In this document: piece by piece, positions 1 through 64,000 of the stretch
Layout of the letters: each line of letters begins with the position of its first letter
How positions within the stretch are numbered: position 1 is the stretch's first letter
Source: Cryobacterium sp. BB307
GTDB taxonomy: Bacteria; Actinomycetota; Actinomycetes; Actinomycetales; Microbacteriaceae
Assembly: GCF_012274275.1 (NCBI RefSeq)
Contig: NZ_JAANZA010000001.1
Location: 310,001-374,000 of the forward strand
Reading direction: 5' to 3'
Length of the DNA: 64,000 nucleotides
Program-made: the position numbers and the translations under genes
Notes under the pieces: generated by a model
What the model was told of the DNA's origin: nothing
The model's database searches: none
What the model saw: the letters and a program-made list of their open reading frames with translations, nothing else

Positions 1-97
1 CCTTCTTCGCCCAGAATGGTCCGCCCATGTGCGCGATGAACACCTCGATGGCGGGCGTGCGGCGGTACAGCAACAGGCCCGCGCTGGTCTCAGCCAC
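1..97 (-). CDS. NUDIX hydrolase, N-terminal fragment cut by window edge
   Basis: The leftward frame from a GTG at 97 reads VAETSAGLLLYRR, then PAIEVFIAHMGGPFWAKK. This is the usual first strand of the small actinobacterial NUDIX pyrophosphatases, with an N-terminal TSAGLLLYRR and a GGPFWAKK loop. The NUDIX box itself (GX5EX7REUXEEXGU) lies beyond the window edge, so substrate and catalysis cannot be judged. An in-frame TAG twelve bases upstream of the GTG fixes the start. The gene diverges from the DUF559-type gene at 266, with a 59-bp palindrome between them. Confidence 0.75.
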   Translation of the reverse strand, partial: MAETSAGLLLYRRTPAIEVFIAHMGGPFWAKK

Positions 98-140
98 GCG
101 CCCACCCTACGACCACGGCCCCCGCCACACCTGAAGCCCC

Positions 141-199
141 CGAGTTGCCCACTTCGGCCCCTGTTTCGGTCCTATTTCGGGGCCAAAGTGGGCAACTCG
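141..199. repeat. 59-bp imperfect palindrome, family 1 copy A
   Basis: The arms CGAGTTGCCCACTT (141-154) and AAGTGGGCAACTCG (186-199) are perfect inverted repeats. The next seven bases on each side also pair with one mismatch, leaving a loop rich in TTTCGG. The same element recurs at 1026-1085 and 10576-10634, and copies A and C have identical length. It lies in the 168-bp gap between the divergent NUDIX and DUF559-type genes. The role is unknown; a REP-like element or a hairpin that stabilises or terminates transcripts would fit. Confidence 0.9.
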
Positions 200-265
200 G
201 TCGTGGGGCGAGAATGCTGTGGACAGTTGGACGCGGCGAAGGCGGGGGCGCGTCATCCTCGTGGC

Positions 266-1021
266 ATGCCTTCACAATTGCCGGAGCCGCTTACGGACGG
301 ACCCTTCCGAGTCATGGATGGCGAGTACCACGGCGTGACGCCGAAGCGGTTACGCGGGCGCGACATGGATCGGTCGGTGTGGGGCGTCCGCGGCAGGGCG
401 AATGAGGAGTCGATCCGCACCAGATGCGAACTTCTTGCGGTTCGGATGCCCACGGACGCGTTCTTCAGTCACACGACGGCAGCCCTTCTCCTCGGTATCC
501 CGTTTCCGCCGAGCCTTGCCGAGCAACGGGCCATCCACGTATCGGTGCCGCGACCGCAGCGCGCACCGCACGCATCCGGTCTCAAGGGCCACAGTCTGAC
601 CATCGATGGCGATACCGAACTCGTCTACGGTTCGACGCTTGTCCACACGAGTGCCGCACGCACTTGGTGCGACCTCAGCGGCATCCTGAAGCTCACCGAC
701 CTGGTAGCGGCCGGCGACTTTCTGCTCCACTGGGAAAATCCATTGACCACAAGGGAGGAGCTGGGGAGCGTCGCTGGCCGAATGTCTCGACGTCGTGGAA
801 GCCGAAACCGGGCCGCAGCGTTTCCACTCCTGAACGACCGGGCTGAGTCTCGACCGGAGTCCATCCTGCGGGTTCTCATTCACCTTGCGGGTCTGCCCAC
901 GCCGAGGATCTACCACGAAGGCTGGTATGTCATGGAGCTGAATGCGGACGACTTGAGGAATCCCGAGGAATTGATCGCTCGCATCCGGCGCGTGCTTCTG
1001 AAGCGCGGATGGCGCCCCTAG
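266..1021 (+). CDS. AbiEi/DUF559-type protein with internal deletion
   Basis: This 251-residue protein matches the actinobacterial family that joins an AbiEi-like winged-helix N-terminus to a Vsr-like DUF559 nuclease domain. Family landmarks are present in order: LPEPL and RLRGRD near residues 5-32, VFSH-type sequence FFSHTTAALLLGIPF (67-80), HVSVP (91-95), ARTWCDLSG (131-139) and SRPESILRVLIHLAGLP (195-211). After IYHE (215-218) the sequence jumps straight to the family's final GW.V...ADDL helix. About 60 residues that normally carry the DL/EYDG/H nuclease core are therefore missing, without a frameshift. I chose ATG 266 rather than the upstream frame opening because MPSQLPEPL is the family N-terminus. 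It is probably catalytically dead, and any toxin-antitoxin role is unproven. Confidence 0.7.
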   Translation: MPSQLPEPLTDGPFRVMDGEYHGVTPKRLRGRDMDRSVWGVRGRANEESIRTRCELLAVRMPTDAFFSHTTAALLLGIPFPPSLAEQRAIHVSVPRPQRAPHASGLKGHSLTIDGDTELVYGSTLVHTSAARTWCDLSGILKLTDLVAAGDFLLHWENPLTTREELGSVAGRMSRRRGSRNRAAAFPLLNDRAESRPESILRVLIHLAGLPTPRIYHEGWYVMELNADDLRNPEELIARIRRVLLKRGWRP

Positions 1022-1025
1022 ACCC

Positions 1026-1085
1026 CCATTTGCCCACTTTGGCCCCTGTTTCGGGCCGATTTAGGGGCGGAAGTGGGCAACTCGG
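1026..1085. repeat. Imperfect palindrome, family 1 copy B
   Basis: TTGCCCACTT (1030-1039) pairs with AAGTGGGCAA (1071-1080), and the trailing CTCGG matches copies A and C. The left outer arm has decayed (ATT instead of GAGT). It starts five bases after the stop codon of the DUF559-type gene, so with copy A it brackets that gene. Placement directly after a stop codon is shared with copy C behind putA. Confidence 0.85.
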
Positions 1086-1137
1086 CATTTGGGTGTGCAC
1101 ACGCGCGGGGCAGGGCGCGGGGCGCGGCAGGCAGGGG

Positions 1138-1785
1138 CTAGAGCAGCTTGCGCCCCAGCGCCCACGCGGTGAGCTCGTGGCGCGACGACAGCTGCAGCTT
1201 CCGCAGCACCGCCGACACGTGCGTCTCTACGGTCTTGATCGAGATGAACAGCTCGGAAGCGACCTCCTTGTACGCATATCCGCGCGCGATCAGCCGCATC
1301 ACCTCACGCTCCCGCGCCGACAGCCGGTCCAGCTCGTCATCGTGCACCGCCTGCTCACCGCTGACCGCGCCGAACGCGTCCAGCACGAACCCGGCCAGTC
1401 GCGGCGAGAACACCGCATCACCGCTCGCCACCGTCGCCACCGCGGCGCTCACCTCAGCCCCGGAACTGCCCTTCGTGATATACCCGCGCGCACCGGCCCG
1501 GATCACCCCGACGACATCCTCGGCCGAGTCAGACACGCTCAGCGCCAGGAACTTCACCCGCTCGAACAGGTCTGCCGAGCGCTTCAGCACCTCCGCACCA
1601 CCACCACCGGCTCCGCCCGGCAGGTGCACGTCCAGCAGCACCACCTCGGGCTCCAGCTCGGCGATGAGCCGCACCGCGGAGTCGACATCCTCCGCCTCGC
1701 CAACCACCTCGATCGCATCGTCCAGATCGGCGCGCAGCCCCGACCGGAAGATCGAGTGGTCGTCGACGATCAGCACCCTAGTCAT
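1138..1785 (-). CDS. LuxR/NarL-family response regulator
   Basis: This 215-residue response regulator has a receiver domain (about 1-115) with the acidic pair D8-D9 and phosphoacceptor D52 in VVLLDVHLP. The conserved lysine is in GYITKG, and a C-terminal LuxR helix-turn-helix spans roughly 150-212 (LSAREREVMRLIARGY, KTVETHVSAVLRKL). The start is ATG 1785, which overlaps the stop of the upstream PspC kinase by eight bases (ATGACTAG), so the two are translationally coupled. It is the DNA-binding partner of that kinase and probably controls the divergent PspC/LiaF-like genes at 3044 and 4447. A glycine-rich insert (GGAGGGGAEVL) follows the phosphorylation site. Confidence 0.95.
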   Translation of the reverse strand: MTRVLIVDDHSIFRSGLRADLDDAIEVVGEAEDVDSAVRLIAELEPEVVLLDVHLPGGAGGGGAEVLKRSADLFERVKFLALSVSDSAEDVVGVIRAGARGYITKGSSGAEVSAAVATVASGDAVFSPRLAGFVLDAFGAVSGEQAVHDDELDRLSAREREVMRLIARGYAYKEVASELFISIKTVETHVSAVLRKLQLSSRHELTAWALGRKLL

Positions 1786-2929
1786 CACTGGCCTCCACAT
1801 GCAGGTGAACCTGCGTTCCCACGCCGCCGACCCCCGCGCTCACGGTAGCCTGCCCGCCTGCGCGCGCCATCCGTCCGATGATCGATTCCCGGATGCCGAG
1901 CCGGTCGGCGGGCAGCTTCGTCAGGTCGACGCCTGGTCCGCGGTCACGCACGAACACGTCGATCGCCGACCGCGTCGTCTCGATGTACACCGACACATCC
2001 CCGCCGGCGTGCCGGGCGGCATTCAGCATCGCCTCGCGGGTTGCCGCGACGACGGCCGCCGCGGGCGCCTGGCTCTCCTCGCCGGTCGCCACCACCTCGA
2101 TCCGCACCGGGAAGTCGATCTCGATCGCCCCGGCCAGGTCCCGGATGTCGGTGGCCAGGTCCGCCCCGGTCGGCGCGGTCCCGCCGAACAGCCAGTCCCG
2201 CAGCTCGCGTTCCTGGGCGCGGGCGAGTCGCGCCACCTCGGTTCCGGTGCCGGCCCGGTTCTGGATCACCGCGAGCGTCTGCAGCACCGAGTCGTGCAGG
2301 TGCGCGGCGATCTCCGCGCGTTGCTCCTCCCGCACCCGCCCGGCGCGCTCGGCCATCAGGTCGGTCCACAGCCGCACCACGCTTGGGGCGGCAACCGCCG
2401 CAGCGCCGAGCACGATCATGAACACCGCGAGCACTGCGGTCAACGCATCCGGTCGCGCACCGCGCGACAGCAGCAGCAGCACGCCGGTGAGCACCAGCAG
2501 CCCAGCACTGAACGACCTGACGAGCAGCCGGTAGCGCGGGCCCTTGCTCGGATCTTCCCGGTCGAGCCCGATGCTCCAGGCAACGGCCGCACCGGTGAGC
2601 AGGATGGTCAGCAGCACCAGGAAGTAGGGAGAGGTCTCCGAATTCGCGGTCGCGATGGCGACCATGGCCGCAACCGCCCCCGCGCCGAGCAGCCACGCGC
2701 TGGTTGCGAACGACCGCGTCACTGGCGTGCGCTCGGTCGCATCCAGAGGGATGAAGACCCACATCCAGAGGTACAGCAGCACGCCCGCACCGCCGAACAG
2801 CGACAGTCCCACGAACGACCAGCGCACGCGCGTCACCGACCAGCCCAGATGGGCGGCGAGCGCTTCGGACACGCCGGCCACCAGCATCCGGCGCGGCCGG
2901 ATGAGCGGGGGTCGGGTCGTTGTCTGCAC
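1778..2929 (-). CDS. PspC-domain sensor histidine kinase
   Basis: This 383-residue membrane kinase begins with a PspC domain (about 10-65: RRMLVAGVSEALAAHLG, then a hydrophobic helix ending in VFIPLD). Further membrane segments follow up to about residue 195. The dimerisation helix carries the histidine in EIAAHLHDSVLQTLAVIQ, and the C-terminus is an HATPase domain (REAMLNAARHA, DRGPGVD). The layout is that of LiaS-like envelope-stress kinases in which PspC replaces a separate sensor. It forms a two-gene operon with the regulator at 1138 and diverges from another PspC protein at 3044. Envelope stress is the likely signal, by family analogy only. Confidence 0.9.
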   Translation of the reverse strand: MQTTTRPPLIRPRRMLVAGVSEALAAHLGWSVTRVRWSFVGLSLFGGAGVLLYLWMWVFIPLDATERTPVTRSFATSAWLLGAGAVAAMVAIATANSETSPYFLVLLTILLTGAAVAWSIGLDREDPSKGPRYRLLVRSFSAGLLVLTGVLLLLSRGARPDALTAVLAVFMIVLGAAAVAAPSVVRLWTDLMAERAGRVREEQRAEIAAHLHDSVLQTLAVIQNRAGTGTEVARLARAQERELRDWLFGGTAPTGADLATDIRDLAGAIEIDFPVRIEVVATGEESQAPAAAVVAATREAMLNAARHAGGDVSVYIETTRSAIDVFVRDRGPGVDLTKLPADRLGIRESIIGRMARAGGQATVSAGVGGVGTQVHLHVEASDD

Positions 2930-2990
2930 GGGTCAATCCAAGCAGACGCACCCACCCGGGGGACCCGCTCGGGGCCGGAATCAGGGGGCG

Positions 2991-3008
2991 ATCAGGGCAG
3001 ACCCTGAT
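2991..3008. promoter_or_regulatory. Putative operator between divergent PspC genes
   Basis: ATCAGGG (2991-2997) and CCCTGAT (3002-3008) form a perfect inverted repeat around CAGA. A further direct copy of ATCAGGG lies just upstream (2980-2986). The site is in the only non-coding gap between the PspC kinase and the PspC/LiaF-like gene, where a LiaR-type regulator would be expected to bind. That assignment is inference from position and symmetry. Confidence 0.5.
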
Positions 3009-3043
3009 GGCGAGCCGACTTCACCGAGCGCCACGATTGAGGC

Positions 3044-4435
3044 ATGCCAACAGAAACTCCCAACACCACCGAGACCGGCGGCGCAAACCGGTTCTTCGAC
3101 TGGATCCGCGGACTCGATGTCCGCCGCGAGCCCGGCTGGATCGGCGGCGTCGCCGCCGGTGTCGCCGCGCGCCTCGGCATCGACCCGCTCATCGTCCGCG
3201 GGATCATCGTCGTCGTTGCCATCCTGGGCGGTCCGGCGCTGCTGCTGTACGCGGCGGCCTGGCTCCTGCTGCCGGACACCAACGACCGGATCCACCTCGA
3301 GCGCCTCTTCAAGGGCGAGTTCGACGGGGCCATCGCCGGCATCGGCGTACTGTTCCTGCTCGCGCTGCTCCCGTTCTCACAGGGCTTCTGGTTCGCCGGG
3401 CCGTGGGCATGGGATGAACCGTTCTGGGGCTTCAGCGTCGGCCGGATCATCTGGACTCTCGCCATCATCGGCTCGATCGTCTGGCTCATCATCTGGCTGG
3501 CGACTCGCAATTCCACCACCACCCCCGGAAGGACCTACTTCATGACCTCCGCAACGGATGCCTCATCCGACGCCATCCAGAACGAGGAGGCTCCGACGCC
3601 TCCGCCGGCCGCTCCCCCGACCGACCCCGACGAGCTGGCCGCGTGGAAGGAGCAGCAGGCCGAGTGGAAGCGCGAGCACGCCGCCTGGAAGGAGCGCCAG
3701 AACGCCTACCAGCGTGAGCGCCTCGCAGAGGAGAGCCGCATCCGGGCAGCGCAAGCGGCCGAGCAGCGCCGCCAGTGGGCCGAGGAGCACCAGCGCACCG
3801 CCGCCAACCCGGTGGTCACCCTGATCGCGATCGGTGTCGCACTCATCGCCGGCGCGGCCACCGCGCTGATCCTCGCCGATGGCGCCTGGTCGCTCAGCGC
3901 GACCATCACCGGCATGGCCGTCACCCTCGGCATCCTCGGGCTCGCGGTCGTGATCAACGGCTTCAGCGGCCGCCGCAGCGGCGGTGCGGGTGGCCTCGGC
4001 GTTTTCGTCGCCATCGCCCTGGTGTTCACCTCCGCGTTCGGATTCGTCGGCGGCCCGGTCATCATCGACAACGCGCTCCAGTGGCAGCCCAGCTACGCGG
4101 AGGGCGACTCGCAGCGCCGCACGGTCATCAGCGGCGACTCGTCGATCGACCTCAGCGACTACTTCGACAACGCCCGGGATGACGACGGCTACGTCGCCCT
4201 CACCGTGATCGCCGGGAACGCGGATGTCACGGTGCCGGCCGACGAGCACAGCGAGGTCCACACGCGCATCGTCGCGGGGAACGTGAACTTCCAGGGCGAG
4301 CGCAGCCGCGGCGGCGCGGTCATCAACACCGTCGAGGAGTTCGAGCCGCGTGACGGTTCGGACCCGGACCGCACGCTCGTCATCGACGTGTGGGTCATCG
4401 CCGGCAACATCGACGTCAACCAGGCACAGAACTAG
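3044..4435 (+). CDS. PspC-domain membrane protein, LiaF-like
   Basis: This 463-residue protein has an N-terminal PspC domain (about 18-85: EPGWIGGVAAGVAARLG through AAWLLLPD) and membrane helices near 95-115 and 135-155. A charged, probably coiled-coil stretch of WKEQQAEWKREHAAWKERQ type lies around 195-240. Three more hydrophobic helices span about 255-340. The extracytoplasmic tail repeats the motif VIAGN/IVAGN three times (390-460), the beta-helical signature of LiaF/DUF4097-like domains. It is divergent from the PspC kinase pair and is followed by a small membrane protein 11 bases on. A role in damping or presenting the envelope-stress signal is inferred from the LiaFSR analogy. Confidence 0.85.
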   Translation: MPTETPNTTETGGANRFFDWIRGLDVRREPGWIGGVAAGVAARLGIDPLIVRGIIVVVAILGGPALLLYAAAWLLLPDTNDRIHLERLFKGEFDGAIAGIGVLFLLALLPFSQGFWFAGPWAWDEPFWGFSVGRIIWTLAIIGSIVWLIIWLATRNSTTTPGRTYFMTSATDASSDAIQNEEAPTPPPAAPPTDPDELAAWKEQQAEWKREHAAWKERQNAYQRERLAEESRIRAAQAAEQRRQWAEEHQRTAANPVVTLIAIGVALIAGAATALILADGAWSLSATITGMAVTLGILGLAVVINGFSGRRSGGAGGLGVFVAIALVFTSAFGFVGGPVIIDNALQWQPSYAEGDSQRRTVISGDSSIDLSDYFDNARDDDGYVALTVIAGNADVTVPADEHSEVHTRIVAGNVNFQGERSRGGAVINTVEEFEPRDGSDPDRTLVIDVWVIAGNIDVNQAQN

Positions 4436-4446
4436 GAGCGCACACC

Positions 4447-4683
4447 ATGTCAGAGCAGCAGACCAGCCCGGTGCGGCAGTACGATAACGGACCCCGCCGG
4501 GTGCGCGTGGGAACGGTGGTGTGGGGGTTCATCCTCATCGCCTTCGCCGCGCTGTACTTCAGCGGAGCGCAACTCGACCTCAGCAACGTCGGCCCCGGTG
4601 TCATCCTCGCCTGGGCGGTGATCGTGATCGGCGCGATCGCGCTGACCGGTGCGGTCGTCGCGGCCACCACCCGGAGACGCTGA
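4447..4683 (+). CDS. Small two-helix membrane protein
   Basis: This is a 78-residue protein with a short polar N-terminus and two hydrophobic helices (about 26-42 and 48-70), ending in TTRRR. The ATG at 4447 is preceded by AGGAGCGCACACC, a good ribosome binding site located just after the stop of the PspC/LiaF-like gene, so the two are co-transcribed. I do not recognise a named family. Similar tiny membrane proteins commonly accompany actinobacterial PspC modules, and this one is probably part of the same envelope-stress unit. Confidence 0.75.
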   Translation: MSEQQTSPVRQYDNGPRRVRVGTVVWGFILIAFAALYFSGAQLDLSNVGPGVILAWAVIVIGAIALTGAVVAATTRRR

Positions 4684-4691
4684 GACACGCA

Positions 4692-4713
4692 GCATCAACC
4701 GATCGGTTGATGC
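4692..4713. promoter_or_regulatory. Perfect 22-bp palindrome upstream of ABC/two-component operon
   Basis: The half-site GCATCAACCGA is followed immediately by its exact reverse complement. This gives a 22-bp perfect palindrome without a spacer, eight bases after the preceding stop codon and 58 bases before the ABC ATPase start. The absence of a loop makes a protein-binding site more likely than a terminator. The regulator is unknown; the co-transcribed NarL-type regulator at 7655 is one candidate. Confidence 0.6.
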
Positions 4714-4728
4714 ACAATCCCATCGATC

Positions 4729-4754
4729 GGGGGCTGCCCTTTTGGGCGGCCCCC
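4729..4754 (+). terminator. GC-rich hairpin with TTTT loop
   Basis: GGGGGCTGCCC (4729-4739) pairs with GGGCGGCCCCC (4744-4754) through one G-T pair around a TTTT loop. No U-tract follows, so it may end the PspC-protein transcript inefficiently or act in the leader of the ABC operon that starts 17 bases later. Confidence 0.6.
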
Positions 4755-4770
4755 GAGCAGCATTTAAGGC

Positions 4771-5655
4771 ATGACAAGAACCGACCCGGTCGTGAGCGTT
4801 CGCGACCTCAACAAGCGTTACGGCGACTTCGCCGCGGTGGACGGCATCTCGTTCGACATCGAACGCGGCGAGACGTTCGCGCTGCTCGGGCCGAACGGTG
4901 CAGGCAAGTCCACCACCATCGAGATCCTCGAGGGCTACCGCGACCGCACCGACGGCCAGGTCTCGGTCCTCGGCACTGACCCCCGCCACGGCGGGCTCGA
5001 CTGGAAGGCACGCCTGGGCATCGTGCTTCAGAGCACCGGCGAGAGCGGCAACGTGACCGTGCGGGAGCAGCTTCGGCATTTCGCCGGCTTCTACCCGCAC
5101 CCGCGAGACGTCGAGGAAACCATCGCCGCGGTCGGCCTCGAGGAGAAGGCGACGACGATGATCCGCAAGCTCTCCGGCGGCCAACGTCGGCGCGTGGATG
5201 TCGCACTAGGCATCATCGGACGTCCAGAGCTGCTGTTCCTGGACGAGCCGACGACCGGCTTCGACCCGGAGGCCCGCCGCCAATTCTGGGACCTGGTCCG
5301 CAACCTCAAGGCGGAGGGCACCACCATCCTCCTCACCACTCACTACCTCGACGAGGCCGCCCAACTCGGCGACCGCGCGGGCATCATCGTCGGCGGTCGG
5401 CTGGTTGACATCGGCGCCATCGGTGAGATCGGCGGGGCGGATGCGCGGGTGCCGCTCGTGCGCTGGCGCGAGGACGGCGAACTGCGCGAGGAGCGCACAG
5501 AGCACCCGGCGACGTTGGTCGCGCGGCTGGTCGCCGCATCCGGAACCGAACCCCACGAGGTCGAGATCGTGCGTCCCAGCCTCGAGGACGTCTACCTGCA
5601 ACTGGTCCGCTCGGCCGGAGTCGAGCCCATCGCCGAGGAGGCCCTCGCATCATGA
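4771..5655 (+). CDS. ABC transporter ATP-binding protein, DrrA-type
   Basis: This 294-residue ATPase has Walker A GPNGAGKST (40-48), signature LSGGQRRR (134-141), Walker B LLFLDEP (154-160) and the switch histidine in LLTTHYLDEA. The C-terminal extension of about 70 residues is the DrrA-type tail seen in drug and lipid exporters. Its TGA overlaps the permease start by four bases (ATGA), and the operon continues into a NarL-type kinase and regulator. Such ABC plus two-component operons usually export antimicrobial peptides or drugs and are induced by them. The substrate here is unknown. Confidence 0.93.
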   Translation: MTRTDPVVSVRDLNKRYGDFAAVDGISFDIERGETFALLGPNGAGKSTTIEILEGYRDRTDGQVSVLGTDPRHGGLDWKARLGIVLQSTGESGNVTVREQLRHFAGFYPHPRDVEETIAAVGLEEKATTMIRKLSGGQRRRVDVALGIIGRPELLFLDEPTTGFDPEARRQFWDLVRNLKAEGTTILLTTHYLDEAAQLGDRAGIIVGGRLVDIGAIGEIGGADARVPLVRWREDGELREERTEHPATLVARLVAASGTEPHEVEIVRPSLEDVYLQLVRSAGVEPIAEEALAS

Positions 5656-6485
5656 CTACCTTGAACCCCACTCTCCCGGCCGGTCACACCGTTCGGCTCG
5701 GCGTCTCGCGGATCGGCTACGAGCTGAAGTCGTACTTCCGGCTCGGGGACACCGTGTTCTTCACGTTCCTGTTCCCGGTGCTGATGCTGTCGATCTTCGC
5801 CGTCGCGTTCTCCGACCTGCCGTTCGGCACCGCAGACGGCACCGAGATCAGCGCCGCCGCCTACTACCTGCCGGGAATGCTGGCCGCCGGCCTGCTTCTC
5901 AGCGGGGTGCAGAACCTCGCGGTCGACATCGCAATCGAGCGCGGAGACGGCACCCTGAAGCGCCTCGCGGGCACGCCGCTGCCAGTGTTCAGCTACTTCA
6001 TCGGCAAGATCGGCCAGGTGCTCGTCACCGGCACGCTGCAAGCCGCGCTGCTGTTGACCCTCGCCCGGTTCGCGTTCGGCGTTGAGCTGCCCACCGACCC
6101 GCAGAGCTGGCTCACGTTCGCGTGGGTGTTCGTGCTCGGCATCATCACCTCCGCCGTGCTCGGCATCGCCCTCAGCGGCGTGCCGCGCAGCGGAAAGAGC
6201 GCAACCGCGGTGGTCATTCCGATCGCGCTGGTGCTGCAGTTCATCTCGGGCGTGTACCTGCCGTTCACGCAGCTGCCCGAGTGGCTGCAGAATTTCGCGA
6301 GCCTGTTCCCGCTGAAGTGGATGGCCGAGGGGATGCGCTCGGTGTTCCTGCCGGAGAGTTTCGCGGCGATGGAGGTCGGTGAGGCGTGGAATCTGCCCGG
6401 CGTTGCGATCGCCCTAGGCATCTGGCTCGTCGCCGGCCTCGTGCTCTGCCGGTTCGCGTTCCGCTGGATCCGCAAGGACAGCTGA
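5652..6485 (+). CDS. ABC-2 type transporter permease
   Basis: This 277-residue integral membrane protein has about six hydrophobic helices in the ABC-2 arrangement: a first helix after TVFFTFLFPVLMLS, a central block around 85-200, and a last helix at about 250-270 ending in CRFAFRWIRKDS. The motif ERGDGTLKRLAGTPLP is the coupling-helix region typical of DrrB-like exporters. It is coupled to the ATPase by a four-base overlap and is followed 27 bases later by the sensor kinase. Confidence 0.9.
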   Translation: MTTLNPTLPAGHTVRLGVSRIGYELKSYFRLGDTVFFTFLFPVLMLSIFAVAFSDLPFGTADGTEISAAAYYLPGMLAAGLLLSGVQNLAVDIAIERGDGTLKRLAGTPLPVFSYFIGKIGQVLVTGTLQAALLLTLARFAFGVELPTDPQSWLTFAWVFVLGIITSAVLGIALSGVPRSGKSATAVVIPIALVLQFISGVYLPFTQLPEWLQNFASLFPLKWMAEGMRSVFLPESFAAMEVGEAWNLPGVAIALGIWLVAGLVLCRFAFRWIRKDS

Positions 6486-6512
6486 TCGTGCGAGGCGTGC
6501 GAAGGTAGGGAC

Positions 6513-7658
6513 ATGCAGTCTCTGAAGTGGTGGCACGTCGCCTTCATCGGCGTGCCACTGCTGCTCATCCCGGCCACCTGGCTGTCTGCTCAGCTCGATG
6601 TCACCGACTGGCTGATCTCCTGCGCGGCGCTCGTGCTGGTGAGCATCAGCTGGCTGGCATTCGGATGGCGGTCGTTCATGTCGCGCAGGGTGGCGATCGC
6701 GTTCCAGCTGCTGCTGCTGGTGCTGCTCGCGGTCGCGGTGGCCCATTCACCCAATGCCGCGACCCTGCAGGCGGTGCTGTTCCCGCTGGTGTGGACGCTG
6801 GCACCGTCCCTGCCGCGCGCGATCTGGGCGAACATCGCCGTCGCGCTGGCCACCGCGACGGGCTTCTACTTCGCGTACGACCAGAACCCTGACTCTTTCT
6901 TCGTCATCCTGATGATCGCGGTGCTGTCGTTCGGCATGAGCATGGCCATCGGGTTCTGGATCGGCAGCATCACCGACCGCGCCGACGAAGTGAGCAGACT
7001 GCTCGCCGAGCTCACCGAAGCGCAGGAGGAGATCGCCGCGATGAACCGCGATGCCGGTGTGTCGAGCGAGCGTGAGCGGATGGCCCGCGAGCTGCACGAC
7101 ACCATCGCGCAGAGCCTGACCGCGATCGTCATGGTGACGCAACGCGCGAAGGTGGACGCGGCATCCGGGGACACCGCCGGCCTGCTCGAGCGCCTCGACA
7201 TCCTCGAGGACAGCGCCCGCCACGCGCTGGTGGAGACCCGCACCCTGGTCGCGGCGGGAGCACCCATCGAGGTGCACGGTGGGATCGTGCCGGCGCTGGG
7301 TCGGCTCGCCGAGCGCTTCGAGCGCGAGTCTGGCGTCCGGGTTCAGGTGCGGGCAGACGCGCTTCCCCCACTCAGTCGGGATCGGGAGGTGGTGCTGTTG
7401 CGATGCGCGCAGGAGTCGCTGGCCAACGTGCGGAAGCATGCCGAGGCTCGCACGGTGCGGATGCTCGTCGAGGATAAGGCGGGCGACGTGTGGCTGACCG
7501 TCGTGGACGATGGGCACGGGTTCGTCGAGCGTGCCGCCGGTGGCTTCGGGATCGACGGTATGCGTGACAGGCTCTCGCTCGTGAACGGCTCGCTCGACGT
7601 CAGCAGCAGCTCCGACGGCACCCGCATCGTGGCTCGCATCCCGGCGGGCGCCCAATGA
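6513..7658 (+). CDS. NarL-type sensor histidine kinase
   Basis: This 381-residue kinase has four to five N-terminal membrane helices (about 8-155), a short coiled linker (AELTEAQEEIAAMN) and a HisKA_3 dimerisation helix with phosphorylatable H195 in MARELHDTIAQSL. The HATPase domain contains the N-box-like CAQESLANVRKHA and the G-boxes VVDDGHGF and GFGIDGMRDR. It lies between the ABC permease and a response regulator whose start overlaps its stop by four bases. It probably reports exporter load or a membrane-active compound to that regulator. There is no large extracellular domain, which fits sensing within the membrane. Confidence 0.93.
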   Translation: MQSLKWWHVAFIGVPLLLIPATWLSAQLDVTDWLISCAALVLVSISWLAFGWRSFMSRRVAIAFQLLLLVLLAVAVAHSPNAATLQAVLFPLVWTLAPSLPRAIWANIAVALATATGFYFAYDQNPDSFFVILMIAVLSFGMSMAIGFWIGSITDRADEVSRLLAELTEAQEEIAAMNRDAGVSSERERMARELHDTIAQSLTAIVMVTQRAKVDAASGDTAGLLERLDILEDSARHALVETRTLVAAGAPIEVHGGIVPALGRLAERFERESGVRVQVRADALPPLSRDREVVLLRCAQESLANVRKHAEARTVRMLVEDKAGDVWLTVVDDGHGFVERAAGGFGIDGMRDRLSLVNGSLDVSSSSDGTRIVARIPAGAQ

Positions 7659-8272
7659 TCCGGGTGCTGGTCGCCGACGACCACCCGGTGGTGCGCGGCG
7701 GGATCGTGGCGCTGCTCGGCGCCGAGGACGACATCGAGATCGTCGGCGAGGCGACCACCGGACCGGAAGCTGTCGAGACCGCGATCCAGCTGAAGCCGGA
7801 TGTCGTGCTCATGGACCTGCGGATGCCAGGCATCGACGGTGATGTCGCGACCGAGCGCATCCTCGCCGCCGAACCCGGCATCCGGGTGCTGGTGCTGACG
7901 ACGTACGAGTCGGACGACACCATCCTGCGGGCGATCGAGGCGGGCGCGAGCGGGTACCTGCTGAAGGCGGCACCGACCGAGGAGCTGCTCGCTGGCATCC
8001 GCTCGGTGGCGCGCGGCGAGGTCGCGTTGGCGCCCACCATCGCGGCAAAGCTGGTGGCTCGGGTGCAGCGGCCTGCAACGCCGACCCTCAGCCCGCGCGA
8101 GCTCGAGGTGCTGGGCCTGGTGGCGCAAGGCCAGAGCAATCCGCGGATTGCGGCGGAGCTGTTCCTGTCGGAGGCGACCGTGAAGACGCACCTGCTGCAC
8201 GTGTTCGAGAAGCTCGAGGTGAGCGACCGCACGCGCGCGGTGACGAAGGCGATGGAACTCGGGCTGCTCTAG
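7655..8272 (+). CDS. NarL/LuxR-family response regulator
   Basis: This 205-residue regulator has the acidic pair D8-D9, phosphoacceptor D54 in VVLMDLRMPG and the conserved lysine in GYLLKAA. Its LuxR DNA-binding domain spans about 140-202 (LSPRELEVLGLVAQGQ, TVKTHLLHVFEKL). It closes the ABC-permease-kinase-regulator operon, and its stop overlaps the convergent murB stop by four bases. It probably activates its own operon; the 22-bp palindrome at 4692 is the obvious candidate site. Confidence 0.95.
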   Translation: MIRVLVADDHPVVRGGIVALLGAEDDIEIVGEATTGPEAVETAIQLKPDVVLMDLRMPGIDGDVATERILAAEPGIRVLVLTTYESDDTILRAIEAGASGYLLKAAPTEELLAGIRSVARGEVALAPTIAAKLVARVQRPATPTLSPRELEVLGLVAQGQSNPRIAAELFLSEATVKTHLLHVFEKLEVSDRTRAVTKAMELGLL

Positions 8273-9366
8273 AGCTCCAGGCCGACCAGGGTCGGCTCCG
8301 GCTGCAGGTGCACACCGAACTGGTTGACCACCCGCACCTGGATGTAGCGCGCCAGTTCGGCGATCTGCTCCGCGGTGGCGCCGCCGGTGTTGACGATCGC
8401 GAGTGTGTGCTTGCCGCTGACTGCCGCGCGGGAGCCGGGCAGCGAGAAGCCCCGCTGGATGCCGGAGTGTTCGATCAGCCAGGCCGCGCTGAGCTTCGCG
8501 AGCGGTTCATGCTCGGCGACGACCGGTGGGGGCGCGACGATTGCTGCGTCACCGGGCACGGCGTCCGGAAGCGGAAGCACGCGCGCTTCCGGCAGCGGAT
8601 CGATGAGCCAGCGCGGCGGTTCACCGGGCAGCCCACGGGCGAAGTTCTCGCTGACGATCGGGTTGGTGAAGAAGGAACCGGCGCTCACCGAGTCCGGGTC
8701 GTCGGGCGAGAGCACCATGCCCTTGGATGACCGCAGCGCGAGCACCGCTTCGCGCACCCGCGCGAGCGGCATCCGGTCGCCCACCTCGACGCCGAGCGCT
8801 GACGCGAGCTGGGCGTAGCCGACCGGGCTGCCGTCGGCGCCATCGGTCAGGTGGAGTTCGATGGCCGTGACCACGCCGCGGCGACCCTGCTTGAGCGACG
8901 ACGTGCGGTAGCCGAGTTCGAGCCCGGCGGCGGGGATCCGGATGACGCTGCCCTCGTCGTAGTCGAGGAAGTCGATCGCGACCAGGGTGTCGGAGAGCTC
9001 CTGGCCGTACGCGCCGATGTTCTGCACGGGCGCCGCACCGGTCGAGCCGGGGATGCCGGAGAGCGCCTCGATGCCTCCGAGCCCGCCCGCGACCGCGAAG
9101 GCGACGACCTCGTCCCACGGCTCGCCCGCCTGCACCCGGAGGGTGGTGCCGTCGCGTTCGATGCCGCGGCTGAGCACACGCACGACCCGGCCGTCGAAGC
9201 CGGCGTCGGAGATGACCAGGTTGGAGCCGCCGCCGAGCACGAGGAGCCGCTCGCCGGAAGCCCAGGCGTCCATGACCGCGGTGGTCAGCGCATCCGTCGT
9301 CTCGGCATCTATCAGCTCGCGCGCCTCGCCGCCGACCCGCAGGGTGGTGAGTTCGGCCAGCCGCAT
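8269..9366 (-). CDS. murB: UDP-N-acetylenolpyruvoylglucosamine reductase
   Basis: This 365-residue FAD enzyme of peptidoglycan precursor synthesis reduces enolpyruvyl-UDP-GlcNAc to UDP-MurNAc in the cytosol. The FAD-binding signature LVLGGGSNLVI, the EALSGIPGSTGAAPVQNIGAYGQ segment in the family's order, YRTSSLKQG and the catalytic serine region SAGSFFTNPIV are all present. The length fits the actinobacterial form. Its ATG shares one base with the stop of the upstream MaoC gene, so the three leftward genes (two MaoC, murB) form one transcript, a pairing also common in other actinobacteria. Confidence 0.96.
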   Translation of the reverse strand: MRLAELTTLRVGGEARELIDAETTDALTTAVMDAWASGERLLVLGGGSNLVISDAGFDGRVVRVLSRGIERDGTTLRVQAGEPWDEVVAFAVAGGLGGIEALSGIPGSTGAAPVQNIGAYGQELSDTLVAIDFLDYDEGSVIRIPAAGLELGYRTSSLKQGRRGVVTAIELHLTDGADGSPVGYAQLASALGVEVGDRMPLARVREAVLALRSSKGMVLSPDDPDSVSAGSFFTNPIVSENFARGLPGEPPRWLIDPLPEARVLPLPDAVPGDAAIVAPPPVVAEHEPLAKLSAAWLIEHSGIQRGFSLPGSRAAVSGKHTLAIVNTGGATAEQIAELARYIQVRVVNQFGVHLQPEPTLVGLEL

Positions 9367-9779
9367 CAGGCGGTCCTGACCTTGGCTTGCGCCTTGCCGA
9401 GCACGGTACTGCCGTCGAAGCTGACGGTCAGGTCGATGCGTGCCCGGCCCTCTTCGATCGCGCCGACCTTCGCGACGACGGTGATGGTCGCGCCGTCGGC
9501 CGGGTCGACGACGACCGGACGGGTGAAGCGCACCTGGTAGTCGGTGACGCGGGCCGGGTCGCCGGCCCAGTCGACCACCGGCTGCACCGCGACGCCCATG
9601 GTCAGCATGCCGTGGGCGAGGACGCCGGGCAGGCCGACCGCGGCGGCCACGTCGTCACGGTAGTGGATCGAGTTGAAGTCGCCGGATGCGCCGGCATAGC
9701 GCACGAGGGAGTCACGCGTGAAGTGGTACTCGCGTTCGGCGACGACGTCGCCGACGGTGAGGGCGGAGGTGTCGGTCAT
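9366..9779 (-). CDS. MaoC-family hydratase, HadB-like
   Basis: This is a 137-residue hot-dog-fold protein. The hydratase motif YAGASGDFNSIHYRDD (residues about 28-43, with the catalytic Asp and His) and the following GLPGVLAHGMLTMG match R-specific enoyl-ACP/CoA hydratases. It overlaps its partner at 9776 by four bases and murB by one. In actinobacteria the two small MaoC proteins act as a heterodimer, one subunit carrying the catalytic motif as this one does, in fatty-acid elongation or an analogous cycle. Confidence 0.9.
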   Translation of the reverse strand: MTDTSALTVGDVVAEREYHFTRDSLVRYAGASGDFNSIHYRDDVAAAVGLPGVLAHGMLTMGVAVQPVVDWAGDPARVTDYQVRFTRPVVVDPADGATITVVAKVGAIEEGRARIDLTVSFDGSTVLGKAQAKVRTA

Positions 9780-10222
9780 TCGGCGCTCCTCACGACGAGG
9801 GTGGAGGTGGAGGTGACGACGTGCTCGCCTGCCAGGTCGGTGATGACAGTTTCCGCGGTGACCATCGAATTGCCGCCGAGGCTCTTGACGCTCGTGACCG
9901 TCAGCGAGGCGGTGAGCTCGTCGCCGGCGACGATCGGCCGGGTGTAGCTGAAGCGCTGGTCGCCGTGCACCGTGAGGGTGAGGTCGATGCCCGCGCCCGG
10001 CTCGGCGAGGAGCTGCGCGAGCGTGTGCTCCTGGATGACGATCGGGAAGGTCGGCGGTGCGACAACGTCGGCGTAGCCGGCTTCGCGCGCGGCATCCGGG
10101 TCGAGGTTGAGCGGGCTGGTGGCGAACACCGCACGGGAGAACTCGCGAATCTTCTCGCGGCCGACGAGGTACGGCGGGATCGGTGGGAACTGACGGCCGA
10201 CGAGTTCAGGATTCACTGCCAC
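9776..10222 (-). CDS. MaoC-family N-terminal-type dehydratase, HadA-like
   Basis: This 148-residue hot-dog-fold protein opens with MAVNPELVGRQFPPIPPYLVGREKIREFSRAV split over its first helix, the signature of the FAS1-type or HadA-like partner subunits. It lacks the catalytic D...H motif of its neighbour, as expected for the stabilising substrate-binding subunit. The four-base overlap with the catalytic subunit fits stoichiometric synthesis. It is the first gene of the murB transcript. The nearest upstream promoter belongs to the 27-codon gene at 10340-10423, from which a hairpin separates it. Confidence 0.88.
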   Translation of the reverse strand: MAVNPELVGRQFPPIPPYLVGREKIREFSRAVFATSPLNLDPDAAREAGYADVVAPPTFPIVIQEHTLAQLLAEPGAGIDLTLTVHGDQRFSYTRPIVAGDELTASLTVTSVKSLGGNSMVTAETVITDLAGEHVVTSTSTLVVRSAE

Positions 10223-10284
10223 TCGGTCATCCTAGCCAGAGCCGTCTGACCAGCTCCCGCTCACAGCGGGCACGTTAACGACCG

Positions 10285-10315
10285 AACCCCGGTCACCTAC
10301 ATGGTGGCCGGGGTT
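10285..10315 (-). terminator. Stem-loop between 27-codon gene and MaoC operon
   Basis: AACCCCGGTCACC (10285-10297) pairs with GGTGGCCGGGGTT (10303-10315), with one G-T pair, around TACAT. On the leftward strand it follows the small gene at 10340 by 24 bases and precedes the MaoC gene by 62. It could end the small transcript or act as a partial attenuator for the MaoC-murB operon. There is no clear U-run. Confidence 0.6.
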
Positions 10316-10339
10316 AAGGAATCTAAAGGTGCGAGCGCC

Positions 10340-10423
10340 TTACTGGCAGCTGTCGCACTGCAGAAGATCCATCGGGTCGACGGGAACGGCGTAGCCGCCG
10401 ACGGTGTCGGTGTCGTTCTCCAT
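10340..10423 (-). CDS. 27-residue peptide ending in CDSCQ, unknown function
   Basis: This short leftward frame encodes 27 residues. It starts MENDTDTVGG, continues YAVPVDPMDL and ends LQCDSCQ, with the only two cysteines in a C-terminal CxxC. Translation is well supported: GAGGAGG lies five bases before the ATG. Transcription is supported by a near-consensus promoter about 50 bases upstream. The peptide is acidic and has no signal or membrane segment. A C-terminal CxxC could bind metal, form a disulphide or be a modification site in a RiPP-like precursor, but no modifying enzyme is adjacent. I do not recognise a described family. Confidence 0.65.
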   Translation of the reverse strand: MENDTDTVGGYAVPVDPMDLLQCDSCQ

Positions 10424-10461
10424 GGTGCCTCCTCAGGTCTTCTCGTTTTTGTACTGGCTTG

Positions 10462-10501
10462 GTGGGTACCCACTATATAACGGGAATCACACTATTGTCA
10501 T
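10462..10501 (-). promoter_or_regulatory. Promoter and palindrome for the 27-codon gene
   Basis: On the leftward strand a -35 ATGACA (10501-10496) and a -10 TATAGT (10477-10472) are separated by 18 bp. The 12-bp perfect palindrome GTGGGTACCCAC (10473-10462) covers the end of the -10 and the expected start point, which suggests repressor control. The region is clearly more A+T-rich than its surroundings. Confidence 0.65.
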
Positions 10502-10575
10502 TCCCCTACATGTTGTGTTTTCGGCGTGTCGCCAGACTACTCCCCACCACCGACATTTCACCCTGAAAAGCGCCT

Positions 10576-10634
10576 CGAGTTGCCCACTTCCGCCCCGATT
10601 CGGTGCCCGAAATAGGGCCGAAGTGGGCAACTCG
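10576..10634. repeat. 59-bp palindrome, family 1 copy C
   Basis: CGAGTTGCCCACTT (10576-10589) and AAGTGGGCAACTCG (10621-10634) are the same perfect arms as copy A at 141-199, with the same overall length of 59 bp but a diverged loop. It ends four bases after the putA stop codon (on the leftward strand). Conserved arms around a variable centre mean the stem, not the loop, is under selection or was copied. Confidence 0.9.
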
Positions 10635-10638
10635 GCGG

Positions 10639-13600
10639 TCAGGCGTCGGTGCGCAGCACTGTCTCCGACCAGTGGTCGGGGTTTCCGAAGCGGTGGGCGG
10701 TGATCGCGATCGCCTGCTCGCGCAGGAACGGCAGCAGCTCGATCCGGCCGGACTCGGTCACCTCGTCCGAGTAGATCGCGAGATCCGGGGTTCCGCCGAG
10801 CGCCGCCGCGAGTTCGCTGTGGCCGCCGCCGATAAGCCGAACCCTCGTCGTGACGAGTCCCCCGCCGGCGACCCGCTTCAGCCATGCGGCGTCACTCTCG
10901 ACCGTCACGTACGCCTTGTAGCCGTACAGCTCAACCAACAGATCGCGGGAGAGCGGCACGGCGCTGCTCACCGCCATCCGAGCGCCCGCCCGGATGCCGG
11001 CGGCAAGCACACGGACCAGGTCCCCCACGGCCCCGCCCTCGTTCAACCGCACCGTCACGTCGATCGGACGGTAGCGGAACACGTCGCGTTCGACACCGAG
11101 CGCCGACACGTCCTTCGCCCGGCCGAACTCGCGTTCCCAGGCCAGCTGGTCGCTCGCGGCGGAGCGCTGCAGGAACTCATCGCCGCCCGCGGCCTTCACC
11201 AGGCCGGCGACCGCTCCGCGGGGCTCGCTGCCTTCACGAGCCTCGGCCCGCTTCCAGCCGCCTAGGTGCACCAGGTAATTCGGTCCGCCGGCTTTCGCCC
11301 CGGCGCCGACCGACGAGCGCTTCCAGCCGCCGAACGGCTGACGGCGCACAATCGCGCCGGTGATCCCCCGGTTCACGTAGAGGTTGCCCGCCTGCACCGC
11401 GTCGAGCCAGGTCGCGAGCTCCGACGGCTCGAGCGAGTGCAGCCCAGCGGTGAGCCCGTAGTCGACGGCGTTCTGCAGCCGAATCGCCTCGGCCAAGCTG
11501 GAGGCGCGCATGATTCCCAGCACCGGACCGAAGAACTCGGTCAGGTGGAAGTCGCTGCCCTCGGTCACCCCGGTGCGGATGCCCGGCGACCACAGCCGTC
11601 CGGAGTCATCGAGCCGCTCCGGCTTGAGCAGCCAGCGCTCCCCGGCTCCGAGCTGGGTCAGCCCGCGCTCGAGCTTGCTGCCGGCGACGTCCTCGATGAC
11701 CGGACCCATCTGCGTGGTCGGGTCGGTCGGGTAGCCGACGCGCAAAGTGGTCGTCGCGTCGACGAGCTGGCGCTCGAACCGCTCCGACCGCGCCACCGAG
11801 CCGACCAGGATCACCAGGCTCGCGGCCGAGCACTTCTGCCCGGCGTGCCCGAACGCGCTCTTGACCACATCCGACACGGCGAGGTCGAGGTCGGCCGACG
11901 GCGTGACGATGATCGCGTTCTTGCCGCTGGTCTCGGCCAGCAGCCGCAGGTCCGGGCGCCAGCCGCGGAACATCTCCGCGGTCTCGTAGGAGCCGGTCAG
12001 GATCACCCGGTCGACGCCTGGGTGCGAGACCATCCGCTGGCCAAGCTCGCGGTCCTTCAGGTCGACGAGGTGCAGCACCTCGCGGGGCACTCCGGCACGC
12101 CAGAGCGCATCGACCATCAGCGCGCCGACCCTCTGCGCCTGCTTTGCCGGCTTGACGACGACGCTGCTCCCGGATGCGAGGGCAGCCAGCACAGACCCGG
12201 CCGGGATGGCGAGGGGGAAGTTCCACGGCGGGGTGACGACGGTAAGCTTGGACGGGGCGAACTCGGCGCCATCCACCCGGTCGAGTTCCTCAGCGAGGGT
12301 TGCGTAGTAGCGGGCGAAGTCGATCGCCTCGCTGACCTCCGGGTCGCCCTCGGCGATGGTCTTGCCGGTCTCGTTGGCCATCACCGACAGCAGCCGGCCG
12401 CGGCTTGCCGCCAGTTCGTCCGCGGCGCGGCGAAGCACCTGCGCTCGGCCGGCGCCGCCGAGAGCCGCCCAGTCCCCGGCTGCGTCCAGTGCGCGCTGCA
12501 TGATCGCGTCGAGCGTTGCGCCATCGGTGACCGCGGCCTCGGTCACGATCTCCTGCCCGATGCTGTCGTCCGCGGCATCCGCGATCACTCGAGCGCCCCA
12601 CTCCCGGTTGGCCGGAAGCGCCGGGTCGGTGTCCGCTTCGTTCGCGAACTCAGGGCCGGCGGGTGCCGGCGAATCGAGCCGCGACTGCAGGCGGTTGCGC
12701 GAGGGCACCGTGTCGTCGACGTCACGCAGCGACGCGAGGAAGCGGTCCCGTTCACGGTTCCACAGCCGCTCGTTCTCGACCAGTTCGAATACAGCAGACA
12801 TGAAGTTCTCCTGGCTCGCGTTCTCTTCGAGCCTGCGGATCAGGTAGCCGATCGCCACGTCGAACTCTTTGGGCTGCACGACCGGTGTGTAGAGCAGCAG
12901 CCCGCCGACCGACTCGCGCACGGCATCCGCCTGTCCTTCGGCCATGCCGAGCAGCATCTCGAACTCGACGCCGCGGGTGATGCCGCGCCGCGTCGCGAGC
13001 AGGTGTGCGAAGGCGATGTCGAATAGGTTGTGGCCGGCGACGCCGAGCCGCACCGCGGCGATGTTCTCCGGGGTGAGTGCTTCGTTCAGGATGCGCTTGT
13101 AGTGGGTGTCTGTGGCCTGCTTGCTGTGCCAGGTGGCCAGCTCCCAGCCGTGCACCGTCGCCTCGACAGTCTCCATCGCGAGGTTCGCGCCCTTCACGAG
13201 CCGCACCTTGATCGGCGCGCCGTCGTTCGCGACCCGCTCCTTCGCCCAGTCGAGCAGCCTGCGGTAGGCGGCGTGCGCATCCGGGAGGTACGCCTGCAGC
13301 ACGATCCCCGCCTCGAGCTTCTGCAGCTGCGGCTGGTCCAGCAGCGCCATGAAGATCGAGATGGTCAGGTCGAGGTCGCGGTACTCCTCCATGTCCATGT
13401 TGATGAACTTGCGCGTCCTCGACGTCGCCGCGAGCTCGTACAGCGGCGTGAGCCGCTTGGTGACGCGCTCGACCGTCTCGTCGTACGACCACATGTTCAG
13501 CTGGCTCTCGATCGACGAGACCTTGATCGAGACGTAGTCGACATCGTCGCGCTCGAGAAGCGCCCGAGTGCCCGCGAGCCGCCGGTCCGCCTCGGCCTTG

Positions 13601-14070
13601 CCGAGCACGATCTCACCGAGCAGGTTGATGTTGAGCCGGATGCCCGGACGCTTCAGCTTCGCGATCGCGGGGCCGAGCTTCTCCGGGCGCGCGTCGACGA
13701 TGAGGTGCGCGACCATCTGCCGCAGCACCGCGCGTGCGATGGGCACGACCGGCCAGGGCAGGATCGGCGCGGCGAACCCGCCGAGCTGGATCGCGAACCG
13801 CATGTACCAGGGCAGGAACGCCGGCACCCGGTGCGCGAGCTGCGCAAGGTTGACCGCGGCGACCCGGAGGTCCTCCGGTCGCACGACCCGGTCCACGAAC
13901 CCGATGGTGAAGTCGAGGCCGTTCTTGTCTTTGAGCACCTGCGCGAGCAGGTGTGCGGAACGGCTGGAGCCGGCTCGTGCCCCGGTCCCGGCCCAATCCC
14001 TGGCCTGCGCGACTGCGGCGTCGGCGAGGTCCGCGGGGATCGTCTGGTGGGCGGTTGTCGTCGTTGGCAT
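10639..14070 (-). CDS. putA: Bifunctional proline dehydrogenase / P5C dehydrogenase
   Basis: This 1143-residue enzyme oxidises proline to glutamate in two steps with substrate channelling. The FAD-binding proline dehydrogenase barrel spans about 40-440 (KVSSIESQLNMW, RLVKGANLAME, a C-terminal RRLEENASQENFM). The NAD-dependent aldehyde dehydrogenase spans about 500-960, with the catalytic cysteine in FGHAGQKCSAAS and glutamate region LLAETSGKN. A C-terminal extension follows to 1143. There is no N-terminal ribbon-helix-helix, so it does not regulate itself. It probably has a leaderless mRNA: TATATT lies six bases before the ATG and TTGCCA serves as -35 inside the palindrome at 14093. The TetR gene behind it is the likely repressor. 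Confidence 0.96.
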   Translation of the reverse strand: MPTTTTAHQTIPADLADAAVAQARDWAGTGARAGSSRSAHLLAQVLKDKNGLDFTIGFVDRVVRPEDLRVAAVNLAQLAHRVPAFLPWYMRFAIQLGGFAAPILPWPVVPIARAVLRQMVAHLIVDARPEKLGPAIAKLKRPGIRLNINLLGEIVLGKAEADRRLAGTRALLERDDVDYVSIKVSSIESQLNMWSYDETVERVTKRLTPLYELAATSRTRKFINMDMEEYRDLDLTISIFMALLDQPQLQKLEAGIVLQAYLPDAHAAYRRLLDWAKERVANDGAPIKVRLVKGANLAMETVEATVHGWELATWHSKQATDTHYKRILNEALTPENIAAVRLGVAGHNLFDIAFAHLLATRRGITRGVEFEMLLGMAEGQADAVRESVGGLLLYTPVVQPKEFDVAIGYLIRRLEENASQENFMSAVFELVENERLWNRERDRFLASLRDVDDTVPSRNRLQSRLDSPAPAGPEFANEADTDPALPANREWGARVIADAADDSIGQEIVTEAAVTDGATLDAIMQRALDAAGDWAALGGAGRAQVLRRAADELAASRGRLLSVMANETGKTIAEGDPEVSEAIDFARYYATLAEELDRVDGAEFAPSKLTVVTPPWNFPLAIPAGSVLAALASGSSVVVKPAKQAQRVGALMVDALWRAGVPREVLHLVDLKDRELGQRMVSHPGVDRVILTGSYETAEMFRGWRPDLRLLAETSGKNAIIVTPSADLDLAVSDVVKSAFGHAGQKCSAASLVILVGSVARSERFERQLVDATTTLRVGYPTDPTTQMGPVIEDVAGSKLERGLTQLGAGERWLLKPERLDDSGRLWSPGIRTGVTEGSDFHLTEFFGPVLGIMRASSLAEAIRLQNAVDYGLTAGLHSLEPSELATWLDAVQAGNLYVNRGITGAIVRRQPFGGWKRSSVGAGAKAGGPNYLVHLGGWKRAEAREGSEPRGAVAGLVKAAGGDEFLQRSAASDQLAWEREFGRAKDVSALGVERDVFRYRPIDVTVRLNEGGAVGDLVRVLAAGIRAGARMAVSSAVPLSRDLLVELYGYKAYVTVESDAAWLKRVAGGGLVTTRVRLIGGGHSELAAALGGTPDLAIYSDEVTESGRIELLPFLREQAIAITAHRFGNPDHWSETVLRTDA

Positions 14071-14076
14071 GGAGCA

Positions 14077-14108
14077 AATATAACCCCAAATTCTTGCCAG
14101 TTGGCAAG
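14077..14108 (-). promoter_or_regulatory. putA promoter with overlapping palindrome
   Basis: Reading leftward, CTTGCCA-AC-TGGCAAG (14108-14093) is a near-perfect palindrome that contains the -35 hexamer TTGCCA. The -10 TATATT ends six bases before the putA ATG, so transcription should start at or next to the A of the start codon. A repressor on the palindrome would block the -35. It lies two bases past the stop of the TetR gene at 14111, the natural candidate. Confidence 0.6.
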
Positions 14109-14110
14109 GT

Positions 14111-14773
14111 TTATGACGTGGTGTTTTCTACCGACTTCTTGACCGGCTCTTCGCCGGGGTCGGCCGGCGTTTCCTCGAGCTCTTCGAGCGGCACCGTGAT
14201 CAGTGCGGCGACCAGCATTCGCATGATCTGGGCGACTTTCACATCGTTGCGGTCGTACAGCCACTGCAGCTGCAGCCCATCCTGCGCGCCGAGCACAGCA
14301 CGCGCGGCGAGTTCGGGCGTCCAGCCCTCCTTGAGCACGCCGCGGTCGGCGGCACGTTGCAGGAACCGGCCCGTCGACTCGACGATCCGCTCATAGAACT
14401 CGCGGTAGTAGGCGTGCGCCGGATGCCCCTCCGTCGTCGCCTCGGCGGATGCCATGTTGTACAGCTCGATGACGCCGGGCATCCTTCGGTTGTCCTCGGC
14501 GAGCGAGATAAGTTCGCGAAGCGACATGCCGCTCGGGTCGTCGAAGTGGCGGCGGAGTCGCTCGTCACGTCGGCGGAGCACCGCCATCAGCAGCTCGTTC
14601 TTGGTCGGGAAGTAGTGCATGAGGGACTGGTGGCTGACCCCGACGCGCTTCGCGATCTCGCGCAGCGATGCGCCGTGCAAGCCGACCTCGCCGAACACCT
14701 CGAGTGCGGCGTCGAGGATCGCCTCTCGCTTGGCGACGCCCTTCGCGTAGCGACCGTTGACCGGCTGCGGCAT
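14111..14773 (-). CDS. TetR-family regulator next to putA
   Basis: This 220-residue regulator has an N-terminal TetR helix-turn-helix (about 12-58: KREAILDAALEVFGEVGLHGASLREIAKRVGVSHQSLMHYFPTK in pieces) and a C-terminal all-helical ligand domain ending in an acidic tail (LEELEETPADPGEEP). It is transcribed in the same direction as putA and ends 40 bases before it. The gap contains the putA promoter and palindrome, so local repression of proline catabolism is plausible. The ligand is unknown. Confidence 0.88.
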   Translation of the reverse strand: MPQPVNGRYAKGVAKREAILDAALEVFGEVGLHGASLREIAKRVGVSHQSLMHYFPTKNELLMAVLRRRDERLRRHFDDPSGMSLRELISLAEDNRRMPGVIELYNMASAEATTEGHPAHAYYREFYERIVESTGRFLQRAADRGVLKEGWTPELAARAVLGAQDGLQLQWLYDRNDVKVAQIMRMLVAALITVPLEELEETPADPGEEPVKKSVENTTS

Positions 14774-14907
14774 CCGCTCTCCTTCCGCTGGGAACCCAGC
14801 CTAAGCGGATGCCGCAGCACGCCGGGTGTTCGCTCCCAACCCGTGACGCACTCACCCGGCTGGCATAGCATGTCCGAACATCCGGTCGCCTATCCGGGAG
14901 TCGCACC

Positions 14908-15402
14908 ATGGTTCAGGTCCGCATTGCAGGGATTGCCCTCGATTCGCGCGCGCAGCCGATCATCCTGCTGAAGCCGCTGTTCGAGGAGCCGGGCACGGGT
15001 CGGATCCTGCCGATCTGGATCGGCAGCCAGGAGGCGACGTCGATCTTCATCGCGATCGAGGGCGCCGAGGCGCCGCGGCCGCTGTCGCACGACCTGATGA
15101 AGACCCTGCTGGAGACGGTAGGGGCTCAGGTGGAGCGCGTAGAGGTGACGCGCATCGAAGAGGGCACCTTCTACGCGGAGATCACGCTGCTGACCAGCGC
15201 CGGCAGGCTCGTGCTCGATTCGCGGCCGTCGGATGCGATCGCGCTCGCCTCGCGGATGGATGCGCCGATCTGGGTGGAGGACGAGGTGCTGGACGAGGCC
15301 GGCATCGTCGATCAGACCGAGCACCTGCTCGACGAGGACGAGAAGCTCGAGGAGTTCAAGAAGTTCCTCGATGACGTCGACCCCGAGGACTTTCAGGGCT
15401 GA
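14908..15402 (+). CDS. Bifunctional nuclease family protein (DUF151)
   Basis: This 164-residue protein covers the whole BFN/DUF151 fold. It has the conserved PIWIGSQEATSI (about 32-43), DLMKTLLETVGA and the hallmark LDSRPSDAIALASRMDAPIWV (103-123). An acidic C-terminal tail (EDEKLEEFKKFLDDVDPEDF) is typical of actinobacterial members. Biochemically studied relatives have DNase/RNase activity; the cellular role in actinobacteria is not settled. It is a single gene, convergent with the DUF2255 gene six bases later. Confidence 0.9.
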   Translation: MVQVRIAGIALDSRAQPIILLKPLFEEPGTGRILPIWIGSQEATSIFIAIEGAEAPRPLSHDLMKTLLETVGAQVERVEVTRIEEGTFYAEITLLTSAGRLVLDSRPSDAIALASRMDAPIWVEDEVLDEAGIVDQTEHLLDEDEKLEEFKKFLDDVDPEDFQG

Positions 15403-15408
15403 GCGGTG

Positions 15409-15786
15409 TCAGTCGCGCGGCACCAGCCGGATGGTCAATTCGGCCACGGCGTCGCCGACCACGGTGCCGACGATCCTGGGGCCGTGGCGGTCGTACTTGG
15501 CGTGGTAGGCGGTATCTATCGCGGGGTGCACCCCTGGTGCCGCTTCGTCAAAGGTGACGTCACGCTCGACGCCCCCCGCTCGGATGCGTCCGGATCCGCT
15601 GGCTTTTGCCCTCCGGTACCAGCCGCTGTCCGGACCGTAGGCGGACCGGACGTAGAGGTCTTCGCCGACGCGCACCACCCACATTGTGACGAACGGCCGG
15701 AGCGAGCCATCCTGTCGCAACGATGACAGCTGCAACTCCTCGGCGGCGCCGACTTTCTCGAGCTCGTCGCTTGTCCAGGTGGTCAT
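15409..15786 (-). CDS. DUF2255 family protein
   Basis: This 125-residue protein starts MTTWTSDELEKVGAAEELQL and carries the DUF2255 core SLRPFVTMWVVRVGEDLYVRSAYG in pieces, then GWYRRAK and the end segment YDRHGPRIVGTVVG. The beta-barrel fold resembles the F420/flavin-binding nitroreductase-like split barrels, but no cofactor motif can be confirmed. The start at 15786 is supported by AGGAG three bases upstream and by the family N-terminus. It diverges from the YjbR gene with a 50-bp gap. Confidence 0.85.
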   Translation of the reverse strand: MTTWTSDELEKVGAAEELQLSSLRQDGSLRPFVTMWVVRVGEDLYVRSAYGPDSGWYRRAKASGSGRIRAGGVERDVTFDEAAPGVHPAIDTAYHAKYDRHGPRIVGTVVGDAVAELTIRLVPRD

Positions 15787-15836
15787 GGTCTCCTGAAAGT
15801 TCACGGTCGTCGGTGGCGCGGGGCAGACTGTTCGGC

Positions 15837-16226
15837 ATGCCGACCTTGGATGACGTGAGCCGCGTCGCGGCCGACCTGCCGGGTAGCGAGGAACGGGCGA
15901 CGACCGGCGGTGCGGCCTGGTTCGTCCGCAACAAACTGTACGCCTGGGAGTCGCACCCGTGGCCGAGCGAGAGCCCGGCGCTACGTGAGCTGATCGCATC
16001 CGAGCCGGTGATGGGCGCCAAGGTCGCCGACACCGACGAGCAGCGGGCGCTGCTCTACGGCTGGCCGGAGGTGTTCCGGATGTCGGAAGTGCGCTGGGGA
16101 CAGCCGAAGGTGCTGATCCGGCTGACCCTCGTCGACCCGCAGCTTCTGGCCGAGGTCGTCACCGAGGCGTGGCGAAGCCAGGCGCCGAAGTACCTCCGCC
16201 GGGAATTCGACGGCGATCAGCCATAG
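15837..16226 (+). CDS. MmcQ/YjbR family protein
   Basis: This 129-residue protein matches the YjbR/CyaY-like fold in order: MPTLDDVSRVAADLPGSEE, the FVRNKLYAW strand, the long acidic middle, and WGQPKVLIRLTLVDPQLLAEVVTEAW. These proteins are described as possible DNA-binding, but the function is poorly established. ATG 15837 was chosen over the upstream frame because it is the family N-terminus. Its last ten bases overlap the convergent lipoprotein gene. Confidence 0.85.
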   Translation: MPTLDDVSRVAADLPGSEERATTGGAAWFVRNKLYAWESHPWPSESPALRELIASEPVMGAKVADTDEQRALLYGWPEVFRMSEVRWGQPKVLIRLTLVDPQLLAEVVTEAWRSQAPKYLRREFDGDQP

Positions 16227-16846
16227 AGGTCATCCGGGATCTGCGGACACAGAGCGTTGATCCGCCCCCATTCGCCAGGTGGCAACTTTGCCCCCGCGAC
16301 CTCGCCATAGACAATCCAGCCGCCACCCTCGTTGTACGTCTCGAGAAACCGCTGCAAGCTCGGCGCGGGTGGCACGTCGTATCCCTCGGCTTCCAGACAC
16401 GGCTTCAGGGTGTTCAGGAAGTAGTTATAGAGATGCGCCAATTGTGCTTCGCTCAATGGGCGAAGGTAGTCGGGGTGTAGCGGGTACGTGGCTTCGCACG
16501 TGTAGTAGGCCACTTGGAACGCCTCGCCCCCGCCTGTGCTGCTGATCGAACCCTGCGAGTCGACGACGACGTCATATCCCTGCTCGGCGAGGCAGTCCGC
16601 AATGGCCGTCGGTTGGTCGCTCTGCTCCACGAGCCGAACTCGTTCGACCTCCGGGCGCACTGCGTCCGCATACAGCAAGACGACCATCCTCCATGAGCCG
16701 TCGAGGCTCTCTTGAACCAGTTGCTCTTCAGCGGCGCTCAGCTTCGGCCCGGATGGCGTGGGCGGTTCCGACGTCGAGTCGCAACCACTCAGCAGCAGCA
16801 CCGCCACCAAACCTGCGAGTGTGTTTCGCACGGCGAGCCGCGGCAT
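16217..16846 (-). CDS. Putative lipoprotein, unknown function
   Basis: This 209-residue protein begins with a lipoprotein signal peptide: MPRLAVR, a hydrophobic core LAGLVAVLL and the lipobox LSGC (cysteine about 22). The exported part has five further cysteines (in IADCLAEQG, YYTCEATYP, LKPCLEAEG and INALCPQIP) that could form disulphides. G+C and codon choice are looser than in the neighbours, a mild hint of recent acquisition. No family was recognised. It ends against YjbR with a ten-base overlap. Confidence 0.75.
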   Translation of the reverse strand: MPRLAVRNTLAGLVAVLLLSGCDSTSEPPTPSGPKLSAAEEQLVQESLDGSWRMVVLLYADAVRPEVERVRLVEQSDQPTAIADCLAEQGYDVVVDSQGSISSTGGGEAFQVAYYTCEATYPLHPDYLRPLSEAQLAHLYNYFLNTLKPCLEAEGYDVPPAPSLQRFLETYNEGGGWIVYGEVAGAKLPPGEWGRINALCPQIPDDLYG

Positions 16847-16898
16847 TCCAGACTCCCTCGATCAGTGCGGCCGGCGTACATGGAGTAAGCGAGGATCC

Positions 16899-17708
16899 CT
16901 AGTTCTCCGCTGGTCGACGTCTCCCGGCCAGAAGTTGACGCGGGCTGCGGGAGTGCCAGGCATACGCGGTGCGGTAGCCCAACCCGGTGTAGACCGCGCG
17001 AGCGGGCGCATTGTCGGAGTACATGCCGAGCGTGCACACCCCGTACTCGGCGACCGCGTGCCGAGTCAGACCGGCGGTGACGGCGCGACCCAGCCCCTGT
17101 CCGCGATAGTCGGCGTGGGTGACGATCCCGGCGAGGTGCGGCGCACCGGACTCCCAGAGCTGCATCGCCCCGGCCGCGGTGAGCTCGCCCCGGGTGTTGC
17201 GCAGTCCGAGCCACAGCTGGGTGCGGCCGGTGCCCGGGTCGCCCTCGCCGGTGGGGCTGTGCGTGCTCGCGAGAGCCGTGAGTTCCTCTGCGTCGGCGGT
17301 GTCGTCGAGCTGGATCAGGCGGTCCTCGAGCGACACCTGCGGCGGTGCCTCGGCGGTCCACATCCAGTCCCAGTCGCCGCTCGGTCCGCTCCCGAAGGTC
17401 TCATCGAGCAGACCCTGGTATCCCTGCGGCACAGAGATCCCGGTGATCGCGAGGTCACGAACCGGTCCGGCGGCGAGCTGCTCGAGCAGGTCACGGATGT
17501 CGTCCATGCCGCCGCCGCTTGCGACGAGGAACACCCACATGCCGCGACCGCGACGCCCGAACCGCTCGATCGCGACCGCCCCATCGTTCGCCAGCGCGGC
17601 ACCGCTGAGCGGATCCGGAATCCCCCACCGAACGAACGGATCACCGCCGGTCAGCTTGAGTAAGTCGGCATGCGTACCGATCTCACGCAGCCCCGAGCGG
17701 TTCGTCAC
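16899..17708 (-). CDS. GNAT-family N-acetyltransferase
   Basis: This 269-residue protein has a C-terminal GNAT domain with the acetyl-CoA loop DYRGQGLGRAVTAGLTRHA and the following CTLGMYSDNAPARAVYTGLGYRTAYAW. The N-terminal half is diverged. I prefer the GTG at 17708: the longer frame to 17804 only adds an atypical arginine-rich segment overlapping the next gene, and TAGCAT seven bases before the GTG would give a leaderless mRNA. The acceptor substrate is unknown. Confidence 0.8.
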   Translation of the reverse strand: MTNRSGLREIGTHADLLKLTGGDPFVRWGIPDPLSGAALANDGAVAIERFGRRGRGMWVFLVASGGGMDDIRDLLEQLAAGPVRDLAITGISVPQGYQGLLDETFGSGPSGDWDWMWTAEAPPQVSLEDRLIQLDDTADAEELTALASTHSPTGEGDPGTGRTQLWLGLRNTRGELTAAGAMQLWESGAPHLAGIVTHADYRGQGLGRAVTAGLTRHAVAEYGVCTLGMYSDNAPARAVYTGLGYRTAYAWHSRSPRQLLAGRRRPAEN

Positions 17709-17797
17709 GACGAAAATGCTACGGGCATCCGGCGACCGAGCGCGCGACGACCGGTTTGGCGTGGTTCGTTCGACGGCGACGCGGAATGGGTGTTGGA

Positions 17798-19054
17798 TCA
17801 CCATGAAACGCGCCCGGGCACTCGACCGTCGGTACCGCGCAGCACCGACTCGACGACATCCGCCGCCGCTTTCGCCCCGCCGGCGGCGCGGAAGCCGTCG
17901 GCCACCCGCCGCGCCCCATCAGTCATCCCGGAGGCCTCGCGCACGGCTCCCCTGAGCGAATCTGCGGTGAGCCGTTTGCGGGGCACCCGGACGCCGGATC
18001 CGGAGTAGACCACTCGGGCGGCAACTTCGAGTTGGTCGCGTCCGAATGGCACGACGACCGTCGGCACACCGGCTGCGAGAGCTTTCTGCGTCGCACCCAT
18101 CCCGCCGTGCGTGACGGCGACCGAGGCGCGAGCCAGGATGGAGCCGTGCGGCAGGAACTCTTGCAACCGCACATTGGGAGGTAGAGGACCGAGGTCGGCC
18201 ACTCCTGCCGGCATCGTGATCACGACGCGATACGGCTCACCACCGAGGCCGTTCGCAGCAGCACGAGCGAGTTCCTCGTCGCCTTGATACTCTGACGATG
18301 TCGTCACAAGCACGTACGGCTCTCCCGGTTCGCTCACCCAGTCCGCTGTCGTAGACGCGGGCTCCCACGGCAGCGCGCCGACCATTCGAACATCCGGCGC
18401 CCATTCCGGGTGGGGGTACTCGAACGGTTCCGACGTGGCAACGATCATGGCGGGGGCCGTCCGATAGAAGCCGTCCGCGTCGCGCACCCGAGGCAGCCCC
18501 CAGCCTTCGCGGAGGCGATTCACATTAGGCAGAGTGGACCGCTCGATCGTGCCGAAGATGAACGGCCGCAGGATCGCGTCGCGTGTTGCTCCGATGATCC
18601 CCGTGCGAGGCGCGAGCCCCGGCCCGAACGGCGGCGTGCCACGCGATCGGAGCGGCGGAGTGTATGGGCAGAACGTCACCCACGGGCCACCCCACGCTTC
18701 CGCGGCCATTCGCGCACCCCAGGCGTTGACGTCCACGACGGCCACGTCCGCGGCGGTCTCGCTGAGGGCACGCTGCAGGTCACCGCCGTCGAAGATCGCG
18801 CGCTCCGTGAAGGTCCGCACCGCACGGCGTAGCGCGTCGACAGTCGATCTCGCGTACATGTCCGACGGCGCGATGGCAGGCACCCGGGCGTCGATCGAGT
18901 CTGCCTCGAGATCCAGGCTCCGCAGCATGTCGACCTGATCCCGCAGCGTACGCACATGCACCCGGTGCCCGCGCGTTGCGAGCTCCAGCAGCACCGGTGT
19001 CATGGGGAAGAGGTGTCCGATTGCGGGCGACGTGTAGGCGAGGATTGTGGACAT
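17798..19054 (-). CDS. GT1-family glycosyltransferase (MGT/UGT-like)
   Basis: This 418-residue glycosyltransferase has the two-domain GT-B pattern. The N-terminus MSTILAYTSPAIGHLFPMTPVL holds the acceptor-side histidine in GHLFP. The C-terminal donor signature is VTHGGMGATQKALAAGVPTVVVPFGRDQLEVA (about residues 313-345, quoted in part). Relatives glycosylate macrolides, flavonoids and other small molecules, often as detoxification. The second of two adjacent ATGs is favoured because GGAGG sits five bases before it. A perfect 20-bp tandem duplication lies just upstream. Confidence 0.9.
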   Translation of the reverse strand: MSTILAYTSPAIGHLFPMTPVLLELATRGHRVHVRTLRDQVDMLRSLDLEADSIDARVPAIAPSDMYARSTVDALRRAVRTFTERAIFDGGDLQRALSETAADVAVVDVNAWGARMAAEAWGGPWVTFCPYTPPLRSRGTPPFGPGLAPRTGIIGATRDAILRPFIFGTIERSTLPNVNRLREGWGLPRVRDADGFYRTAPAMIVATSEPFEYPHPEWAPDVRMVGALPWEPASTTADWVSEPGEPYVLVTTSSEYQGDEELARAAANGLGGEPYRVVITMPAGVADLGPLPPNVRLQEFLPHGSILARASVAVTHGGMGATQKALAAGVPTVVVPFGRDQLEVAARVVYSGSGVRVPRKRLTADSLRGAVREASGMTDGARRVADGFRAAGGAKAAADVVESVLRGTDGRVPGRVSW

Positions 19055-19089
19055 CATTGCCTCCGGAGGAGGAGTCGAGTCGCTTTCGT

Positions 19090-19129
19090 GAAGCGAGGGT
19101 GTATTGCTGGAAGCGAGGGTGTATTGCTG
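19090..19129. repeat. Perfect 2 x 20-bp tandem duplication upstream of glycosyltransferase
   Basis: The 20-mer GAAGCGAGGGTGTATTGCTG occurs twice in immediate succession (19090-19109 and 19110-19129) with no mismatch. It lies 36-75 bases upstream of the glycosyltransferase start, in its 110-bp promoter region. Perfect identity suggests a recent slippage event or a variable-number site that could tune expression. Confidence 0.9.
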
Positions 19130-19164
19130 CGGCTGAGTAGCTCAATCTTTTGTCGCCGTACCGC

Positions 19165-21315
19165 CTAACGAGACGACAGGTTCGAGCGCTGAGCCTGCAT
19201 GGTCGGCTGCTGCACGATATTCACGCGGTCGCCCCTGACCTTGACGGCAGCGCCGCCGCCGCGAGTGCGGCGCACGATCAGATCGAAGGTGGCATCACCG
19301 AGCCGCACGCCCTCCAGGGTGAGGTCCGGCAGCCACGGCGGCAGGTGCGGATCCACCAGGATGGTGCGCAGGGCAGCGACCGGCCGCAGGATCAGCAGCG
19401 ACTGGACGATAGCGATGATCGCACTCGACGACCAGGCCTGTGGTGAGCAGGACTGCGGGTAGATTCCGGGGTACGGATGCGCGCGATCCCGCGGTAAGCC
19501 CGAGAGCACCTCCGGCAATCGGTGTCCCTCGAACATCGATGCCGCAGAGAACGTGGCTTCGGCCACCCGGTGGAGTTCCTTCCAGCATCCGTAGCGCGCC
19601 AGCCCGATCGCCAACGTCCCGGCCTCGACGGGCCACACGCTGCCGCGGTGATAGCTGAAAGGGTCATACGCCGGATGCTTTGCCGACAGCGTGCGCATGC
19701 CCCAACCACTGAACATGTCGGGGGCAAGCATCCGCCGTGCGACGGTGGGAGCGTAACGACTGGGCACGATGCCGGTGGCAAGCAGTTGCCCATCGTTGGA
19801 GTTGACCGACTGCACCTGCCGCTTGTCCGGGCCGAGCGCGAGCGCGTAGGAGCCATGCTCGGGCATCCAAAACTCGCGATGAAAACGCCTTCGCAATCGG
19901 GCCGCGCGGGCGACCAGGTCGGCGGCGTACACCCGGTCGCCGAGAGCCGCAAAGACCAGCGCGGCGTAGCGCAGCGCGGCGTAGTGGTACCCCTGCAACT
20001 CGCTGGACGCGATGGGGTTCTCCACCAGCACCCCGTTGTGGTCGACGACCGCGGTATCGGAGTCCTTCCAGCCCTGGTTCTTCACCCCCTTTCGGGATCG
20101 CGTCTCGTACTCGATGAAGCCGTCGCCGTCCAGGTCGGCGTAGCGCTCCAGCCACTGCAATGCCTGCCGCGCCGCTGGCAGCAGCGTGCGCACCGTCGGC
20201 ACGTCGTTGGTCCAGGCCAGATACTGACCGAGGAAGATCAGGAAATCCGGGCTCGTGGACCAGTCGCCGTAGTATCCGAGAAACGGGTCGATCTCCAGCC
20301 GCGACAGTGGTCCGTGACGTGCCTGGTGCACCATCTTCCCGGGCTCCTCGTCCCGCCAGTCGTCGATGGTCCGGCCGACGTGTTCAGCGTTGAGGAGCAG
20401 AGCGTCACGCAGCATGCTCGGTCCGGCGAGCATGGCCTGCCAGCCGGTGGTGAGCGTGTCACGGCCGAAGATCTGCTGGTAGATCGGCAGCCCAGCCACC
20501 GGAGCTGCTGGACCCGGCAGCTCCCCAAGGGCGAGGTCGGCCAAGTCCCGCACGGCGGCGTGCCACGCGCTCGCGACATCGAGGTTGCTGGAGCTCAATG
20601 TGGCCAGTTCGTCGCGTAATCGGGCCCGGGCGCGCGCGGCAGTGTCGTCCGGTTCAGCGAACCCGGCGGCAGGCGCGGCCATGGTCACACCGTCGATGAT
20701 CGGCTGGGTCACCAGCTCGACCGTGGCCGTCTGACCGGGGGCCACCACGAGCTCGATGGTCAGGGTTCGCCCCTCGCACCGGACCTCCAGTTCAGTCTCG
20801 ACCGTGATCGCCACGGCCAAGTCGAGTTGCGGATGCCCGTAGTCGAACTGGAGTCGCCTCGCGTCGGCATCCCACGAATCGGTGACCTCGGCCACCTGCT
20901 GTCGTTCACCGCGTTCGGCCTCCTCGGTGTCGGCGAAGTCCGCGTTCAGTTCGATGCCGAGCGTGAAACGGTGTTCGACGTCGGCGTAGCTCTGCACCTG
21001 CAGCCGGGTGCGCAGCCCCTCCCCGAGGAAGCGTTCCAGCGTCAGGTAGGCACCGCGGCGAGGAAGCGTCTCGCCGTCCACCAGCTTCGCAAAGCACACC
21101 TGGGCGTGCGCGCCCACCTTGGCCGAGCTGAACCACTGCGGCTCCTGCCCATCCACGGTGATGCGCTCAAGATCGAGAACGCGGGTGTTCCGGGCAAAGA
21201 AACCCTGCGGCCCTACACCGGCGATGCGGCCATTCACGTCCGTGATCAGCACGTTCCAGCCGCTCGAGACGTACAGCACGTCCGGTCGGACCCGCACGCC
21301 CCGCACTCGGGTCAT
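19165..21315 (-). CDS. Amylo-alpha-1,6-glucosidase / glycogen debranching-type protein
   Basis: This 716-residue cytosolic protein has an N-terminal GDE-type beta-sandwich (about 1-230: VSSGWNVLITDVNGRIAG, GFFARNTRVLDLE) and a C-terminal six-hairpin glucosidase domain (about 270-690). Landmarks in the latter are YQQIFGRDTLTTGWQA, LSRLEIDPFLGYYGDWSTSPDFL, GWKDSDTAVVDHNGVL and the stretch GSVWPVEAGTLAIGLARYG. Proteins of this family trim glucan branches or hydrolyse related glycosides; the true substrate is not certain. It overlaps the SDR gene by four bases. Confidence 0.88.
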   Translation of the reverse strand: MTRVRGVRVRPDVLYVSSGWNVLITDVNGRIAGVGPQGFFARNTRVLDLERITVDGQEPQWFSSAKVGAHAQVCFAKLVDGETLPRRGAYLTLERFLGEGLRTRLQVQSYADVEHRFTLGIELNADFADTEEAERGERQQVAEVTDSWDADARRLQFDYGHPQLDLAVAITVETELEVRCEGRTLTIELVVAPGQTATVELVTQPIIDGVTMAAPAAGFAEPDDTAARARARLRDELATLSSSNLDVASAWHAAVRDLADLALGELPGPAAPVAGLPIYQQIFGRDTLTTGWQAMLAGPSMLRDALLLNAEHVGRTIDDWRDEEPGKMVHQARHGPLSRLEIDPFLGYYGDWSTSPDFLIFLGQYLAWTNDVPTVRTLLPAARQALQWLERYADLDGDGFIEYETRSRKGVKNQGWKDSDTAVVDHNGVLVENPIASSELQGYHYAALRYAALVFAALGDRVYAADLVARAARLRRRFHREFWMPEHGSYALALGPDKRQVQSVNSNDGQLLATGIVPSRYAPTVARRMLAPDMFSGWGMRTLSAKHPAYDPFSYHRGSVWPVEAGTLAIGLARYGCWKELHRVAEATFSAASMFEGHRLPEVLSGLPRDRAHPYPGIYPQSCSPQAWSSSAIIAIVQSLLILRPVAALRTILVDPHLPPWLPDLTLEGVRLGDATFDLIVRRTRGGGAAVKVRGDRVNIVQQPTMQAQRSNLSSR

Positions 21316-22313
21316 CGCCGACTGCCGACTCGCCGAACCATCAGCGCCACCAGGGCGACAACGCTTGCGGCCACCAACCGACCCGCGACCGGATGCGGTG
21401 CGAGCACCCTGGTGTAGACGCTGGTCGATTTCGATCCCTCGCCGAAATCTCCCGTGGTGGTGCCCGGCCCGGTGCTTGCGGTGAACAGGTTGTCGACGCC
21501 ATCGTCCGGAGTCTCGGTGCGCTGACCGGCGATGGCGTCACCCGGCTTGCTCAAATACCAGTCCATGAGACGTGGGCTGATTCGCTGCCCCACGTCAAGC
21601 ATCCGGCCACTGAATCCGGCGAAGACGCGGCGCACCGGTCGGCGTGCCGCCTCCACGATGGCGGCGGCGACCACCGCCGGCTCATACACCCGCCCGACCG
21701 GCTTGGGCTTGACGCCCAGCTTGGAGCGGGCGTGGGTGAACAGTGGCGTGTTGATGGACGATGGCAGCACATCCACCACGTGGATCGGCGACCCCTCGGC
21801 TCGCAGTTCCAGCCGGAGCGCCTCGCCGAAGGCGATGATACCGTGCTTGGCGGCACTGTAGGCGGCCTGCAGCGGGACCGATCGCTCACCCAAGGCGGAG
21901 GACACGTTGATGATCGTGCCGCCGGTGACGCGGAGGTGAGGCAGGGCGGCCTTCATGCCGTAGATCTGCCCCATCAGATTGACCTCGACGACTCGGTGGA
22001 GTTCGTCGGGATCCATCTGCTCGACCGTGCCGTACGTGGACACCGCGGCGTTGTTCACCCAGACGTCTATCCGACCGAACCGTTCGATCGCGCGCGAAGC
22101 CAGGGCGTCCACCTGGGAGTAGTCACTGACATCCGTGACGACTGGCTCTGCTTCACCACCTAGTCGTTCGATCGCTTTGGTGACCGTCTCGAGGGCCTCT
22201 TCGTTGCGGGCCGCGACGACGACCCGCGCCTTCCGGACGCCGAATTCGATGGCGGTCTCCCTGCCGATGCCGGAGGATGCGCCGGTGATCACAACAACTT
22301 GAGAGTCGGTCAT
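21312..22313 (-). CDS. SDR-family oxidoreductase with C-terminal membrane tail
   Basis: This 333-residue short-chain dehydrogenase has the cofactor motif TGASSGIGRE near the N-terminus, the NNA motif in VNNAAVS, a catalytic serine in INVSSALG and the YxxxK pair in YSAAKHG. Beyond the usual 250-residue domain it has about 60 extra residues that end in a hydrophobic helix and RRVGSRR, suggesting membrane association. The start MTDSQVVVITGAS is preferred over the codon three residues upstream. It is coupled to the debranching-type gene by a four-base overlap. Confidence 0.88.
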   Translation of the reverse strand: MTDSQVVVITGASSGIGRETAIEFGVRKARVVVAARNEEALETVTKAIERLGGEAEPVVTDVSDYSQVDALASRAIERFGRIDVWVNNAAVSTYGTVEQMDPDELHRVVEVNLMGQIYGMKAALPHLRVTGGTIINVSSALGERSVPLQAAYSAAKHGIIAFGEALRLELRAEGSPIHVVDVLPSSINTPLFTHARSKLGVKPKPVGRVYEPAVVAAAIVEAARRPVRRVFAGFSGRMLDVGQRISPRLMDWYLSKPGDAIAGQRTETPDDGVDNLFTASTGPGTTTGDFGEGSKSTSVYTRVLAPHPVAGRLVAASVVALVALMVRRVGSRR

Positions 22314-22372
22314 GGGGCGCACCTTAGCCCCGAACCCTCAACGCCACCCGAGGGTTCCTTGACGGCACCGAT

Positions 22373-22410
22373 TGGTCAGCCATTGCTGTATAGTCATCGC
22401 ATGCTGACCA
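22373..22410. promoter_or_regulatory. Inverted repeat around the cmtR -10 and start codon
   Basis: TGGTCAGC (22373-22380) and GCTGACCA (22403-22410) are perfect 8-bp inverted repeats separated by 22 bp. The gap holds TATAGT (22389-22394), a good -10, and the right arm overlaps the start codon. If the -10 is used, the mRNA has a leader of almost zero length (ATG seven bases after TATAGT). Binding of the regulator here would be autoregulatory, which is inference. Confidence 0.55.
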
Positions 22411-22742
22411 TTGCCACACAACTCGACGTGATGAACCGGCTCGGCCGCGCGATGGCAGACCCGTCCCGCTCTCGCATCCTGATCTCGCTTTTGAGCGGGC
22501 ACAGCTATCCGGCGGCGCTAGCGAGAGACCTCGGCTTGACGCGCTCCAACGTCTCGAATCACCTGGCGTGTCTGCGGGACTGCGGCATTGTGGTGGCCGA
22601 ACCGGAAGGCAGGCAGACCCGCTACGAAATCGCCGACGCTCACTTGACCAAGGCGCTCACCGCATTGGTCAATGTCACGCTCGCTGTGGACCAAAACGCT
22701 CCGTGCGCTGACCCGTCTTGCACCGTTCCCGGGTGCTGCTAG
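22401..22742 (+). CDS. cmtR: CmtR-like Cd(II)/Pb(II)-sensing ArsR-family regulator
   Basis: This 113-residue SmtB/ArsR repressor has a winged helix-turn-helix with LGLTRSNVSNHLACLRDCG. The metal-sensing cysteines of mycobacterial CmtR (Cys57, Cys61, Cys102) occur here at exactly 57, 61 and 102. Three more cysteines follow in a tail (CADPSCTVPGCC: 107, 112, 113) that could form a second metal site. Apo-repressor binding and metal-triggered release is the family mechanism. The usual partner, a P-type Cd/Pb ATPase, is absent; 68 bases downstream is a polycysteine peptide instead. Start 22401 matches the CmtR N-terminus. Confidence 0.9.
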   Translation: MLTIATQLDVMNRLGRAMADPSRSRILISLLSGHSYPAALARDLGLTRSNVSNHLACLRDCGIVVAEPEGRQTRYEIADAHLTKALTALVNVTLAVDQNAPCADPSCTVPGCC

Positions 22743-22810
22743 TGGCACCGTCGGCCCCCGGCTTGGTAACCGTTCGAGCTCACGGTTAGGTGAAGAGGAG
22801 GTGAAGACAA

Positions 22811-22879
22811 ATGCCTGAATGCTGTGACCCCGCAGTATGCACCCCAGAAGCATGCGACCCGAGTTGCACCTGCTGCTGA
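22811..22879 (+). CDS. 22-residue polycysteine peptide, mini-metallothionein candidate
   Basis: An ATG preceded by AGGAGG at nine bases opens a 22-codon frame with seven cysteines at 4, 5, 10, 15, 19, 21 and 22. It begins MPECCDPAVC, continues TPEACDPSC and ends TCC. The spacing (CC, CxC, CxxxxC) resembles metal-thiolate clusters, and there is no signal peptide. It follows cmtR in the same direction and precedes a strong terminator, so the two form a complete two-gene unit in which a metal-released repressor would induce a metal-chelating peptide. I know of no described family with this sequence. Confidence 0.7.
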   Translation: MPECCDPAVCTPEACDPSCTCC

Positions 22880-22887
22880 CCTGAGAC

Positions 22888-22937
22888 CGAAGCCCTCATT
22901 CGCACCGACTGGGAAACGCGATTGAGGGCTTCGTTCT
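22888..22937 (+). terminator. Terminator of the cmtR-polycysteine unit
   Basis: CGAAGCCCTCA (22888-22898) pairs perfectly with TGAGGGCTTCG (22923-22933), followed by TTCTT. It starts eight bases after the stop of the 22-codon gene and 12 bases before the convergent alkA stop, so it may serve both directions. Confidence 0.8.
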
Positions 22938-22948
22938 TGAGTCGCCGC

Positions 22949-23845
22949 CTATTGCCGGCGGTGGTCCTGGATGGTCATCCGCGGACCGAATGACGGCTTC
23001 CGGATGCCACTGGCCAGCAGTAACCGCACAACCCGCTGCCGCTGCCCGCGCCAGGGTTCGAGGAGTTCCAGCATGCCGTCATCGTCGACCGGCGCGCCGA
23101 CCATTGCCCAGCCGACGAACGCGGCCAGGTGGTAGTCGCCGACGCTGACCGCGTCGGGGTCGGCGTGCGTGCGCTGGGTCACCTCGGCGGCCGTCCAGAT
23201 GCCGACGCCGGGGATGCTGCGCAGGCGCGTGCCCGCGTCATCCTTGTCCGCCAGCCGGTCGATCGAAGCGGCGACCGCTGCAACGCGCATCACTGTCGCG
23301 GATCGCTGCGGCCCGACGCCCGCTTTGTGCCACTCCCAGGACGGGATCTTCTTGAACTCATCGCCAGTGGGGATCACACGCATGCCGAGCGGCGCTGGCC
23401 CCGGCGGTTCGTCGCCGTATTTGGTGACCAGTTGGCGCCACGCGCGGAGCGCCTCGATCGCGGTGACCTTCTGCTCGAGGATGGCCGGCACCAGGGCGGC
23501 GAAGACTCGGCCCGTGCGGGGGAGCCTGAGTCCAGGCATCCGTCGCCAGGTCTCGGCGAGCAGCGCGTTGCCGCTCACGTCGAGTGCGGACCAGTCGTCT
23601 CCCGCTCCGCAGAGCGCCGGCACCGACTCGAGCGCGCGTTCGGCGCCCGGGCCCCAGGCGGTGGCGGCAATCTCAGCGCCGGCGCGCAGGTGCAGGGTTG
23701 CCGGCCCGTCGGCGGTGCGCAGGGTAAGCCACGCGTTCTGGCCTTCCCAGCGGAAGGTCGGATCGTAGGTGCCGCGCCCGACAGGGGCGAGCGTGGCCCT
23801 GAGGTCGACCGGCTCACGCGGCGCGTAAGTCGACTCGAGGGGCAT
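22949..23845 (-). CDS. DNA-3-methyladenine glycosylase II-like (HhH-GPD)
   Basis: This 298-residue protein belongs to the AlkA-like HhH-GPD glycosylases of base-excision repair. The helix-hairpin-helix with its Gly-rich turn (RLRSIPGVGIWTAAEV) and the catalytic aspartate in SVGDYHLAAFVGWAM lie at about 210-250. FAALVPAILEQKVTAIEALRAWRQL is the core helix that precedes them. The N-terminal 100 residues form the AlkA-type beta domain. It removes alkylated purines from DNA, by family. It is the last gene before the metal island and is transcribed alone. Confidence 0.88.
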   Translation of the reverse strand: MPLESTYAPREPVDLRATLAPVGRGTYDPTFRWEGQNAWLTLRTADGPATLHLRAGAEIAATAWGPGAERALESVPALCGAGDDWSALDVSGNALLAETWRRMPGLRLPRTGRVFAALVPAILEQKVTAIEALRAWRQLVTKYGDEPPGPAPLGMRVIPTGDEFKKIPSWEWHKAGVGPQRSATVMRVAAVAASIDRLADKDDAGTRLRSIPGVGIWTAAEVTQRTHADPDAVSVGDYHLAAFVGWAMVGAPVDDDGMLELLEPWRGQRQRVVRLLLASGIRKPSFGPRMTIQDHRRQ

Positions 23846-23963
23846 GCAGCAAGGCTACGCTCGCCCGGTGACTCTCGAGGTCGTGGTGGCCAGCACAATG
23901 GCCGCGCGTCGTCTCAGGCACCTCGCCATTCGCCCAGCCCAGCTGTGCGCACGGTCGTTGCGG

Positions 23964-24926
23964 TCACGCAGTCACCGCGACCGGCTCGCTCTGCATGGAC
24001 GCCCGGTCGGCGAGGTAGCGCTCGGCATCCAGCGCGGCTGCGCAGCCGGTTCCGGCGGCGGTGATCGCCTGCCGGTATCGGCGGTCGACGAGGTCGCCGC
24101 AGGCGAACACGCCGGGCAGGTTCGTCGCCGTGGTGGGATGGTTGACGAGGACGAACCTGTCCGCGTCCAGGTCGACCTGACCGGCGACAAGATCGCTGCG
24201 CGGGTCATGCCCGACGGCGACGAAGAGGCCGGACACGTCGAGTTCGCTCTCCTGGCCGGTCACGGTGTCGCGGACGGTGGCGGCCTCGATCCGGTCGTCG
24301 CCCAGCACACCCGTGACTTGAGTGTTCCAGCGGACCTGGATCTTCGGATGCTGCAGCGCGCGCTCCTGCATGATGTGCGAGGCGCGCAGCTGGTCGCGGC
24401 GATGCACCAGGGTGACCGTGTTTGCGAACCGGGTCAGGAAGAGCGCTTCCTCCAGAGCCGAGTCGCCGCCACCGACGACGGCGATATCCTTGCCCTTGAA
24501 GAAGAACCCGTCGCAGGTGGCGCACCAGGACACGCCGTGGCCGGACAGGCGGTCCTCGCCGTCGACGCCAAGCTTGCGGTACGCCGAGCCCATAGCCAGG
24601 ACCACCGCGTGTGCGCGGTATACATCCCCGGTGCCGGTGCGGATCGTCTTTATCTCGTCCCGCAATTCGACCTCCACCGCGTCGTCGGTGACCAGGCGAG
24701 CCCCGAACCGTTCGGCCTGCTGACGCAGGTTCTCCATCAGCTCCGGACCCATGATTCCGTCGATGAAGCCGGGGAAGTTCTCGACCTCGGTCGTGTTCAT
24801 CAGCGCGCCACCGGTCTCGACCGCGCTGGTCAGCACTACCGGTGCGAGGCCGGCACGGGCGAGGTAGATCGCGGCGGTGTAGCCGGCCGGCCCGGAGCCG
24901 ATGACGACGACGTTCTCGACGCTCAT
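23964..24926 (-). CDS. trxB: Thioredoxin-disulfide reductase
   Basis: This 320-residue flavoprotein starts [21 protein letters not shown] (FAD-binding GxGxxG). It has the redox pair in CATCDG at about 140, an NADPH-binding [10 protein letters not shown] and the C-terminal FAD contact [10 protein letters not shown]. It reduces thioredoxin with NADPH. ATG 24926 overlaps the arsC stop by four bases, so it is co-expressed with the arsenate reductase and supplies it with electrons. This may be an arsenic-dedicated copy in addition to the housekeeping trxB. Confidence 0.94.
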
Positions 24927-25345
24927 GCGCCAGATTCCGCGGGGATTGGCAGCAGTTCGGCCAGCAGCGCCTCCACGCGGCTTCGGATGTCGTCGCGGAT
25001 CGGGCGAACCGCTTCGATGCCCTGGCCGGCTGGGTCGTCGAGTTCCCAGTCCTCGTAGCGCTTGCCGGGGAAGATCGGGCAGGCGTCGCCGCATCCCATT
25101 GTGATCACGACATCGGAATCGCGCACCGCCTCTGTGGTGAGCACCTTCGGGATGTTGTTCGCAATGTCGATGCCCTCCTCGGCCATCGCCTCCACCGCGA
25201 CTGGGTTGATCTGATCCTTCGGCTCGGAACCGGCCGAAAGCACCTCCACACGGTCGCCGCCAAGCTCGCGCAGGTAGCCCGCGGCCATCTGGGAACGGCC
25301 GGCGTTGTGCACGCAGACGAATAGGACGGTGGGCTTTTCAGACAT
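24923..25345 (-). CDS. arsC: Arsenate reductase ArsC, thioredoxin-coupled LMW-PTP type
   Basis: This 140-residue enzyme has the phosphatase P-loop CVHNAGR (11-17), the conserved [10 protein letters not shown] (two redox cysteines around 80-87) and [14 protein letters not shown]. These mark the thioredoxin-linked arsenate reductases that convert arsenate to arsenite. AGAGAGG lies seven bases before the ATG. It forms an operon with trxB behind the operator at 25381, which is shared with the ArsR-ArsC fusion gene upstream. No arsenite exporter is encoded nearby. Confidence 0.93.
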
Positions 25346-25380
25346 CGGTAGACCTCTCTAGCGGTTCGAAACAGTTAAAG

Positions 25381-25398
25381 CATAGATCACGATCTATG
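25381..25398. promoter_or_regulatory. ArsR operator of the arsC-trxB operon
   Basis: CATAGA-N6-TCTATG is embedded in a longer perfect inverted repeat (AAAGCATAGAT, CACG, ATCTATGCTTT, 25377-25402). It lies 32 bases upstream of arsC and 31 bases past the fusion gene. TATGCT within the right arm can serve as the arsC -10. The same CATAGA-N6-TCTATG stands at 26328-26345. Confidence 0.8.
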
Positions 25399-25433
25399 CT
25401 TTTTCCCTTCTGCCGGTGGAGTTCAGCGAAAGT

Positions 25434-26330
25434 TCACGCGGCAGGTTCGGCGAGGCTGGTGAGGAGCTCGCGGACACGTCGATCGATGTCGTCCCGGATT
25501 TCGCGGACACGCTCGACGCGCTGGCCGACTGGGTCGTCGAGCTCCCAGTCCAGGTAGCGCTTGCCCGGATACACCGGACAGGCGTCCCCGCACCCCATCG
25601 TGATCACGACATCCGCTGCACGGACGACATCGTCGGTGAGGGGCTTGGGGAACTCGCCACCGAGCGGCACGCCGATTTCCTCGAGGGCGCGCTGAATGGA
25701 CGGCGCAACCTTCGATGTTGGTGCTGACCCTGCGGTGCGCACATGTACGCGATCGCCCGCCAGGTGCCGCAGGATCGCGGCGGCCATCTGCGAGCGGCCG
25801 GCGTTTTGAACGCAGACGAACAACACCTCGGCCAGGTCGCCCGGCCTGCTTTGCTCGGACGCAACGGCGGTCAGCCGTTCCGCGGCGAACTCTGCCGTTC
25901 GGGACGCGTGCCATGTCGTCGCGCCCGTGTGGGCAAGCAACCGCTCGCTCTCGTGCACGTAGCGCTCGACGGTCTCTCGGCTGAACACGCCTGCGAACCG
26001 GAGCGCCAAGTCGTCCACGATCCGCTTGAAAACCGCCGCGTCGGGCGCGCTCTCCACCTCGCCGCCGAGGACCTCGAGAACCCGATCGAGCTGGTCGGAC
26101 GCGACTGAATACAGGACCTGCCGACCCTCGGGCCGGCGGTCGAGCACCCCGGCCTCGGTGAGTATTTTCGCGTGATAGGTGACCGTAGGTTGCCGCAGGC
26201 CGAGAGTCTGGGCGAGCCAGGTGACAGTCGAGCGACCATCCGGCCGCTCCAGGATGAGCTGGAGCATGCGGGAGCGCGTCGGGTCGGAGATCATCGCTGA
26301 CGTGCTTGCGGCAGCAGCCTCAAAACTCAT
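25434..26330 (-). CDS. ArsR-ArsC fusion: regulator and arsenate reductase
   Basis: This 298-residue fusion has three parts. An ArsR winged helix-turn-helix (about 1-95: TVTWLAQTLGLRQPTVTYHAKIL) comes first, then a three-helix segment (about 100-150: FKRIVDDLALRFAGVFSRETVERYVHES in part) as in mycobacterial ArsC, then an LMW-PTP arsenate reductase (about 165-298) with [17 protein letters not shown] and YPGKRYLDWELDDP. The ArsR part has no cysteine at all, so arsenite cannot be sensed there by thiols; all cysteines are in the reductase half. ATG 26330 lies inside its own operator, and TAGACT seven bases upstream predicts a leaderless mRNA. Confidence 0.92.
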   Translation of the reverse strand: MSFEAAAASTSAMISDPTRSRMLQLILERPDGRSTVTWLAQTLGLRQPTVTYHAKILTEAGVLDRRPEGRQVLYSVASDQLDRVLEVLGGEVESAPDAAVFKRIVDDLALRFAGVFSRETVERYVHESERLLAHTGATTWHASRTAEFAAERLTAVASEQSRPGDLAEVLFVCVQNAGRSQMAAAILRHLAGDRVHVRTAGSAPTSKVAPSIQRALEEIGVPLGGEFPKPLTDDVVRAADVVITMGCGDACPVYPGKRYLDWELDDPVGQRVERVREIRDDIDRRVRELLTSLAEPAA

Positions 26331-26347
26331 AGACAACAGTCTATGAG
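26326..26347. promoter_or_regulatory. ArsR operator overlapping promoter and start of the fusion gene
   Basis: CTCATAGAC and GTCTATGAG are perfect 9-bp arms around AACA. The core CATAGA-N6-TCTATG (26328-26345) is identical in sequence and spacing to the site before arsC. It covers both the -10 (TAGACT on the leftward strand) and the start codon, so repressor binding would block initiation directly. Confidence 0.85.
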
Positions 26348-26417
26348 ACAGCTGGTGCCGTTCCCAGTGGGAGTGGAGGCGGCGCCAAGGCCCGCCACAC
26401 TGGTCGTCCGTGTCGGC

Positions 26418-27044
26418 CTAATCCGAAGCTCCAAGTCGGTCGACCGACAAAACCTTTGCGACCTCGTCGAGCGAGAATGAGGAGGGAATGTTTGCGATGT
26501 CAATGTCGGCTTTTGGGTCCACCCAGATGGTGAATCCTGCAGCGCTCGTTTCGCCCCAGGCTCCTGGACCGACTACGTAGTAGCCTTCCCGTCCCTGCGT
26601 GTCTGTCACATCGGTCGGACGGAGGAAGAGAACGTATCGTTGGCCGTCATTGAAGTAGGCGGGACTATCGAACTGAAATTGCATGCCCGGTTCCCCGACC
26701 ATGTAGACGGCGATTTCATCGTCGGCCTCACCCGCAAGCTTCGACTCGACCTCGATCGTGTAGCGGGCGAACAGGAGATCGGCGATGGTTGCCTCCTCCA
26801 CTCCTGTCATTATCCCGACGACGAGAAGAGATGCGTCCTCAGCAAGCTCCTTTGCGTTGTGGTATTTCTTCACCATCGAGCCATGCGCGATGCTCGTATT
26901 GTCCGCTCCAACTGCACTCGACGCCGGACCGCGATAAACCGGAGGTCCCGATGTGGCGGCACAGCTTGCCACGAAGGCTGCAGCAGCAAGAACCGTTGTC
27001 GCATAGAGGAAGCGCGACTTGCGGAGTTTCGGTGTCTTGCTCAT
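26418..27044 (-). CDS. Putative lipoprotein, low G+C
   Basis: This 208-residue protein has a charged start (MSKTPKLRKSRFLY), a hydrophobic core (ATTVLAAAAFV) and lipobox VASC (cysteine about 28). The mature part contains VVGIMTGVEEATIADLLFARYTIE in pieces and a VGPGAW segment, which recalls secreted proteins that are found singly in Gram-positive genomes. I cannot assign a function. Base composition is markedly lower in G+C than in the flanking genes, suggesting acquisition. It sits between the arsenic genes and two tRNA genes, a common insertion neighbourhood. Confidence 0.75.
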   Translation of the reverse strand: MSKTPKLRKSRFLYATTVLAAAAFVASCAATSGPPVYRGPASSAVGADNTSIAHGSMVKKYHNAKELAEDASLLVVGIMTGVEEATIADLLFARYTIEVESKLAGEADDEIAVYMVGEPGMQFQFDSPAYFNDGQRYVLFLRPTDVTDTQGREGYYVVGPGAWGETSAAGFTIWVDPKADIDIANIPSSFSLDEVAKVLSVDRLGASD

Positions 27045-27151
27045 TTTGGAGAGTATGACATCGCTTTCTTGCGACCATCCGCGCTCGTTCCGGTCGGCCG
27101 CGCCAGGCGCACTGGGTGCGGCTGTCCGGTAGAGGCGCGGATCGCGCCGCC

Positions 27152-27165
27152 GCGGTAAAAACCGC
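27152..27165 (-). terminator. Hairpin downstream of tRNA-Met
   Basis: GCGGT (27152-27156) pairs with ACCGC (27161-27165) around AAAA, with partial extension on both sides. It lies about 40 bases past the 3' end of the leftward tRNA-Met and could end the tRNA transcript. There is no clear U-tract, so this is tentative. Confidence 0.4.
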
Positions 27166-27204
27166 TGCGGGAGGAAGGGGTTTCCGGGGTAGTCACTCGG
27201 GCGG

Positions 27205-27278
27205 TAGCTGGGGCGGGATTCGAACCCGCGACCTCACGATTATGAGTCGTGCGCTCTCACCAACTGAGCTACCCAGCC
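27205..27278 (-). tRNA. tRNA-Met (CAT)
   Basis: A 74-base cloverleaf reads leftward: acceptor GGCTGGG/CCCAGCT (first pair G-U), D stem GCTC/GAGC, anticodon stem CACGA/TCGTG with loop CTCATAA, and T arm GCGGG-TTCGAAT-CCCGC. The anticodon CAT with this body is the elongator methionine tRNA. CCA is not encoded. It follows the tRNA-Thr gene by 25 bases in the same direction. Confidence 0.95.
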
Positions 27279-27303
27279 ACGACATCCGCAAACCGGATGT
27301 TCG

Positions 27304-27375
<72 letters not shown>

Positions 27376-27430
27376 GCTTTGGCGACCTAAGTCGCCGAGG
27401 CACCGTAAGAGACTAGCACTTCACGGCACG

Positions 27431-28384
27431 CTAGTTTGCGTTCGCCTGCAGCCACTCGTAGGGGTCGACCGGGACGCCCTCGACGTGGATCTCGAGGTGC
27501 AGGTGCGCACCCGTCGACGCGCCGGTGCTGCCCACCGTGCCGATGATGGTGCCGACGCCGATCTGCTGCCCCAAGGCCACCGCGACCGAGCCGTACGACA
27601 TGTGTGCGTACATGCTCTTGACGGACTGACCGTTGACCAGGTGCTCGACGATGACCATGACGCCGTACGCCGAACCACCGTTGCTGATGTCGACGACCGT
27701 GCCATCCGCAATGGAGTGGATGGGGGTGCCGGCGCCCGGCGTGAAGTCGAGGCCGTTGTGGTAGGTCGAGCAGTAACCGCAGCCACCGCGCGGGCCGAAG
27801 CCACTGGTGATCGGTGCCGCGTACGGGAACGGCCACTGGATGGTGCCGGCCGGGTTGACTGCGTACGCGTAGTTGCGGGCGGCGCTGCCGTACTTCGCAC
27901 GGATCTGGTCGGCCAGCGAGCTCGCGGTGTACGCGTCGCGCTCGACGGCGACGGTCTTGGTCTCAGTTCCGACGGTCAGGGCCTGGATCTCAACGGCCTG
28001 TGCCGTCGGCGCGGTGTTGAGCGGCTCCTGGTAGAACGCGTTCGCCGGGATGGTGGTGGAGACGAGCATCAAGCCGGCGGCAACCGCTGCGGACAGGCTC
28101 ATCGCCTTCGACGCGATGCGCCGCTTGAGGCTCTTCTTCGGTCCCGCCGGGGGCCGGCTCGCCGCACTCTGGCGTTCTGCCCGCGCCCTGGCTTGCGCCT
28201 TGAGGGACTCCTTGTGTTCCTTCGACTTCAGCTTTGCGCCGCGGAACGCATCCCCCGATGGTGGTGCTTTTGGGATTCCCGTCAGACGACGGGAGGGCTG
28301 CTTGCGAGCCGCTTCTTCGCGGTTCCGGAGCTCACGCCGGGTGAGCGGCGCCCCTGCTTCGAACTCTGAATCGACACCCGTCAC
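27431..28384 (-). CDS. M23-family peptidoglycan endopeptidase
   Basis: This 317-residue protein has a long basic cytoplasmic N-terminus (about 1-90, rich in Arg/Lys), a membrane/signal segment (AMSLSAAVAAGLMLVSTTIPANA in part, 93-115) and a C-terminal LytM domain. The zinc ligands are in YHNGLDFTPGAG and GAHLHLEIHVEG, with the M23 turns SGFGPRGG and VGSTGASTG. It is anchored or secreted and should cut stem-peptide cross-links. The GTG at 28384 has AGGTGGGG nine bases upstream. A 27-codon reading frame ends three bases before it. Confidence 0.92.
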   Translation of the reverse strand: MTGVDSEFEAGAPLTRRELRNREEAARKQPSRRLTGIPKAPPSGDAFRGAKLKSKEHKESLKAQARARAERQSAASRPPAGPKKSLKRRIASKAMSLSAAVAAGLMLVSTTIPANAFYQEPLNTAPTAQAVEIQALTVGTETKTVAVERDAYTASSLADQIRAKYGSAARNYAYAVNPAGTIQWPFPYAAPITSGFGPRGGCGYCSTYHNGLDFTPGAGTPIHSIADGTVVDISNGGSAYGVMVIVEHLVNGQSVKSMYAHMSYGSVAVALGQQIGVGTIIGTVGSTGASTGAHLHLEIHVEGVPVDPYEWLQANAN

Positions 28385-28387
28385 GAA

Positions 28388-28471
28388 CTAATACCCCACC
28401 TGAATCGCCGAATTTCCGTTATGAATCACTTCGACTTGCGCACGGCACTCAGGGCTACTCGGGTTCGCCAT
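28388..28471 (-). CDS. Possible 27-codon upstream ORF of the M23 gene
   Basis: An ATG at 28471 preceded by GAGGAG at seven bases opens a 27-codon frame (MANPSSPECR, AQVEVIHNG, NSAIQVGY) that stops three bases before the M23 start. Its last codons contain the ribosome binding site of the M23 gene, so translation of one should affect the other. The peptide itself looks ordinary. Either it is a regulatory upstream ORF or the signal is fortuitous. The remaining leader up to 28608 holds the hairpin at 28492-28520 and nothing else I recognise. Confidence 0.4.
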   Translation of the reverse strand: MANPSSPECRAQVEVIHNGNSAIQVGY

Positions 28472-28491
28472 TCGGGTGCTCCTCGTAAGTC

Positions 28492-28520
28492 GATCAGCCC
28501 TGCGAAGTGCGGGACTGATC
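28492..28520 (-). promoter_or_regulatory. Hairpin in the M23 leader
   Basis: GATCAGCCC (28492-28500) pairs with GGGACTGATC (28511-28520) with one bulged base, and CGAAGT/ACTTCG repeats occur nearby. It lies upstream of the possible upstream ORF in the 224-bp leader of the M23 gene. It could be an attenuator or transcript stabiliser. Confidence 0.4.
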
Positions 28521-28608
28521 TGATTCTCGCCACCATCGAACTTCGGGTTCTCAGGTAACGGATTTATAAACAGTAACCCAGGCTCACCACCTGCGCCAGC
28601 CCGAATCC

Positions 28609-29412
28609 TCAGTTCGTAACCTCTCGAAGAACGGATTCCAGTGTTTTGGCCACGTCAGGGTGCGCAGAAATGATGAGATCGCTGGATGCCGGGCGGCTAT
28701 CACCGCCGGTTACGAGCGCACCTGCCTCGGCCGCGACCAGGCCGCCGGCCGCGTGATCCCACGGCGCGAGTCCGCTCTCGTAGTAGGCGTTCAGGCGACC
28801 GGATGCGACGGAGCAGAGATCCAAGGACGCGGTGCCGAAGCGGCGAATATCCCGGATGCGCCCGATGAGCCGCTGCACGACTGCGGCCTGCCGTTCGCGC
28901 TTCGCCGCCTGGTACCCGAAGCCGGTGCCGACCAGCGCCTGCGACAGGTCGACGGGCGGGGCGACGGTCAACCGGCGGCCGGCCAGGTGGGCTCCCCCGC
29001 CCCGAGTGGCCGTGAACAGCTCCCCCGACGCCGGGTTGAAGACCACTCCGGCGAGCGCGGTCCACGTCGCCGGCTCGGGTTCGCCTTCGACCACAGCGAT
29101 GCTCACCGCATAGTGCGGGATGCCGTACAGGTAGTTGACGGTGCCGTCGATCGGGTCGACCACCCAGGTGAGGCCGGAGCGGCCGGAACCTGTGCCGCTC
29201 TCCTCGCCGAGGAACCCGTCGTCGGGGCGCGCATCCGCCAGCAGGGATCGGATCAGCGCCTCGGTCTCCCGGTCGGCGAAGGTGACGACGTCCTCCAGCG
29301 AGGATTTGCTCGCGGCGACCTCGACGCCGATTTCTCGGCGCGCGGCGGCGAGGCGTCCGGCATCCGTGGCGATGGCGACCGCCAATTCGAGAAGCTCTTC
29401 GTTGCCGGTCAT
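28609..29412 (-). CDS. Inositol monophosphatase family protein
   Basis: This 267-residue Mg-dependent phosphatase has the metal-binding motif WVVDPIDGTVNYLYG (about 86-100), the upstream GEESG and the C-terminal APWDHAAGGLVAAEAGA. The family includes inositol-1-phosphatase, histidinol-phosphate phosphatase and CysQ; the sequence does not decide which. Start ATG 29412 was chosen over the longer frame, which runs through the tRNA-Tyr gene. Confidence 0.9.
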   Translation of the reverse strand: MTGNEELLELAVAIATDAGRLAAARREIGVEVAASKSSLEDVVTFADRETEALIRSLLADARPDDGFLGEESGTGSGRSGLTWVVDPIDGTVNYLYGIPHYAVSIAVVEGEPEPATWTALAGVVFNPASGELFTATRGGGAHLAGRRLTVAPPVDLSQALVGTGFGYQAAKRERQAAVVQRLIGRIRDIRRFGTASLDLCSVASGRLNAYYESGLAPWDHAAGGLVAAEAGALVTGGDSRPASSDLIISAHPDVAKTLESVLREVTN

Positions 29413-29442
29413 CGTTGTGTTCCTCCGCCCGATACCACGAAG

Positions 29443-29462
29443 GCCCGACCAAATAGTCGGGC
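29443..29462 (-). terminator. Terminator of tRNA-Tyr
   Basis: GCCCGAC (29443-29449) and GTCGGGC (29456-29462) form a perfect stem around a CAAATA loop (top-strand sense), ten bases past the tRNA 3' end and 30 bases before the monophosphatase start. Confidence 0.65.
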
Positions 29463-29472
29463 CCCCGGTGGG

Positions 29473-29554
29473 TGGCAAGTGAGGGATTCGAACCCCCGAA
29501 GGCTGAGCCGTCTGATTTACAGTCAGATCCCTTTGGCCGCTTGGGTAACTTGCC
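29473..29554 (-). tRNA. tRNA-Tyr (GTA)
   Basis: This 82-base type II tRNA reads leftward with acceptor GGCAAGT/ACTTGCC, anticodon stem TCTGA/TCAGA with loop CTGTAAA, a long variable arm (CGGCTCAGCCTTC) and T arm GGGGG-TTCGAAT-CCCTC. Anticodon GTA reads UAC/UAU. The perfect inverted repeat CTCCGGCCA/TGGCCGGAG (29560-29589) lies directly upstream of its 5' end. Confidence 0.95.
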
Positions 29555-29559
29555 AAGTC

Positions 29560-29589
29560 CTCCGGCCACATGTACTCATCTGGCCGGAG
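29560..29589. terminator. Inverted repeat upstream of tRNA-Tyr
   Basis: CTCCGGCCA (29560-29568) and TGGCCGGAG (29581-29589) are perfect 9-bp arms around 12 bases. The repeat stands five bases before the tRNA-Tyr 5' end and 95 bases before the divergent LacI-family gene. It might insulate the two units or direct tRNA precursor processing. Confidence 0.4.
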
Positions 29590-29684
29590 TCAGAAGACAA
29601 CAATACAGTGCGCGCGACCCGTCAAGAAACACACCCGATCGGCGGGGATAGCGCCGCGGCTAGTATCACTGGCGGGAGGTGACG

Positions 29685-30701
29685 ATGCCGGGAATCAACG
29701 AAGTTGCAGAGCTCGCGGGCGTCTCAACCGCCACGGTGTCGCGCGCACTCAGCGGCAACGGCGCCGTCTCGGCGACCACCAAAGACAAGGTCGTCCGCGC
29801 CGCCGCGGAACTCGGCTACGTGGTCAGCTCGAACGCGTCCAGTCTCGCCACCGGCCGTACCCGCAACATCGGTGTCGTCATCCCATCGCTGAACCACTGG
29901 TTCTACAGTTCGGTGCTGCAGGGCGCCGAGAGCTCGCTGCTCGCCAACGGCTACGATCTCACCCTCTACAACCTGGCCGGCACCGGCGAGGAGCGCGACA
30001 GCGTGTTCGAGCACTTCCTGCTGCGCAAACGGGTGGATGCGGTGATCGCCATCTCGCTCGAACTCACGCCGCAGGAGACCAGTCGACTGCTCGCCCTGAA
30101 CAAGCCCACCGTCGGCGTCGGCGGACCACTCCCCGGCGTGCGCACGCTCAGCATCGATGACGTCGAGGTCGCGCGGCTCGCCACCGAGCACCTGATCGCC
30201 CTCGGCCACACCATGGTCGCCCACATCGGCGGCACCGAGGACTTTGAGCGCGACTTCCATCTGCCCACCAACCGTCGCATCGGCTACGAGGCGGCCATGG
30301 AGGCGGCCGGCATCCCGGTCGACCCCGACCTGTTCCAGCCGGCCGACTTCACCCTGCCCGGCGGCTACCGGGCGGCCAAGCAGCTTTTCGGCAACCCACG
30401 TAAGCGGCCATCCGCCGTCTTCGCCGCCTCCGATGAAATGGCTATCGGCACCATCCTCGCCGCCCGTGACATGGGAATGAACGTCCCCGGCGACGTCTCG
30501 GTGATCGGCATCGACGACCATGACCTGGCCGAGTTCTTTGGCCTCAGCACCGTCGCTCAATACCCCGATCTGCAGGGGCGGCTGGCCGTCGAACTGCTCA
30601 TGGAGCAGCTGCATCCGGAAAGCCGCGAGGTTGGTGGAATCAACACCGCGCTGCCGTACGACCTGATCGTCCGCGCCAGCACCGCCCGGCGACGCGGCTA
30701 G
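29685..30701 (+). CDS. LacI-family transcriptional regulator
   Basis: This 338-residue repressor has an N-terminal LacI helix-turn-helix (INEVAELAGVSTATVSRALSG), the hinge helix SSLATGRT and a periplasmic-binding-type sensor domain (NIGVVIPSLNHWF; AVFAASDEMAIGTILAARDMG). ATG 29685 is preceded by GGGAGGTGA. Sugar-responsive control is the rule in this family, but no sugar gene is adjacent, so its target is elsewhere. Its stop overlaps the convergent transglycosylase stop by four bases. Confidence 0.93.
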   Translation: MPGINEVAELAGVSTATVSRALSGNGAVSATTKDKVVRAAAELGYVVSSNASSLATGRTRNIGVVIPSLNHWFYSSVLQGAESSLLANGYDLTLYNLAGTGEERDSVFEHFLLRKRVDAVIAISLELTPQETSRLLALNKPTVGVGGPLPGVRTLSIDDVEVARLATEHLIALGHTMVAHIGGTEDFERDFHLPTNRRIGYEAAMEAAGIPVDPDLFQPADFTLPGGYRAAKQLFGNPRKRPSAVFAASDEMAIGTILAARDMGMNVPGDVSVIGIDDHDLAEFFGLSTVAQYPDLQGRLAVELLMEQLHPESREVGGINTALPYDLIVRASTARRRG

Positions 30702-31453
30702 GGGGCGGCTTCGGCGTACGCGTTGGCGGCATTCGCCACCGATTGCACGTACACCGGCGAATGGTTGTACGCGCCCACCCCGGCGCGCCAGCCATCCGGA
30801 GCCGCCATGTCGCCGCTCGCCCGGCACAGATAGTTCGCGGCCGCCATGACCGCGTCGTGGATGTTCTGCGGATCCTCGACGCCGTCGGCGCCGGCATCCA
30901 CATGCCAATTGCGCCACGCCTGCGGAATGAACTGCATCGGGCCGACCGCGCGGTCGAACTCGGCGTCGCCGTCTATCGCGCCGTCGTCGGTGTCGGGGAT
31001 GTGCGCGGTCGCGTCACCGGACAGCGAAACCCCGAAGATCGGCGGCGAGACCGTGCCGTCGGCCCCGATCGACGAACCGCCGTGCCTGCCGTGATCGCTC
31101 TCGATCGCGCCGATGCCGGCCAGGGTGGTCCAGCCCAACCCGCAGGACGGCATCTCGCCGGCCTTCCACAGGGCGACTCCGCCGTACGCGGCGAGCGCCC
31201 GCTCCGGGATCCCGGTCTCTCGGGCGACGGATGCGACCCACTCCGGGTCGGTGAGATGTTGGGTCCCGGCGCCCGCGGGAGTGGCGGCGGCCAGCGGGGG
31301 TGCGACCGGGAGCGCGTAGCCCGGGGGCTCCCGCTGCGGCTCGACCGTCTCGGGCAGCGAGCGCGGGGTCAGAATGAGCACCGTCCCGAGCGCGGCGATC
31401 AGGAGCACAGCGGCCGTGACGACGATCAGGGACAGGCGGGTGCGTCGGTCCAT
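30698..31453 (-). CDS. Membrane-anchored lytic transglycosylase (SLT-like)
   Basis: This 251-residue protein starts with a single membrane/signal helix (LSLIVVTAAVLLIAALGTVLI, about 8-28, quoted in part), a proline-rich linker and an SLT-like catalytic domain. The catalytic glutamate is in GIGAIESDHGRHGG, and GPMQFIPQAWRNW and AAANYLCRASGD follow in family order. It should cleave peptidoglycan glycan strands outside the membrane. ATG 31453 is preferred to the codon two residues upstream. Confidence 0.9.
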   Translation of the reverse strand: MDRRTRLSLIVVTAAVLLIAALGTVLILTPRSLPETVEPQREPPGYALPVAPPLAAATPAGAGTQHLTDPEWVASVARETGIPERALAAYGGVALWKAGEMPSCGLGWTTLAGIGAIESDHGRHGGSSIGADGTVSPPIFGVSLSGDATAHIPDTDDGAIDGDAEFDRAVGPMQFIPQAWRNWHVDAGADGVEDPQNIHDAVMAAANYLCRASGDMAAPDGWRAGVGAYNHSPVYVQSVANAANAYAEAAP

Positions 31454-31518
31454 GGTCACTGCGTTATCCCACCACAGATAGCCGGACTTAGTTGACGCTC
31501 CCGACTACCATGATGGGC

Positions 31519-32007
31519 ATGGCAGACTCAACGTTCGACATCGTCAGCAAGGTCGACCGCATGGAGCTCGACAACGCCCTGCACCAGGCGCAGAAGGAGA
31601 TCGCGCAGCGCTACGACTTCAAGGATGTCGGCGCCGAGATCGACTGGAGCGGCGAGACCCTGCTGCTGAAGGCCAACTCCGAGGAGCGCGTCAAGGCGGT
31701 GCTCGATGTGTTCGAGTCCAAGCTGATCAAGCGGGGCATCTCGCTGCGCAGCATCGACGCCGGCGACCCGTTCGCATCCGGCAAGGAGTACCGGATGGTC
31801 GTGAAGATCAAGCAGGGCATCGACCAGGACGACGCGAAGAAGATCTCCAAGCTGATCCGCGACGAGGCGCCGAAGAGCGTCAAGGCGCAGATCCAGGGAG
31901 ACGAGCTGCGGGTCAGCTCGAAGAGCCGGGACGACCTGCAGACCACCATCGCGATGCTGAAGAGCGCCGACGTCGATGTCGCGCTCCAATTCGTCAACTT
32001 CCGATAG
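31519..32007 (+). CDS. YajQ-family nucleotide-binding protein
   Basis: This 162-residue protein spans the complete YajQ fold: [66 protein letters not shown] in part, and a C-terminal [14 protein letters not shown]. Relatives bind nucleotides and in some bacteria cyclic di-GMP. The role here is unknown. It stands between the divergent transglycosylase and the cardiolipin synthase gene 21 bases downstream. Confidence 0.94.
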
Positions 32008-32028
32008 CTCGCCGGCCGACGAGCGTAC

Positions 32029-33495
32029 GTGGACCTCTCGACCTTCCTGCCGTGGTTGTTTGGCGCGCTGTTCGTCGTCGACCTCGTCATCCGGATCGTG
32101 CTGGTCATCTTCATCCCGCAGAACCGGCGGCCGCAGACCGCGATGGCCTGGCTGCTCGCCATCCTGTTCCTGCCGTTCATCGGCACGATCCTCTACTTCA
32201 TGCTCGGCAGCCGTTACCTGCCGAAGCGCCGGCGTGAGAAGCAGAAGGAGGTCAACCGCTTCATCCTGGGGATGACGGCTGGCATCCAGGAGCAGGTCCG
32301 CGAGCCCGACCGACCGGAGTGGCTCGACCCGATCATCGCGCTCAACCGCAGGCTCGGGGCGATGCCCCTGGTCGGTGAGAACGCCGCTGAACTGCTGCCC
32401 CGCTACGAGGAATCGCTTGGCGCCATGACCGATGCGATCAATCAGGCGAAGCGCTTCGTGCACTGCGAGTTCTACATCATGATCCTCGACGACACGACCG
32501 CGGCGTTCTTCGATGCGCTGGAGGCGGCGCACAAGCGGGGCGTGACCGTTCGGGTGCTGCTCGACCACCTGGCGACGACACGGTATCCCGGCTATCGCCG
32601 TACTCTTCGTCGGCTTGATGCCATGGGAATCGAATGGCACCTGATGCTGCCGTTCCAGCCGCTGAAGGGGCGCATCCGTCGCCCGGACCTGCGCAACCAC
32701 CGCAAACTGCTCGTCCTCGACGGCGAGGTCGCGTTCACCGGGTCGCAGAACATCATCGACTCCAGCTACAACAAGAAGTCGAACCTCAGGCGCGGCCTGC
32801 ACTGGCGCGACCTGATGGTGCGCTTCGAGGGTCCGGTCGTCGCGGGAATCAACGCGCTCTTCCTCACCGACTGGTACAGCGAAACGGATGAGCAGCTGCT
32901 GCTCGACGAGACCGTGCGTGCGGAGCCGGCCGAGACCAAGCATCCGGTCGACGCGCAGGTCGTGCCCAGCGGGCCGGCGTTCGAGGGCGAGAACAACCTG
33001 AGAATGTTCAACTCGCTGCTCTATGCAGCGCAGGAGCGGATCATCATCTGCAGCCCCTACTTCGTGCCGGATGAGTCGATGCTCTACGCGATCACGACCG
33101 CCTCGCAAAAGGGTCTGGACGTGCAGCTGTTCGTTTCCGAGATCGGCGACCAGCCCGTCGTCTACCACGCGCAGCGGAGCTATTACGAGGAACTGCTGAA
33201 GGCCGGCGTGAGGATCTGGCTGTACCGGGAGCCGACCGTGCTGCATCCGAAACACTTCACGATCGACGACCAGGTCGCGGTCATCGGGTCCAGCAACATG
33301 GATATGCGCTCGTTCAGCCTCAACCTCGAGATCTCGGTCATGGTCAACGGGGAGTCGTTCGTGCAGGGGCTGCGGGAGGTCGAGGAGGAGTACCGCGCGA
33401 ACAGCAGGGAACTGAAGCTCGACGAGTGGCTGGCGCGGTCGTTCGGGTCGCAGGTGCTGGACAACTTCGCACGGCTGACCGCGACGGTGCAGTAG
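32029..33495 (+). CDS. cls: Cardiolipin synthase (phospholipase D type)
   Basis: This 488-residue enzyme has two N-terminal membrane helices (about 5-25 and 38-58) and two PLD active sites. The first is in DLRNHRKLLVLDGEVAFTGSQ and the second in HPKHFTIDDQVAVIGSSNMD (HxK..D..GS in each). It condenses phosphatidylglycerol or related lipids to cardiolipin at the membrane. The start is a GTG, 21 bases after yajQ. A family 3 repeat follows its stop. Confidence 0.93.
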   Translation: MDLSTFLPWLFGALFVVDLVIRIVLVIFIPQNRRPQTAMAWLLAILFLPFIGTILYFMLGSRYLPKRRREKQKEVNRFILGMTAGIQEQVREPDRPEWLDPIIALNRRLGAMPLVGENAAELLPRYEESLGAMTDAINQAKRFVHCEFYIMILDDTTAAFFDALEAAHKRGVTVRVLLDHLATTRYPGYRRTLRRLDAMGIEWHLMLPFQPLKGRIRRPDLRNHRKLLVLDGEVAFTGSQNIIDSSYNKKSNLRRGLHWRDLMVRFEGPVVAGINALFLTDWYSETDEQLLLDETVRAEPAETKHPVDAQVVPSGPAFEGENNLRMFNSLLYAAQERIIICSPYFVPDESMLYAITTASQKGLDVQLFVSEIGDQPVVYHAQRSYYEELLKAGVRIWLYREPTVLHPKHFTIDDQVAVIGSSNMDMRSFSLNLEISVMVNGESFVQGLREVEEEYRANSRELKLDEWLARSFGSQVLDNFARLTATVQ

Positions 33496-33504
33496 GTCTG
33501 GCAA

Positions 33505-33529
33505 GGTCTCGACAGGCTCGCCCACCGAG
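33505..33529. repeat. Family 3 repeat (GGTCTCGAC...CACCGAG), copy A
   Basis: GGTCTCGACAGGCTCG followed by CCCACCGAG stands ten bases after the cls stop. A half-copy (TTCGCCCACCGAG, 33547-33559) continues into the 3' end of fprA on the opposite strand, where it encodes part of the C-terminal SVGEAAS. Related copies occur at 48054, 48089 and inside menB at 45601. Confidence 0.75.
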
Positions 33530-33537
33530 GCGGGCGC

Positions 33538-34896
33538 TCAGGACGCTGCTTCGCCCACCGAGATGTCCACCATCTCGTCGCGCGGCACGACCTTGATGCG
33601 CTCTCGACCGCGGCCAGTGCCGAGCGAGCGCTCGTGCTCGTCCAGCCGGTGCCAGCCGTGGATGTCCGTGTACCGCACCCCGCGCGACGCCAGCAGCTCG
33701 CGGATCGCATCCGGCTCCGGCTCGGCCGGCGTCCACCATCCGGCCTGCCCGTTGAGCAGGTTCTGCACCGTCTCCATCGCGTCGCTCTTGGTCGCGCCGA
33801 TCAGCCCGACCGGCCCGCGCTTGATCCACCCGGTCGCGTAGACGCCGGCAACCTCGTTGTCGTTGTCATCGATCGCCCGCCCACCGCGGTTGGGGATGAC
33901 CCCACGACGCTCATCGAACGGAACACCCGGCAGCGGCGAACCGAAGTAACCGATCGCCCGGTAGAGCGCCTGCACCGGCAGCTCGCGGATCTCACCCGTC
34001 CCGACCACGCCGCCCTGGCCATCCGGCTTCGTGCGCTCGTACCGGAAGCCCTCAACCTTGCCGTCGCCGAGGACCTCAAGCGGCTTCGCGTAGAAGTGCA
34101 GGTGCAGCCGCCGACTCGCCGCGCCGGTCTCGCGCTCGCGCCAGCTGTTCAGAATGCGGCTGATGACCAGCAACTGCTTGTTGGTCTTCGCGAGCTCCTC
34201 GGCAGCAGGGTCGACCCCGAAGTCCTCGTCGTACAGGATCATGTCGACATCGCGCAGCTCGCCGAGCTCACGCAGTTCCAGCGGCGTGAACTTCACTCGT
34301 GCGGGCCCGCGGCGACCGAACACGTGCACGTCGGTGATCGGGCTGGCTTCCAGCACGCGATACACGTTGTCCGGCACCTCGGTCGGCAACAGGTCCTCCG
34401 GATGCTTCGCAAGCATCCGCGCGATGTCGAGCGCGACGTTTCCGTTGCCGATCACCGCCACCTCGCGGTGCTCGAGCGGCCAGTCGCGGGGGACATCCGG
34501 GTGCCCGTCGTACCAGCTGACGAAGTCGGCAGCACCGTAGCTGCCGGGCAACTCGACGCCCGGGATTGTCAGATCCGCGTCGCGCACAGCACCGGTCGCG
34601 AAGATGACCGCGTGGTAGTGGCGCTGCAGGTCCTCGAGCGTGATGTCCTCACCGAATCGCACGTTGGCGAAGAGCCGGATGTCACCGCCGTCGAGCACCT
34701 CGCGCAGCGCGTTCACGATGCCCTTGATGCGCGGGTGATCGGGCGCGACGCCGTACCGCACCAGGCCATACGGCGCGGGCAGCTGCTCGAACAGGTCGAT
34801 CGACACGGCGAACTTCCGCTCGGCCTTCAGCAGCAGGTCGGCGGCATAGATGCCAGCCGGTCCGGCTCCGACGATGGCCACTCGCAGCACACTCAC
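33538..34896 (-). CDS. fprA: Ferredoxin-NADP+ reductase, FprA/adrenodoxin-reductase type
   Basis: This 452-residue flavoprotein has the N-terminal FAD motif VAIVGAGPAGIYAADLL, the family sequence PYGLVRYGVAPDHP, an NADPH-binding VIGNGNVALDIAR and a C-terminal YATGWIKRGPVGLIG with SDAMETV. It transfers electrons between NADPH and ferredoxin for P450s or other oxidoreductases. The start is GTG 34896 with AGGAGG upstream. It is downstream of the prenyl synthase and menG in the same orientation and probably belongs to that transcript. Confidence 0.95.
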   Translation of the reverse strand: MSVLRVAIVGAGPAGIYAADLLLKAERKFAVSIDLFEQLPAPYGLVRYGVAPDHPRIKGIVNALREVLDGGDIRLFANVRFGEDITLEDLQRHYHAVIFATGAVRDADLTIPGVELPGSYGAADFVSWYDGHPDVPRDWPLEHREVAVIGNGNVALDIARMLAKHPEDLLPTEVPDNVYRVLEASPITDVHVFGRRGPARVKFTPLELRELGELRDVDMILYDEDFGVDPAAEELAKTNKQLLVISRILNSWRERETGAASRRLHLHFYAKPLEVLGDGKVEGFRYERTKPDGQGGVVGTGEIRELPVQALYRAIGYFGSPLPGVPFDERRGVIPNRGGRAIDDNDNEVAGVYATGWIKRGPVGLIGATKSDAMETVQNLLNGQAGWWTPAEPEPDAIRELLASRGVRYTDIHGWHRLDEHERSLGTGRGRERIKVVPRDEMVDISVGEAAS

Positions 34897-34921
34897 TTAG
34901 GTTTTCTCCTCCTGCTTCTTC

Positions 34922-35983
34922 TCAGTTGGATCGTTCGACGAGGCTCTGCGCGAAGCGAGTCAGCGCGGTGCGCACCGGTCCGTCCGGCAGAACCGCGAGC
35001 GCATCGATCGCTTCTTGCGCCCAGCGGTGCGCCTCATCGAGGGTCCGCTGGGTCACCGGGTGCTCACGCAGCTCGGCGACCGCCTTCGCGAACTCCGCGT
35101 CGTCGGACCGCTTCGCGGCGTTGTCGATCCGGGCGAGCAGCGCCGCCGCATCCGGATCAGTCTGTGCCTCACGCCGCAGGTACAGCAGCGGCAAGGTCGC
35201 CACGCCCGCCCGGATGTCTGTGCCCGGCTCCTTGCCGGTGTCGTCCGCTCCCGCGGCCAGGTCGATGACATCGTCGATGAGTTGGAAGGCCACCCCGATC
35301 TTCTCCCCAAAGACCACCATCGGCTGCTCGTACTCCTCGGGCGCCTCGGAGAAGACGATCCCTGCCTGCGCGGCCGCCGCGATGAGCGACCCCGTCTTGT
35401 CGGCCAGCACCTGGAGGTAGTGATCGATCGGATCGTCCCCCTGCTGCGGCCCGAGCGTCTCGTGCAGTTGACCGAGGCACAGTCGCTCGAACGTGACCGC
35501 CTGCAGTCGGGTGGCCTTCTGTCCAAGACTCGCGATCAGCTTCGCAGCGCGCGCGAACAGCAGGTCGCCGGTGAGGATCGCGACGGAGTTGCCCCACACC
35601 GTCTGCACGCTGGGCACGCCACGGCGCAGCTCCGCGTCGTCCATGACGTCATCGTGGTAGAGCGAGGCGAGGTGGGTGATCTCGATGGTCTGCGCCGCGA
35701 CGATCACCTCCTGCGTGTTGCCGTCTCCGAGTTGCGCGGTCAGCAGTGCGAGGGCCGGCCTGACGCGCTTGCCGCCTGCCTCAAGCAGGTAGCGCCCGGC
35801 GGCATCCGCGATCGGGTCGCCGAAGCGCAGTTCCTTCAACAACCCTTCTTCAACCGCGACGAGACCTTCCTCGAGCGCGTGGGCGAAGCGGCGCTCATCA
35901 GCGGATGCGAAGAGCCGCTCCGCGAGGCCGAGGCTGGAAGTGATTGTTGCTCTGCGACGGGCGATGTTCGCCCGCGGGTCCAT
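34922..35983 (-). CDS. Long-chain polyprenyl diphosphate synthase
   Basis: This 353-residue trans-prenyltransferase has the first aspartate-rich motif in SLYHDDVMDDAELRRG, GGKRVRPALALLTA before it, and the second motif in FQLIDDVIDLAAG. The residues before the first motif (THLASLYHDD) lack a bulky stop, which fits long products. Next to menG it most probably makes the isoprenoid side chain of menaquinone. ATG 35983 lies two bases from the menG stop, so the two are coupled. The longer frame upstream overlaps menG and was rejected. Confidence 0.94.
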   Translation of the reverse strand: MDPRANIARRRATITSSLGLAERLFASADERRFAHALEEGLVAVEEGLLKELRFGDPIADAAGRYLLEAGGKRVRPALALLTAQLGDGNTQEVIVAAQTIEITHLASLYHDDVMDDAELRRGVPSVQTVWGNSVAILTGDLLFARAAKLIASLGQKATRLQAVTFERLCLGQLHETLGPQQGDDPIDHYLQVLADKTGSLIAAAAQAGIVFSEAPEEYEQPMVVFGEKIGVAFQLIDDVIDLAAGADDTGKEPGTDIRAGVATLPLLYLRREAQTDPDAAALLARIDNAAKRSDDAEFAKAVAELREHPVTQRTLDEAHRWAQEAIDALAVLPDGPVRTALTRFAQSLVERSN

Positions 35984-35985
35984 GG

Positions 35986-36729
35986 TCACGGTTGGGCCGA
36001 TCCGGCTGGTGCCTTCGAAGTCTGACTGGGCTTGCGAACAGGCTTGCGTCCGCGGTGAAGGGCGACGACGCCCGACGTGAGGTTGCGGTAGGCGACCCTG
36101 GTGAAGCCGGCCCCGCGCAACCACTGACTGAGAGTCGCCTGGTCCGGCCACTCGTTGATCGACTCCGCGAGGTAGGTGTAGGCCTCGGGGTTCGAGCTCG
36201 TGACGTCGACGACGGTCGGCATCACATACTTCAGGTACACGCCGTAGCCGGCGCGGATCAGCGCGCGCGGCGGCGTCGAGAATTCGCAGATCACGATCCT
36301 GCCGCCGGGCTTCAGCACCCGGAGCATCTCTCCCAGCGCTTTCTTGGGCTTGTCGACGTTGCGCAGCCCGAACGAGATGGTGACCGCGTCGAAGGAGTTG
36401 TCAGGGAACGGCAGCGCTGTCGCGTCGCCCTGCACAAAGTCGACATCCGGATGCCGGGTGCGGCCGATCTCGATCATGCCCGCCGAGAAGTCAAGTGCAA
36501 CCACTTCGGCGCCAGACTTTGCGACAGCCGCTGACGAGGTGCCCGTGCCGGCGGCGACATCGAGGATGCGCTCACCGTCTTGCGGCGCGATCGCGCGCAC
36601 GGTGTGCCACCGCCACAGCCAGGCGTTGCCGACGGAGAGCACGCTGTTCGTGCGGTCGTACTTTTTCGCGACCTCATCGAACATCGCCGCAACCTCAGCA
36701 GGCTGCTTGGAGCTATCCGCTCGAACCAT
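35986..36729 (-). CDS. menG: Demethylmenaquinone methyltransferase
   Basis: This 247-residue SAM-dependent methyltransferase of the UbiE/MenG family has YDRTNSVLSVG near the N-terminus, SAM motif I DVAAGTGTSSAAVAK, FVQGDATALPFPDNSFD and the family signature ISFGLRNVDKPKKAL. It carries out the last step of menaquinone synthesis. ATG 36729 was chosen because VRADSSKQPAEVAAMFD is the family start. It is divergent from menF with an 86-bp gap. Confidence 0.95.
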   Translation of the reverse strand: MVRADSSKQPAEVAAMFDEVAKKYDRTNSVLSVGNAWLWRWHTVRAIAPQDGERILDVAAGTGTSSAAVAKSGAEVVALDFSAGMIEIGRTRHPDVDFVQGDATALPFPDNSFDAVTISFGLRNVDKPKKALGEMLRVLKPGGRIVICEFSTPPRALIRAGYGVYLKYVMPTVVDVTSSNPEAYTYLAESINEWPDQATLSQWLRGAGFTRVAYRNLTSGVVALHRGRKPVRKPSQTSKAPAGSAQP

Positions 36730-36815
36730 GATGACAAGTCTATTCGCCACGAACATGGGCACTCACCGGGTACCGCGAGCGGCAGACGCCGGCAACGCGT
36801 CGGTAGGGTTAAGTC

Positions 36816-38036
36816 GTGGATTCACCGGTGCCGGCGCTGAACGTCGTGACTCACCCGATCGACGATCCCGGTTCACTCATCGGGTTGCTCGATCGCGAGC
36901 GCCAGCTGCTCTGGCAGCGGCGCGGGCACGGCATTGTCGGCATCGGCGAGGCGTTGCGGCTCGAGTTCACCGGCGCGTCCCGGTTCACGGATGCGGCACG
37001 CACTTGGCGGCAGCTCGCCGCAGCGGCCGCGGTGTCCGACCCGCTGGCGGTCCCTGGGACCGGTCTGGTCGCGTTCGCGACGTTTGCCTTCTCCGACCGG
37101 TCGCGCGCGACCAGCGTGCTGATCGTGCCCTCGATGATCATCGGGCGCCGGGACGGTCACTCCTGGGTCACCCGGATCAACTCCGAAGCCGCGCTGCCCG
37201 CTCCCGACCAGCTCGACGGCTCCTGCCGGGCAACCCTGCATCCAGGCAGCCTCACGCCCGACGGCTACGTTCAGGCGGTCGAGGCTGCCATCGACGGAAT
37301 CCGCAACAACGGGTTGAGCAAGGTGGTGGTGGCGCGCGATCTGGTCGGCACGCTGCAGCCGGGTGCCGACCCGAGGGTCGCGATCGCCTCACTCGCCCAC
37401 GGCTACCCGGACACGTGGACGTTCGCGGTCGACGGCTTCATCGGCTCCAGCCCGGAGACTCTCGTGAGCGTGCACAGCGGCACCGTCTCTGCCCGCGTGC
37501 TCGCCGGCAGCGCGGCGCGCGGCACCGATGCGGCGTCGGATGTCGCGGCATCCGTCGCCCTCGCCACCTCGCAGAAGGACCAGGACGAGCACGAGTTCGC
37601 GGTGCAGAGCGTTATGGCCGCGCTGCGCCCGCACTCCGCGTCGGTGCGCTCGAGCGAGGTGCCGTTCACGCTCAAGCTGCCGAATCTGTGGCACCTGGCG
37701 AGCGACGTCGAGGGCGCCCTCGACGACACCTCCAGCTCGCTCGACCTGATCGGTGCGCTGCATCCCACCGCGGCGGTGGCTGGCACTCCGACCGCGGACG
37801 CGATCGCCGAGCTTGAGCGTCTCGAGCCCTTCGACCGGCAGCGCTACGCCGGTCCGGTCGGCTGGGTGGGCGCCGATGGCGATGGCGAGTGGGCGATTGC
37901 CTTGCGCTGCGCCCAGCTCAACGGCGACCGGCTTACGGCGTGGGCGGGCGCGGGCATCGTCGTCGACTCGGTGCCAGCGCACGAGCTCGCGGAGACGAGC
38001 ATGAAGTTCCGTCCGATCGTGGACGCCTTCAGCTGA
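36816..38036 (+). CDS. menF: Isochorismate synthase
   Basis: This 406-residue enzyme of the chorismate-binding family converts chorismate to isochorismate. Key segments are NGLSKVVVARDL (catalytic lysine), GFIGSSPETLVSV, LHPTAAVAGTPTADA and the C-terminal AWAGAGIVVDSVPAHELAET. The N-terminal 130 residues form the less conserved half of the fold. It starts with GTG and is the first committed menaquinone gene. Its stop overlaps the convergent ppk2 gene by eight bases. Confidence 0.94.
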   Translation: MDSPVPALNVVTHPIDDPGSLIGLLDRERQLLWQRRGHGIVGIGEALRLEFTGASRFTDAARTWRQLAAAAAVSDPLAVPGTGLVAFATFAFSDRSRATSVLIVPSMIIGRRDGHSWVTRINSEAALPAPDQLDGSCRATLHPGSLTPDGYVQAVEAAIDGIRNNGLSKVVVARDLVGTLQPGADPRVAIASLAHGYPDTWTFAVDGFIGSSPETLVSVHSGTVSARVLAGSAARGTDAASDVAASVALATSQKDQDEHEFAVQSVMAALRPHSASVRSSEVPFTLKLPNLWHLASDVEGALDDTSSSLDLIGALHPTAAVAGTPTADAIAELERLEPFDRQRYAGPVGWVGADGDGEWAIALRCAQLNGDRLTAWAGAGIVVDSVPAHELAETSMKFRPIVDAFS

Positions 38037-38889
38037 TCGTGTCGGCGGCCAGCCGCCTCTTCTCCGCCTTCACGTCGAAGTCTGCCTTGGGCCATTGCGG
38101 GTCCAGGTTTCGAAGCGCGTCAAGCAGCAGCCGCTGCACCGCGAGCCGTGCGTACCACTTGTGGTCGGCCGGCACCACGAACCAGGGTGCATCGGCGGTG
38201 GCGGTGCGGTCGAACATCAACTGATACGCGTGCTGGTATTGCGGCCACAGTTGCCGCTCGTCGAGGTCCGCCGGGTTGTACTTCCAGTGCTTGTCGGGCC
38301 GCTCGAGCCTTTTTGTGAGTCGCTTCTTCTGCTCGGCGGCGCTGACGTGCAGCATGACCTTGATCAGCACGGTGTCGTCAGCCACGATTTCATCCTCAAA
38401 CGCGCGGATCAGGCTGTAGCGCTCCTCGATAGTTTCCTCCGGCGCCAACTGGCGCACGCGTTGGATGAGGACGTCCTCGTAGTGCGACCGATCGAAGACG
38501 CCGATCATGCCGGGGCCGGGAAGCTGCCGGCGCACCCGCCAGAGGAAGTCGTGTTTCAGTTCCTCCTCGGTCGGCGCCTTGAAGCCGTGCACCTTGACGC
38601 CCTGTGGGTCGACCGCACCGACCACGTGGCGGATGATGCCGCCCTTCCCGCCTGTGTCCATCGCCTGCAGCACCAGCAGCATCCGCTTCGTCCCGCCGGA
38701 GCGGCTCTCGGCGAACAGCCGCTCTTGCAGTTCAGACAGTTCGTCGGCCGACCTCGCGAACACGGCCTCCGCTTCCGCCTTGCCTCCCGCGAATCCGGGG
38801 GTCGACCCGGTGTCGACGTCGGCGATCCGGAAGCCTTCGCGGACGCGCAGCAGGTCGGCGGGGTCATCGGTCCACGCCTTCGCAGTCAT
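38029..38889 (-). CDS. ppk2: Polyphosphate kinase 2 family protein
   Basis: This 286-residue PPK2 kinase has Walker A-like LVLQAMDTGGKGG, HVVGAVDPQGVKVHGFKAPT, the Walker B region GVFDRSHYEDVLIQRV and the lid DKHWKYNPADLDER. It transfers phosphate between polyphosphate and nucleoside mono- or diphosphates. ATG 38889 was preferred: the upstream extension of the frame to 38976 is encoded by the palindromic repeat at 38924 and has no family similarity. Confidence 0.93.
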   Translation of the reverse strand: MTAKAWTDDPADLLRVREGFRIADVDTGSTPGFAGGKAEAEAVFARSADELSELQERLFAESRSGGTKRMLLVLQAMDTGGKGGIIRHVVGAVDPQGVKVHGFKAPTEEELKHDFLWRVRRQLPGPGMIGVFDRSHYEDVLIQRVRQLAPEETIEERYSLIRAFEDEIVADDTVLIKVMLHVSAAEQKKRLTKRLERPDKHWKYNPADLDERQLWPQYQHAYQLMFDRTATADAPWFVVPADHKWYARLAVQRLLLDALRNLDPQWPKADFDVKAEKRRLAADTIS

Positions 38890-38923
38890 GAGCGAATGGT
38901 ACGTCCCGAAGTTGCTCGTTGCG

Positions 38924-38993
38924 GCGAGCGCCGACCAATTTTCCGAGTGCGCGTGCAATATCGCGAGCGCTCGCACATTCCGGCGGCGCTCGG
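38924..38993. repeat. Family 2 palindromic repeat, copy A
   Basis: This 70-bp imperfect inverted repeat has outer arms GCGAGCGCCG and CGGCGGCGCTCGG and an inner pair GTGCGCG/CGCTCGCAC around GCAATATC. It aligns with 54038-54106, sharing the central GCAATATC, TCGCACATT and GGCGGCGCTCGG. It lies six bases past the menD stop (leftward strand) and upstream of ppk2. The left inner arm (CAATTTTCCGAGTG) has decayed relative to the other copy. Confidence 0.8.
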
Positions 38994-38999
38994 CCGCCG

Positions 39000-40673
39000 T
39001 CAGGCGCGCAGCAGCGGAACCTCGATGATGCGCGGGCGGGCGGATGCGGTGAGCGCCTCATCGAGTTCGCCGCGGTTGGGTGCGTGCACGTACTCCCAGC
39101 CGTACGCGCGCGCGAGCGATTCGATGTCCACGCGCTGCGGCGTGTACAGCACCCGGTCGATGTCGGGGGCCGGTGCCGTCTGGGCGACCTCGAGCGCGTC
39201 GAAGATCGTTCCGCCACCGTCGTTGCCAACGATCAGCTGGATGCGCGGCCGGTCCTCGCCGAAGCCGAACAGCAAGCCGCCGACATCATGCAGGAACGCC
39301 AGATCCCCGAGCACAACGCGCGTGACACCGCCGGCATCGGCGCCGCCCTGGCTCGCGATGGCCACCCCGACCGCGGTCGAGATCGTCCCATCGATGCCCG
39401 ACAAACCGCGGTTGGACAGCACCCGGATCTTTTTGCCTGTCACTCGCCGGTCGGCCTCCCGGATGAGCCGGGACGCTCCGAACACGAGCCGGTCGTGTGG
39501 CCAGGTCGCCTTCCAGACCGCGTCGACAAGCATCCGCCGGTCCACCGGCTGACGGAACACGGCCAATTGCGCGCGGCCGAACTCGGCCACCGCCGCAGGG
39601 TCGTCGGTGCGCGCATTCACCGGTTCGGATGCGACGCCGTCGTCGAGCAGAGCGCGACTCGCGGCGACCCAGCTGCCTGCCCACGACCGATCCGGGGGTG
39701 TTCCGTCGCCCACCCGGATGGCGTCGACGATGTGCCGCGCACGGTGCGCCGGGTTGTAGTCCTCGCCCGAGGTGCCGCGCACGACGATGGTTTCGACATC
39801 CTCGCGAGCGCTGAGCGCTGGCACCTGGCGGCTGAGCGTGGGATGGCCGAAAACGACAACACGCGACACCTGTCCGCCGAACGCCTCGTCGTCGAGCAGT
39901 TCGCGGTAGGCGACGACCAGGTTGGGTCCAAACCGGGCACCGCTGGCGACCTCGGCGAGGAGGGGAGCGCCCAGTGCGCGAGCGACCTCTTCTGCCTGCT
40001 CCCCCGCGCCCGCTCCGGCAACGACGACGGTGCCGTAACGCGGCTCGATGACAAAAGGAACCGCCGCCCCGACGGTGGGCAGCGGATGCGGCTCGAGCAC
40101 CGGGAGGTCCCCGACGGCCCCCGACAACGGTTCGCGGAAGCCGACGTTCAGCTGCGCAGGACCGGGAGCGGACGAGTGGCCGGCTGCCGCCGAGTACGCC
40201 TCCCGCGCCAGTTCGCGCACCTCTCCCGCGTCGAACTTGCCGACAGCGGGCGCCTGCACGTCACGCAGCACGCGCACTGCGTCGGCGAAGATGCCGAGCT
40301 GGTTGGTGGTCTGGTTGGTGCCTATGCCGCGCAGCTCTGCGGGGCGGTCAGCGGTGAGCAGGATCAGCGGCACGCCCGCGTGATGCGCCTCGAGGACCGC
40401 CGGGTGCAGGTTGGCTACGGCGGTGCCCGATGTGGTGATGATCGCTACCGGCCTGCCGGTCTCCATGGCCAGGCCAAGCGCGAGAAAACCGGCATCCCGC
40501 TCATCGATCCGGACACTCAACCGGATGGCGCCGGCTCGTTCATACTCCGCCGCGGCGAGCGCGAGCGCCTGCGACCGGGACCCGGGGGCGAGCACGACAT
40601 CGCCGACCCCGAGCTGGATCAGTTCACCAAGCAGTGCAACCGAGAAGTCACTGGCCCCGCTGGCCAGACTCAT
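39000..40673 (-). CDS. menD: SEPHCHC synthase
   Basis: This 557-residue thiamine-diphosphate enzyme adds 2-oxoglutarate to isochorismate. It has the N-terminal PYR domain ([48 protein letters not shown]), a middle domain, and a C-terminal PP domain with the ThDP motif [13 protein letters not shown] and [10 protein letters not shown]. The length is normal. It is coupled by ATGA to the small PLDNc-type gene upstream, and the family 2 repeat stands directly after its stop. Confidence 0.96.
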
Positions 40674-41005
40674 GTGTCTTTGGGATCGTCATCCAGGTCG
40701 GCGAGCTCCTGCTCGAGCCGACGGATCCGCTCCTCACGCTCTTGGTCGGTTCCCAGCCTGCGCAAGAAGGTCGGGTCGTCATCCGGAGGCGTCTGCAAAC
40801 GGCTCCCGCCCCTGCCCTCACTGCGGTCCTTGCCGATGGTGAGCCACAGGATGCCGCCGATCACCGGGAGAAGGAGAATCACGATGACCCACACTGGCTT
40901 GGAGATCCCGCGCGCCCGGTTGGAGTCCGTCATCGCACAGTCGACAACGGCGAAGATGGTGAAGAACACCGCCGCAACAGCGAGGATGATCAAGAGCCGT
41001 GCCAT
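40670..41005 (-). CDS. PLDNc-type small membrane protein
   Basis: This 111-residue protein has two hydrophobic helices (about 3-23 and 38-58) separated by [18 protein letters not shown], the pattern of the phospholipase D N-terminal membrane domain found alone in many actinobacteria. A cytoplasmic tail rich in Arg/Glu ([17 protein letters not shown]) follows and should be a coiled coil. The function is unknown. Its position before menD with a four-base overlap is common in actinobacteria. ATG 41005 was chosen as the start of the membrane helix. Confidence 0.85.
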
Positions 41006-41086
41006 GTATGAATTGTAGGCCGAAGCCCTGAGAGCGCACTGGCCGATACCGAATCGTGGCAACGGCAACCGGCCTACACTTGATGA

Positions 41087-41353
41087 GTGACCCGCCAGCT
41101 CGTCCTCTACTCGGTCCTTCGGATCGGCATCTTCCTAGTCGCCCTCGCGCTGCTCATGCTCATCGGCTTGGATTGGCTCTTGTCGGCCATCATCGCCGCG
41201 ATCATCGGAGTCTGCGTCTCTTACCTGGCGCTGTCGAAGCAGCGTGAAGCGATTGCTCACGAGCTTCAGGCCAGGAACACCCGCACAAAGACTTCGACCG
41301 ACTCGTCGGACGAGTCGGTCGAAGACGGTGCGGCCGATTCATCCGACCGCTAG
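41087..41353 (+). CDS. DUF4229 membrane protein
   Basis: This 88-residue protein starts with GTG (MTRQLVLYSVLRIGIFLVAL), has two membrane helices (about 5-22 and 28-48), then SKQREAIAHELQ and a hydrophilic acidic tail. This is the DUF4229 architecture found next to menD in actinobacteria. The coding sequence of the tail contains an almost perfect 33-bp palindrome (41292-41324). It diverges from the PLDNc gene with an 81-bp promoter gap. Confidence 0.85.
   Translation: MTRQLVLYSVLRIGIFLVALALLMLIGLDWLLSAIIAAIIGVCVSYLALSKQREAIAHELQARNTRTKTSTDSSDESVEDGAADSSDR
41292..41324. repeat. 33-bp perfect palindrome inside the DUF4229 coding tail
   Basis: The arm CTTCGACCGACTCGTC (41292-41307) is the exact reverse complement of GACGAGTCGGTCGAAG (41309-41324) with a single G between. 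It encodes TSTDSSDESVEDG in the hydrophilic C-terminus. A hairpin with 16 paired bases would be one of the strongest in this window. No U-run follows, so it is not a classical terminator. Confidence 0.9.
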
Positions 41354-41363
41354 GTCACTCATT

Positions 41364-41531
41364 TCAGTGACGACGTGTTCCTGATCCCACGCCGAAGCCG
41401 CTGAGCCATCCCTTGATGACGCTCGACTGCGCGTCGGCCAGCCTCTCCTCGATGGGCGCTCTCAGTGCCGGAATTGGTTCCGGTGTGTGCTCGGCGAAGC
41501 CATCGTTGGGCTGTACTGCTGTGTCATACAT
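41364..41531 (-). CDS. 55-residue small protein, third gene of TetR-controlled operon
   Basis: This leftward frame of 55 codons (MYDTAVQPNDGFAEH, ... RAPIEERLADAQSS, VIKGWLSGFGVGSGTRRH) has GAGG eight bases before the ATG and begins 13 bases after the 94-residue gene. Composition is hydrophilic with a proline-rich first half and a short helix (IEERLADAQSSVI). No family was recognised. Translation is supported by position and the ribosome site only. Confidence 0.5.
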   Translation of the reverse strand: MYDTAVQPNDGFAEHTPEPIPALRAPIEERLADAQSSVIKGWLSGFGVGSGTRRH

Positions 41532-41544
41532 GTCCAACCTCATT

Positions 41545-41829
41545 TCATGCGTTCGTCAACATCCAGGACAGGACGTGCTCTTCCGGAGTCGGTGCGTCGG
41601 AGGAGTCGGCGGCCAGGTGGGCGGCCGCCTCCTCCAACGTGCCGAATCTCGACCAGGAGAAACGGCGACCCAGACTCATCGCCTCGAACTCCTCGCCCTT
41701 CAGCTCGACGAAGCCGAGCAGCCGGCGGGGATCGTTCTCGCTGAAGCGAAGGTCGCTGACTCTCCAGATATCAGTAGAGAGCGGTTCAATCGAGTGCGTC
41801 CCGTTAGGCGTCCCCCGATGCGCGCTCAT
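41545..41829 (-). CDS. 94-residue protein, second gene of TetR-controlled operon
   Basis: This small soluble protein reads like a compact alpha/beta domain: IEPLSTDIWRVSDLRF, GFVELKGEEFEAMSLG, FSWSRFGTLEEAAAHLAADS. Sequences of the type WRVSD...LLGFVE...FE.M.L...F.W..F.SL.EAV.H appear as uncharacterised small proteins in related genera, to my recollection. AGAGGAA precedes the ATG. It lies 11 bases after the 55-residue membrane protein and ahead of the 41364 gene, so the three are co-transcribed. Confidence 0.7.
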   Translation of the reverse strand: MSAHRGTPNGTHSIEPLSTDIWRVSDLRFSENDPRRLLGFVELKGEEFEAMSLGRRFSWSRFGTLEEAAAHLAADSSDAPTPEEHVLSWMLTNA

Positions 41830-41840
41830 GGTCGGTTCCT

Positions 41841-42008
41841 CTAGACCTTCGTGCTACGGCCGCCGATGTAGCGAACGAGCCACATGATGGCGGCGATGAT
41901 CAGGAGGATGACTCCGATCCACAGCAGCCACTGGACCGCCTGGACGAAGCCGCCTACGAAGAGAAGCACGATGGCGACAAGCGCCAGGATTATCAGCAGT
42001 GAAGACAT
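41841..42008 (-). CDS. 55-residue two-helix membrane protein, first gene of operon
   Basis: Almost the whole protein is hydrophobic: MSSLLIILALVAIVLLFVGG, a short linker FVQAVQW, then LLWIGVILLIIAAIMWLVR and a basic end YIGGRSTKV. GGAAGGAAAGGTAGG lies just before the ATG. Proteins of this kind are frequent, uncharacterised actinobacterial membrane peptides. It heads a three-gene operon whose promoter region carries three of the four TetR-type operators. Confidence 0.75.
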   Translation of the reverse strand: MSSLLIILALVAIVLLFVGGFVQAVQWLLWIGVILLIIAAIMWLVRYIGGRSTKV

Positions 42009-42058
42009 TGGTTCCTACCTTTCCTTCCACTGTCTCGAGTCGCAGCTCCCCGATGGGA

Positions 42059-42161
42059 AGAACGATCTCTCTTGTGTCGGTTGGTGCTCTTGAACAGCAA
42101 TCCTGCACAATCCCCGAGTTGGGGAAGAACGATCACTCTCCGTGGGGAGAACGATCACTCT
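42059..42161. promoter_or_regulatory. Three TetR-type operators before the small-protein operon
   Basis: The 14-mer AGAACGATCACTCT occurs at 42126-42139 and 42148-42161 (start-to-start 22 bp, two helical turns), and with one change (AGAACGATCTCTCT) at 42059-42072. It is a pseudo-palindrome, AGARYGATCRYTCT. The two upstream copies lie just after a plausible leftward -10 (TACATT, with TTGTTC as -35). All sit between the small-protein operon and the divergent TetR gene. Confidence 0.8.
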
Positions 42162-42201
42162 TGTTGAATGTAAGCATACTTTGCCACACGCGAACAAGGG
42201 G

Positions 42202-42256
42202 TTGATTCATTTCTTCGTTACTGATAGAAGCTCTTAAAGGAGAGAGCGATCACTCT
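42202..42256 (+). promoter_or_regulatory. tetR promoter with fourth operator copy
   Basis: TTGATT (42202-42207) and TAGAAG (42225-42230), 17 bp apart, form the rightward promoter. The operator AGAGCGATCACTCT (42243-42256) lies at the expected transcription start, four bases before the first ATG of the TetR gene. This predicts autorepression. Confidence 0.7.
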
Positions 42257-42260
42257 ACCG

Positions 42261-42896
42261 ATGCAAGTCCTAAGGGCGTATGGTTTTACGGTCATGTTCG
42301 AAACAGATCAGCAGAGTCCCCCACCGTCCGGTGCCCGCGAGAGAATCCTGGCGACCGCGTACGAGCTCTTCACCCATCGAGCCATCAGAGATGTCGGCGT
42401 CGACGAGCTGATCCAGACGGCTGGGGTCGCCAATGCGACCTTCTACCGGCACTTCCACTCCAAGGACGAACTGGTGCTCGCCGTGCTCGAACGCCGCGAG
42501 CAGCTCTTCACGCTGGGAACGGTCGAGCAGGAGGCCCGCCGGCGCGGCGAGTCACCTCGCGAGCGACTGCTTGCGATCTTCGACATCTACGACGACTGGT
42601 TCCACCGCGACGACTACGAAGCGTGCTCGTTCGTGCACGTGCTCCTGGAGATGGGCCCGACCCACCCGCTGGGCCAGGCATCCGTCGAACATCTCGCGCG
42701 CATCCGATCGATCGTGAAGCAGTTCGCGATCGAGGCCGGCCTGTACGCGGTCGAGGAATTCACGCGCGCGTGGCACATCCTGATGAAGGGCTCGATCGTG
42801 CTCGCGGCTGAGGGCGACAAGAACGCCGCCAGGGTGGCGCGCGACATGGCCGGCATGCTCATCGACCGGCACAGTTCACCGCTGCCGGGGCATTAG
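42261..42896 (+). CDS. TetR-family regulator, divergent from small-protein operon
   Basis: This protein of up to 211 residues has the TetR helix-turn-helix in ARERILATAYELFTHRAIRDVG and VANATFYRHFHSKDELVLAVL (about 25-75), and a helical ligand-binding domain thereafter (FDIYDDWFHRDDYEACSFVHVLLEMG). The family resemblance is to regulators of small-molecule or stress genes. The start could be ATG 42261 or ATG 42294 (MFETDQQS); neither has a good ribosome site. Four copies of one 14-bp operator lie between it and the divergent operon, so both units are likely under its control. Confidence 0.9.
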   Translation: MQVLRAYGFTVMFETDQQSPPPSGARERILATAYELFTHRAIRDVGVDELIQTAGVANATFYRHFHSKDELVLAVLERREQLFTLGTVEQEARRRGESPRERLLAIFDIYDDWFHRDDYEACSFVHVLLEMGPTHPLGQASVEHLARIRSIVKQFAIEAGLYAVEEFTRAWHILMKGSIVLAAEGDKNAARVARDMAGMLIDRHSSPLPGH

Positions 42897-42911
42897 CTCC
42901 AGCCGCACACC

Positions 42912-43895
42912 CTAGAACGCGATTGCGGCGGCGAGTCCGATGCCGAAGACGAGCGCCGACAGGCTGGTGAGCCCCAGTGCGAGCAGGAACTCCTTCGCGG
43001 TCTTGGCAGTCAGCACAATCAGCACGGCCGGCACGGTGAGGAACAGCACGAAGTAGACGTATGGCGCCCAGGCGTACAGGGTCGCGAAGTAGATCAGCAC
43101 GACATACGGCGCCAGCGCCAGCACGGCGAACAGGATGCGCGAGGGCAGGTCGCCGATCAGCACGGTGAGCGTCCGCTTGCCTGCTGCACGATCCTGCTCG
43201 AGGTCGCGCAGGTTGTTGGACACGAGCACTGCGCACGCGAACAGGCCGGTGGCAACGCCAGCGAGCCAGCTGTCCAGGGTGACCATGCCGGCCTGCACGA
43301 ACGTCGTGCCCGCGGTGGCGACCAGGCCGAAGAAGACGAAGACGAACACCTCGCCGAGGCCGTAGTAGCCGTACGGCCGCCTGCCGCCGGTGTAGAACCA
43401 GCCGGCGATCATGCACGCGACGCCGACCGCGATCAGCCAGTAGTAGCCGGTGAGGATGACAATCGCCAGCCCGGCCGCCCCGGCCAGCGCGAAGAAGACC
43501 AGCGCGACCGCGAGCACCGTTCTGGGCTTGGCTGCTCCGGACCCGGTGAGCCGAGACGGTCCCACCCGGTAGGAGTCGGTGCCACGGATGCCGTCGGAGT
43601 AGTCGTTGGCGTAGTTGACGCCGATTTGCAGGAAGACCGCGACGGCCAGGCAGAGCAGCGCGAGGGTGAGGTCGAAGGTTTCGAAGCCGTTCGCTGCGTA
43701 GGCGGTCGCGGTACCGAGCGCGACCGGCGCGATGCCGAGCGGCAAGGTGCGGATGCGCGCGCCGGCGATCCAGTCGCCGACGCCTGCCTTCTTGACGACG
43801 GGTACCGGCGAACCGACCTTCCGACCGGGGTGCCCGGAGCGACGCACGGTCCTCGGGTCGATGCGCTGCTGCTTGGGTCTGGTGTTCTTCGCCAC
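42912..43895 (-). CDS. menA: 1,4-dihydroxy-2-naphthoate polyprenyltransferase
   Basis: This 327-residue UbiA-family membrane enzyme has about eight helices. The first aspartate-rich motif is in NYANDYSDGIRGTD and the second in NNLRDLEQDRAAGKRTL. It attaches the polyprenyl chain to DHNA. The GTG at 43895 (MAKNTRPKQQRIDPR) is preferred to the longer frame, which would overlap menE. The gap to the menE stop is ten bases. Confidence 0.95.
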   Translation of the reverse strand: MAKNTRPKQQRIDPRTVRRSGHPGRKVGSPVPVVKKAGVGDWIAGARIRTLPLGIAPVALGTATAYAANGFETFDLTLALLCLAVAVFLQIGVNYANDYSDGIRGTDSYRVGPSRLTGSGAAKPRTVLAVALVFFALAGAAGLAIVILTGYYWLIAVGVACMIAGWFYTGGRRPYGYYGLGEVFVFVFFGLVATAGTTFVQAGMVTLDSWLAGVATGLFACAVLVSNNLRDLEQDRAAGKRTLTVLIGDLPSRILFAVLALAPYVVLIYFATLYAWAPYVYFVLFLTVPAVLIVLTAKTAKEFLLALGLTSLSALVFGIGLAAAIAF

Positions 43896-43905
43896 GAAAG
43901 AGAAT

Positions 43906-45021
43906 CTAGACCGTTTCCGGCACGAGGCGCGCAAGCGCCACCCTGTCGGGCTTGCCACTGGCCAGCAGCGGGATCCGGCCGACGTGGTAGAGCGCTGCGG
44001 GCGCGGCCGCTTGCCCGAGTTGCGCGCTGACCGCCTGCCTCACGTCATCGAGCGCGGGTCTGCGCGTGCTGACGACAATCGGCACGTCCCCCCAGCGCGC
44101 GCTGCGGGCGGACAGCACCACAGCATCCGCCAAACCCGGAAGGCCCCGGACGACCCGCTCGACCGCGCCGAGTGACACGTTGACGCCCCCCGAGACGATC
44201 TGGTCGTCGCGTCGCCCGGTCACCGTCAGCACGCCGTCGGCTAGTTCGCCGAGGTCGCCGGTGCGGTACCAGCGCTCACCGGCGTCGTCGTAGAAGGCAG
44301 CGGCGGTGCGTTCCGGGTCGTCGAGGTAGCCGTCCGCGAGCATCGGCCCGGCGAGTTCGATCTGCCCGTCGGTCACGCGCGCACGTGCGCCGCTGATCGG
44401 GATGCCGTCGTAGACGCATCCGCCCGCGGTCTCGCTCGATCCGTAGGTGCGGGTCACGTTCAGGCCGAGTTCGAGCGCTTGCGCGAGGAGGGCATCCGGT
44501 GTCGACTGCCCGCCGACCAGGATGCGGTCGAAGCGGCGCAGTTCGGTGAGCACCTCCGATTCGTCCATCAGACGCGCGAGTTGGACGGGGACCAGGGATG
44601 TGAAGCGCACCGGATGCTCCATGCGCGACGCCGCGTCACCGAACACAATGGGGTCGAACGACCCGGGCGGGAGGACGACCGGGACGGTGTCGGCGGCGAT
44701 GGATCGGGTGAGCACGTTGATGCCCGCGATGTAGTGAGCCGGGAGGGCGAGCAGCCACTGGCCGGGCTCGCCGAGCGCCGACTCGGTCGCCGCGGTGCCG
44801 GCGAGCAAGGCATCCGCGCTCAACGCCACGCGCTTGGGCCGCCCGGTCGAGCCGCTGGTCTGCACCACGAGCGCGATGCGCTGCGGCACACGGGCCGGCA
44901 CACCATCGGTGTGCATGTCGGGAGCGAGCGGCAGGATCGCCGGGCCGTCACCGCTGAGCGCAGCCCTGAGCGCGGGGAACACCGTGGCGGCGTCACCAGC
45001 GATGGGCTGCAGGTCGCGCAT
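43906..45021 (-). CDS. menE: o-Succinylbenzoate-CoA ligase
   Basis: This 371-residue adenylate-forming ligase is shorter than usual acyl-CoA ligases, as is typical for actinobacterial MenE. It has the AMP-binding motif QTSGSTGRPKRVALS, TYGSSETAGGCVYDG, YRTGDLGEL, the hinge RRDDQIVSGGVNVSLGAVE in part, and the catalytic lysine in LLASGKPDRVAL. It lies between menB and menA in the same direction. Confidence 0.94.
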   Translation of the reverse strand: MRDLQPIAGDAATVFPALRAALSGDGPAILPLAPDMHTDGVPARVPQRIALVVQTSGSTGRPKRVALSADALLAGTAATESALGEPGQWLLALPAHYIAGINVLTRSIAADTVPVVLPPGSFDPIVFGDAASRMEHPVRFTSLVPVQLARLMDESEVLTELRRFDRILVGGQSTPDALLAQALELGLNVTRTYGSSETAGGCVYDGIPISGARARVTDGQIELAGPMLADGYLDDPERTAAAFYDDAGERWYRTGDLGELADGVLTVTGRRDDQIVSGGVNVSLGAVERVVRGLPGLADAVVLSARSARWGDVPIVVSTRRPALDDVRQAVSAQLGQAAAPAALYHVGRIPLLASGKPDRVALARLVPETV

Positions 45022-45029
45022 CTTGTCGC

Positions 45030-45953
45030 TCAGTACTGCCAGGGGTACGGCGACCAGTCGGGGTCGCGCTTGCCGAGGAAGGCGTCGCGGCCCTCGACCG
45101 CTTCGTCGGTGCCATAGGCGAGACGGGTGGCCTCACCGGCGAACACCTGCTGACCGACGAGTCCGTCGTCGACCGCGTTGAAGGCGAACTTGAGCATCCG
45201 GATGGCGGTCGGCGACTTGGTGAGGATGGTGCGCGCCCACTCGAGCGCGGTCGACTCGAGGTCTGCGTGCGGGACCACCGCGTTGATGGCGCCCATGTCG
45301 TAGGCACGCTGCGCGGAGTACTCCTCGGCGAGGAAGAACACCTCACGCGCGAACTTCTGCCCCACCTGGCGCGCGAAGTAGGCGCTGCCGTAGCCGGCGT
45401 CGAACGAGCCGACGTCGGCATCCGTCTGCTTGAACCTGCCGTGCTCTGCGGAGGCGATGGTCAGGTCGCATACGACGTGGAGGGAGTGGCCGCCGCCGGC
45501 CGCCCAGCCGGGCACCACCGCGATGACGACCTTGGGCATGAAGCGGATGAGGCGCTGCACCTCGAGAATGTGCAGGCGGCCGAGGCGCGCGGCGCCGCCG
45601 CTTTCGGTGGTCGGGGCTGTCGAGACCCCGTCGCCCTCGTACTCGTACCCCGCCCGCCCTCGGATCCGCTGGTCGCCGCCGGAGCAGAACGCCCAGCCTC
45701 CGTCCTTCGGGCTGGGCCCGTTGCCGGTGAGCAGCACCACGCCGATGCGCGGGTTCTGCCTGGCGTCATCGAGTACCGCGTAGAGCTCGTCGACGGTGTG
45801 CGGGCGGAAGGCGTTGCGCACCTCCGGCCGGTTGAACGCGACCCGCGCGACGCGTCCGTCACGGTCGTGGTGATAGGTGATGTCGGTGAGTGAGTCGAAT
45901 CCGGCGACGCCGGACCACTCCCGCGCATCGAAAAGCTCCGAGACTTCCGCCAT
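45030..45953 (-). CDS. menB: 1,4-dihydroxy-2-naphthoyl-CoA synthase
   Basis: This 307-residue crotonase-fold enzyme cyclises o-succinylbenzoyl-CoA. Family hallmarks are FCSGGDQRIRGRAGY, GRLHILEVQRLIRFMPKVVI, GWAAGGGHSLHVVCDLT, KQTDADVGSFDAGYGSAYFARQVG and the C-terminal DEAVEGRDAFLGKRDPDWSP. Residues 109-118 (GVSTAPTTES) replace the usual short acidic loop and are encoded by a copy of the family 3 intergenic repeat. In MenB structures this loop near the active site is flexible, which may explain why the insertion is tolerated. Confidence 0.96.
   Translation of the reverse strand: MAEVSELFDAREWSGVAGFDSLTDITYHHDRDGRVARVAFNRPEVRNAFRPHTVDELYAVLDDARQNPRIGVVLLTGNGPSPKDGGWAFCSGGDQRIRGRAGYEYEGDGVSTAPTTESGGAARLGRLHILEVQRLIRFMPKVVIAVVPGWAAGGGHSLHVVCDLTIASAEHGRFKQTDADVGSFDAGYGSAYFARQVGQKFAREVFFLAEEYSAQRAYDMGAINAVVPHADLESTALEWARTILTKSPTAIRMLKFAFNAVDDGLVGQQVFAGEATRLAYGTDEAVEGRDAFLGKRDPDWSPYPWQY
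45601..45629. repeat. Family 3 repeat embedded in menB
   Basis: On the coding (leftward) strand GGGGTCTCGACAGCCCCG followed by ACCACCGAAAG matches the intergenic copy at 48054-48080 (GGTCTCGACTAGCTCG then ACCACCGAA) with four mismatches over 25 bases. It is in frame and encodes GVSTAPTTES at residues 109-118. Confidence 0.7.
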
Positions 45954-46005
45954 GCGCTCAGCCTAATCGTCGCCGACTAACCCACCCGGCGAACGTTGCG
46001 GCCGC

Positions 46006-46047
46006 TTGTTATCGATGCGGGTGCTGTGGACGCCGCATCGATAACAA
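46006..46047. terminator. Perfect 15-bp inverted repeat between menB and upstream gene
   Basis: TTGTTATCGATGCGG (46006-46020) and CCGCATCGATAACAA (46033-46047) are perfectly complementary around a 12-base loop. It lies 20 bases past the stop of the 128-residue membrane protein and 53 bases upstream of menB. It probably ends the membrane-protein transcript, or it is a protein-binding site in front of menB. Confidence 0.6.
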
Positions 46048-46066
46048 ACGGCAGCAGCGTCGGACG

Positions 46067-46453
46067 TCAGCGGCCGCCGAAGAAGCCGAGCACCGTGTTC
46101 AGCACGAGCGGGTTGGTCAGCACCGCGAGCACGATCGCGATCGCGCCGGTCAGTCGGCCGCGGTTCAGGATGACACCGACGATCCCGAGCACGAACGGCA
46201 CGAACGTCAGCACGATGATCGCCTGGCCGATGAACGTCGCGGCTGCGTATGCACCGCTGACCGCGAGCAGCACACCGGTCACCTCGAGCGCGATGAGCAC
46301 GAGCACGCTCACGAGCGCCACGAGCCCGAATGGGAACGGGCGGCGCCGCTTGGGCTCGGCATCCGGCCACTCGGCATCCGGTGACTGGGCATCCGGGGAG
46401 GGGCCATCCGGCGGCTGGGCCGACTCGTACAGGGCGGTTTCTCCGGTCGACAT
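46067..46453 (-). CDS. Small membrane protein with PDA-rich N-terminus
   Basis: This 128-residue protein has a soluble N-terminus with a short repeat (SPDAQSPDAEWPDAEPKRRR) and three hydrophobic helices (about 45-65, 70-92, 100-120). No family was assigned; the layout resembles DUF4190-like membrane proteins. ATG 46453 was chosen because the upstream extension overlaps menC on the other strand. It diverges from menC with a 36-bp gap. Confidence 0.7.
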   Translation of the reverse strand: MSTGETALYESAQPPDGPSPDAQSPDAEWPDAEPKRRRPFPFGLVALVSVLVLIALEVTGVLLAVSGAYAAATFIGQAIIVLTFVPFVLGIVGVILNRGRLTGAIAIVLAVLTNPLVLNTVLGFFGGR

Positions 46454-46489
46454 TTGCTCCAAGGATAGGCCACCGTCGACACTGGTCGG

Positions 46490-47479
46490 ATGACAGTTCC
46501 TCCGCCGCTCGACGAACTGCTCGCCGACGCACACGTCGTCGCGCTGCCGCTGGCGCAGCGCTTCCGCGGCGTCGACTCGCGCGAGGCGATGCTGCTGCGC
46601 GGCCCGCACGGCTGGACAGAGTTTTCACCATTCGTGGAGTACCCGGATGCCGAAGCGGCTGCGTGGCTGCGTGCCGCTATCGAGTTCGGCTGGTCGGCGG
46701 CGCCGTCCCGCCTGCGCGACAGCATCCCGGTGAACGCGACCCTGCCTGCGGTCGGCCCGGATCAGGTTGCCCGCGTGCTTGAGCGTTTCGGCCACTGTCG
46801 GACGGTCAAGGTCAAGGTGGCCGAGCGTGGCCAGGAACTCGCCGAGGATGTGGCCCGCGTGCGGGCCGCCCGGGCATTCCTCGGCGCGGAAGGCCGCGTC
46901 CGGATCGACGCCAACGGGGCCTGGAACGTGGACGAGGCCGAGCGGGCGATCCACGCGCTGGCCGAGTTCGACCTCGAGTACGTCGAGCAGCCGTGCGGGA
47001 GCGTCGAGGAGCTCGCCGAGATCCGCTCGCGCGTGAAGCACATGGGTGTGCCGATTGCGGCCGATGAAAGTGTGCGCAAGGCGGAGGACCCGCTCGCCGT
47101 CGCCCGCGCCGGCGCCGCCGACCTGCTGGTGATCAAGGCGCAACCGCTCGGAGGCATCCGGGCGGCCTTGGACATCGTCGCCGAGGCCGGGCTGCCGGTC
47201 GTTGTCTCGAGCGCGCTCGACACGTCGGTCGGCATCAGCATGGGCGCCCACCTTGCCGCATCAATTGCAGAGCTCGAGTACGACTGTGGGCTCGGTACCG
47301 CTGCGCTGCTCTCAGCCGATGTGACGGACGAACCGCTCGTTCCGACCGCCGGCGCGATTCCCGTTCACCGAGTCGAGGTCAGCCGATCCTTGCTGGAGCG
47401 GCACGCGGCCAACCCCGGTCGTGACCAGTGGTGGCGCGACCGCCTCACCCGCTGTTACGAGCTGCTTGCCTCTGCCTAG
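46490..47479 (+). CDS. menC: o-Succinylbenzoate synthase
   Basis: This 329-residue enolase-superfamily enzyme dehydrates SHCHC to o-succinylbenzoate. The catalytic lysine pair is in TVKVKVAE, and the metal ligands are in RIDANGAW, EYVEQP and IAADESV. The second lysine is in LLVIKAQPLGGI. The protein is N-terminally short, as in other actinobacterial MenC. Its stop overlaps the convergent GNAT gene by four bases. Confidence 0.94.
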   Translation: MTVPPPLDELLADAHVVALPLAQRFRGVDSREAMLLRGPHGWTEFSPFVEYPDAEAAAWLRAAIEFGWSAAPSRLRDSIPVNATLPAVGPDQVARVLERFGHCRTVKVKVAERGQELAEDVARVRAARAFLGAEGRVRIDANGAWNVDEAERAIHALAEFDLEYVEQPCGSVEELAEIRSRVKHMGVPIAADESVRKAEDPLAVARAGAADLLVIKAQPLGGIRAALDIVAEAGLPVVVSSALDTSVGISMGAHLAASIAELEYDCGLGTAALLSADVTDEPLVPTAGAIPVHRVEVSRSLLERHAANPGRDQWWRDRLTRCYELLASA

Positions 47480-48039
47480 CTTGCCCGGTACTCGCGCGCG
47501 AGCATCGCGTAGCTGCCGGTGTCGGCCCACTCGCCCTTGAACCAGAGGTCCTCGACGAAGTGCGCCTCGCGGCGCATCCCGAGCCGAAGGCACAGGTTCA
47601 CGGATGCGTCATTGCGTGGGTCGAGTTCGGCGATCACCCGGTGAAACTCCACTGTGTCGAATGCGAGCGCCAGCAGCGCCTTCGCACTCTCGGTCGCGTA
47701 GCCCTGCCCGTGGTGGTCGGGGTGAAAGGTCCAGCCCAGCTCGGCCGTGTCGTTCTCGACGCTCTTGACGGTGATGTACAGGTCGCCGATCATCTGGCCG
47801 TCGTCCTTGCGCTCAACCGCGAGCTGCAGGTAGTCGCCATCGCTCTCGAGCCGAGTGTGCCGGATGTGCTCGGCCACCTTCGCGGCGACCGTGTCGCGAT
47901 CGCGCGGGTCGAAGAGAAGGTAGCGGCAGACATCCTCGCGCGACTGGTACGAGTGCACGATGTCGATGTCGGCCTCGGTCATCAGCCTCAGGCGCAGGCG
48001 CTCGGTCTCGATCGGCTCGGTGAGCTCAAAGGGAATCAC
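47476..48039 (-). CDS. GNAT acetyltransferase, RimJ/RimL type
   Basis: This 187-residue enzyme opens IETERLRLRLMTEADIDIVHSY in part and has the acetyl-CoA motif WTFHPDHHGQGYATESAKALL, then FHRVIAELDPRNDASVNLCLRLGMRREAHF. This is the RimJ/RimL-like group that acetylates protein N-termini or small amines; the acceptor is unknown. It is transcribed toward menC. Confidence 0.9.
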   Translation of the reverse strand: MIPFELTEPIETERLRLRLMTEADIDIVHSYQSREDVCRYLLFDPRDRDTVAAKVAEHIRHTRLESDGDYLQLAVERKDDGQMIGDLYITVKSVENDTAELGWTFHPDHHGQGYATESAKALLALAFDTVEFHRVIAELDPRNDASVNLCLRLGMRREAHFVEDLWFKGEWADTGSYAMLAREYRAS

Positions 48040-48053
48040 GTTGCTGATCGTAA

Positions 48054-48105
48054 GGGGTCTCGACTAGCTCGACCACCGAAAAGGCCACGGGTCTCGACCA
48101 CCGAG
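48054..48105. repeat. Family 3 repeat, one full and one short copy
   Basis: GGTCTCGACTAGCTCG followed by ACCACCGAA (48056-48080) is a full copy. GGGTCTCGACCACCGAG (48089-48105) is a second one with the central part missing. They occupy the gap between the ccsB stop (48114) and the GNAT start (48039). Confidence 0.75.
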
Positions 48106-48113
48106 CGGCAGGA

Positions 48114-49070
48114 CTACAGGCCCGAGTAGGCGTGCAGGCCCTTCATGAACAGGTTCACGACCGTGTAGTTGAAGATCACCGCTCCGAAGCCGATGAGCGA
48201 CAGCACCGCCGAGCGGGTCCCGCGCCAACCGCGAGTCGCGCGCGCGTGGATGTAGCCGGCGTAGATCGTCCAGATGATGAAGGTCCAGACTTCCTTGGTG
48301 TCCCAGCCCCAGTAGCGTCCCCACGCGCGCTCGGCCCAAATGGCGCCGGCGATGAGGGTGAATGTCCAGAATACGAAGCCGATCACGATGACGCGGTACG
48401 CGAGCGTCTCCAGCTTGTCGGCATCCGGAACCGTGGAGAGGAAGCCGTCGGTCTTCCCGCTCGCCTCGCGACGAGACTGCAGCAGCTGCAGCAGCGACAG
48501 CCCAGCGCCGAGCGCGAAGAACGACGTGCCGAGTATTGCGACGAACACGTGGATGACCAGCCACACCGACTGCAGGGGAACGGCGAGCGGAGTGACGTCG
48601 ACGTAGAAGTTGGTCGTGCCGATTCCAAGCACGATCAGCGCGGCACCGGTGATGTACGCGCCCAGGTAGCCGAGGTCGAGCCAGAACTGGATGACCAGGA
48701 ACACCAGCACGACAATGAGCGACATCATGAGCGAGAACTCGAACATGTTCGACCAGGGCACGTAGCCGTTGGCGAGTCCACGCAGCACGGCACCGCCGAG
48801 GTGCAGCAGCCAGGCGATCACGGTCAACGCGAAGCCCGCGCGCTCGAAGCGTCCGCGCTTGCGGGTGGTCACCGTCTCGGTGCGCTCGAGCGTCGTCGTG
48901 CCCCCACGGGCAGCGGTCAGCTGGCCGGTCGCAGCGGTTGCGGCGACCGGCTCAGGGGCCAGCGACGCGCGCTTCGCCAGGTCGACGGTGAAGAACACGA
49001 AGGCGAGTGCGTACACCGCCATCGCTGAGTAAATGGCGACGAGCGAATAGGTCGCAAGCGTTTCGGTCAC
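48114..49070 (-). CDS. ccsB: Cytochrome c biogenesis protein CcsB/ResC
   Basis: This 318-residue membrane protein has about eight helices and the haem-handling motif WGWDTKEVWTFIIW (about 250-263), preceded by NMFEFSLMMSLI. Together with ResB it exports haem and ligates it to apocytochromes c outside the membrane. A basic loop rich in Thr/Arg (TVTTRKRGRFER) separates helices 1 and 2. It is the last gene of the resA-ccdA-resB-ccsB run. Confidence 0.95.
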   Translation of the reverse strand: MTETLATYSLVAIYSAMAVYALAFVFFTVDLAKRASLAPEPVAATAATGQLTAARGGTTTLERTETVTTRKRGRFERAGFALTVIAWLLHLGGAVLRGLANGYVPWSNMFEFSLMMSLIVVLVFLVIQFWLDLGYLGAYITGAALIVLGIGTTNFYVDVTPLAVPLQSVWLVIHVFVAILGTSFFALGAGLSLLQLLQSRREASGKTDGFLSTVPDADKLETLAYRVIVIGFVFWTFTLIAGAIWAERAWGRYWGWDTKEVWTFIIWTIYAGYIHARATRGWRGTRSAVLSLIGFGAVIFNYTVVNLFMKGLHAYSGL

Positions 49071-49081
49071 GGCACACCAGC

Positions 49082-50722
49082 CTACGTCGTCAACTTGCGA
49101 GCGTGCCGCTCGGCAATGTCCGCGACAGCGTCTTCGAGGGTCGGGTCCTCACCACGGGCGAGACCCGCGTATTCGATCCGGATGCCGCCATCGGGCAACT
49201 CGACCGCCTTCACCCACATGCGTCGGCGCGGCACGAACAGCGACGCGAGCAATCCGCCGAGGACGAGGATCGCGAACACCAGCACCCATCCCTGACTCGG
49301 CACATGGTGGATGTCGAACGATGCGAAGCGGGGAACGGAGTCGGCCCAGTTGTTCGGCCCCGCATCCGGGTCCTTCGACTCGAAAGTCACAGTGCCCAGG
49401 CCGTTCGGCAGTTCGGCGCTCTCCCCCGGCCGCAGTTCGATCGTGTCGACGCCGCTGTCGCCGCCTACGACCTCCGTGAGCGTGTCGGTTTCGAGCGAGT
49501 ACACCGATTTCGGCGCGCCCGAGTCCAGCCCGAGGTCACCTGTGTACACGCGGAGCGTCAGCACCGGGTTGACCAGGTCGGGGTGCACGGAGGTCAGCGC
49601 ACCGCTGTGCAGTTCGCCCGCAGCCGGATAGAAGAAGCCGATCATCCCCAGCTGCTCCGGCAGCGCATCCGGGACCTTGATCACGCCGAGCGAGGTGAGG
49701 TTCTGGTCCTGCGGAAGGAACGGAACGCTCGAGTCGAACGCGATGTTGCCCTCACCGTCGCGCACCGTGATGGTGGGTGCATAGCCGTTGCCGAGCAGGT
49801 ACACGTTGGTGCCGGCGACCGCCAGCGGGTGGTTCACCTTGACCTCGCCGGGCTGCCCCTCCTCCCTGGGGAGGTAGGTGGTGACAGATGCGGTGAAGTC
49901 GGTCGGCGTTCCGTAGGCCCTGAGGTTCTCCTCCTCGTAGACGACGCTGAAGTCGTCGAGCGTCATCCGGAATGGCTCCAGCGAATGCTCACCGGCGAAG
50001 CGGCCGGGGTTGAACGAGTCGTAGCCCGCGAGCACGTTGACGAAGGGCTGACCTTCGATGACGACCTTCTGGCCGCTGAACGAGAAGCCGCCGCCGATTC
50101 CGACAGCGACGAGGATGCCGACGAGCGCGGAGTGAAACACCAGGTTGCCGGTCTCACGCAGGTAGCCACGTTCGGCGGAGGCGGAGAGGTCCTTGCCGTT
50201 GAACAGCTGCACTCGGTAGCCGCTGCTCCGCAGCAGGTCACGCGCGGAGTCGATGGCGGTCGCGGCGTCGAGGTTCGGCTCGATGCGGCTGGTGAAGCCG
50301 GGCAAACGCTCTAGCCGTGCCGGCGTCTTCGGCGGGCTGGCGCGCAGCGCCTTGAGGTGGTGCGTCGTGCGCGGGATGACGCAGCCGATGAGCGAGACGA
50401 ACAGCAGCAGGTAGATGGCCGAGAACCACACCGACGTGTAGACGTCGAACAGCTGGAACGAATCCAGCACCGGCGCGAGATCCGGGTTGTCGGCAAAGAA
50501 CTGGATGACTCCATTCGGGTCGCTCGAGCGTTGCGGCCACATCGAGCCCGGCACCGCGGCGATCGCGAGCAGCAGCAGGAGTACCAGCGCGGTGCGCATG
50601 CTCGTGAGCTGGCGCCAGAAGAAGCGCAGGTAACCGAGCGGCCCCAGGCCCGGTTGGGTGATCTCGGGGCGGCGCGCGGTGTCCGGGGTTGCGGCGTCGA
50701 CGTAATCAGAGGGGCGTGACAT
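49082..50722 (-). CDS. resB: Cytochrome c biogenesis protein ResB
   Basis: This 546-residue membrane protein has three N-terminal helices (first near LGYLRFFWRQLTSMRTALVLLLLLAIAA, second after VWFSAIYLLLFVSLIGCVIPR, both quoted in part). A large extracytoplasmic domain (about 220-480) and a final helix before VPRRRMW follow. It is the partner of CcsB in system II haem ligation. Its start overlaps the ccdA stop by 17 bases. Confidence 0.94.
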   Translation of the reverse strand: MSRPSDYVDAATPDTARRPEITQPGLGPLGYLRFFWRQLTSMRTALVLLLLLAIAAVPGSMWPQRSSDPNGVIQFFADNPDLAPVLDSFQLFDVYTSVWFSAIYLLLFVSLIGCVIPRTTHHLKALRASPPKTPARLERLPGFTSRIEPNLDAATAIDSARDLLRSSGYRVQLFNGKDLSASAERGYLRETGNLVFHSALVGILVAVGIGGGFSFSGQKVVIEGQPFVNVLAGYDSFNPGRFAGEHSLEPFRMTLDDFSVVYEEENLRAYGTPTDFTASVTTYLPREEGQPGEVKVNHPLAVAGTNVYLLGNGYAPTITVRDGEGNIAFDSSVPFLPQDQNLTSLGVIKVPDALPEQLGMIGFFYPAAGELHSGALTSVHPDLVNPVLTLRVYTGDLGLDSGAPKSVYSLETDTLTEVVGGDSGVDTIELRPGESAELPNGLGTVTFESKDPDAGPNNWADSVPRFASFDIHHVPSQGWVLVFAILVLGGLLASLFVPRRRMWVKAVELPDGGIRIEYAGLARGEDPTLEDAVADIAERHARKLTT

Positions 50723-51446
50723 AGCTCTCGATCACCGCCCCGAAGGCCGACATCATGGCCTGCCAGAGGCCGGTGACCATGAGCACGCCGATGAGCACGA
50801 GCAACAGGCCGCCGACGACGTTGATGACCCGGATGTGGCTCTTGAGCCAGGAGACCGCACCAGTGACCCAGTTGAGACCGAGTGCGACGAGCAGGAACGG
50901 GACCCCGAGTCCGATGCAGTAAGCAAGCCCGATGATCGCTGCGCGCCACGGGGAGCCGCTATCGAGGCTGAGTGAGAACACCGCGATGAGCGTCGGCCCC
51001 ATGCAGGGGGTCCAGCCCAGAGCGAAGACGACACCGAGCAGCGGCGCACCGCCGAGACCGGTCGCGACGCGCCAGCGCGGCTTGAACGTGCGCTGCATGA
51101 AGCTGAATTGGCCGATGAAGACAAGACCCATGAGGATTACGACGACACCGGCGATCCGGATGATCAGGTCGAGCCATGGCTTGAGCGCGAATCCGAGTGT
51201 GGCGAGCAGGATGTTGAGCGTGATGAAGACGACGCTGAATCCGGCGATGAACAACACGACCCCGAGCAGCAGCCGGCGCCGTTGGCCGCGGTCCGGTTCG
51301 CCCGCGAACCCGCCGATGTAGGCGAGGTACCCGGGGAGCAGCGGCAGTATGCATGGCGACGCGAACGAGATCAGCCCGGCGAGCAGCGCGATCGGCAGGG
51401 CGAGTAACAGGTTGCCGCTGAGGACGATCTCGCCGATCGGGTTCAC
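50706..51446 (-). CDS. ccdA: Cytochrome c biogenesis thiol transporter CcdA
   Basis: This 246-residue membrane protein with six helices has the conserved redox cysteines in FASPCILPLLPGYLAYIGG and LGWTPCMGPTLIAVF. It carries reducing equivalents from thioredoxin across the membrane to ResA. The start is a GTG that follows the resA stop with no gap. Confidence 0.95.
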   Translation of the reverse strand: MNPIGEIVLSGNLLLALPIALLAGLISFASPCILPLLPGYLAYIGGFAGEPDRGQRRRLLLGVVLFIAGFSVVFITLNILLATLGFALKPWLDLIIRIAGVVVILMGLVFIGQFSFMQRTFKPRWRVATGLGGAPLLGVVFALGWTPCMGPTLIAVFSLSLDSGSPWRAAIIGLAYCIGLGVPFLLVALGLNWVTGAVSWLKSHIRVINVVGGLLLVLIGVLMVTGLWQAMMSAFGAVIESYVTPL

Positions 51447-52040
51447 TTAGGTTTCCTCTGCGGCGACGGTCTTGATCAGCGCGTCAAGGATCGACGCCGC
51501 CTGCACCTGACCCAGGATGCGCGCTGCGACTCGGCCCTCGCGGTCGAGCACGAGCGTCGTCGGCAGCGCACTCGGCGGGACCTTGCCGGCGAACGCGAGC
51601 TGCGCTTCGCCGGACTTCGCATCGAGCACCGAAGGGTAGCTGACGCCATACTTGCGCGAGAACGCGAGCGCCTGCTCGGCGCCGTCGTACGTGTTGATGC
51701 CGATGAACGAGGCGCCCTTCCCGGCCCAGTCCTGCGACACCTTCTCCAGGTCCGGCGCTTCAACCCGGCACGGGCCGCAGTAGCTCGCCCAGAAGTTCAC
51801 GACGAGGACCTCACCGAGGTAGTCCTCGCTCGACACCGTCTCACCGAGTTCTGTCGTGCCCTCAAAGGTGATCGGAGCGTCCCGGTTCTCCGGGGTGACC
51901 TCCATAACGCTGCCGTCGCCGGCGATGTAGTTCTTGTCGCTGCCGTCCCGGTACTGCTGGGCGAGTGGGTCGTTCGCTGCGCAGCCGGTCAGTACGAGGG
52001 CGGCTGCGGCGAGCGCCGCTGCCGTCATCCGGAATTTCAC
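51447..52040 (-). CDS. resA: TlpA/ResA-like thioredoxin lipoprotein
   Basis: This 197-residue protein has a lipobox LTGC (cysteine about 19) and a thioredoxin fold with CxxC in VNFWASYCGPCRVEAPDLE. It keeps apocytochrome c cysteines reduced for haem attachment, receiving electrons from CcdA. It overlaps the upstream phosphatase gene by four bases. Confidence 0.94.
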   Translation of the reverse strand: MKFRMTAAALAAAALVLTGCAANDPLAQQYRDGSDKNYIAGDGSVMEVTPENRDAPITFEGTTELGETVSSEDYLGEVLVVNFWASYCGPCRVEAPDLEKVSQDWAGKGASFIGINTYDGAEQALAFSRKYGVSYPSVLDAKSGEAQLAFAGKVPPSALPTTLVLDREGRVAARILGQVQAASILDALIKTVAAEET

Positions 52041-52675
52041 ACTGCTCCCTGGTCGATCGATTCGGCAAGCAGCGCAGCGGCAGGTTCGGTGTAGCCGACC
52101 TGCACGAAACGGGTGCCGTCGTAGGTCAAAGTCGTGATGCTGGACAGGCTGCAGCGGCGCTTGCGCGGGTCATGGAACGGCTTCAGTCCAGCGACATGAC
52201 GCTGCACCATGACGATGGGCATCTGGTGGCTCACCATGACCACCTCGCCGCCGTCTGCCGAGTGCCAGGCCGCCTCGATCGCGGCCATCATCCGCTTGAT
52301 GACGCTCTGGTAGGGCTCGCCCCAGCTGGGCAGCCACGGGTTCACGACCCACGGCCAGCTCTTCGGCTTGAGCAGCACCTGCGGGCCGAACTCGAAGCGT
52401 CCACCCTCGAAGCGGTTCGTCGGCTCGATAAGCCGCTCGTCGGTGATGATCTCGAGATCGAACTTCTCCGCCCACGGTTCTGCTGACTCTTGCGCGCGCT
52501 GCAGTGGCGACGCGAAGACCCGCTCGATGGTGCGCCCGTCCATGGATTCCGCTGCGGATTGCGCCATCTTGAGGCCTAACCCGGACAGGTGGTACCCGGG
52601 CAGGCGACCATAGAGAATGCCTTCGGGATTGTGGACTTCTCCGTGGCGCACGAGGTGAATCAAGGCGGCGGACAC
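52037..52675 (-). CDS. Histidine phosphatase family protein
   Basis: This 212-residue phosphoglycerate-mutase-like phosphatase has the catalytic LIHLVRHGEVHNP at the N-terminus, FASPLQRAQESAEPWA, and the second histidine in VVMVSHQMPIVM. Specificity is unknown. The GTG at 52675 is supported by the family start; the much longer frame extends antisense through aspS and is a shadow. It is the first gene of the cytochrome c maturation operon. Confidence 0.9.
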   Translation of the reverse strand: MSAALIHLVRHGEVHNPEGILYGRLPGYHLSGLGLKMAQSAAESMDGRTIERVFASPLQRAQESAEPWAEKFDLEIITDERLIEPTNRFEGGRFEFGPQVLLKPKSWPWVVNPWLPSWGEPYQSVIKRMMAAIEAAWHSADGGEVVMVSHQMPIVMVQRHVAGLKPFHDPRKRRCSLSSITTLTYDGTRFVQVGYTEPAAALLAESIDQGAV

Positions 52676-52720
52676 GGCATCCAGTCTACGTAGCCGTTTA
52701 CCCGTCGCTAAACTCGCAGG

Positions 52721-54031
52721 GTGACTGAACGCACCCTGATCAACGCCCTCGCCGCCCTGACTGACGGCCCCGTGACTGTTTCCGGATGGGTGGACACGGT
52801 ACGCGATCAGAAGAAGGTGCAGTTCGTGGTGCTGCGCGACGAGTCGGGCGCGCTGCAGCTGGTGCACCCTCGCTCGGCTGAAGAAGATCCGCTGGCCGAC
52901 ACCATCTCTGCTCTCACCCACGGCAGCTTCATCACTGTGACCGGGCAGCTCAAGCATGACGAGCGAGTGAAGCTGGGCGGCATCGAGGTGCTCATCGAGA
53001 CGCTCGATGTCGTGACTGAGTCGATCGCGGAGACGCCGATTGCGGACGACAGCAGCATCGACAAGCGCCTCGACTGGCGCTTCCTCGACCTGCGCCAGCC
53101 GGAGCACCAGCTGATCTTCCGCGTGCAGACGACGCTCGAGCATGCGTGGCGCACCTGGTGGGTCGAGCGTGACTTCATCGAACTGCACACCCCGAAGCTG
53201 ATGGCCAGCGCGTCGGAGTCGCGTGCGGAGCTGTTCGAGGTCGGCTACTTCGAGGGCACCGCCTACCTCGCGCAGAGCCCGCAGTTCTTCAAGCAGATGG
53301 CGCAGCCGGCCGGGTTCGGTCGGGTGTTCGAGATTGGCCCTGCGTTCCGCGCCGACCCGAGCTTCACGAGCCGCCACGCCACAGAGTTCACGAGCATCGA
53401 CGCCGAAATCAGCTGGATCACCAGCCACGAGGATGTCATGGCGATGCACGAGCAGCTCATGGTCGCCGGCATCACAGCTGTGAAGGAGAAGCATGGCGAC
53501 GCGCTGCGCGAGGCGTTCGGCATCGAGCTGAAGATCCCGTCGACACCGTTCCCGCGCATCCCGCTGGCCGAGGCCAAGCGCATCGTCGCGGAGCGCGGCT
53601 ACGAAATCCCGCGCGCGGATGAGGACATGGACCCCGAGGGCGAGCGTCGGATCTCCGCGTACGCGAAGGAGGAGCTCGGGCACGACTTCGTGTTCGTCAC
53701 CGACTATGCCTCAAGCATCCGGCCGTTCTACCACATGCGTCACGAGGGCGACCCGACACTCACCAACAGCTACGACCTGATCTACAACGGCGTCGAGATC
53801 TCCACCGGCGCTCAGCGCGAGCACCGCATCGATGTGCTGGTCGAGCAGGCGAAGGAGAAGGGACTCGACCCGGAGGAGCTGGACTTCTACCTCGACTTCT
53901 TCCGCTACGGCGTGCCGCCGCACGGCGGGTTCGGCATGGGTCTCGCCCGAGTGCTGATGCTCATGCTGGGGCTGTCGACGCTGCGCGAGACGACCTACCT
54001 GTTCCGCGGACCGAACCGGCTGCTGCCGTAG
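52721..54031 (+). CDS. aspS: Aspartyl-tRNA synthetase, archaeal-type (AspS2)
   Basis: This 436-residue class IIb synthetase has an N-terminal OB-fold (VTVSGWVDTVRDQKKVQFVVLRD in part), class II motif 2 FEIGPAFRADPSFTSRHATEF in part and motif 3 GGFGMGLARVLMLML. It lacks the GAD insertion and the roughly 590-residue length of the standard bacterial enzyme. It is thus the archaeal/eukaryal type, often non-discriminating between tRNA-Asp and tRNA-Asn. Whether a bacterial-type aspS also exists cannot be seen here. The start is GTG. A family 2 palindrome follows the stop. Confidence 0.92.
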   Translation: MTERTLINALAALTDGPVTVSGWVDTVRDQKKVQFVVLRDESGALQLVHPRSAEEDPLADTISALTHGSFITVTGQLKHDERVKLGGIEVLIETLDVVTESIAETPIADDSSIDKRLDWRFLDLRQPEHQLIFRVQTTLEHAWRTWWVERDFIELHTPKLMASASESRAELFEVGYFEGTAYLAQSPQFFKQMAQPAGFGRVFEIGPAFRADPSFTSRHATEFTSIDAEISWITSHEDVMAMHEQLMVAGITAVKEKHGDALREAFGIELKIPSTPFPRIPLAEAKRIVAERGYEIPRADEDMDPEGERRISAYAKEELGHDFVFVTDYASSIRPFYHMRHEGDPTLTNSYDLIYNGVEISTGAQREHRIDVLVEQAKEKGLDPEELDFYLDFFRYGVPPHGGFGMGLARVLMLMLGLSTLRETTYLFRGPNRLLP

Positions 54032-54037
54032 GCGCGC

Positions 54038-54106
54038 CGGCGCCGCTCAAATGTGCGAGAGCGCGCGCAATATCCCGTGCGTTCGCACATTTGGGCGGCG
54101 CTCGGC
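54038..54106. repeat. Family 2 palindromic repeat, copy B
   Basis: GCCGCTCAAATGTGCGA (about 54042-54058) pairs with TCGCACATTTGGGCGGC (54083-54099) with one G-T pair, around AGCGCGCGCAATATCCCG. The core GCAATATC, the right arm TCGCACATT and GGCGCTCGG match the copy at 38924-38993. It begins seven bases past the aspS stop and ends about ten bases before the convergent glutaredoxin-like gene stop, a bidirectional terminator position. Confidence 0.85.
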
Positions 54107-54116
54107 GATGGAAGGG

Positions 54117-54380
54117 TCAGGCGTCCAGGATCGCCGCGCGCAGCTTCTCGGGCTTGACCCGCCACTGCGCGTGCTTCGTGTCGTTCACGAGCACGACCGG
54201 GATCTGCTCCCAGTACTGCTCGTACAGCGCGTCGTCGTCGAGGATCGACTTGTGCTCGACGGTCACCTCCGGCGCAGCCGGCACGGTCGCGAGCTCGCCG
54301 ATCACGTCCTGGATCACGTCCTTGGCGACGTCGCAGAGGTGACACTCGGGCTTGCCGATGATGGTGAGACGAACAGACAC
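54117..54380 (-). CDS. Glutaredoxin-like protein (DUF836)
   Basis: This 87-residue thioredoxin-fold protein has CHLC in LTIIGKPECHLCDVAK and the cis-proline in EQIPVVLVND. It probably acts as a cytosolic thiol-disulphide carrier. In mycobacteria a homologue lies close to proC, bS22 and a SerB-like HAD gene, as it does here. Confidence 0.9.
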   Translation of the reverse strand: MSVRLTIIGKPECHLCDVAKDVIQDVIGELATVPAAPEVTVEHKSILDDDALYEQYWEQIPVVLVNDTKHAQWRVKPEKLRAAILDA

Positions 54381-54414
54381 ACGTCGAGCTTAACGGCCGC
54401 ACCGGGTGGCTAGC

Positions 54415-55170
54415 ATGGAGCGGATGCCCGAAGCGCCAACAGCCAGTGCCATCGTCGCCTACTTCGACGTAGACAACACGCTCCTCCGCGGCGCAAGCAT
54501 CTACCATCTCGGTCGCGGCGCGTTCCGGCGCCGGATGCTGGGGTTTCGCGATCTGGCCAGGTTCGGCTGGCAGCAGCTGCGGTTCATCGCGGTCGGCGAG
54601 AACCGCGAGCACATGGCAAGCGCCCGCGAGCGCGCGCTCGAGCTGGCCGGCGGACGCTCCGAGGCTGAGCTCACCCAGCTCGCCGAGGAGGTCTACGACC
54701 GTTACATCGAACCCAAGCTGTGGCCGGAGACCGTGGACCTCGCCCGGGAGCACCTCTCCAAGGGCCACGAGGTGTGGCTGGTCACCGCCACTCCGGTGCA
54801 CATCGCGCGCGTGATCGCCACCAGGCTGGGGCTGACCGGGGCACTCGGTACCGAGATCGAAGCCGTCGACGGGGTGCTGACCGGCCGCCTTAACGGCCAG
54901 GTCCTACACGGCGAGCTCAAGGCATCCGCCGCCCGCGACCTGGCGGCGCGGCTCGGCGCCGACCTCGCCGACTGCTGGGCGTACTCGGATTCCCGCAACG
55001 ACATCCCGCTGCTGAACCTGGTCGGCAACCGGGTGGTGGTGAACCCGGATGCCGCGCTGGAACGCTACGCCGATGCCCGAGGCTGGGCGACTCTGCGGCT
55101 CCGACCGGCGAGCATCCGTGAAGCGCAGCGGCGCGTGCGACGCGAAGCTCGAGCCGCTCGGCGACGCTAG
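54415..55170 (+). CDS. HAD-IB family hydrolase, SerB-like
   Basis: This 251-residue HAD phosphatase has motif I YFDVDNTLLRGASIYHL, motif II in VWLVTATPVHIA and motif III/IV in CWAYSDSRNDIPLLNLVG. The helical cap between 40 and 110 is of the SerB/CicA type. The substrate is unknown. Starts at 54406, 54415 and 54424 are all possible; I give the middle ATG. It diverges from the glutaredoxin gene. Confidence 0.88.
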   Translation: MERMPEAPTASAIVAYFDVDNTLLRGASIYHLGRGAFRRRMLGFRDLARFGWQQLRFIAVGENREHMASARERALELAGGRSEAELTQLAEEVYDRYIEPKLWPETVDLAREHLSKGHEVWLVTATPVHIARVIATRLGLTGALGTEIEAVDGVLTGRLNGQVLHGELKASAARDLAARLGADLADCWAYSDSRNDIPLLNLVGNRVVVNPDAALERYADARGWATLRLRPASIREAQRRVRREARAARRR

Positions 55171-55175
55171 CGCAA

Positions 55176-55206
55176 ACAAAAACGCCAGACCTTTCGGCCT
55201 GGCGTT
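55176..55206 (-). terminator. Intrinsic terminator of the bS22 gene
   Basis: AACGCCAGACC (55181-55191) and GGCCTGGCGTT (55196-55206) form an 11-bp stem with one mismatch around TTTC. Reading leftward it is followed by TTTTGTTTG, a proper U-tract, 15 bases past the bS22 stop. It also separates the convergent HAD gene. Confidence 0.85.
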
Positions 55207-55221
55207 CAGGTTGTTCGCGCG

Positions 55222-55320
55222 CTACTTCTTGTTGCGACGCTGGTGACGAGTCTTGCGAAGCAGCTTGCGGTGCTTCTTCTTCGCCATGCGCTTGCGGCGC
55301 TTCTTGATGACAGAACCCAT
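55222..55320 (-). CDS. Mini ribosomal protein bS22 (AURKAIP1/COX24 domain)
   Basis: This 32-residue, extremely basic protein begins MGSVIKKRRKRMAKKKHRK and ends RTRHQRRNKK. It is nearly identical to the actinobacterial AURKAIP1/COX24-domain protein seen as bS22 in mycobacterial small subunits near the decoding region. TGAGG lies six bases before the ATG and a terminator follows. The next gene upstream is the small HTH protein, the same pair as Rv0500B/Rv0500A. Confidence 0.95.
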   Translation of the reverse strand: MGSVIKKRRKRMAKKKHRKLLRKTRHQRRNKK

Positions 55321-55434
55321 AGGGACCTCACTGATCTGATTACGGACACCGGGTCCGTTCAGAACCGCGGAAAAAATGCCTCGGGTAAGTGTAGCGGATC
55401 GGCCACTGTGCGCCGTCCGTGAGTCCGTGCGGGG

Positions 55435-55641
55435 CTAGCCGGCCTGTGTGCCGCGATCGGCGACAGTGGTGTCGATCGCTGCCTGCACCGCCGACTCCGG
55501 CACCCGGAACGAACGGCCGAAGCGGATCGCCGGCAGATCGCCCGCGTGCACCATCCGGTAGACGGTCATCTTGGAGACGCGCATCATGTCGGCAACCTCG
55601 GCCACCGTCAGGAACCTCACGTCAGACAGTTCCTTCGCCAT
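55435..55641 (-). CDS. Small helix-turn-helix protein, Rv0500A-like
   Basis: This 68-residue MerR/excisionase-like DNA-binding protein has RFLTVAEVADMMRVSKMTVYRMVHAGDLPAIRFGRSFRV (quoted as its core in two parts: LTVAEVADMMRVSKMT and YRMVHAGDLPAIRFGRSF). It resembles the conserved actinobacterial single-domain HTH next to bS22 and proC, so it is a core gene and not a phage excisionase. ATG 55641 follows GAGGAG at six bases. Confidence 0.9.
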   Translation of the reverse strand: MAKELSDVRFLTVAEVADMMRVSKMTVYRMVHAGDLPAIRFGRSFRVPESAVQAAIDTTVADRGTQAG

Positions 55642-55771
55642 CGCGAACTCCTCGGGAAGAGGCGTCACGCCCGACGCCTGAAGCCAATGTTAACGGAGTG
55701 TCGCTTTGTAACTGCTGTGACTGGTGATACTCCGCGTTGGAGTCACTTTAGGGCTAACCCTGACGATCTGT

Positions 55772-56308
55772 CTACTCCGCTGGGGAGGCGTCCTTGCGCC
55801 CGAGGCGCTCGCGGAGCGGCTCGATCACACGCTTCTCCACGGTGGCGGATGCGCCCTCGAACGCGGTGCGCACCTGGTGTGATGCGTCGGCGACACTGCG
55901 TCCCACCGCGGCACCGGCATCCGCCGAATGCTCGATCGAGTCCGCGACCCTGCGGATCGGCCCCGGCAGCTCGGAACCGGACCACGCCGCGAACACCGTC
56001 TGGCTCGCGTCATCATCCTCGAAGTCGGCGCTGAGGAACGGGATGATCCAGTCCTCGAGCTCCTCGAGCGGCGCGGCGTTGAGCCTGTAGTAACGGTGCT
56101 GGCCGACCTCACGCACGGTGACCAGCTCGGCATCCCGCAGCACCTTGAGCTGCTTCGACACGGTCGGCTGGCTCAGCCCGAGAGTATTCACGATCTCACC
56201 GACGCTCACGTCGCCCGACTCGGAAGCCGACGAAACGTACCGGTCGAGCAGAAGCTGCAACAGATCCCTTCGCGTCGGGTCGGCCACTACGTCGAAGATG
56301 TCTGCCAT
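55772..56308 (-). CDS. ArsR-family regulator with C-terminal extension
   Basis: This 178-residue protein starts MADIFDVVADPTRRDLLQLL and has the winged helix-turn-helix VGEIVNTLGLSQPTVSKQLKVL and the wing VREVGQHRYYRLN (about 35-80). After the HTH domain comes a long region without cysteine clusters that ends in an amphipathic helical tail (ATVEKRVIEPLRERLGRK). The lack of metal ligands argues against metal sensing. It diverges from the Trk genes by 83 bp and may regulate them. Confidence 0.85.
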   Translation of the reverse strand: MADIFDVVADPTRRDLLQLLLDRYVSSASESGDVSVGEIVNTLGLSQPTVSKQLKVLRDAELVTVREVGQHRYYRLNAAPLEELEDWIIPFLSADFEDDDASQTVFAAWSGSELPGPIRRVADSIEHSADAGAAVGRSVADASHQVRTAFEGASATVEKRVIEPLRERLGRKDASPAE

Positions 56309-56391
56309 GGCAACAGGCTACTTGGCCTCGGTACGGAGTACCATGACGACTCGTCGCTGTTTGGGCCGCCGGTCTGACACGAGGGAGCAGG

Positions 56392-57816
56392 ATGCGCACA
56401 CAGGCTGAAGTCAGCCGTCCCGTGCTCCGTCGCATCCGGACCTTCGTCGACACCGCGGTGGTCGCCTCTCCGGCCCGTTTCGCGACCGTCATCTTCACGT
56501 CGCTGGTGCTGGTGCTCACCGCGGTGCTCGCGCTCCCCATCGCCACCGTCGAACGCTCGGCAACGCCGCTCGCCGACGCGCTGTTCACCGCGGTCTCCAC
56601 GATTTGCGTCACCGGGTTGTCTGTCGTCGACATGGCGACGCACTGGTCAACCTTCGGAACTGTCGCGATCCTGATCGGCCTGCAGGTCGGCGGGATCGGC
56701 GTGCTGACACTCGCGAGCATGCTTGGTCTCATCGTCTCCCGCCGGCTGGGGCTGCGCGCCAAGCTGATGGCGGCAAGTGACACGAACCTGCAGCGCATCC
56801 ACGCCGGCCCGGTCTCGGAAAGCCAGACAGTCAAGCTCGGCGACATCGGCGGGCTGCTCTCAACGGTGGCGATCAGCGTGCTCGCCATCGAGTTGGCGGT
56901 GACGGTGTTGATCACACCGCGGCTCATGCTCGCCGGGTTCGACCCGTGGGCGGCGACCTGGCAGGGCTTCTACTACGCCTCATCCGCCTTCACGAACACC
57001 GGTTTCATGCCGAACCCTGAAGGGCTCGAGCCGTTCGAGACAGACCCGTGGATGCTCGGGTCTATCAGCATCGCCGTGATCCTGGGCAGTCTCGGTTTTC
57101 CGGTGATCTTCGCGCTCGCGCGGCTCAGCCGGGGCGAGGGGCGCCTGAGTGTTCACGTGAAGCTCACGCTGGTGACGACCACCATCCTGTTCGTGCTCGG
57201 CGCGATCGCGATCTACGCGCTCGAGTGGGCGAATCCGGCGACGATCGGAGCGCAGGATCCGGCGGCCCGGCCGATGACGGCTGGCTTCTTGTCGATCATG
57301 ACCAGGTCCGGCGGCTTCTCGAACGTCAACATCAACGAGATGCACGGCTCGACGCTTCTGATCATGGACATGCTCATGTTCGTCGGTGGCGGGTCGGCAT
57401 CGACCGCGGGCGGCATCAAGGTGACAACGCTTGCGGTGCTGTTCCTGGCGGCGCTTGCCGAGGCGCGCGGTGATGAGAATATGCAGGCGTTCAACCGGCG
57501 CCTGCCTTCGGATGTGCTCCGCCTGTCGGTGAGCGTCGTGCTGTGGGGCGCGACCATCGTGGCGGTCGCCACCATCGCGCTGCTGGTGGTGACCGATGAG
57601 CCGATGGACCGTGTGCTGTTCGATGTGATCTCCGCGTTCGCGACCTGCGGCCTGTCCACCGGCGTCACCGCCGAGGTGCCCGATGCCGGAAAGTACATCC
57701 TCGCCGCGACGATGTGGGCGGGGCGCGTTGGTACAGTGACTCTGGCCGCCGCGCTGGCGGCGAGCCAGCGCAGGCAGCTCTACACTCTCCCGGAAGAGAG
57801 GCCAATCGTTGGTTGA
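56392..57816 (+). CDS. Trk/Ktr-type potassium channel subunit
   Basis: This 474-residue membrane protein has four M1-P-M2 repeats of the TrkH/KtrB family. Selectivity-filter loops are recognisable in FTAVSTICVTGLSVVD, SSAFTNTGFMPNPEG, LSIMTRSGGFSNVN and SAFATCGLSTGVTAE, each with the conserved glycine. It conducts K+ (or Na+/K+) inward together with the cytosolic gating subunit encoded next. The two genes overlap by eight bases. Confidence 0.94.
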   Translation: MRTQAEVSRPVLRRIRTFVDTAVVASPARFATVIFTSLVLVLTAVLALPIATVERSATPLADALFTAVSTICVTGLSVVDMATHWSTFGTVAILIGLQVGGIGVLTLASMLGLIVSRRLGLRAKLMAASDTNLQRIHAGPVSESQTVKLGDIGGLLSTVAISVLAIELAVTVLITPRLMLAGFDPWAATWQGFYYASSAFTNTGFMPNPEGLEPFETDPWMLGSISIAVILGSLGFPVIFALARLSRGEGRLSVHVKLTLVTTTILFVLGAIAIYALEWANPATIGAQDPAARPMTAGFLSIMTRSGGFSNVNINEMHGSTLLIMDMLMFVGGGSASTAGGIKVTTLAVLFLAALAEARGDENMQAFNRRLPSDVLRLSVSVVLWGATIVAVATIALLVVTDEPMDRVLFDVISAFATCGLSTGVTAEVPDAGKYILAATMWAGRVGTVTLAAALAASQRRQLYTLPEERPIVG

Positions 57817-58480
57817 GAGAATCCCCCACAACGCCCCAGTGCTCGTGATCGGGCTGGGACGGTTCGGAGCAGGCGCCGCAGGCCAGCTCGATCGGCTCGG
57901 CCGCGAGGTGCTGGCTGTGGACGAAAGCGCTGCCCTCGTGCAGAAGTGGGCCGACCGGGTCACGCACACGGTGCAAGCGGATGCGCGGTCGATCGAATCG
58001 CTGCGCCAGATCGGCGCGCAGGACTTCTCCGTCGCGATCGTCGCGGTCGGGTCATCGATCGAGGCGAGCGTGCTCATCACAGCGAATTTGGTGGACCTGC
58101 GGGTGCCGCAGATCTGGGCGAAGGCGATCAGCCAGAGTCACGGCAAGATTCTGGCGCGCATCGGCGCCAACCACGTGATCTATCCGGAGGCGGAAGCCGG
58201 CGAGCGCGTCGCGCACCTGGTGTCCGGTCGGATGCTCGACTTCATCGAGTTCGACGACGACTTCGCGATGGTCAAGATGTACCCGCCCAAGCCTGTCCGC
58301 GGCATGCCGCTGTCCGAGTCGAATATCCGGAAGAAGTACGGGATCACCATTGTCGGTGTGAAGTCGCCCGGACAAGACTTCACCTACGCGACCGCCGAGA
58401 CGGTGATCACCAACCGGGACCTTATCATCGTCAGCGGCAAGTCCCAGAAGATCGAGGAGTTCGCGAGCCTGCAGGCCTGA
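57809..58480 (+). CDS. TrkA/KtrA potassium uptake regulatory subunit
   Basis: This 223-residue RCK protein has an N-terminal Rossmann fold (VLVIGLGRFGAGAAGQLDRLG) that binds nucleotide and a C-terminal RCK_C domain (about 140-220: PVRGMPLSESNIRKKYGITIVGV in part). The start is TTG 57809 with AGAGAGG at seven bases. It gates the channel encoded upstream. It ends five bases before the convergent proC. Confidence 0.94.
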   Translation: MVERIPHNAPVLVIGLGRFGAGAAGQLDRLGREVLAVDESAALVQKWADRVTHTVQADARSIESLRQIGAQDFSVAIVAVGSSIEASVLITANLVDLRVPQIWAKAISQSHGKILARIGANHVIYPEAEAGERVAHLVSGRMLDFIEFDDDFAMVKMYPPKPVRGMPLSESNIRKKYGITIVGVKSPGQDFTYATAETVITNRDLIIVSGKSQKIEEFASLQA

Positions 58481-58485
58481 GCCGC

Positions 58486-59322
58486 CTAGCGGGTCGAGGC
58501 GGCCAGTTCGGCAGCACGCGCCATCGCGGCGGCCGCGGCACGATCGAAGAGTCCCTTGAGGTCTGCGGCTTCCAGCTCCGCGATCGCACGCTCTGTTGTG
58601 CCACCCGGGCTGGTCACCTGGCGGCGCAGTTCCGCCGGCTCGGTCCCGGATGCGCTCAGCAGTTCGGCCGCACCGGCGAATGTTCCCCCGACCATCTGCG
58701 CGGCTTCATCCGGGGTGAAGCCCAGCTCGACGGCCGCCGCGGTGAGCTGCTCGACCAGATAGAAGACGTAGGCGGGGCCGGATCCGGAGATCGCGCTGAG
58801 CGCGTCGAGCTTCTCCTCTGGCACCACGATCACGGTCCCAACGGTCGCGAACAGCTGCTCGGCGAGCGCCAGCTGCTCCGGCCCGACGCGCGACCCCTCG
58901 CTCAGTCCGGTCACCCCCCGACCGACAAGCGACGGCGTGTTCGGCATCGCTCGGATCACCGCCACCTCGTCCGGCACCAGCGCCTCCATCGCGGCTGTGG
59001 TCACACCGACCGCGACACTGATGAGCACCGAGCCCGGCTCCAGCGAGGGCCCGATCTCGCGCAGCAGGTCTGGCACCATCGGCGGCTTGACCGCGACGAT
59101 CACCACCCGCGCTCCGGTGACCGCGGCGAGGTTGGCGTTCGGGTCGGTGTCGGTCGAGTAGCTCGTCACCGAGTCTCGGCGCAACACAGCCGCCTTCCGC
59201 TCGGTCCGGTTGGTGACCCGGATCCCGCCGCTCACCGTCACCTCCGGATTCAGCAGCCCGCCGAGTATCGCTCCCCCCATGGAACCGGTTCCGAGAATCG
59301 CCACGGCGGGAAGGGTGATCAT
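58486..59322 (-). CDS. proC: Pyrroline-5-carboxylate reductase
   Basis: This 278-residue enzyme has the NAD(P)-binding ILGTGSMGGAILGGLL, VVIVAVKPPMVPDLL, VIRAMPNTPSLVGRGVTGLS and the C-terminal family block DALSAISGSGPAYVFYLVEQ with VTSPGGTTERAI. It makes the last step of proline synthesis, the reverse of the flow through putA at 10639. It is a single gene, divergent from the CDF transporter. Confidence 0.96.
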   Translation of the reverse strand: MITLPAVAILGTGSMGGAILGGLLNPEVTVSGGIRVTNRTERKAAVLRRDSVTSYSTDTDPNANLAAVTGARVVIVAVKPPMVPDLLREIGPSLEPGSVLISVAVGVTTAAMEALVPDEVAVIRAMPNTPSLVGRGVTGLSEGSRVGPEQLALAEQLFATVGTVIVVPEEKLDALSAISGSGPAYVFYLVEQLTAAAVELGFTPDEAAQMVGGTFAGAAELLSASGTEPAELRRQVTSPGGTTERAIAELEAADLKGLFDRAAAAAMARAAELAASTR

Positions 59323-59368
59323 CCGACCATCCTAGGATTGTTGCCACCGAAGCCAGAGGGAGATTCTT

Positions 59369-60331
59369 GTGAGCGCAAGCGGCGGCACCAAAGCAGTGGT
59401 GGCGGCACTTCTCGCCAACACCGGCATCGCCATCACGAAGTTCATCGCGTGGGCGTTCTCCGGTTCCAGTTCGATGCTGGCGGAGGCGGTGCACTCGGTG
59501 GCGGATGCCGGCAACCAGCTCCTGCTGCTGCGTGGCGGCCAGGTCGCCAAGAAACAGGCGGACGCCGAGCACCCCTTCGGTTACGGCCGCGAGCGCTTCG
59601 TGTACGCGTTCGTCGTCTCGATCATCCTGTTCAGCGTCGGCGGGCTGTTCTCCATCTACGAGGGCATCGACAAGCTGCGGCACCCGCACGAGCTCGACAT
59701 ACTGTGGCTGCCGATCGTCGTGCTGCTGATCGCGATCGTCCTCGAGTCGTTCTCGCTGCGCACCGCCGTGCGGGAATCGAACCACGTTCGCGGCACGCAG
59801 TCCTGGGTGCAGTTCGTTCGCCACTCCAAGTCGCCCGAGCTCCCGGTCGTGCTGCTCGAGGACATCGCCGCGCTGGTCGGGCTGATCTTCGCGTTCCTCG
59901 GTGTGAGCCTCACCATCATCACCGGCAACCCGGTGTGGGACGCGATCGGCACCCTGTTCATCGGCGCCCTGCTCGTGCTCGTCGCGATCGTCCTCGGCAT
60001 CGAGACGAAGAGCCTGCTGGTCGGCGAGGGCGCGTCGGCCATCGATACCGAACGCATCCGCGACGCCATCAACGCCGACCCCGATGTCGAAGCGCTCATC
60101 CACATGAAGACGCTGTACGTCGGGCCGGAGGAGCTGCTCGTCGGCGCCAAGGTCGCCTTCAACAGCCGCAGGACGCTCGGCGACGTCGCCGCCCTGATCG
60201 ACGAGCTCGAGGTTCGGGTGCGCGAGGCGGTACCGGTAGCGCGGATCATCTACATCGAACCGGATGTCTATGTGCGGCCGGGCGCGGAGAACCCGCCGAC
60301 AGACAAGATCGTGATCAAGGGGTCGGATTGA
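59369..60331 (+). CDS. Cation diffusion facilitator family transporter
   Basis: This 320-residue metal/H+ antiporter has six helices, metal ligands in MLAEAVHSVADAGNQ and LLEDIAALVGLIFAF, and the family loop ADAEHPFGYGRERFVYAF. A cytosolic domain (about 225-315) ends with RIIYIEPDVYV. Zn, Mn or Fe(II) are typical substrates. The start is GTG. The downstream amidotransferase begins inside its stop codon. Confidence 0.93.
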   Translation: MSASGGTKAVVAALLANTGIAITKFIAWAFSGSSSMLAEAVHSVADAGNQLLLLRGGQVAKKQADAEHPFGYGRERFVYAFVVSIILFSVGGLFSIYEGIDKLRHPHELDILWLPIVVLLIAIVLESFSLRTAVRESNHVRGTQSWVQFVRHSKSPELPVVLLEDIAALVGLIFAFLGVSLTIITGNPVWDAIGTLFIGALLVLVAIVLGIETKSLLVGEGASAIDTERIRDAINADPDVEALIHMKTLYVGPEELLVGAKVAFNSRRTLGDVAALIDELEVRVREAVPVARIIYIEPDVYVRPGAENPPTDKIVIKGSD

Positions 60332-61047
60332 GCGCGCCGGAGCGGAAGGCGGTCGTCTTCCAACACCACCCCAACATCTCGCTCGGCAATCTCGCTCCCG
60401 TCCTCGACACGTTCGGGTACGACGTGCGCGTTGTCGACCCGACGGCCGGGCAGGTCGAGGGGCTGGATCCGCAGGACGCCGACCTGGTCATCGTGCTCGG
60501 CGGCCATGAGGCGGCCTACCGCCTCGACAAGTGGCCGTACCTGGAGGACGAGCGCCGCTTCATCCGGGCCCGCATCGACGCCGAGAAGCCGCTGCTCGGC
60601 ATCTGCCTGGGCGCGCAGCTCATGGCCGGCGCGCTCGGCGCGCGCAACTACCGCGGCGACAAGCCCGACATCAGCTATCGCGACCTAGAGCTGACGGATG
60701 CCGGGATCGAGTCCGCGCTCGGCCTTGCGCGCGGCGTCCCGATGCTCGAATGGCACGGCGACCACTTCGAGCTGCCGGCCGAGGCCACCCTTCTCGCGAG
60801 CTCCGCTGCCTACCCGAACGAGGCGTTCTCGATTGGGGATTTCGCGCTCGCGGTGCAGTTCCACCCGGAAGTGACCGACGAGATGCACGAGGCGTGGATC
60901 GGCGACACGCGCGACCAACTCGAGCGGGAGGGCGTCGACCTCGACTGGTGGCGCGCCGAGCGGGAGAAGAACAACGGGCACATGCAGGTGGCGAGTCGCC
61001 TGATGTTCACCGCGTGGCTCAGCGACGTCCTGCGAAGAACTCCCTGA
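60328..61047 (+). CDS. Class I glutamine amidotransferase-like protein
   Basis: This 239-residue GATase has the nucleophile in LLGICLGAQLMAGALG and the catalytic His-Glu in AVQFHPEVTDEM. The N-terminus (VVFQHHPNISLGNLAPVL) marks the free-standing GuaA-like amidotransferases that lack a synthetase partner. The start is a TTG overlapping the CDF stop (TTGA). Function is unknown; gamma-glutamyl hydrolase roles occur in the family. The last 29 bases overlap convergent tadA. Confidence 0.88.
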   Translation: MSAPERKAVVFQHHPNISLGNLAPVLDTFGYDVRVVDPTAGQVEGLDPQDADLVIVLGGHEAAYRLDKWPYLEDERRFIRARIDAEKPLLGICLGAQLMAGALGARNYRGDKPDISYRDLELTDAGIESALGLARGVPMLEWHGDHFELPAEATLLASSAAYPNEAFSIGDFALAVQFHPEVTDEMHEAWIGDTRDQLEREGVDLDWWRAEREKNNGHMQVASRLMFTAWLSDVLRRTP

Positions 61048-61483
61048 GCAGTTCGCTGCTCGGCTCGGCGTCGACGCCGCCGTACACCTCGACCCGGTGC
61101 GGGAGCCTGCGGTCGCGCAGCAGGTCGTAGACGCTGCCGGCTGCCCCCGCCTTGTCGTCCCACGCGCCGAAGACGACCGTCGGCACGCGGGCTGCGAGGA
61201 TCGCGCCCGCGCACATCGGGCACGGCTCAAGGGTGACCACGAGCGTCGCATCCGTCAGCTGCCAGTCGCCGGTCGTCGTAGCGGCCGCACGCAGAGCGAG
61301 CACCTCGGCGTGTGCGGTGGGGTCCTGGCGCAGCTCGCGCTCGTTGCGGCCCTCGCCGATCACTCGGCCATCCGCGTCGACGACTATCGCGCCCACCGGC
61401 ACATCGTCGTGAGCGAGGCACTGCTCGGCGAGTGTCAGGGCTGACCGCATCCAGTCGGAGAAGCGTGCGGGCGGTTTGGTCAC
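61019..61483 (-). CDS. tadA: tRNA-specific adenosine deaminase
   Basis: This 154-residue zinc deaminase has the catalytic TAHAEVLALR and the zinc ligands in LEPCPMCAGAIL. It converts A34 to inosine in tRNA-Arg(ACG). GTG 61483 (MTKPPARFSDWM) is preferred because AGGAGG lies six bases upstream and the longer frame has no family similarity. It diverges from upp by 54 bp, a pairing common in actinobacteria. Confidence 0.94.
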   Translation of the reverse strand: MTKPPARFSDWMRSALTLAEQCLAHDDVPVGAIVVDADGRVIGEGRNERELRQDPTAHAEVLALRAAATTTGDWQLTDATLVVTLEPCPMCAGAILAARVPTVVFGAWDDKAGAAGSVYDLLRDRRLPHRVEVYGGVDAEPSSELLREFFAGRR

Positions 61484-61537
61484 GCCTCGCCTCCTCTCCG
61501 CTCGCCGGGTTGACCGGTGCACAAGTAGATTGAGCCT

Positions 61538-62173
61538 ATGCGAGTCCACGTTGCCGACCATCCGCTAATCACCCACAAGCTCACGGTGCTGAGGGACAAG
61601 AACACACCGTCGCCAACGTTTCGGGCTCTCACCGAGGAGCTGGTCACGCTGCTCGCCTATGAGGCGACCCGCCAGGTGCGTGTCGAGCCGGTGCAGATCG
61701 AAACGCCCGTCTCTGCGACGACCGGACTCGCCATCGCCAACCCGCGGCCGCTTGTCGTGCCGATCCTGCGCGCCGGGCTCGGGATGCTCGAGGGCATGGT
61801 GAAGCTGGTCCCCACCGCCGAGGTCGGCTTCCTCGGCATGGTGCGCGACGAGGAGACGCTGCAGCCGGCGATCTACGCCGAGCGCCTGCCTGAGGACCTC
61901 TCCAACCGCCAGTGCTTCGTGCTCGACCCCATGCTCGCCACCGGCGGATCGCTGCTGGCCGCCATCGAGTACCTGTTCGAGCGCGGCGCGGTGGACGTCA
62001 CCGCGATCTGCCTGATCGCCGCACCGGAGGGACTCGAGGCGGTCGAGAAGGCCACGGAGGGCCGCGAGGTCACCATCGTGCTGGGCGCGCTCGACGAACG
62101 CCTCAACGAGCACGCCTACATCGTGCCCGGCCTCGGCGACGCGGGCGACCGCCTGTACGGCACGGTCGGCTGA
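61538..62173 (+). CDS. upp: Uracil phosphoribosyltransferase
   Basis: This 211-residue enzyme salvages uracil to UMP with PRPP. It has the start [30 protein letters not shown], the PRPP motif [15 protein letters not shown] and the C-terminal uracil-binding [16 protein letters not shown]. The length is normal. A consensus promoter for the cysteine-rich leader ORF begins two bases after its stop. Confidence 0.96.
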
Positions 62174-62174
62174 T

Positions 62175-62205
62175 TTGACAGCCGTCGCGCCCCGCCGCGT
62201 ATGAT
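62175..62205 (+). promoter_or_regulatory. Consensus promoter giving a leaderless cysteine-rich ORF
   Basis: TTGACA (62175-62180), a 19-bp spacer and TATGAT (62200-62205) form the best promoter in the window. The ATG of the following ORF is six bases after the -10, so transcription should start at the A of the ATG and the ORF is translated without a leader. Confidence 0.85.
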
Positions 62206-62211
62206 TCCGGT

Positions 62212-62313
62212 ATGACTCTGAACGCGCACACCCTGACCTCCCGCGAGGCCTCTTGGGTTGCCGGCACCATGATGCCGGTCAGTGCGGTCATGTGTTGTCG
62301 AATGTGTGCCTAA
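62212..62313 (+). CDS. Leaderless 33-codon cysteine-rich leader peptide
   Basis: This 33-codon ORF starts MTLNAHTLTSREASW, continues VAGTMMPVSAV and ends MCCRMCA-stop. Three of its last seven codons are Cys, just before the stop. Position, leaderless start and clustered Cys codons match the cysteine-responsive attenuator ORFs described in mycobacteria, where ribosome stalling at Cys codons controls the downstream gene. Here the next gene is the winged-helix regulator at 62486, 172 bases on. Inverted repeats in between could be the switching structures. Confidence 0.75.
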   Translation: MTLNAHTLTSREASWVAGTMMPVSAVMCCRMCA

Positions 62314-62327
62314 CGGCTTCCTTCGCC

Positions 62328-62361
62328 GAACTGCACTCCTGAAACAGTGAGTTTGCAGTTC
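62328..62361 (+). promoter_or_regulatory. Inverted repeats in the leader of the winged-helix gene
   Basis: GAACTGCA (62328-62335) and TGCAGTTC (62354-62361) are perfect arms. Overlapping them is a short CGGC/GCCG stem (62314-62328), and further on GAAGGC and GCCTTC (about 62410-62440). They fill the 172-base leader between the cysteine peptide and the regulator and could form alternative hairpins in an attenuation mechanism. No other feature is visible in this stretch. Confidence 0.5.
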
Positions 62362-62485
62362 CCGGATGCCGGCCCTCATCCCGGTCGTTCATCCGTCACA
62401 CGCGCAACACGAAGGCATTAACTCCTCATTAGAGGCCTTCACCTCATGGCCCTCTCGGGCACTCGCTACACAAGGACTTCCTTCA

Positions 62486-63190
62486 ATGTCTCTCGCAACC
62501 CTTGACCGACCCATCTCCCCTATACGTCCCGTCGAAGCCGCACCGGCTCGGCCGGCAGCACCGCACGTCCGGCCGGTGCCGGAAGGCACTGAGGCGCGCG
62601 GCTTCGTGCTGTACGTCGGGCTCGACGAAGCCGGCGCAGCAGCATCCGGAATCGAGCTGAGCCAGCTCGTCACCGCGCTCAAGAACCTCACCGCGGAACT
62701 CGCTCCCCGCGCGCAGACTCACGCTGCAGTGGCGCTCGCACCACGTGGTGCCGGTGGCCGCGACGTCGATGTCGTGCGGCTCGCGCTGCAGGACCCGTCA
62801 GCACTTGCGAAGTTCCGCCAGCAGGACACCGTCGAGGAGGACGAGAAGCCGATCGACGAGGGCGTCATCGTCGACCTGTCGCGTAAGCGGGTGACGATCG
62901 ACGGTGAGGTCGCGCCGCTCACGTTCAAGGAGTACGAGCTGCTGCAGTTCCTGGTGTTGCGCGTCGGCAAGACGGTCGCCCGCTCCGAGCTGATCGCGGG
63001 TCTGTGGCGCGCCGGCGACGATGACGCACCGAACGAGCGCACGATCGACGTGCACGTGCGTCGGCTGCGCGCCAAGCTCGGCGGCTACGAGGACATCGTG
63101 CGGACCGTGCGCGGCGTCGGCTACCGGTTCGACCGGCACGCGGATGTCTCGCTGCGCCACGCCACGACACGCTCGCCCGACGCCTTCTGA
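62486..63190 (+). CDS. Winged-helix (OmpR-type) regulator without receiver
   Basis: This 234-residue protein has a proline/alanine-rich start, a domain of unknown type (about 35-120: GFVLYVGLDEAG, GIELSQLVTALKNL, HAAVALAPRG) and a C-terminal OmpR/PhoB winged helix (about 130-222: VTIDGEVAPLTFKEYELLQFLV in part, NERTIDVHVRRLRAKLG, IVRTVRGVGYRF). No phosphoacceptor receiver is present, so it must sense by another route. ATG 62486 has AAGGA eight bases upstream. Control by the Cys leader suggests a role when cysteine is scarce. Confidence 0.88.
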   Translation: MSLATLDRPISPIRPVEAAPARPAAPHVRPVPEGTEARGFVLYVGLDEAGAAASGIELSQLVTALKNLTAELAPRAQTHAAVALAPRGAGGRDVDVVRLALQDPSALAKFRQQDTVEEDEKPIDEGVIVDLSRKRVTIDGEVAPLTFKEYELLQFLVLRVGKTVARSELIAGLWRAGDDDAPNERTIDVHVRRLRAKLGGYEDIVRTVRGVGYRFDRHADVSLRHATTRSPDAF

Positions 63191-63250
63191 GGCCACTCGA
63201 AACCCGTCTGATCAGGGCTTTTGGCGTTCACGGCAAACTCGCATCAAAAA

Positions 63251-63294
63251 TAACGAAAAGGTAACTAGCGTTCGTTACCGGTCCGTTATATAGT
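63251..63294 (+). promoter_or_regulatory. Promoter with nested inverted repeats
   Basis: TAACGAA (63251-63257) and TTCGTTA (63271-63277) are perfect arms, as are GGTAAC (63260-63265) and GTTACC (63274-63279). Ten bases downstream stands TATAGT (63289-63294), a good -10. The repeats occupy the -35 region, where no consensus hexamer is seen, so an activator or repressor probably binds here. Confidence 0.55.
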
Positions 63295-63300
63295 CGGTCT

Positions 63301-63405
63301 CAGCAGGAATTGTTTGCTGTGGCAGTTCTTGCGGAATGTGATTGCAGGACACTCTTGGTGCAAGGGAAGAGGGCCCGTCGCTAGCCTCTGCGACGGGCCC
63401 TCAAT
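63301..63405 (+). ncRNA. Candidate small RNA ending in a strong terminator
   Basis: A transcript from the TATAGT at 63289 would run about 100 bases with no ribosome site or ORF and end at the perfect hairpin AGGGCCCGTCGC (63370-63381), TAGCCTCT, GCGACGGGCCCT (63390-63401). The next gene starts 57 bases later with its own ribosome site. Alternatively this is the 5' leader of the MarR gene or simply the terminator of the winged-helix gene. Confidence 0.35.
63370..63401 (+). terminator. Perfect 12-bp stem terminator
   Basis: AGGGCCCGTCGC and GCGACGGGCCCT are fully complementary around an 8-base loop, followed by TCAATCCGTT. It ends whatever is transcribed from the winged-helix gene or from the promoter at 63289. 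Confidence 0.8.
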
Positions 63406-63457
63406 CCGTTAACACCCTCTTCTTGTTTGTAAGGTGGATCGCACGAAGGGGGTCGAC

Positions 63458-63922
63458 ATGAGCGACGCGGCCTTGGCGGTCGACGCGTGGGAGTCACTGT
63501 TCCGCACGCAGGTCGTCGTGATGCGCCAACTGACGGCCGAGTTCCCCTCCGGTGAAGTCACGATGGGCGACTACGACGCGCTGTTCACGCTGTCGCGGGC
63601 CGAGAACCGGCGGCTGAGGATCAAGAACCTCGCTGAGAACATGCTCCTCACCCAGCCAAGTGTGAGCAGGCTGATCGAGCGGCTCGCCTCCCGCGGCCTG
63701 GTCAACAAGCTGCCTGACCCTGAGGACGGCCGCGGCGTGATCGTCGAGCTGACCCCGCACGGCTACGACGTTTTCCGGCGCGCTGCGGTGCGTCACATGG
63801 AGGGCATCGTGTCGAGGCTCACCTCGGCGCTGAGCGCTGACGAGTTGCGCCAGCTGACCGAGCTGACCACCAAGCTGCGCGCATCCGTTTCCGGGCATAC
63901 GAGCCCGGATGCCGCGGACTAG
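63458..63922 (+). CDS. MarR-family transcriptional regulator
   Basis: This 154-residue winged-helix protein has RIKNLAENMLLTQPSVSRLIERLASRGLV as recognition region (quoted: NLAENMLLTQPSVSRLIERL) and the wing LPDPEDGRGVIVELTPHGYDVF. The dimerising N- and C-terminal helices are typical. ATG 63458 was chosen over a GTG eight codons upstream because AAGGGGG stands six bases before it. Its target and ligand are unknown. Its stop overlaps the stop of the convergent partial gene. Confidence 0.92.
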   Translation: MSDAALAVDAWESLFRTQVVVMRQLTAEFPSGEVTMGDYDALFTLSRAENRRLRIKNLAENMLLTQPSVSRLIERLASRGLVNKLPDPEDGRGVIVELTPHGYDVFRRAAVRHMEGIVSRLTSALSADELRQLTELTTKLRASVSGHTSPDAAD

Positions 63923-64000
63923 ACGGGAGGCCGCGCCCCGACGTTGGTGACCGCCCGGGCGGCGGCGCGAACTCCGCTTTCCGCGGCAGAGAGCGGGTCG
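63919..64000 (-). CDS. C-terminal end of an unidentified gene, cut by window edge
   Basis: A leftward frame open from the window edge reads DPLSAAESGVRAAARAVTNV then GARPPV before a TAG that overlaps the MarR stop (CTAG). Codon third positions are strongly G/C, as in the neighbouring genes. Too little is visible to name a family. Confidence 0.45.
   Translation of the reverse strand, partial: DPLSAAESGVRAAARAVTNVGARPPV

Follow-up and report, generated by a model that had tools for sequence, protein, structure and literature searches.

A 33-codon open-reading frame that lies between upp and the gene for a winged-helix regulator in Cryobacterium sp. BB307 is, in our best reading of the sequence, probably a leader peptide that responds to cysteine and methionine and turns on a sulfur-starvation regulator. 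The locus belongs to a 64,000-nucleotide stretch of DNA, which is called the window here. An initial annotation had described a promoter, an ATG just beyond it, the 33-codon frame, inverted repeats and a regulator gene with its own ribosome site, and direct reading confirmed every one of these features (Table 1). The promoter begins 2 nt past the stop codon of upp, which is an upstream neighbour and outside the switch proper; TATGAT is followed after 6 nt by the leader ATG at 62212, and the leader stop is separated from the regulator ATG at 62486 by 172 nt containing inverted repeats. Across the 101 loci with a defined regulator start, this interval measures 129–286 nt, with a median of 183. 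A generic promoter scan, which takes spacers of 16–18 only, did not list the leader promoter, whose spacer is 19. No terminator-like site was found in a scan for intrinsic terminators between 61500 and 63200 of the window, Rfam returned no match at E ≤ 1 between 61500 and 64000, and none of 26 leaders matched an NCBIfam family at E ≤ 1.

Table 1 Features of the upp–leader–regulator region and its downstream flank, in window coordinates
Feature	Position	Strand	Remarks
upp, uracil phosphoribosyltransferase	61538–62173	+	Pfam UPRTase; NCBIfam upp above cut-off
Promoter TTGACA-19-TATGAT	62175–62205	+	TTGACA 62175–62180, TATGAT 62200–62205; read directly
Putatively leaderless leader ORF, MTLNAHTLTSREASWVAGTMMPVSAVMCCRMCA and stop	62212–62313	+	33 codons, ending CCRMCA; TAA 62311–62313
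Inverted repeat within leader, over Met codons	62261–62278	+	CCGGCACCA/TGATGCCGG
Control codons TGT TGT CGA ATG TGT	62293–62307	+	Cys Cys Arg Met Cys; CGA 62299–62301
Inverted repeat past leader stop	62328–62361	+	Arms 62328–62335/62354–62361
Second post-leader inverted repeat	62363–62395	+	Arms 62363–62368/62390–62395
Stretch predicted to pair with Cys codons	62397–62410	+	Pair probability up to 0.81
Hairpin GAAGGC...GCCTTC, 5′ of ribosome site	62411–62440	+	Arms 62411–62416/62435–62440
Shine-Dalgarno AAGGA of regulator	62472–62476	+	Read directly
Receiver-less winged-helix regulator	62486–63190	+	234 aa; no Cys, no Met beyond start
Structured RNA element	63285–63412	+	95 nt past regulator stop; fold z −5.2
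MarR-family gene	63434–63922	+	Downstream of regulator

The leader was followed through the Microbacteriaceae by gathering loci in two ways, via the regulator and via a leader profile search. Every regulator-collected locus reaching that far (38 of 38) carries an orthologous leader with like promoter geometry before an orthologous regulator; two of these loci repeat a genome already counted, and one further locus, L035, ends before the leader position. Because the same frame and geometry recur at all 38, the pairing of leader and regulator is not a matter of chance, and the leader first noticed in the window is real and correctly described. Among 139 leader loci, the regulator stands on the same strand in 137 (124 of 126 after identical leaders were removed), the remaining two, L098 and L166, sitting at contig ends. 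This count excludes three weak profile matches outside the family (L114–L116, from the order sample, E 0.002–0.007), which were rejected as chance matches. The leader profile matches 258 of 299 Microbacteriaceae genomes at a lenient E ≤ 1, with matches unchecked one by one, and the regulator is present at E ≤ 1e-40 in 289 of the 299. Taken together, these sequence comparisons indicate that leader and regulator are a real pair across the family. Among the papers listed by a literature search, to which most subscription papers were closed, none concerns either.

Judged by promoter geometry, translation of the leader would begin right at the mRNA 5′ end. When spacings of 3–12 nt between the −10 box and the ATG were tried, the best −10-like hexamer ended 5–8 nt 5′ of the ATG in 123 of 125 leaders, with TTGAC present upstream in 119 and with C or T as the base preceding the ATG in 123. 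A Shine-Dalgarno-like sequence precedes 7 of the 125 leaders, whereas the regulator has one in 86 of 101 relatives. Conservation of the distance between −10 box and start had been proposed as a test of the leaderless arrangement, which this result supports; a 5′ end far upstream of the ATG, which would contradict it, is not what the geometry indicates. In some relatives (e.g. L009, L017 and L041, noted by eye and uncounted), the −10 box falls inside an inverted repeat, TGCAAGATAGTTGCA or TGCAAGAAACTTGCA, and other relatives have different arms at this place, CTCAGT/ACTGAG (compare 62190–62212 of the window). This repeat is a possible operator.

The terminal codons were counted in 126 non-redundant leaders, that of the window included. 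Cysteine is found in 114 leaders at the first terminal position, in 122 at the second and in 115 at the third; 107 leaders have all three of these cysteines, 122 have one or more and four have none, so that the clustering of Cys codons towards the 3′ end of the frame that marks polycysteine attenuators is also found here (CCRMC in the window). The four leaders without terminal Cys (L022, L024, L025 and L036, from Microcella and Yonghaparkia) are among the 38 regulator-collected loci, and L030, another strain under the species name of L036, keeps two terminal cysteines. At the first two positions TGT is commoner than TGC; the upp genes of the same loci contain 24 TGT and 224 TGC. Methionine is enriched along with cysteine, the last 15 codons holding a mean of 7.1 Met and Cys together, indicating that the leader end is biased to both amino acids. 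The codon of Arg30 is CGA in all 126 leaders, including the four that have no terminal Cys, and the Met that follows it is kept in 122. CGA is a slowly decoded codon and makes up 4% of the Arg codons in the regulator genes. By these counts the most invariant element of the leader is the codon CGA, usually as CGA-ATG, rather than the Cys codons, and counting Cys codons does not account for it, a point against the switch that we favor. The initial annotation had called the frame a cysteine-codon leader and had staked that on conservation in relatives; the claim passed because the terminal Cys codons are indeed conserved across the Microbacteriaceae, but the bias has to be amended to Cys plus Met, CGA is more constant than either, and four leaders lack all three terminal Cys. 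Thus the anatomy and the general idea were right and the Cys-only bias was not.

Diverged relatives retain much of this arrangement. Thirty genomes were chosen for a diverged regulator or a weak leader match, 29 from the Microbacteriaceae and one from a sister family, and 27 of them contain a leader-like frame, 24 with CGA-ATG kept (one of these, L199, was read by eye). In the most-changed leaders, Cys and Met codons are often retained or multiplied, and several appear to have re-made the bias (MCMCMCMCR, MCACRMCCCC, CCRMCCC, MACCRMCCC, CTRMCCCN), while some diverged leaders retain a single terminal Cys. No leader was found in the other three (L196, L198, L201), in which the regulator is present. 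Two further families of the order sample also contain the regulator at E ≤ 1e-40, the total being 53 of 297 genomes with the Microbacteriaceae included. Eight loci of one such sister family, found via the regulator, were inspected, and five (L171, L258, L259, L261, L262) have a CGAATG end, which in four cases belongs to a frame ending CCRMHA or CCRRMQA; it is absent from L256, L257 and L260. These ends suggest that the leader core may be older than the Microbacteriaceae.

The regulator has one Pfam match, Trans_reg_C (PF00486; residues 141–215, 70.3 bits against a cut-off of 26.2), the Pfam search revealed no receiver family, and the 25 NCBIfam matches listed, out of 37, all start at residue 107 or later. 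This is consistent with the receiver-less winged-helix protein that had been proposed. Profile searches of the PDB gave 8hml, 8hig and 8hih as best matches, which we take to be GlnR, and an AlphaFold model has a mean pLDDT of 66.3 with a weak N-terminal part. In a Microcella-like group (L016, L019, L026–L031), the reading frame of the regulator continues without a stop far upstream and includes an in-frame ATG, which may give the protein an N-terminal extension.

The regulator is also nearly sulfur-free, which, like the invariant CGA, goes beyond the initial annotation; both are surprising. The cores of 123 orthologues, 24,078 residues in all, contain 1 Cys and 3 Met; 98 of 101 full-length regulators have no internal Met, and among 23 regulators without a defined start, 2 have one outside the core. 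In a comparison of variable hydrophobic columns from the same 56 genomes, Met accounts for 1 of 1372 residues in the regulator versus 11 of 1261 in Upp; a Upp protein contains on average 5.9 Met and 2.3 Cys. In the genus, 23 paralogous winged helices have 35 Met and 0 Cys in 2300 residues, so the absence of Cys within the winged helix itself is uninformative, and the complete frames of these paralogues, 5023 residues together, include 90 Met and 35 Cys. The probability of a Met- and Cys-free protein of this length in one genome is about 0.01, and a few other ORFs of the window approach it. The composition is therefore mildly unusual for any one genome and draws its weight from conservation among sequences that are related and not independent.

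Two further features lie downstream of the regulator. The structured RNA element of Table 1 recurs as similar DNA at 66 loci (54 once known duplicates are removed) and shows compensatory changes at 20 of 31 predicted pairs among 33 aligned sequences, a nearly invariant core, GTGATTGCAGGACACTCTTGGTGCAAGG, and a strong GC hairpin at its end. No Rfam family matched it near a gathering score, and it is probably an undescribed small RNA; its linkage to the regulator is biased because the loci were chosen by that neighbouring gene. Frames similar to the MarR-family gene of the window were seen in the 2.5 kb examined at 10 of 30 loci.

RNA folding bears on how a stalled ribosome might act. In a sample of 60 of the 92 full-length leaders, codons 16–28 and 5–17 fold more stably than synonymous recodings and codons 1–13, 9–21, 19–31 and 21–33 less stably. 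Since the Met run lies inside the inverted repeat of the leader and codons 16–28 are stably folded, some of the conservation of Met may be structural; one stem pair of this repeat is GC in 73, AT in 4 and CG in 3 of 93 sequences. The predicted pairing of the Cys codons in the window would form a helix, which would be opened by a stalled ribosome; conservation of this helix was not seen in the genus alignment (8 sequences), where a hairpin similar to GAAGGC...GCCTTC is present. Predicted pairing between the leader end and the native ribosome site is stronger than pairing with shuffled sites (p = 3e-6, n = 101). The energies are −13.07 kcal/mol for native, −12.26 for swapped and −11.10 for shuffled partners, indicating that part of the signal is not partner-specific. 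In 29 of 101 loci, that of the window not among them, the ribosome site contains TTCGAC, the complement of GTCGAA in the leader, against 0.84 expected from shuffling, and once these 29 are dropped the pairing becomes borderline (p = 0.05). Pairing with TTCGAC was rejected as a general explanation for the constancy of CGA because CGA persists although TTCGAC is missing from 72 of the 101 sites. When a stalled ribosome was included in a folding model, the ribosome site was not consistently unmasked (n = 101, p = 0.26), and the listed part of the RNAalifold output for alignments of five groups contained no masking structure common to the groups. Such masking is thus a plausible step in some lineages, unproven in general.

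The sulfur physiology of the family was assessed from the PAPS/APS-reductase-type family PF01507, which was found in none of 8 genus genomes, in 15 of 100 Microbacteriaceae genomes and in 14 of the 91 that are at least 90% complete, with 14 of 14 controls positive. As far as this one family tells, most Microbacteriaceae would need reduced sulfur.

Read from the leaderless geometry, conservation and codon bias of the leader, its linkage to the regulator, the sulfur-free composition of the latter and the scarce sulfate-reduction gene, the following course of events would be expected. The near-consensus promoter would give an mRNA starting at or beside the leader AUG, and ribosomes would translate the leader without a Shine-Dalgarno site. 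We infer that tRNA charging is the signal and that starvation turns the system on: when cysteinyl-tRNA, and probably methionyl-tRNA too, is scarce, the ribosome would stall over the terminal M-C-C-R(CGA)-M-C and block pairing of the leader end with downstream RNA, so that the regulator is made, either by unmasking of its ribosome site or by prevention of Rho-dependent termination. The regulator could still be made in sulfur starvation because its need for sulfur amino acids is close to zero, and, since it is a winged-helix protein without a receiver, a sulfur-scavenging regulon would respond to its dose.

Other readings of the same leader were weighed against this one. If the nascent peptide were itself the sensor, an arrest motif ending in C-R-M-C could respond to a metabolite or to redox state, CGA providing an inbuilt pause, and the constancy of Arg (126 of 126) and of the following Met, the exclusive use of CGA and the retention of CGA-ATG in 24 of 27 diverged leaders would all fit; but the choice of codon is invisible to a peptide, the upstream peptide varies, with 25- and 27-residue versions that lack the MMMP block, and the MCMCMCMCR and MMMCCSMML leaders are without the motif, so that we consider this unlikely. 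That TGTCGAATGTG is a nucleic-acid site, either an operator of the regulator or an RNA-processing site with the Cys codons as by-product, would explain why CGA stays in leaders without terminal Cys and why CGAATG recurs at sister-family loci (5 of 8). This idea we find highly improbable, as the exact site occurs once in the genome of the window, where the 11-base leader core has 1 exact match and 44 one-mismatch matches, as L205 and L207 lose the site yet stay rich in Cys and Met, and as promoter and reading frame are conserved too.

The product of the frame might instead be a stable small protein, binding a metal or thiol and acting in trans, as three terminal cysteines occurring together in 107 leaders could suggest. 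Leaders with one or zero terminal Cys exist, the folding stability of parts of the leader departs from that of synonymous recodings, and the linkage to one downstream gene is constant (38 of the loci having been collected by that gene), so we give this very little credence. Scarcely credible is a non-specific leaderless uORF whose sole role is to bring ribosomes to the next gene: PMC4633059 describes small leaderless ORFs as frequent upstream of mycobacterial genes, but an interval of at least 129 nt is long for reinitiation and the strong Met and Cys codon bias speaks against it.

As a Cys/Met-responsive leader, the frame would resemble in kind the mycobacterial leaderless polycysteine attenuators, as these are presented in PMC4633059 and, for Canestrari 2020, through PMC13236596 and PMC9094748; common to both are a leaderless short ORF, Cys codons at its 3′ end and a regulated gene beyond an interval. 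Unlike those attenuators, the leader described here has a winged-helix regulator as its target, Met joining Cys, an invariant CGA and a home in another family. No downstream sulfur or cysteine operon was identified, the target being Trans_reg_C and MarR the only family identified among ORFs further downstream, which were clustered in relatives. A regulator as the target of a leaderless Cys ORF may nevertheless have a precedent in Rv0485, which we take to be a regulator gene. Fig. 7B of Shell 2015 (PMC4633059) places a cysteine-enriched leaderless ORF before Rv0485, there termed hypothetical. Seliverstov 2005 (PMC1262725) reports Cys leaders before cys operons of Mycobacterium and P. acnes and before cbs of B. 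longum, and the leaders reported there share with ours a short ORF, runs of Cys codons near the stop, the lack of a conserved terminator and a proposed role of Rho, but precede amino-acid genes only, whereas ours precedes a regulator gene. As in trp-type attenuators, the leader peptide contains codons of the amino acid that would be sensed; unlike in these, the window region scanned has no intrinsic terminator. The regulator shares a C-terminal winged helix with OmpR/PhoB response regulators and the orphan GlnR and differs from them in having no receiver domain and an N-terminal domain of no assigned fold. Cyanobacterial phycobiliproteins are sulfur-sparing proteins made in sulfur starvation, and the regulator is like such proteins in that a protein required under sulfur scarcity is stripped of Cys and Met, although here the protein is a transcription factor and not a bulk protein.

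In its strongest form, the proposal would be a family-wide master switch for sulfur starvation, with a leader that reads Cys and Met, CGA-AUG as an obligatory pause in ribosome timing and a sulfur-free transcription factor, a form we hold tentatively and with more doubt than belief. If the Cys/Met-responsive leader is real, the Microbacteriaceae, which in the sample searched mostly lack the usual PAPS/APS reductase gene, would gain a defined regulator of sulfur starvation equipped with a sensor of its own, attenuation would govern a regulon and not one pathway, and the invariant CGA would provide a clean test case for a slow codon as a required part of a leader-peptide sensor.
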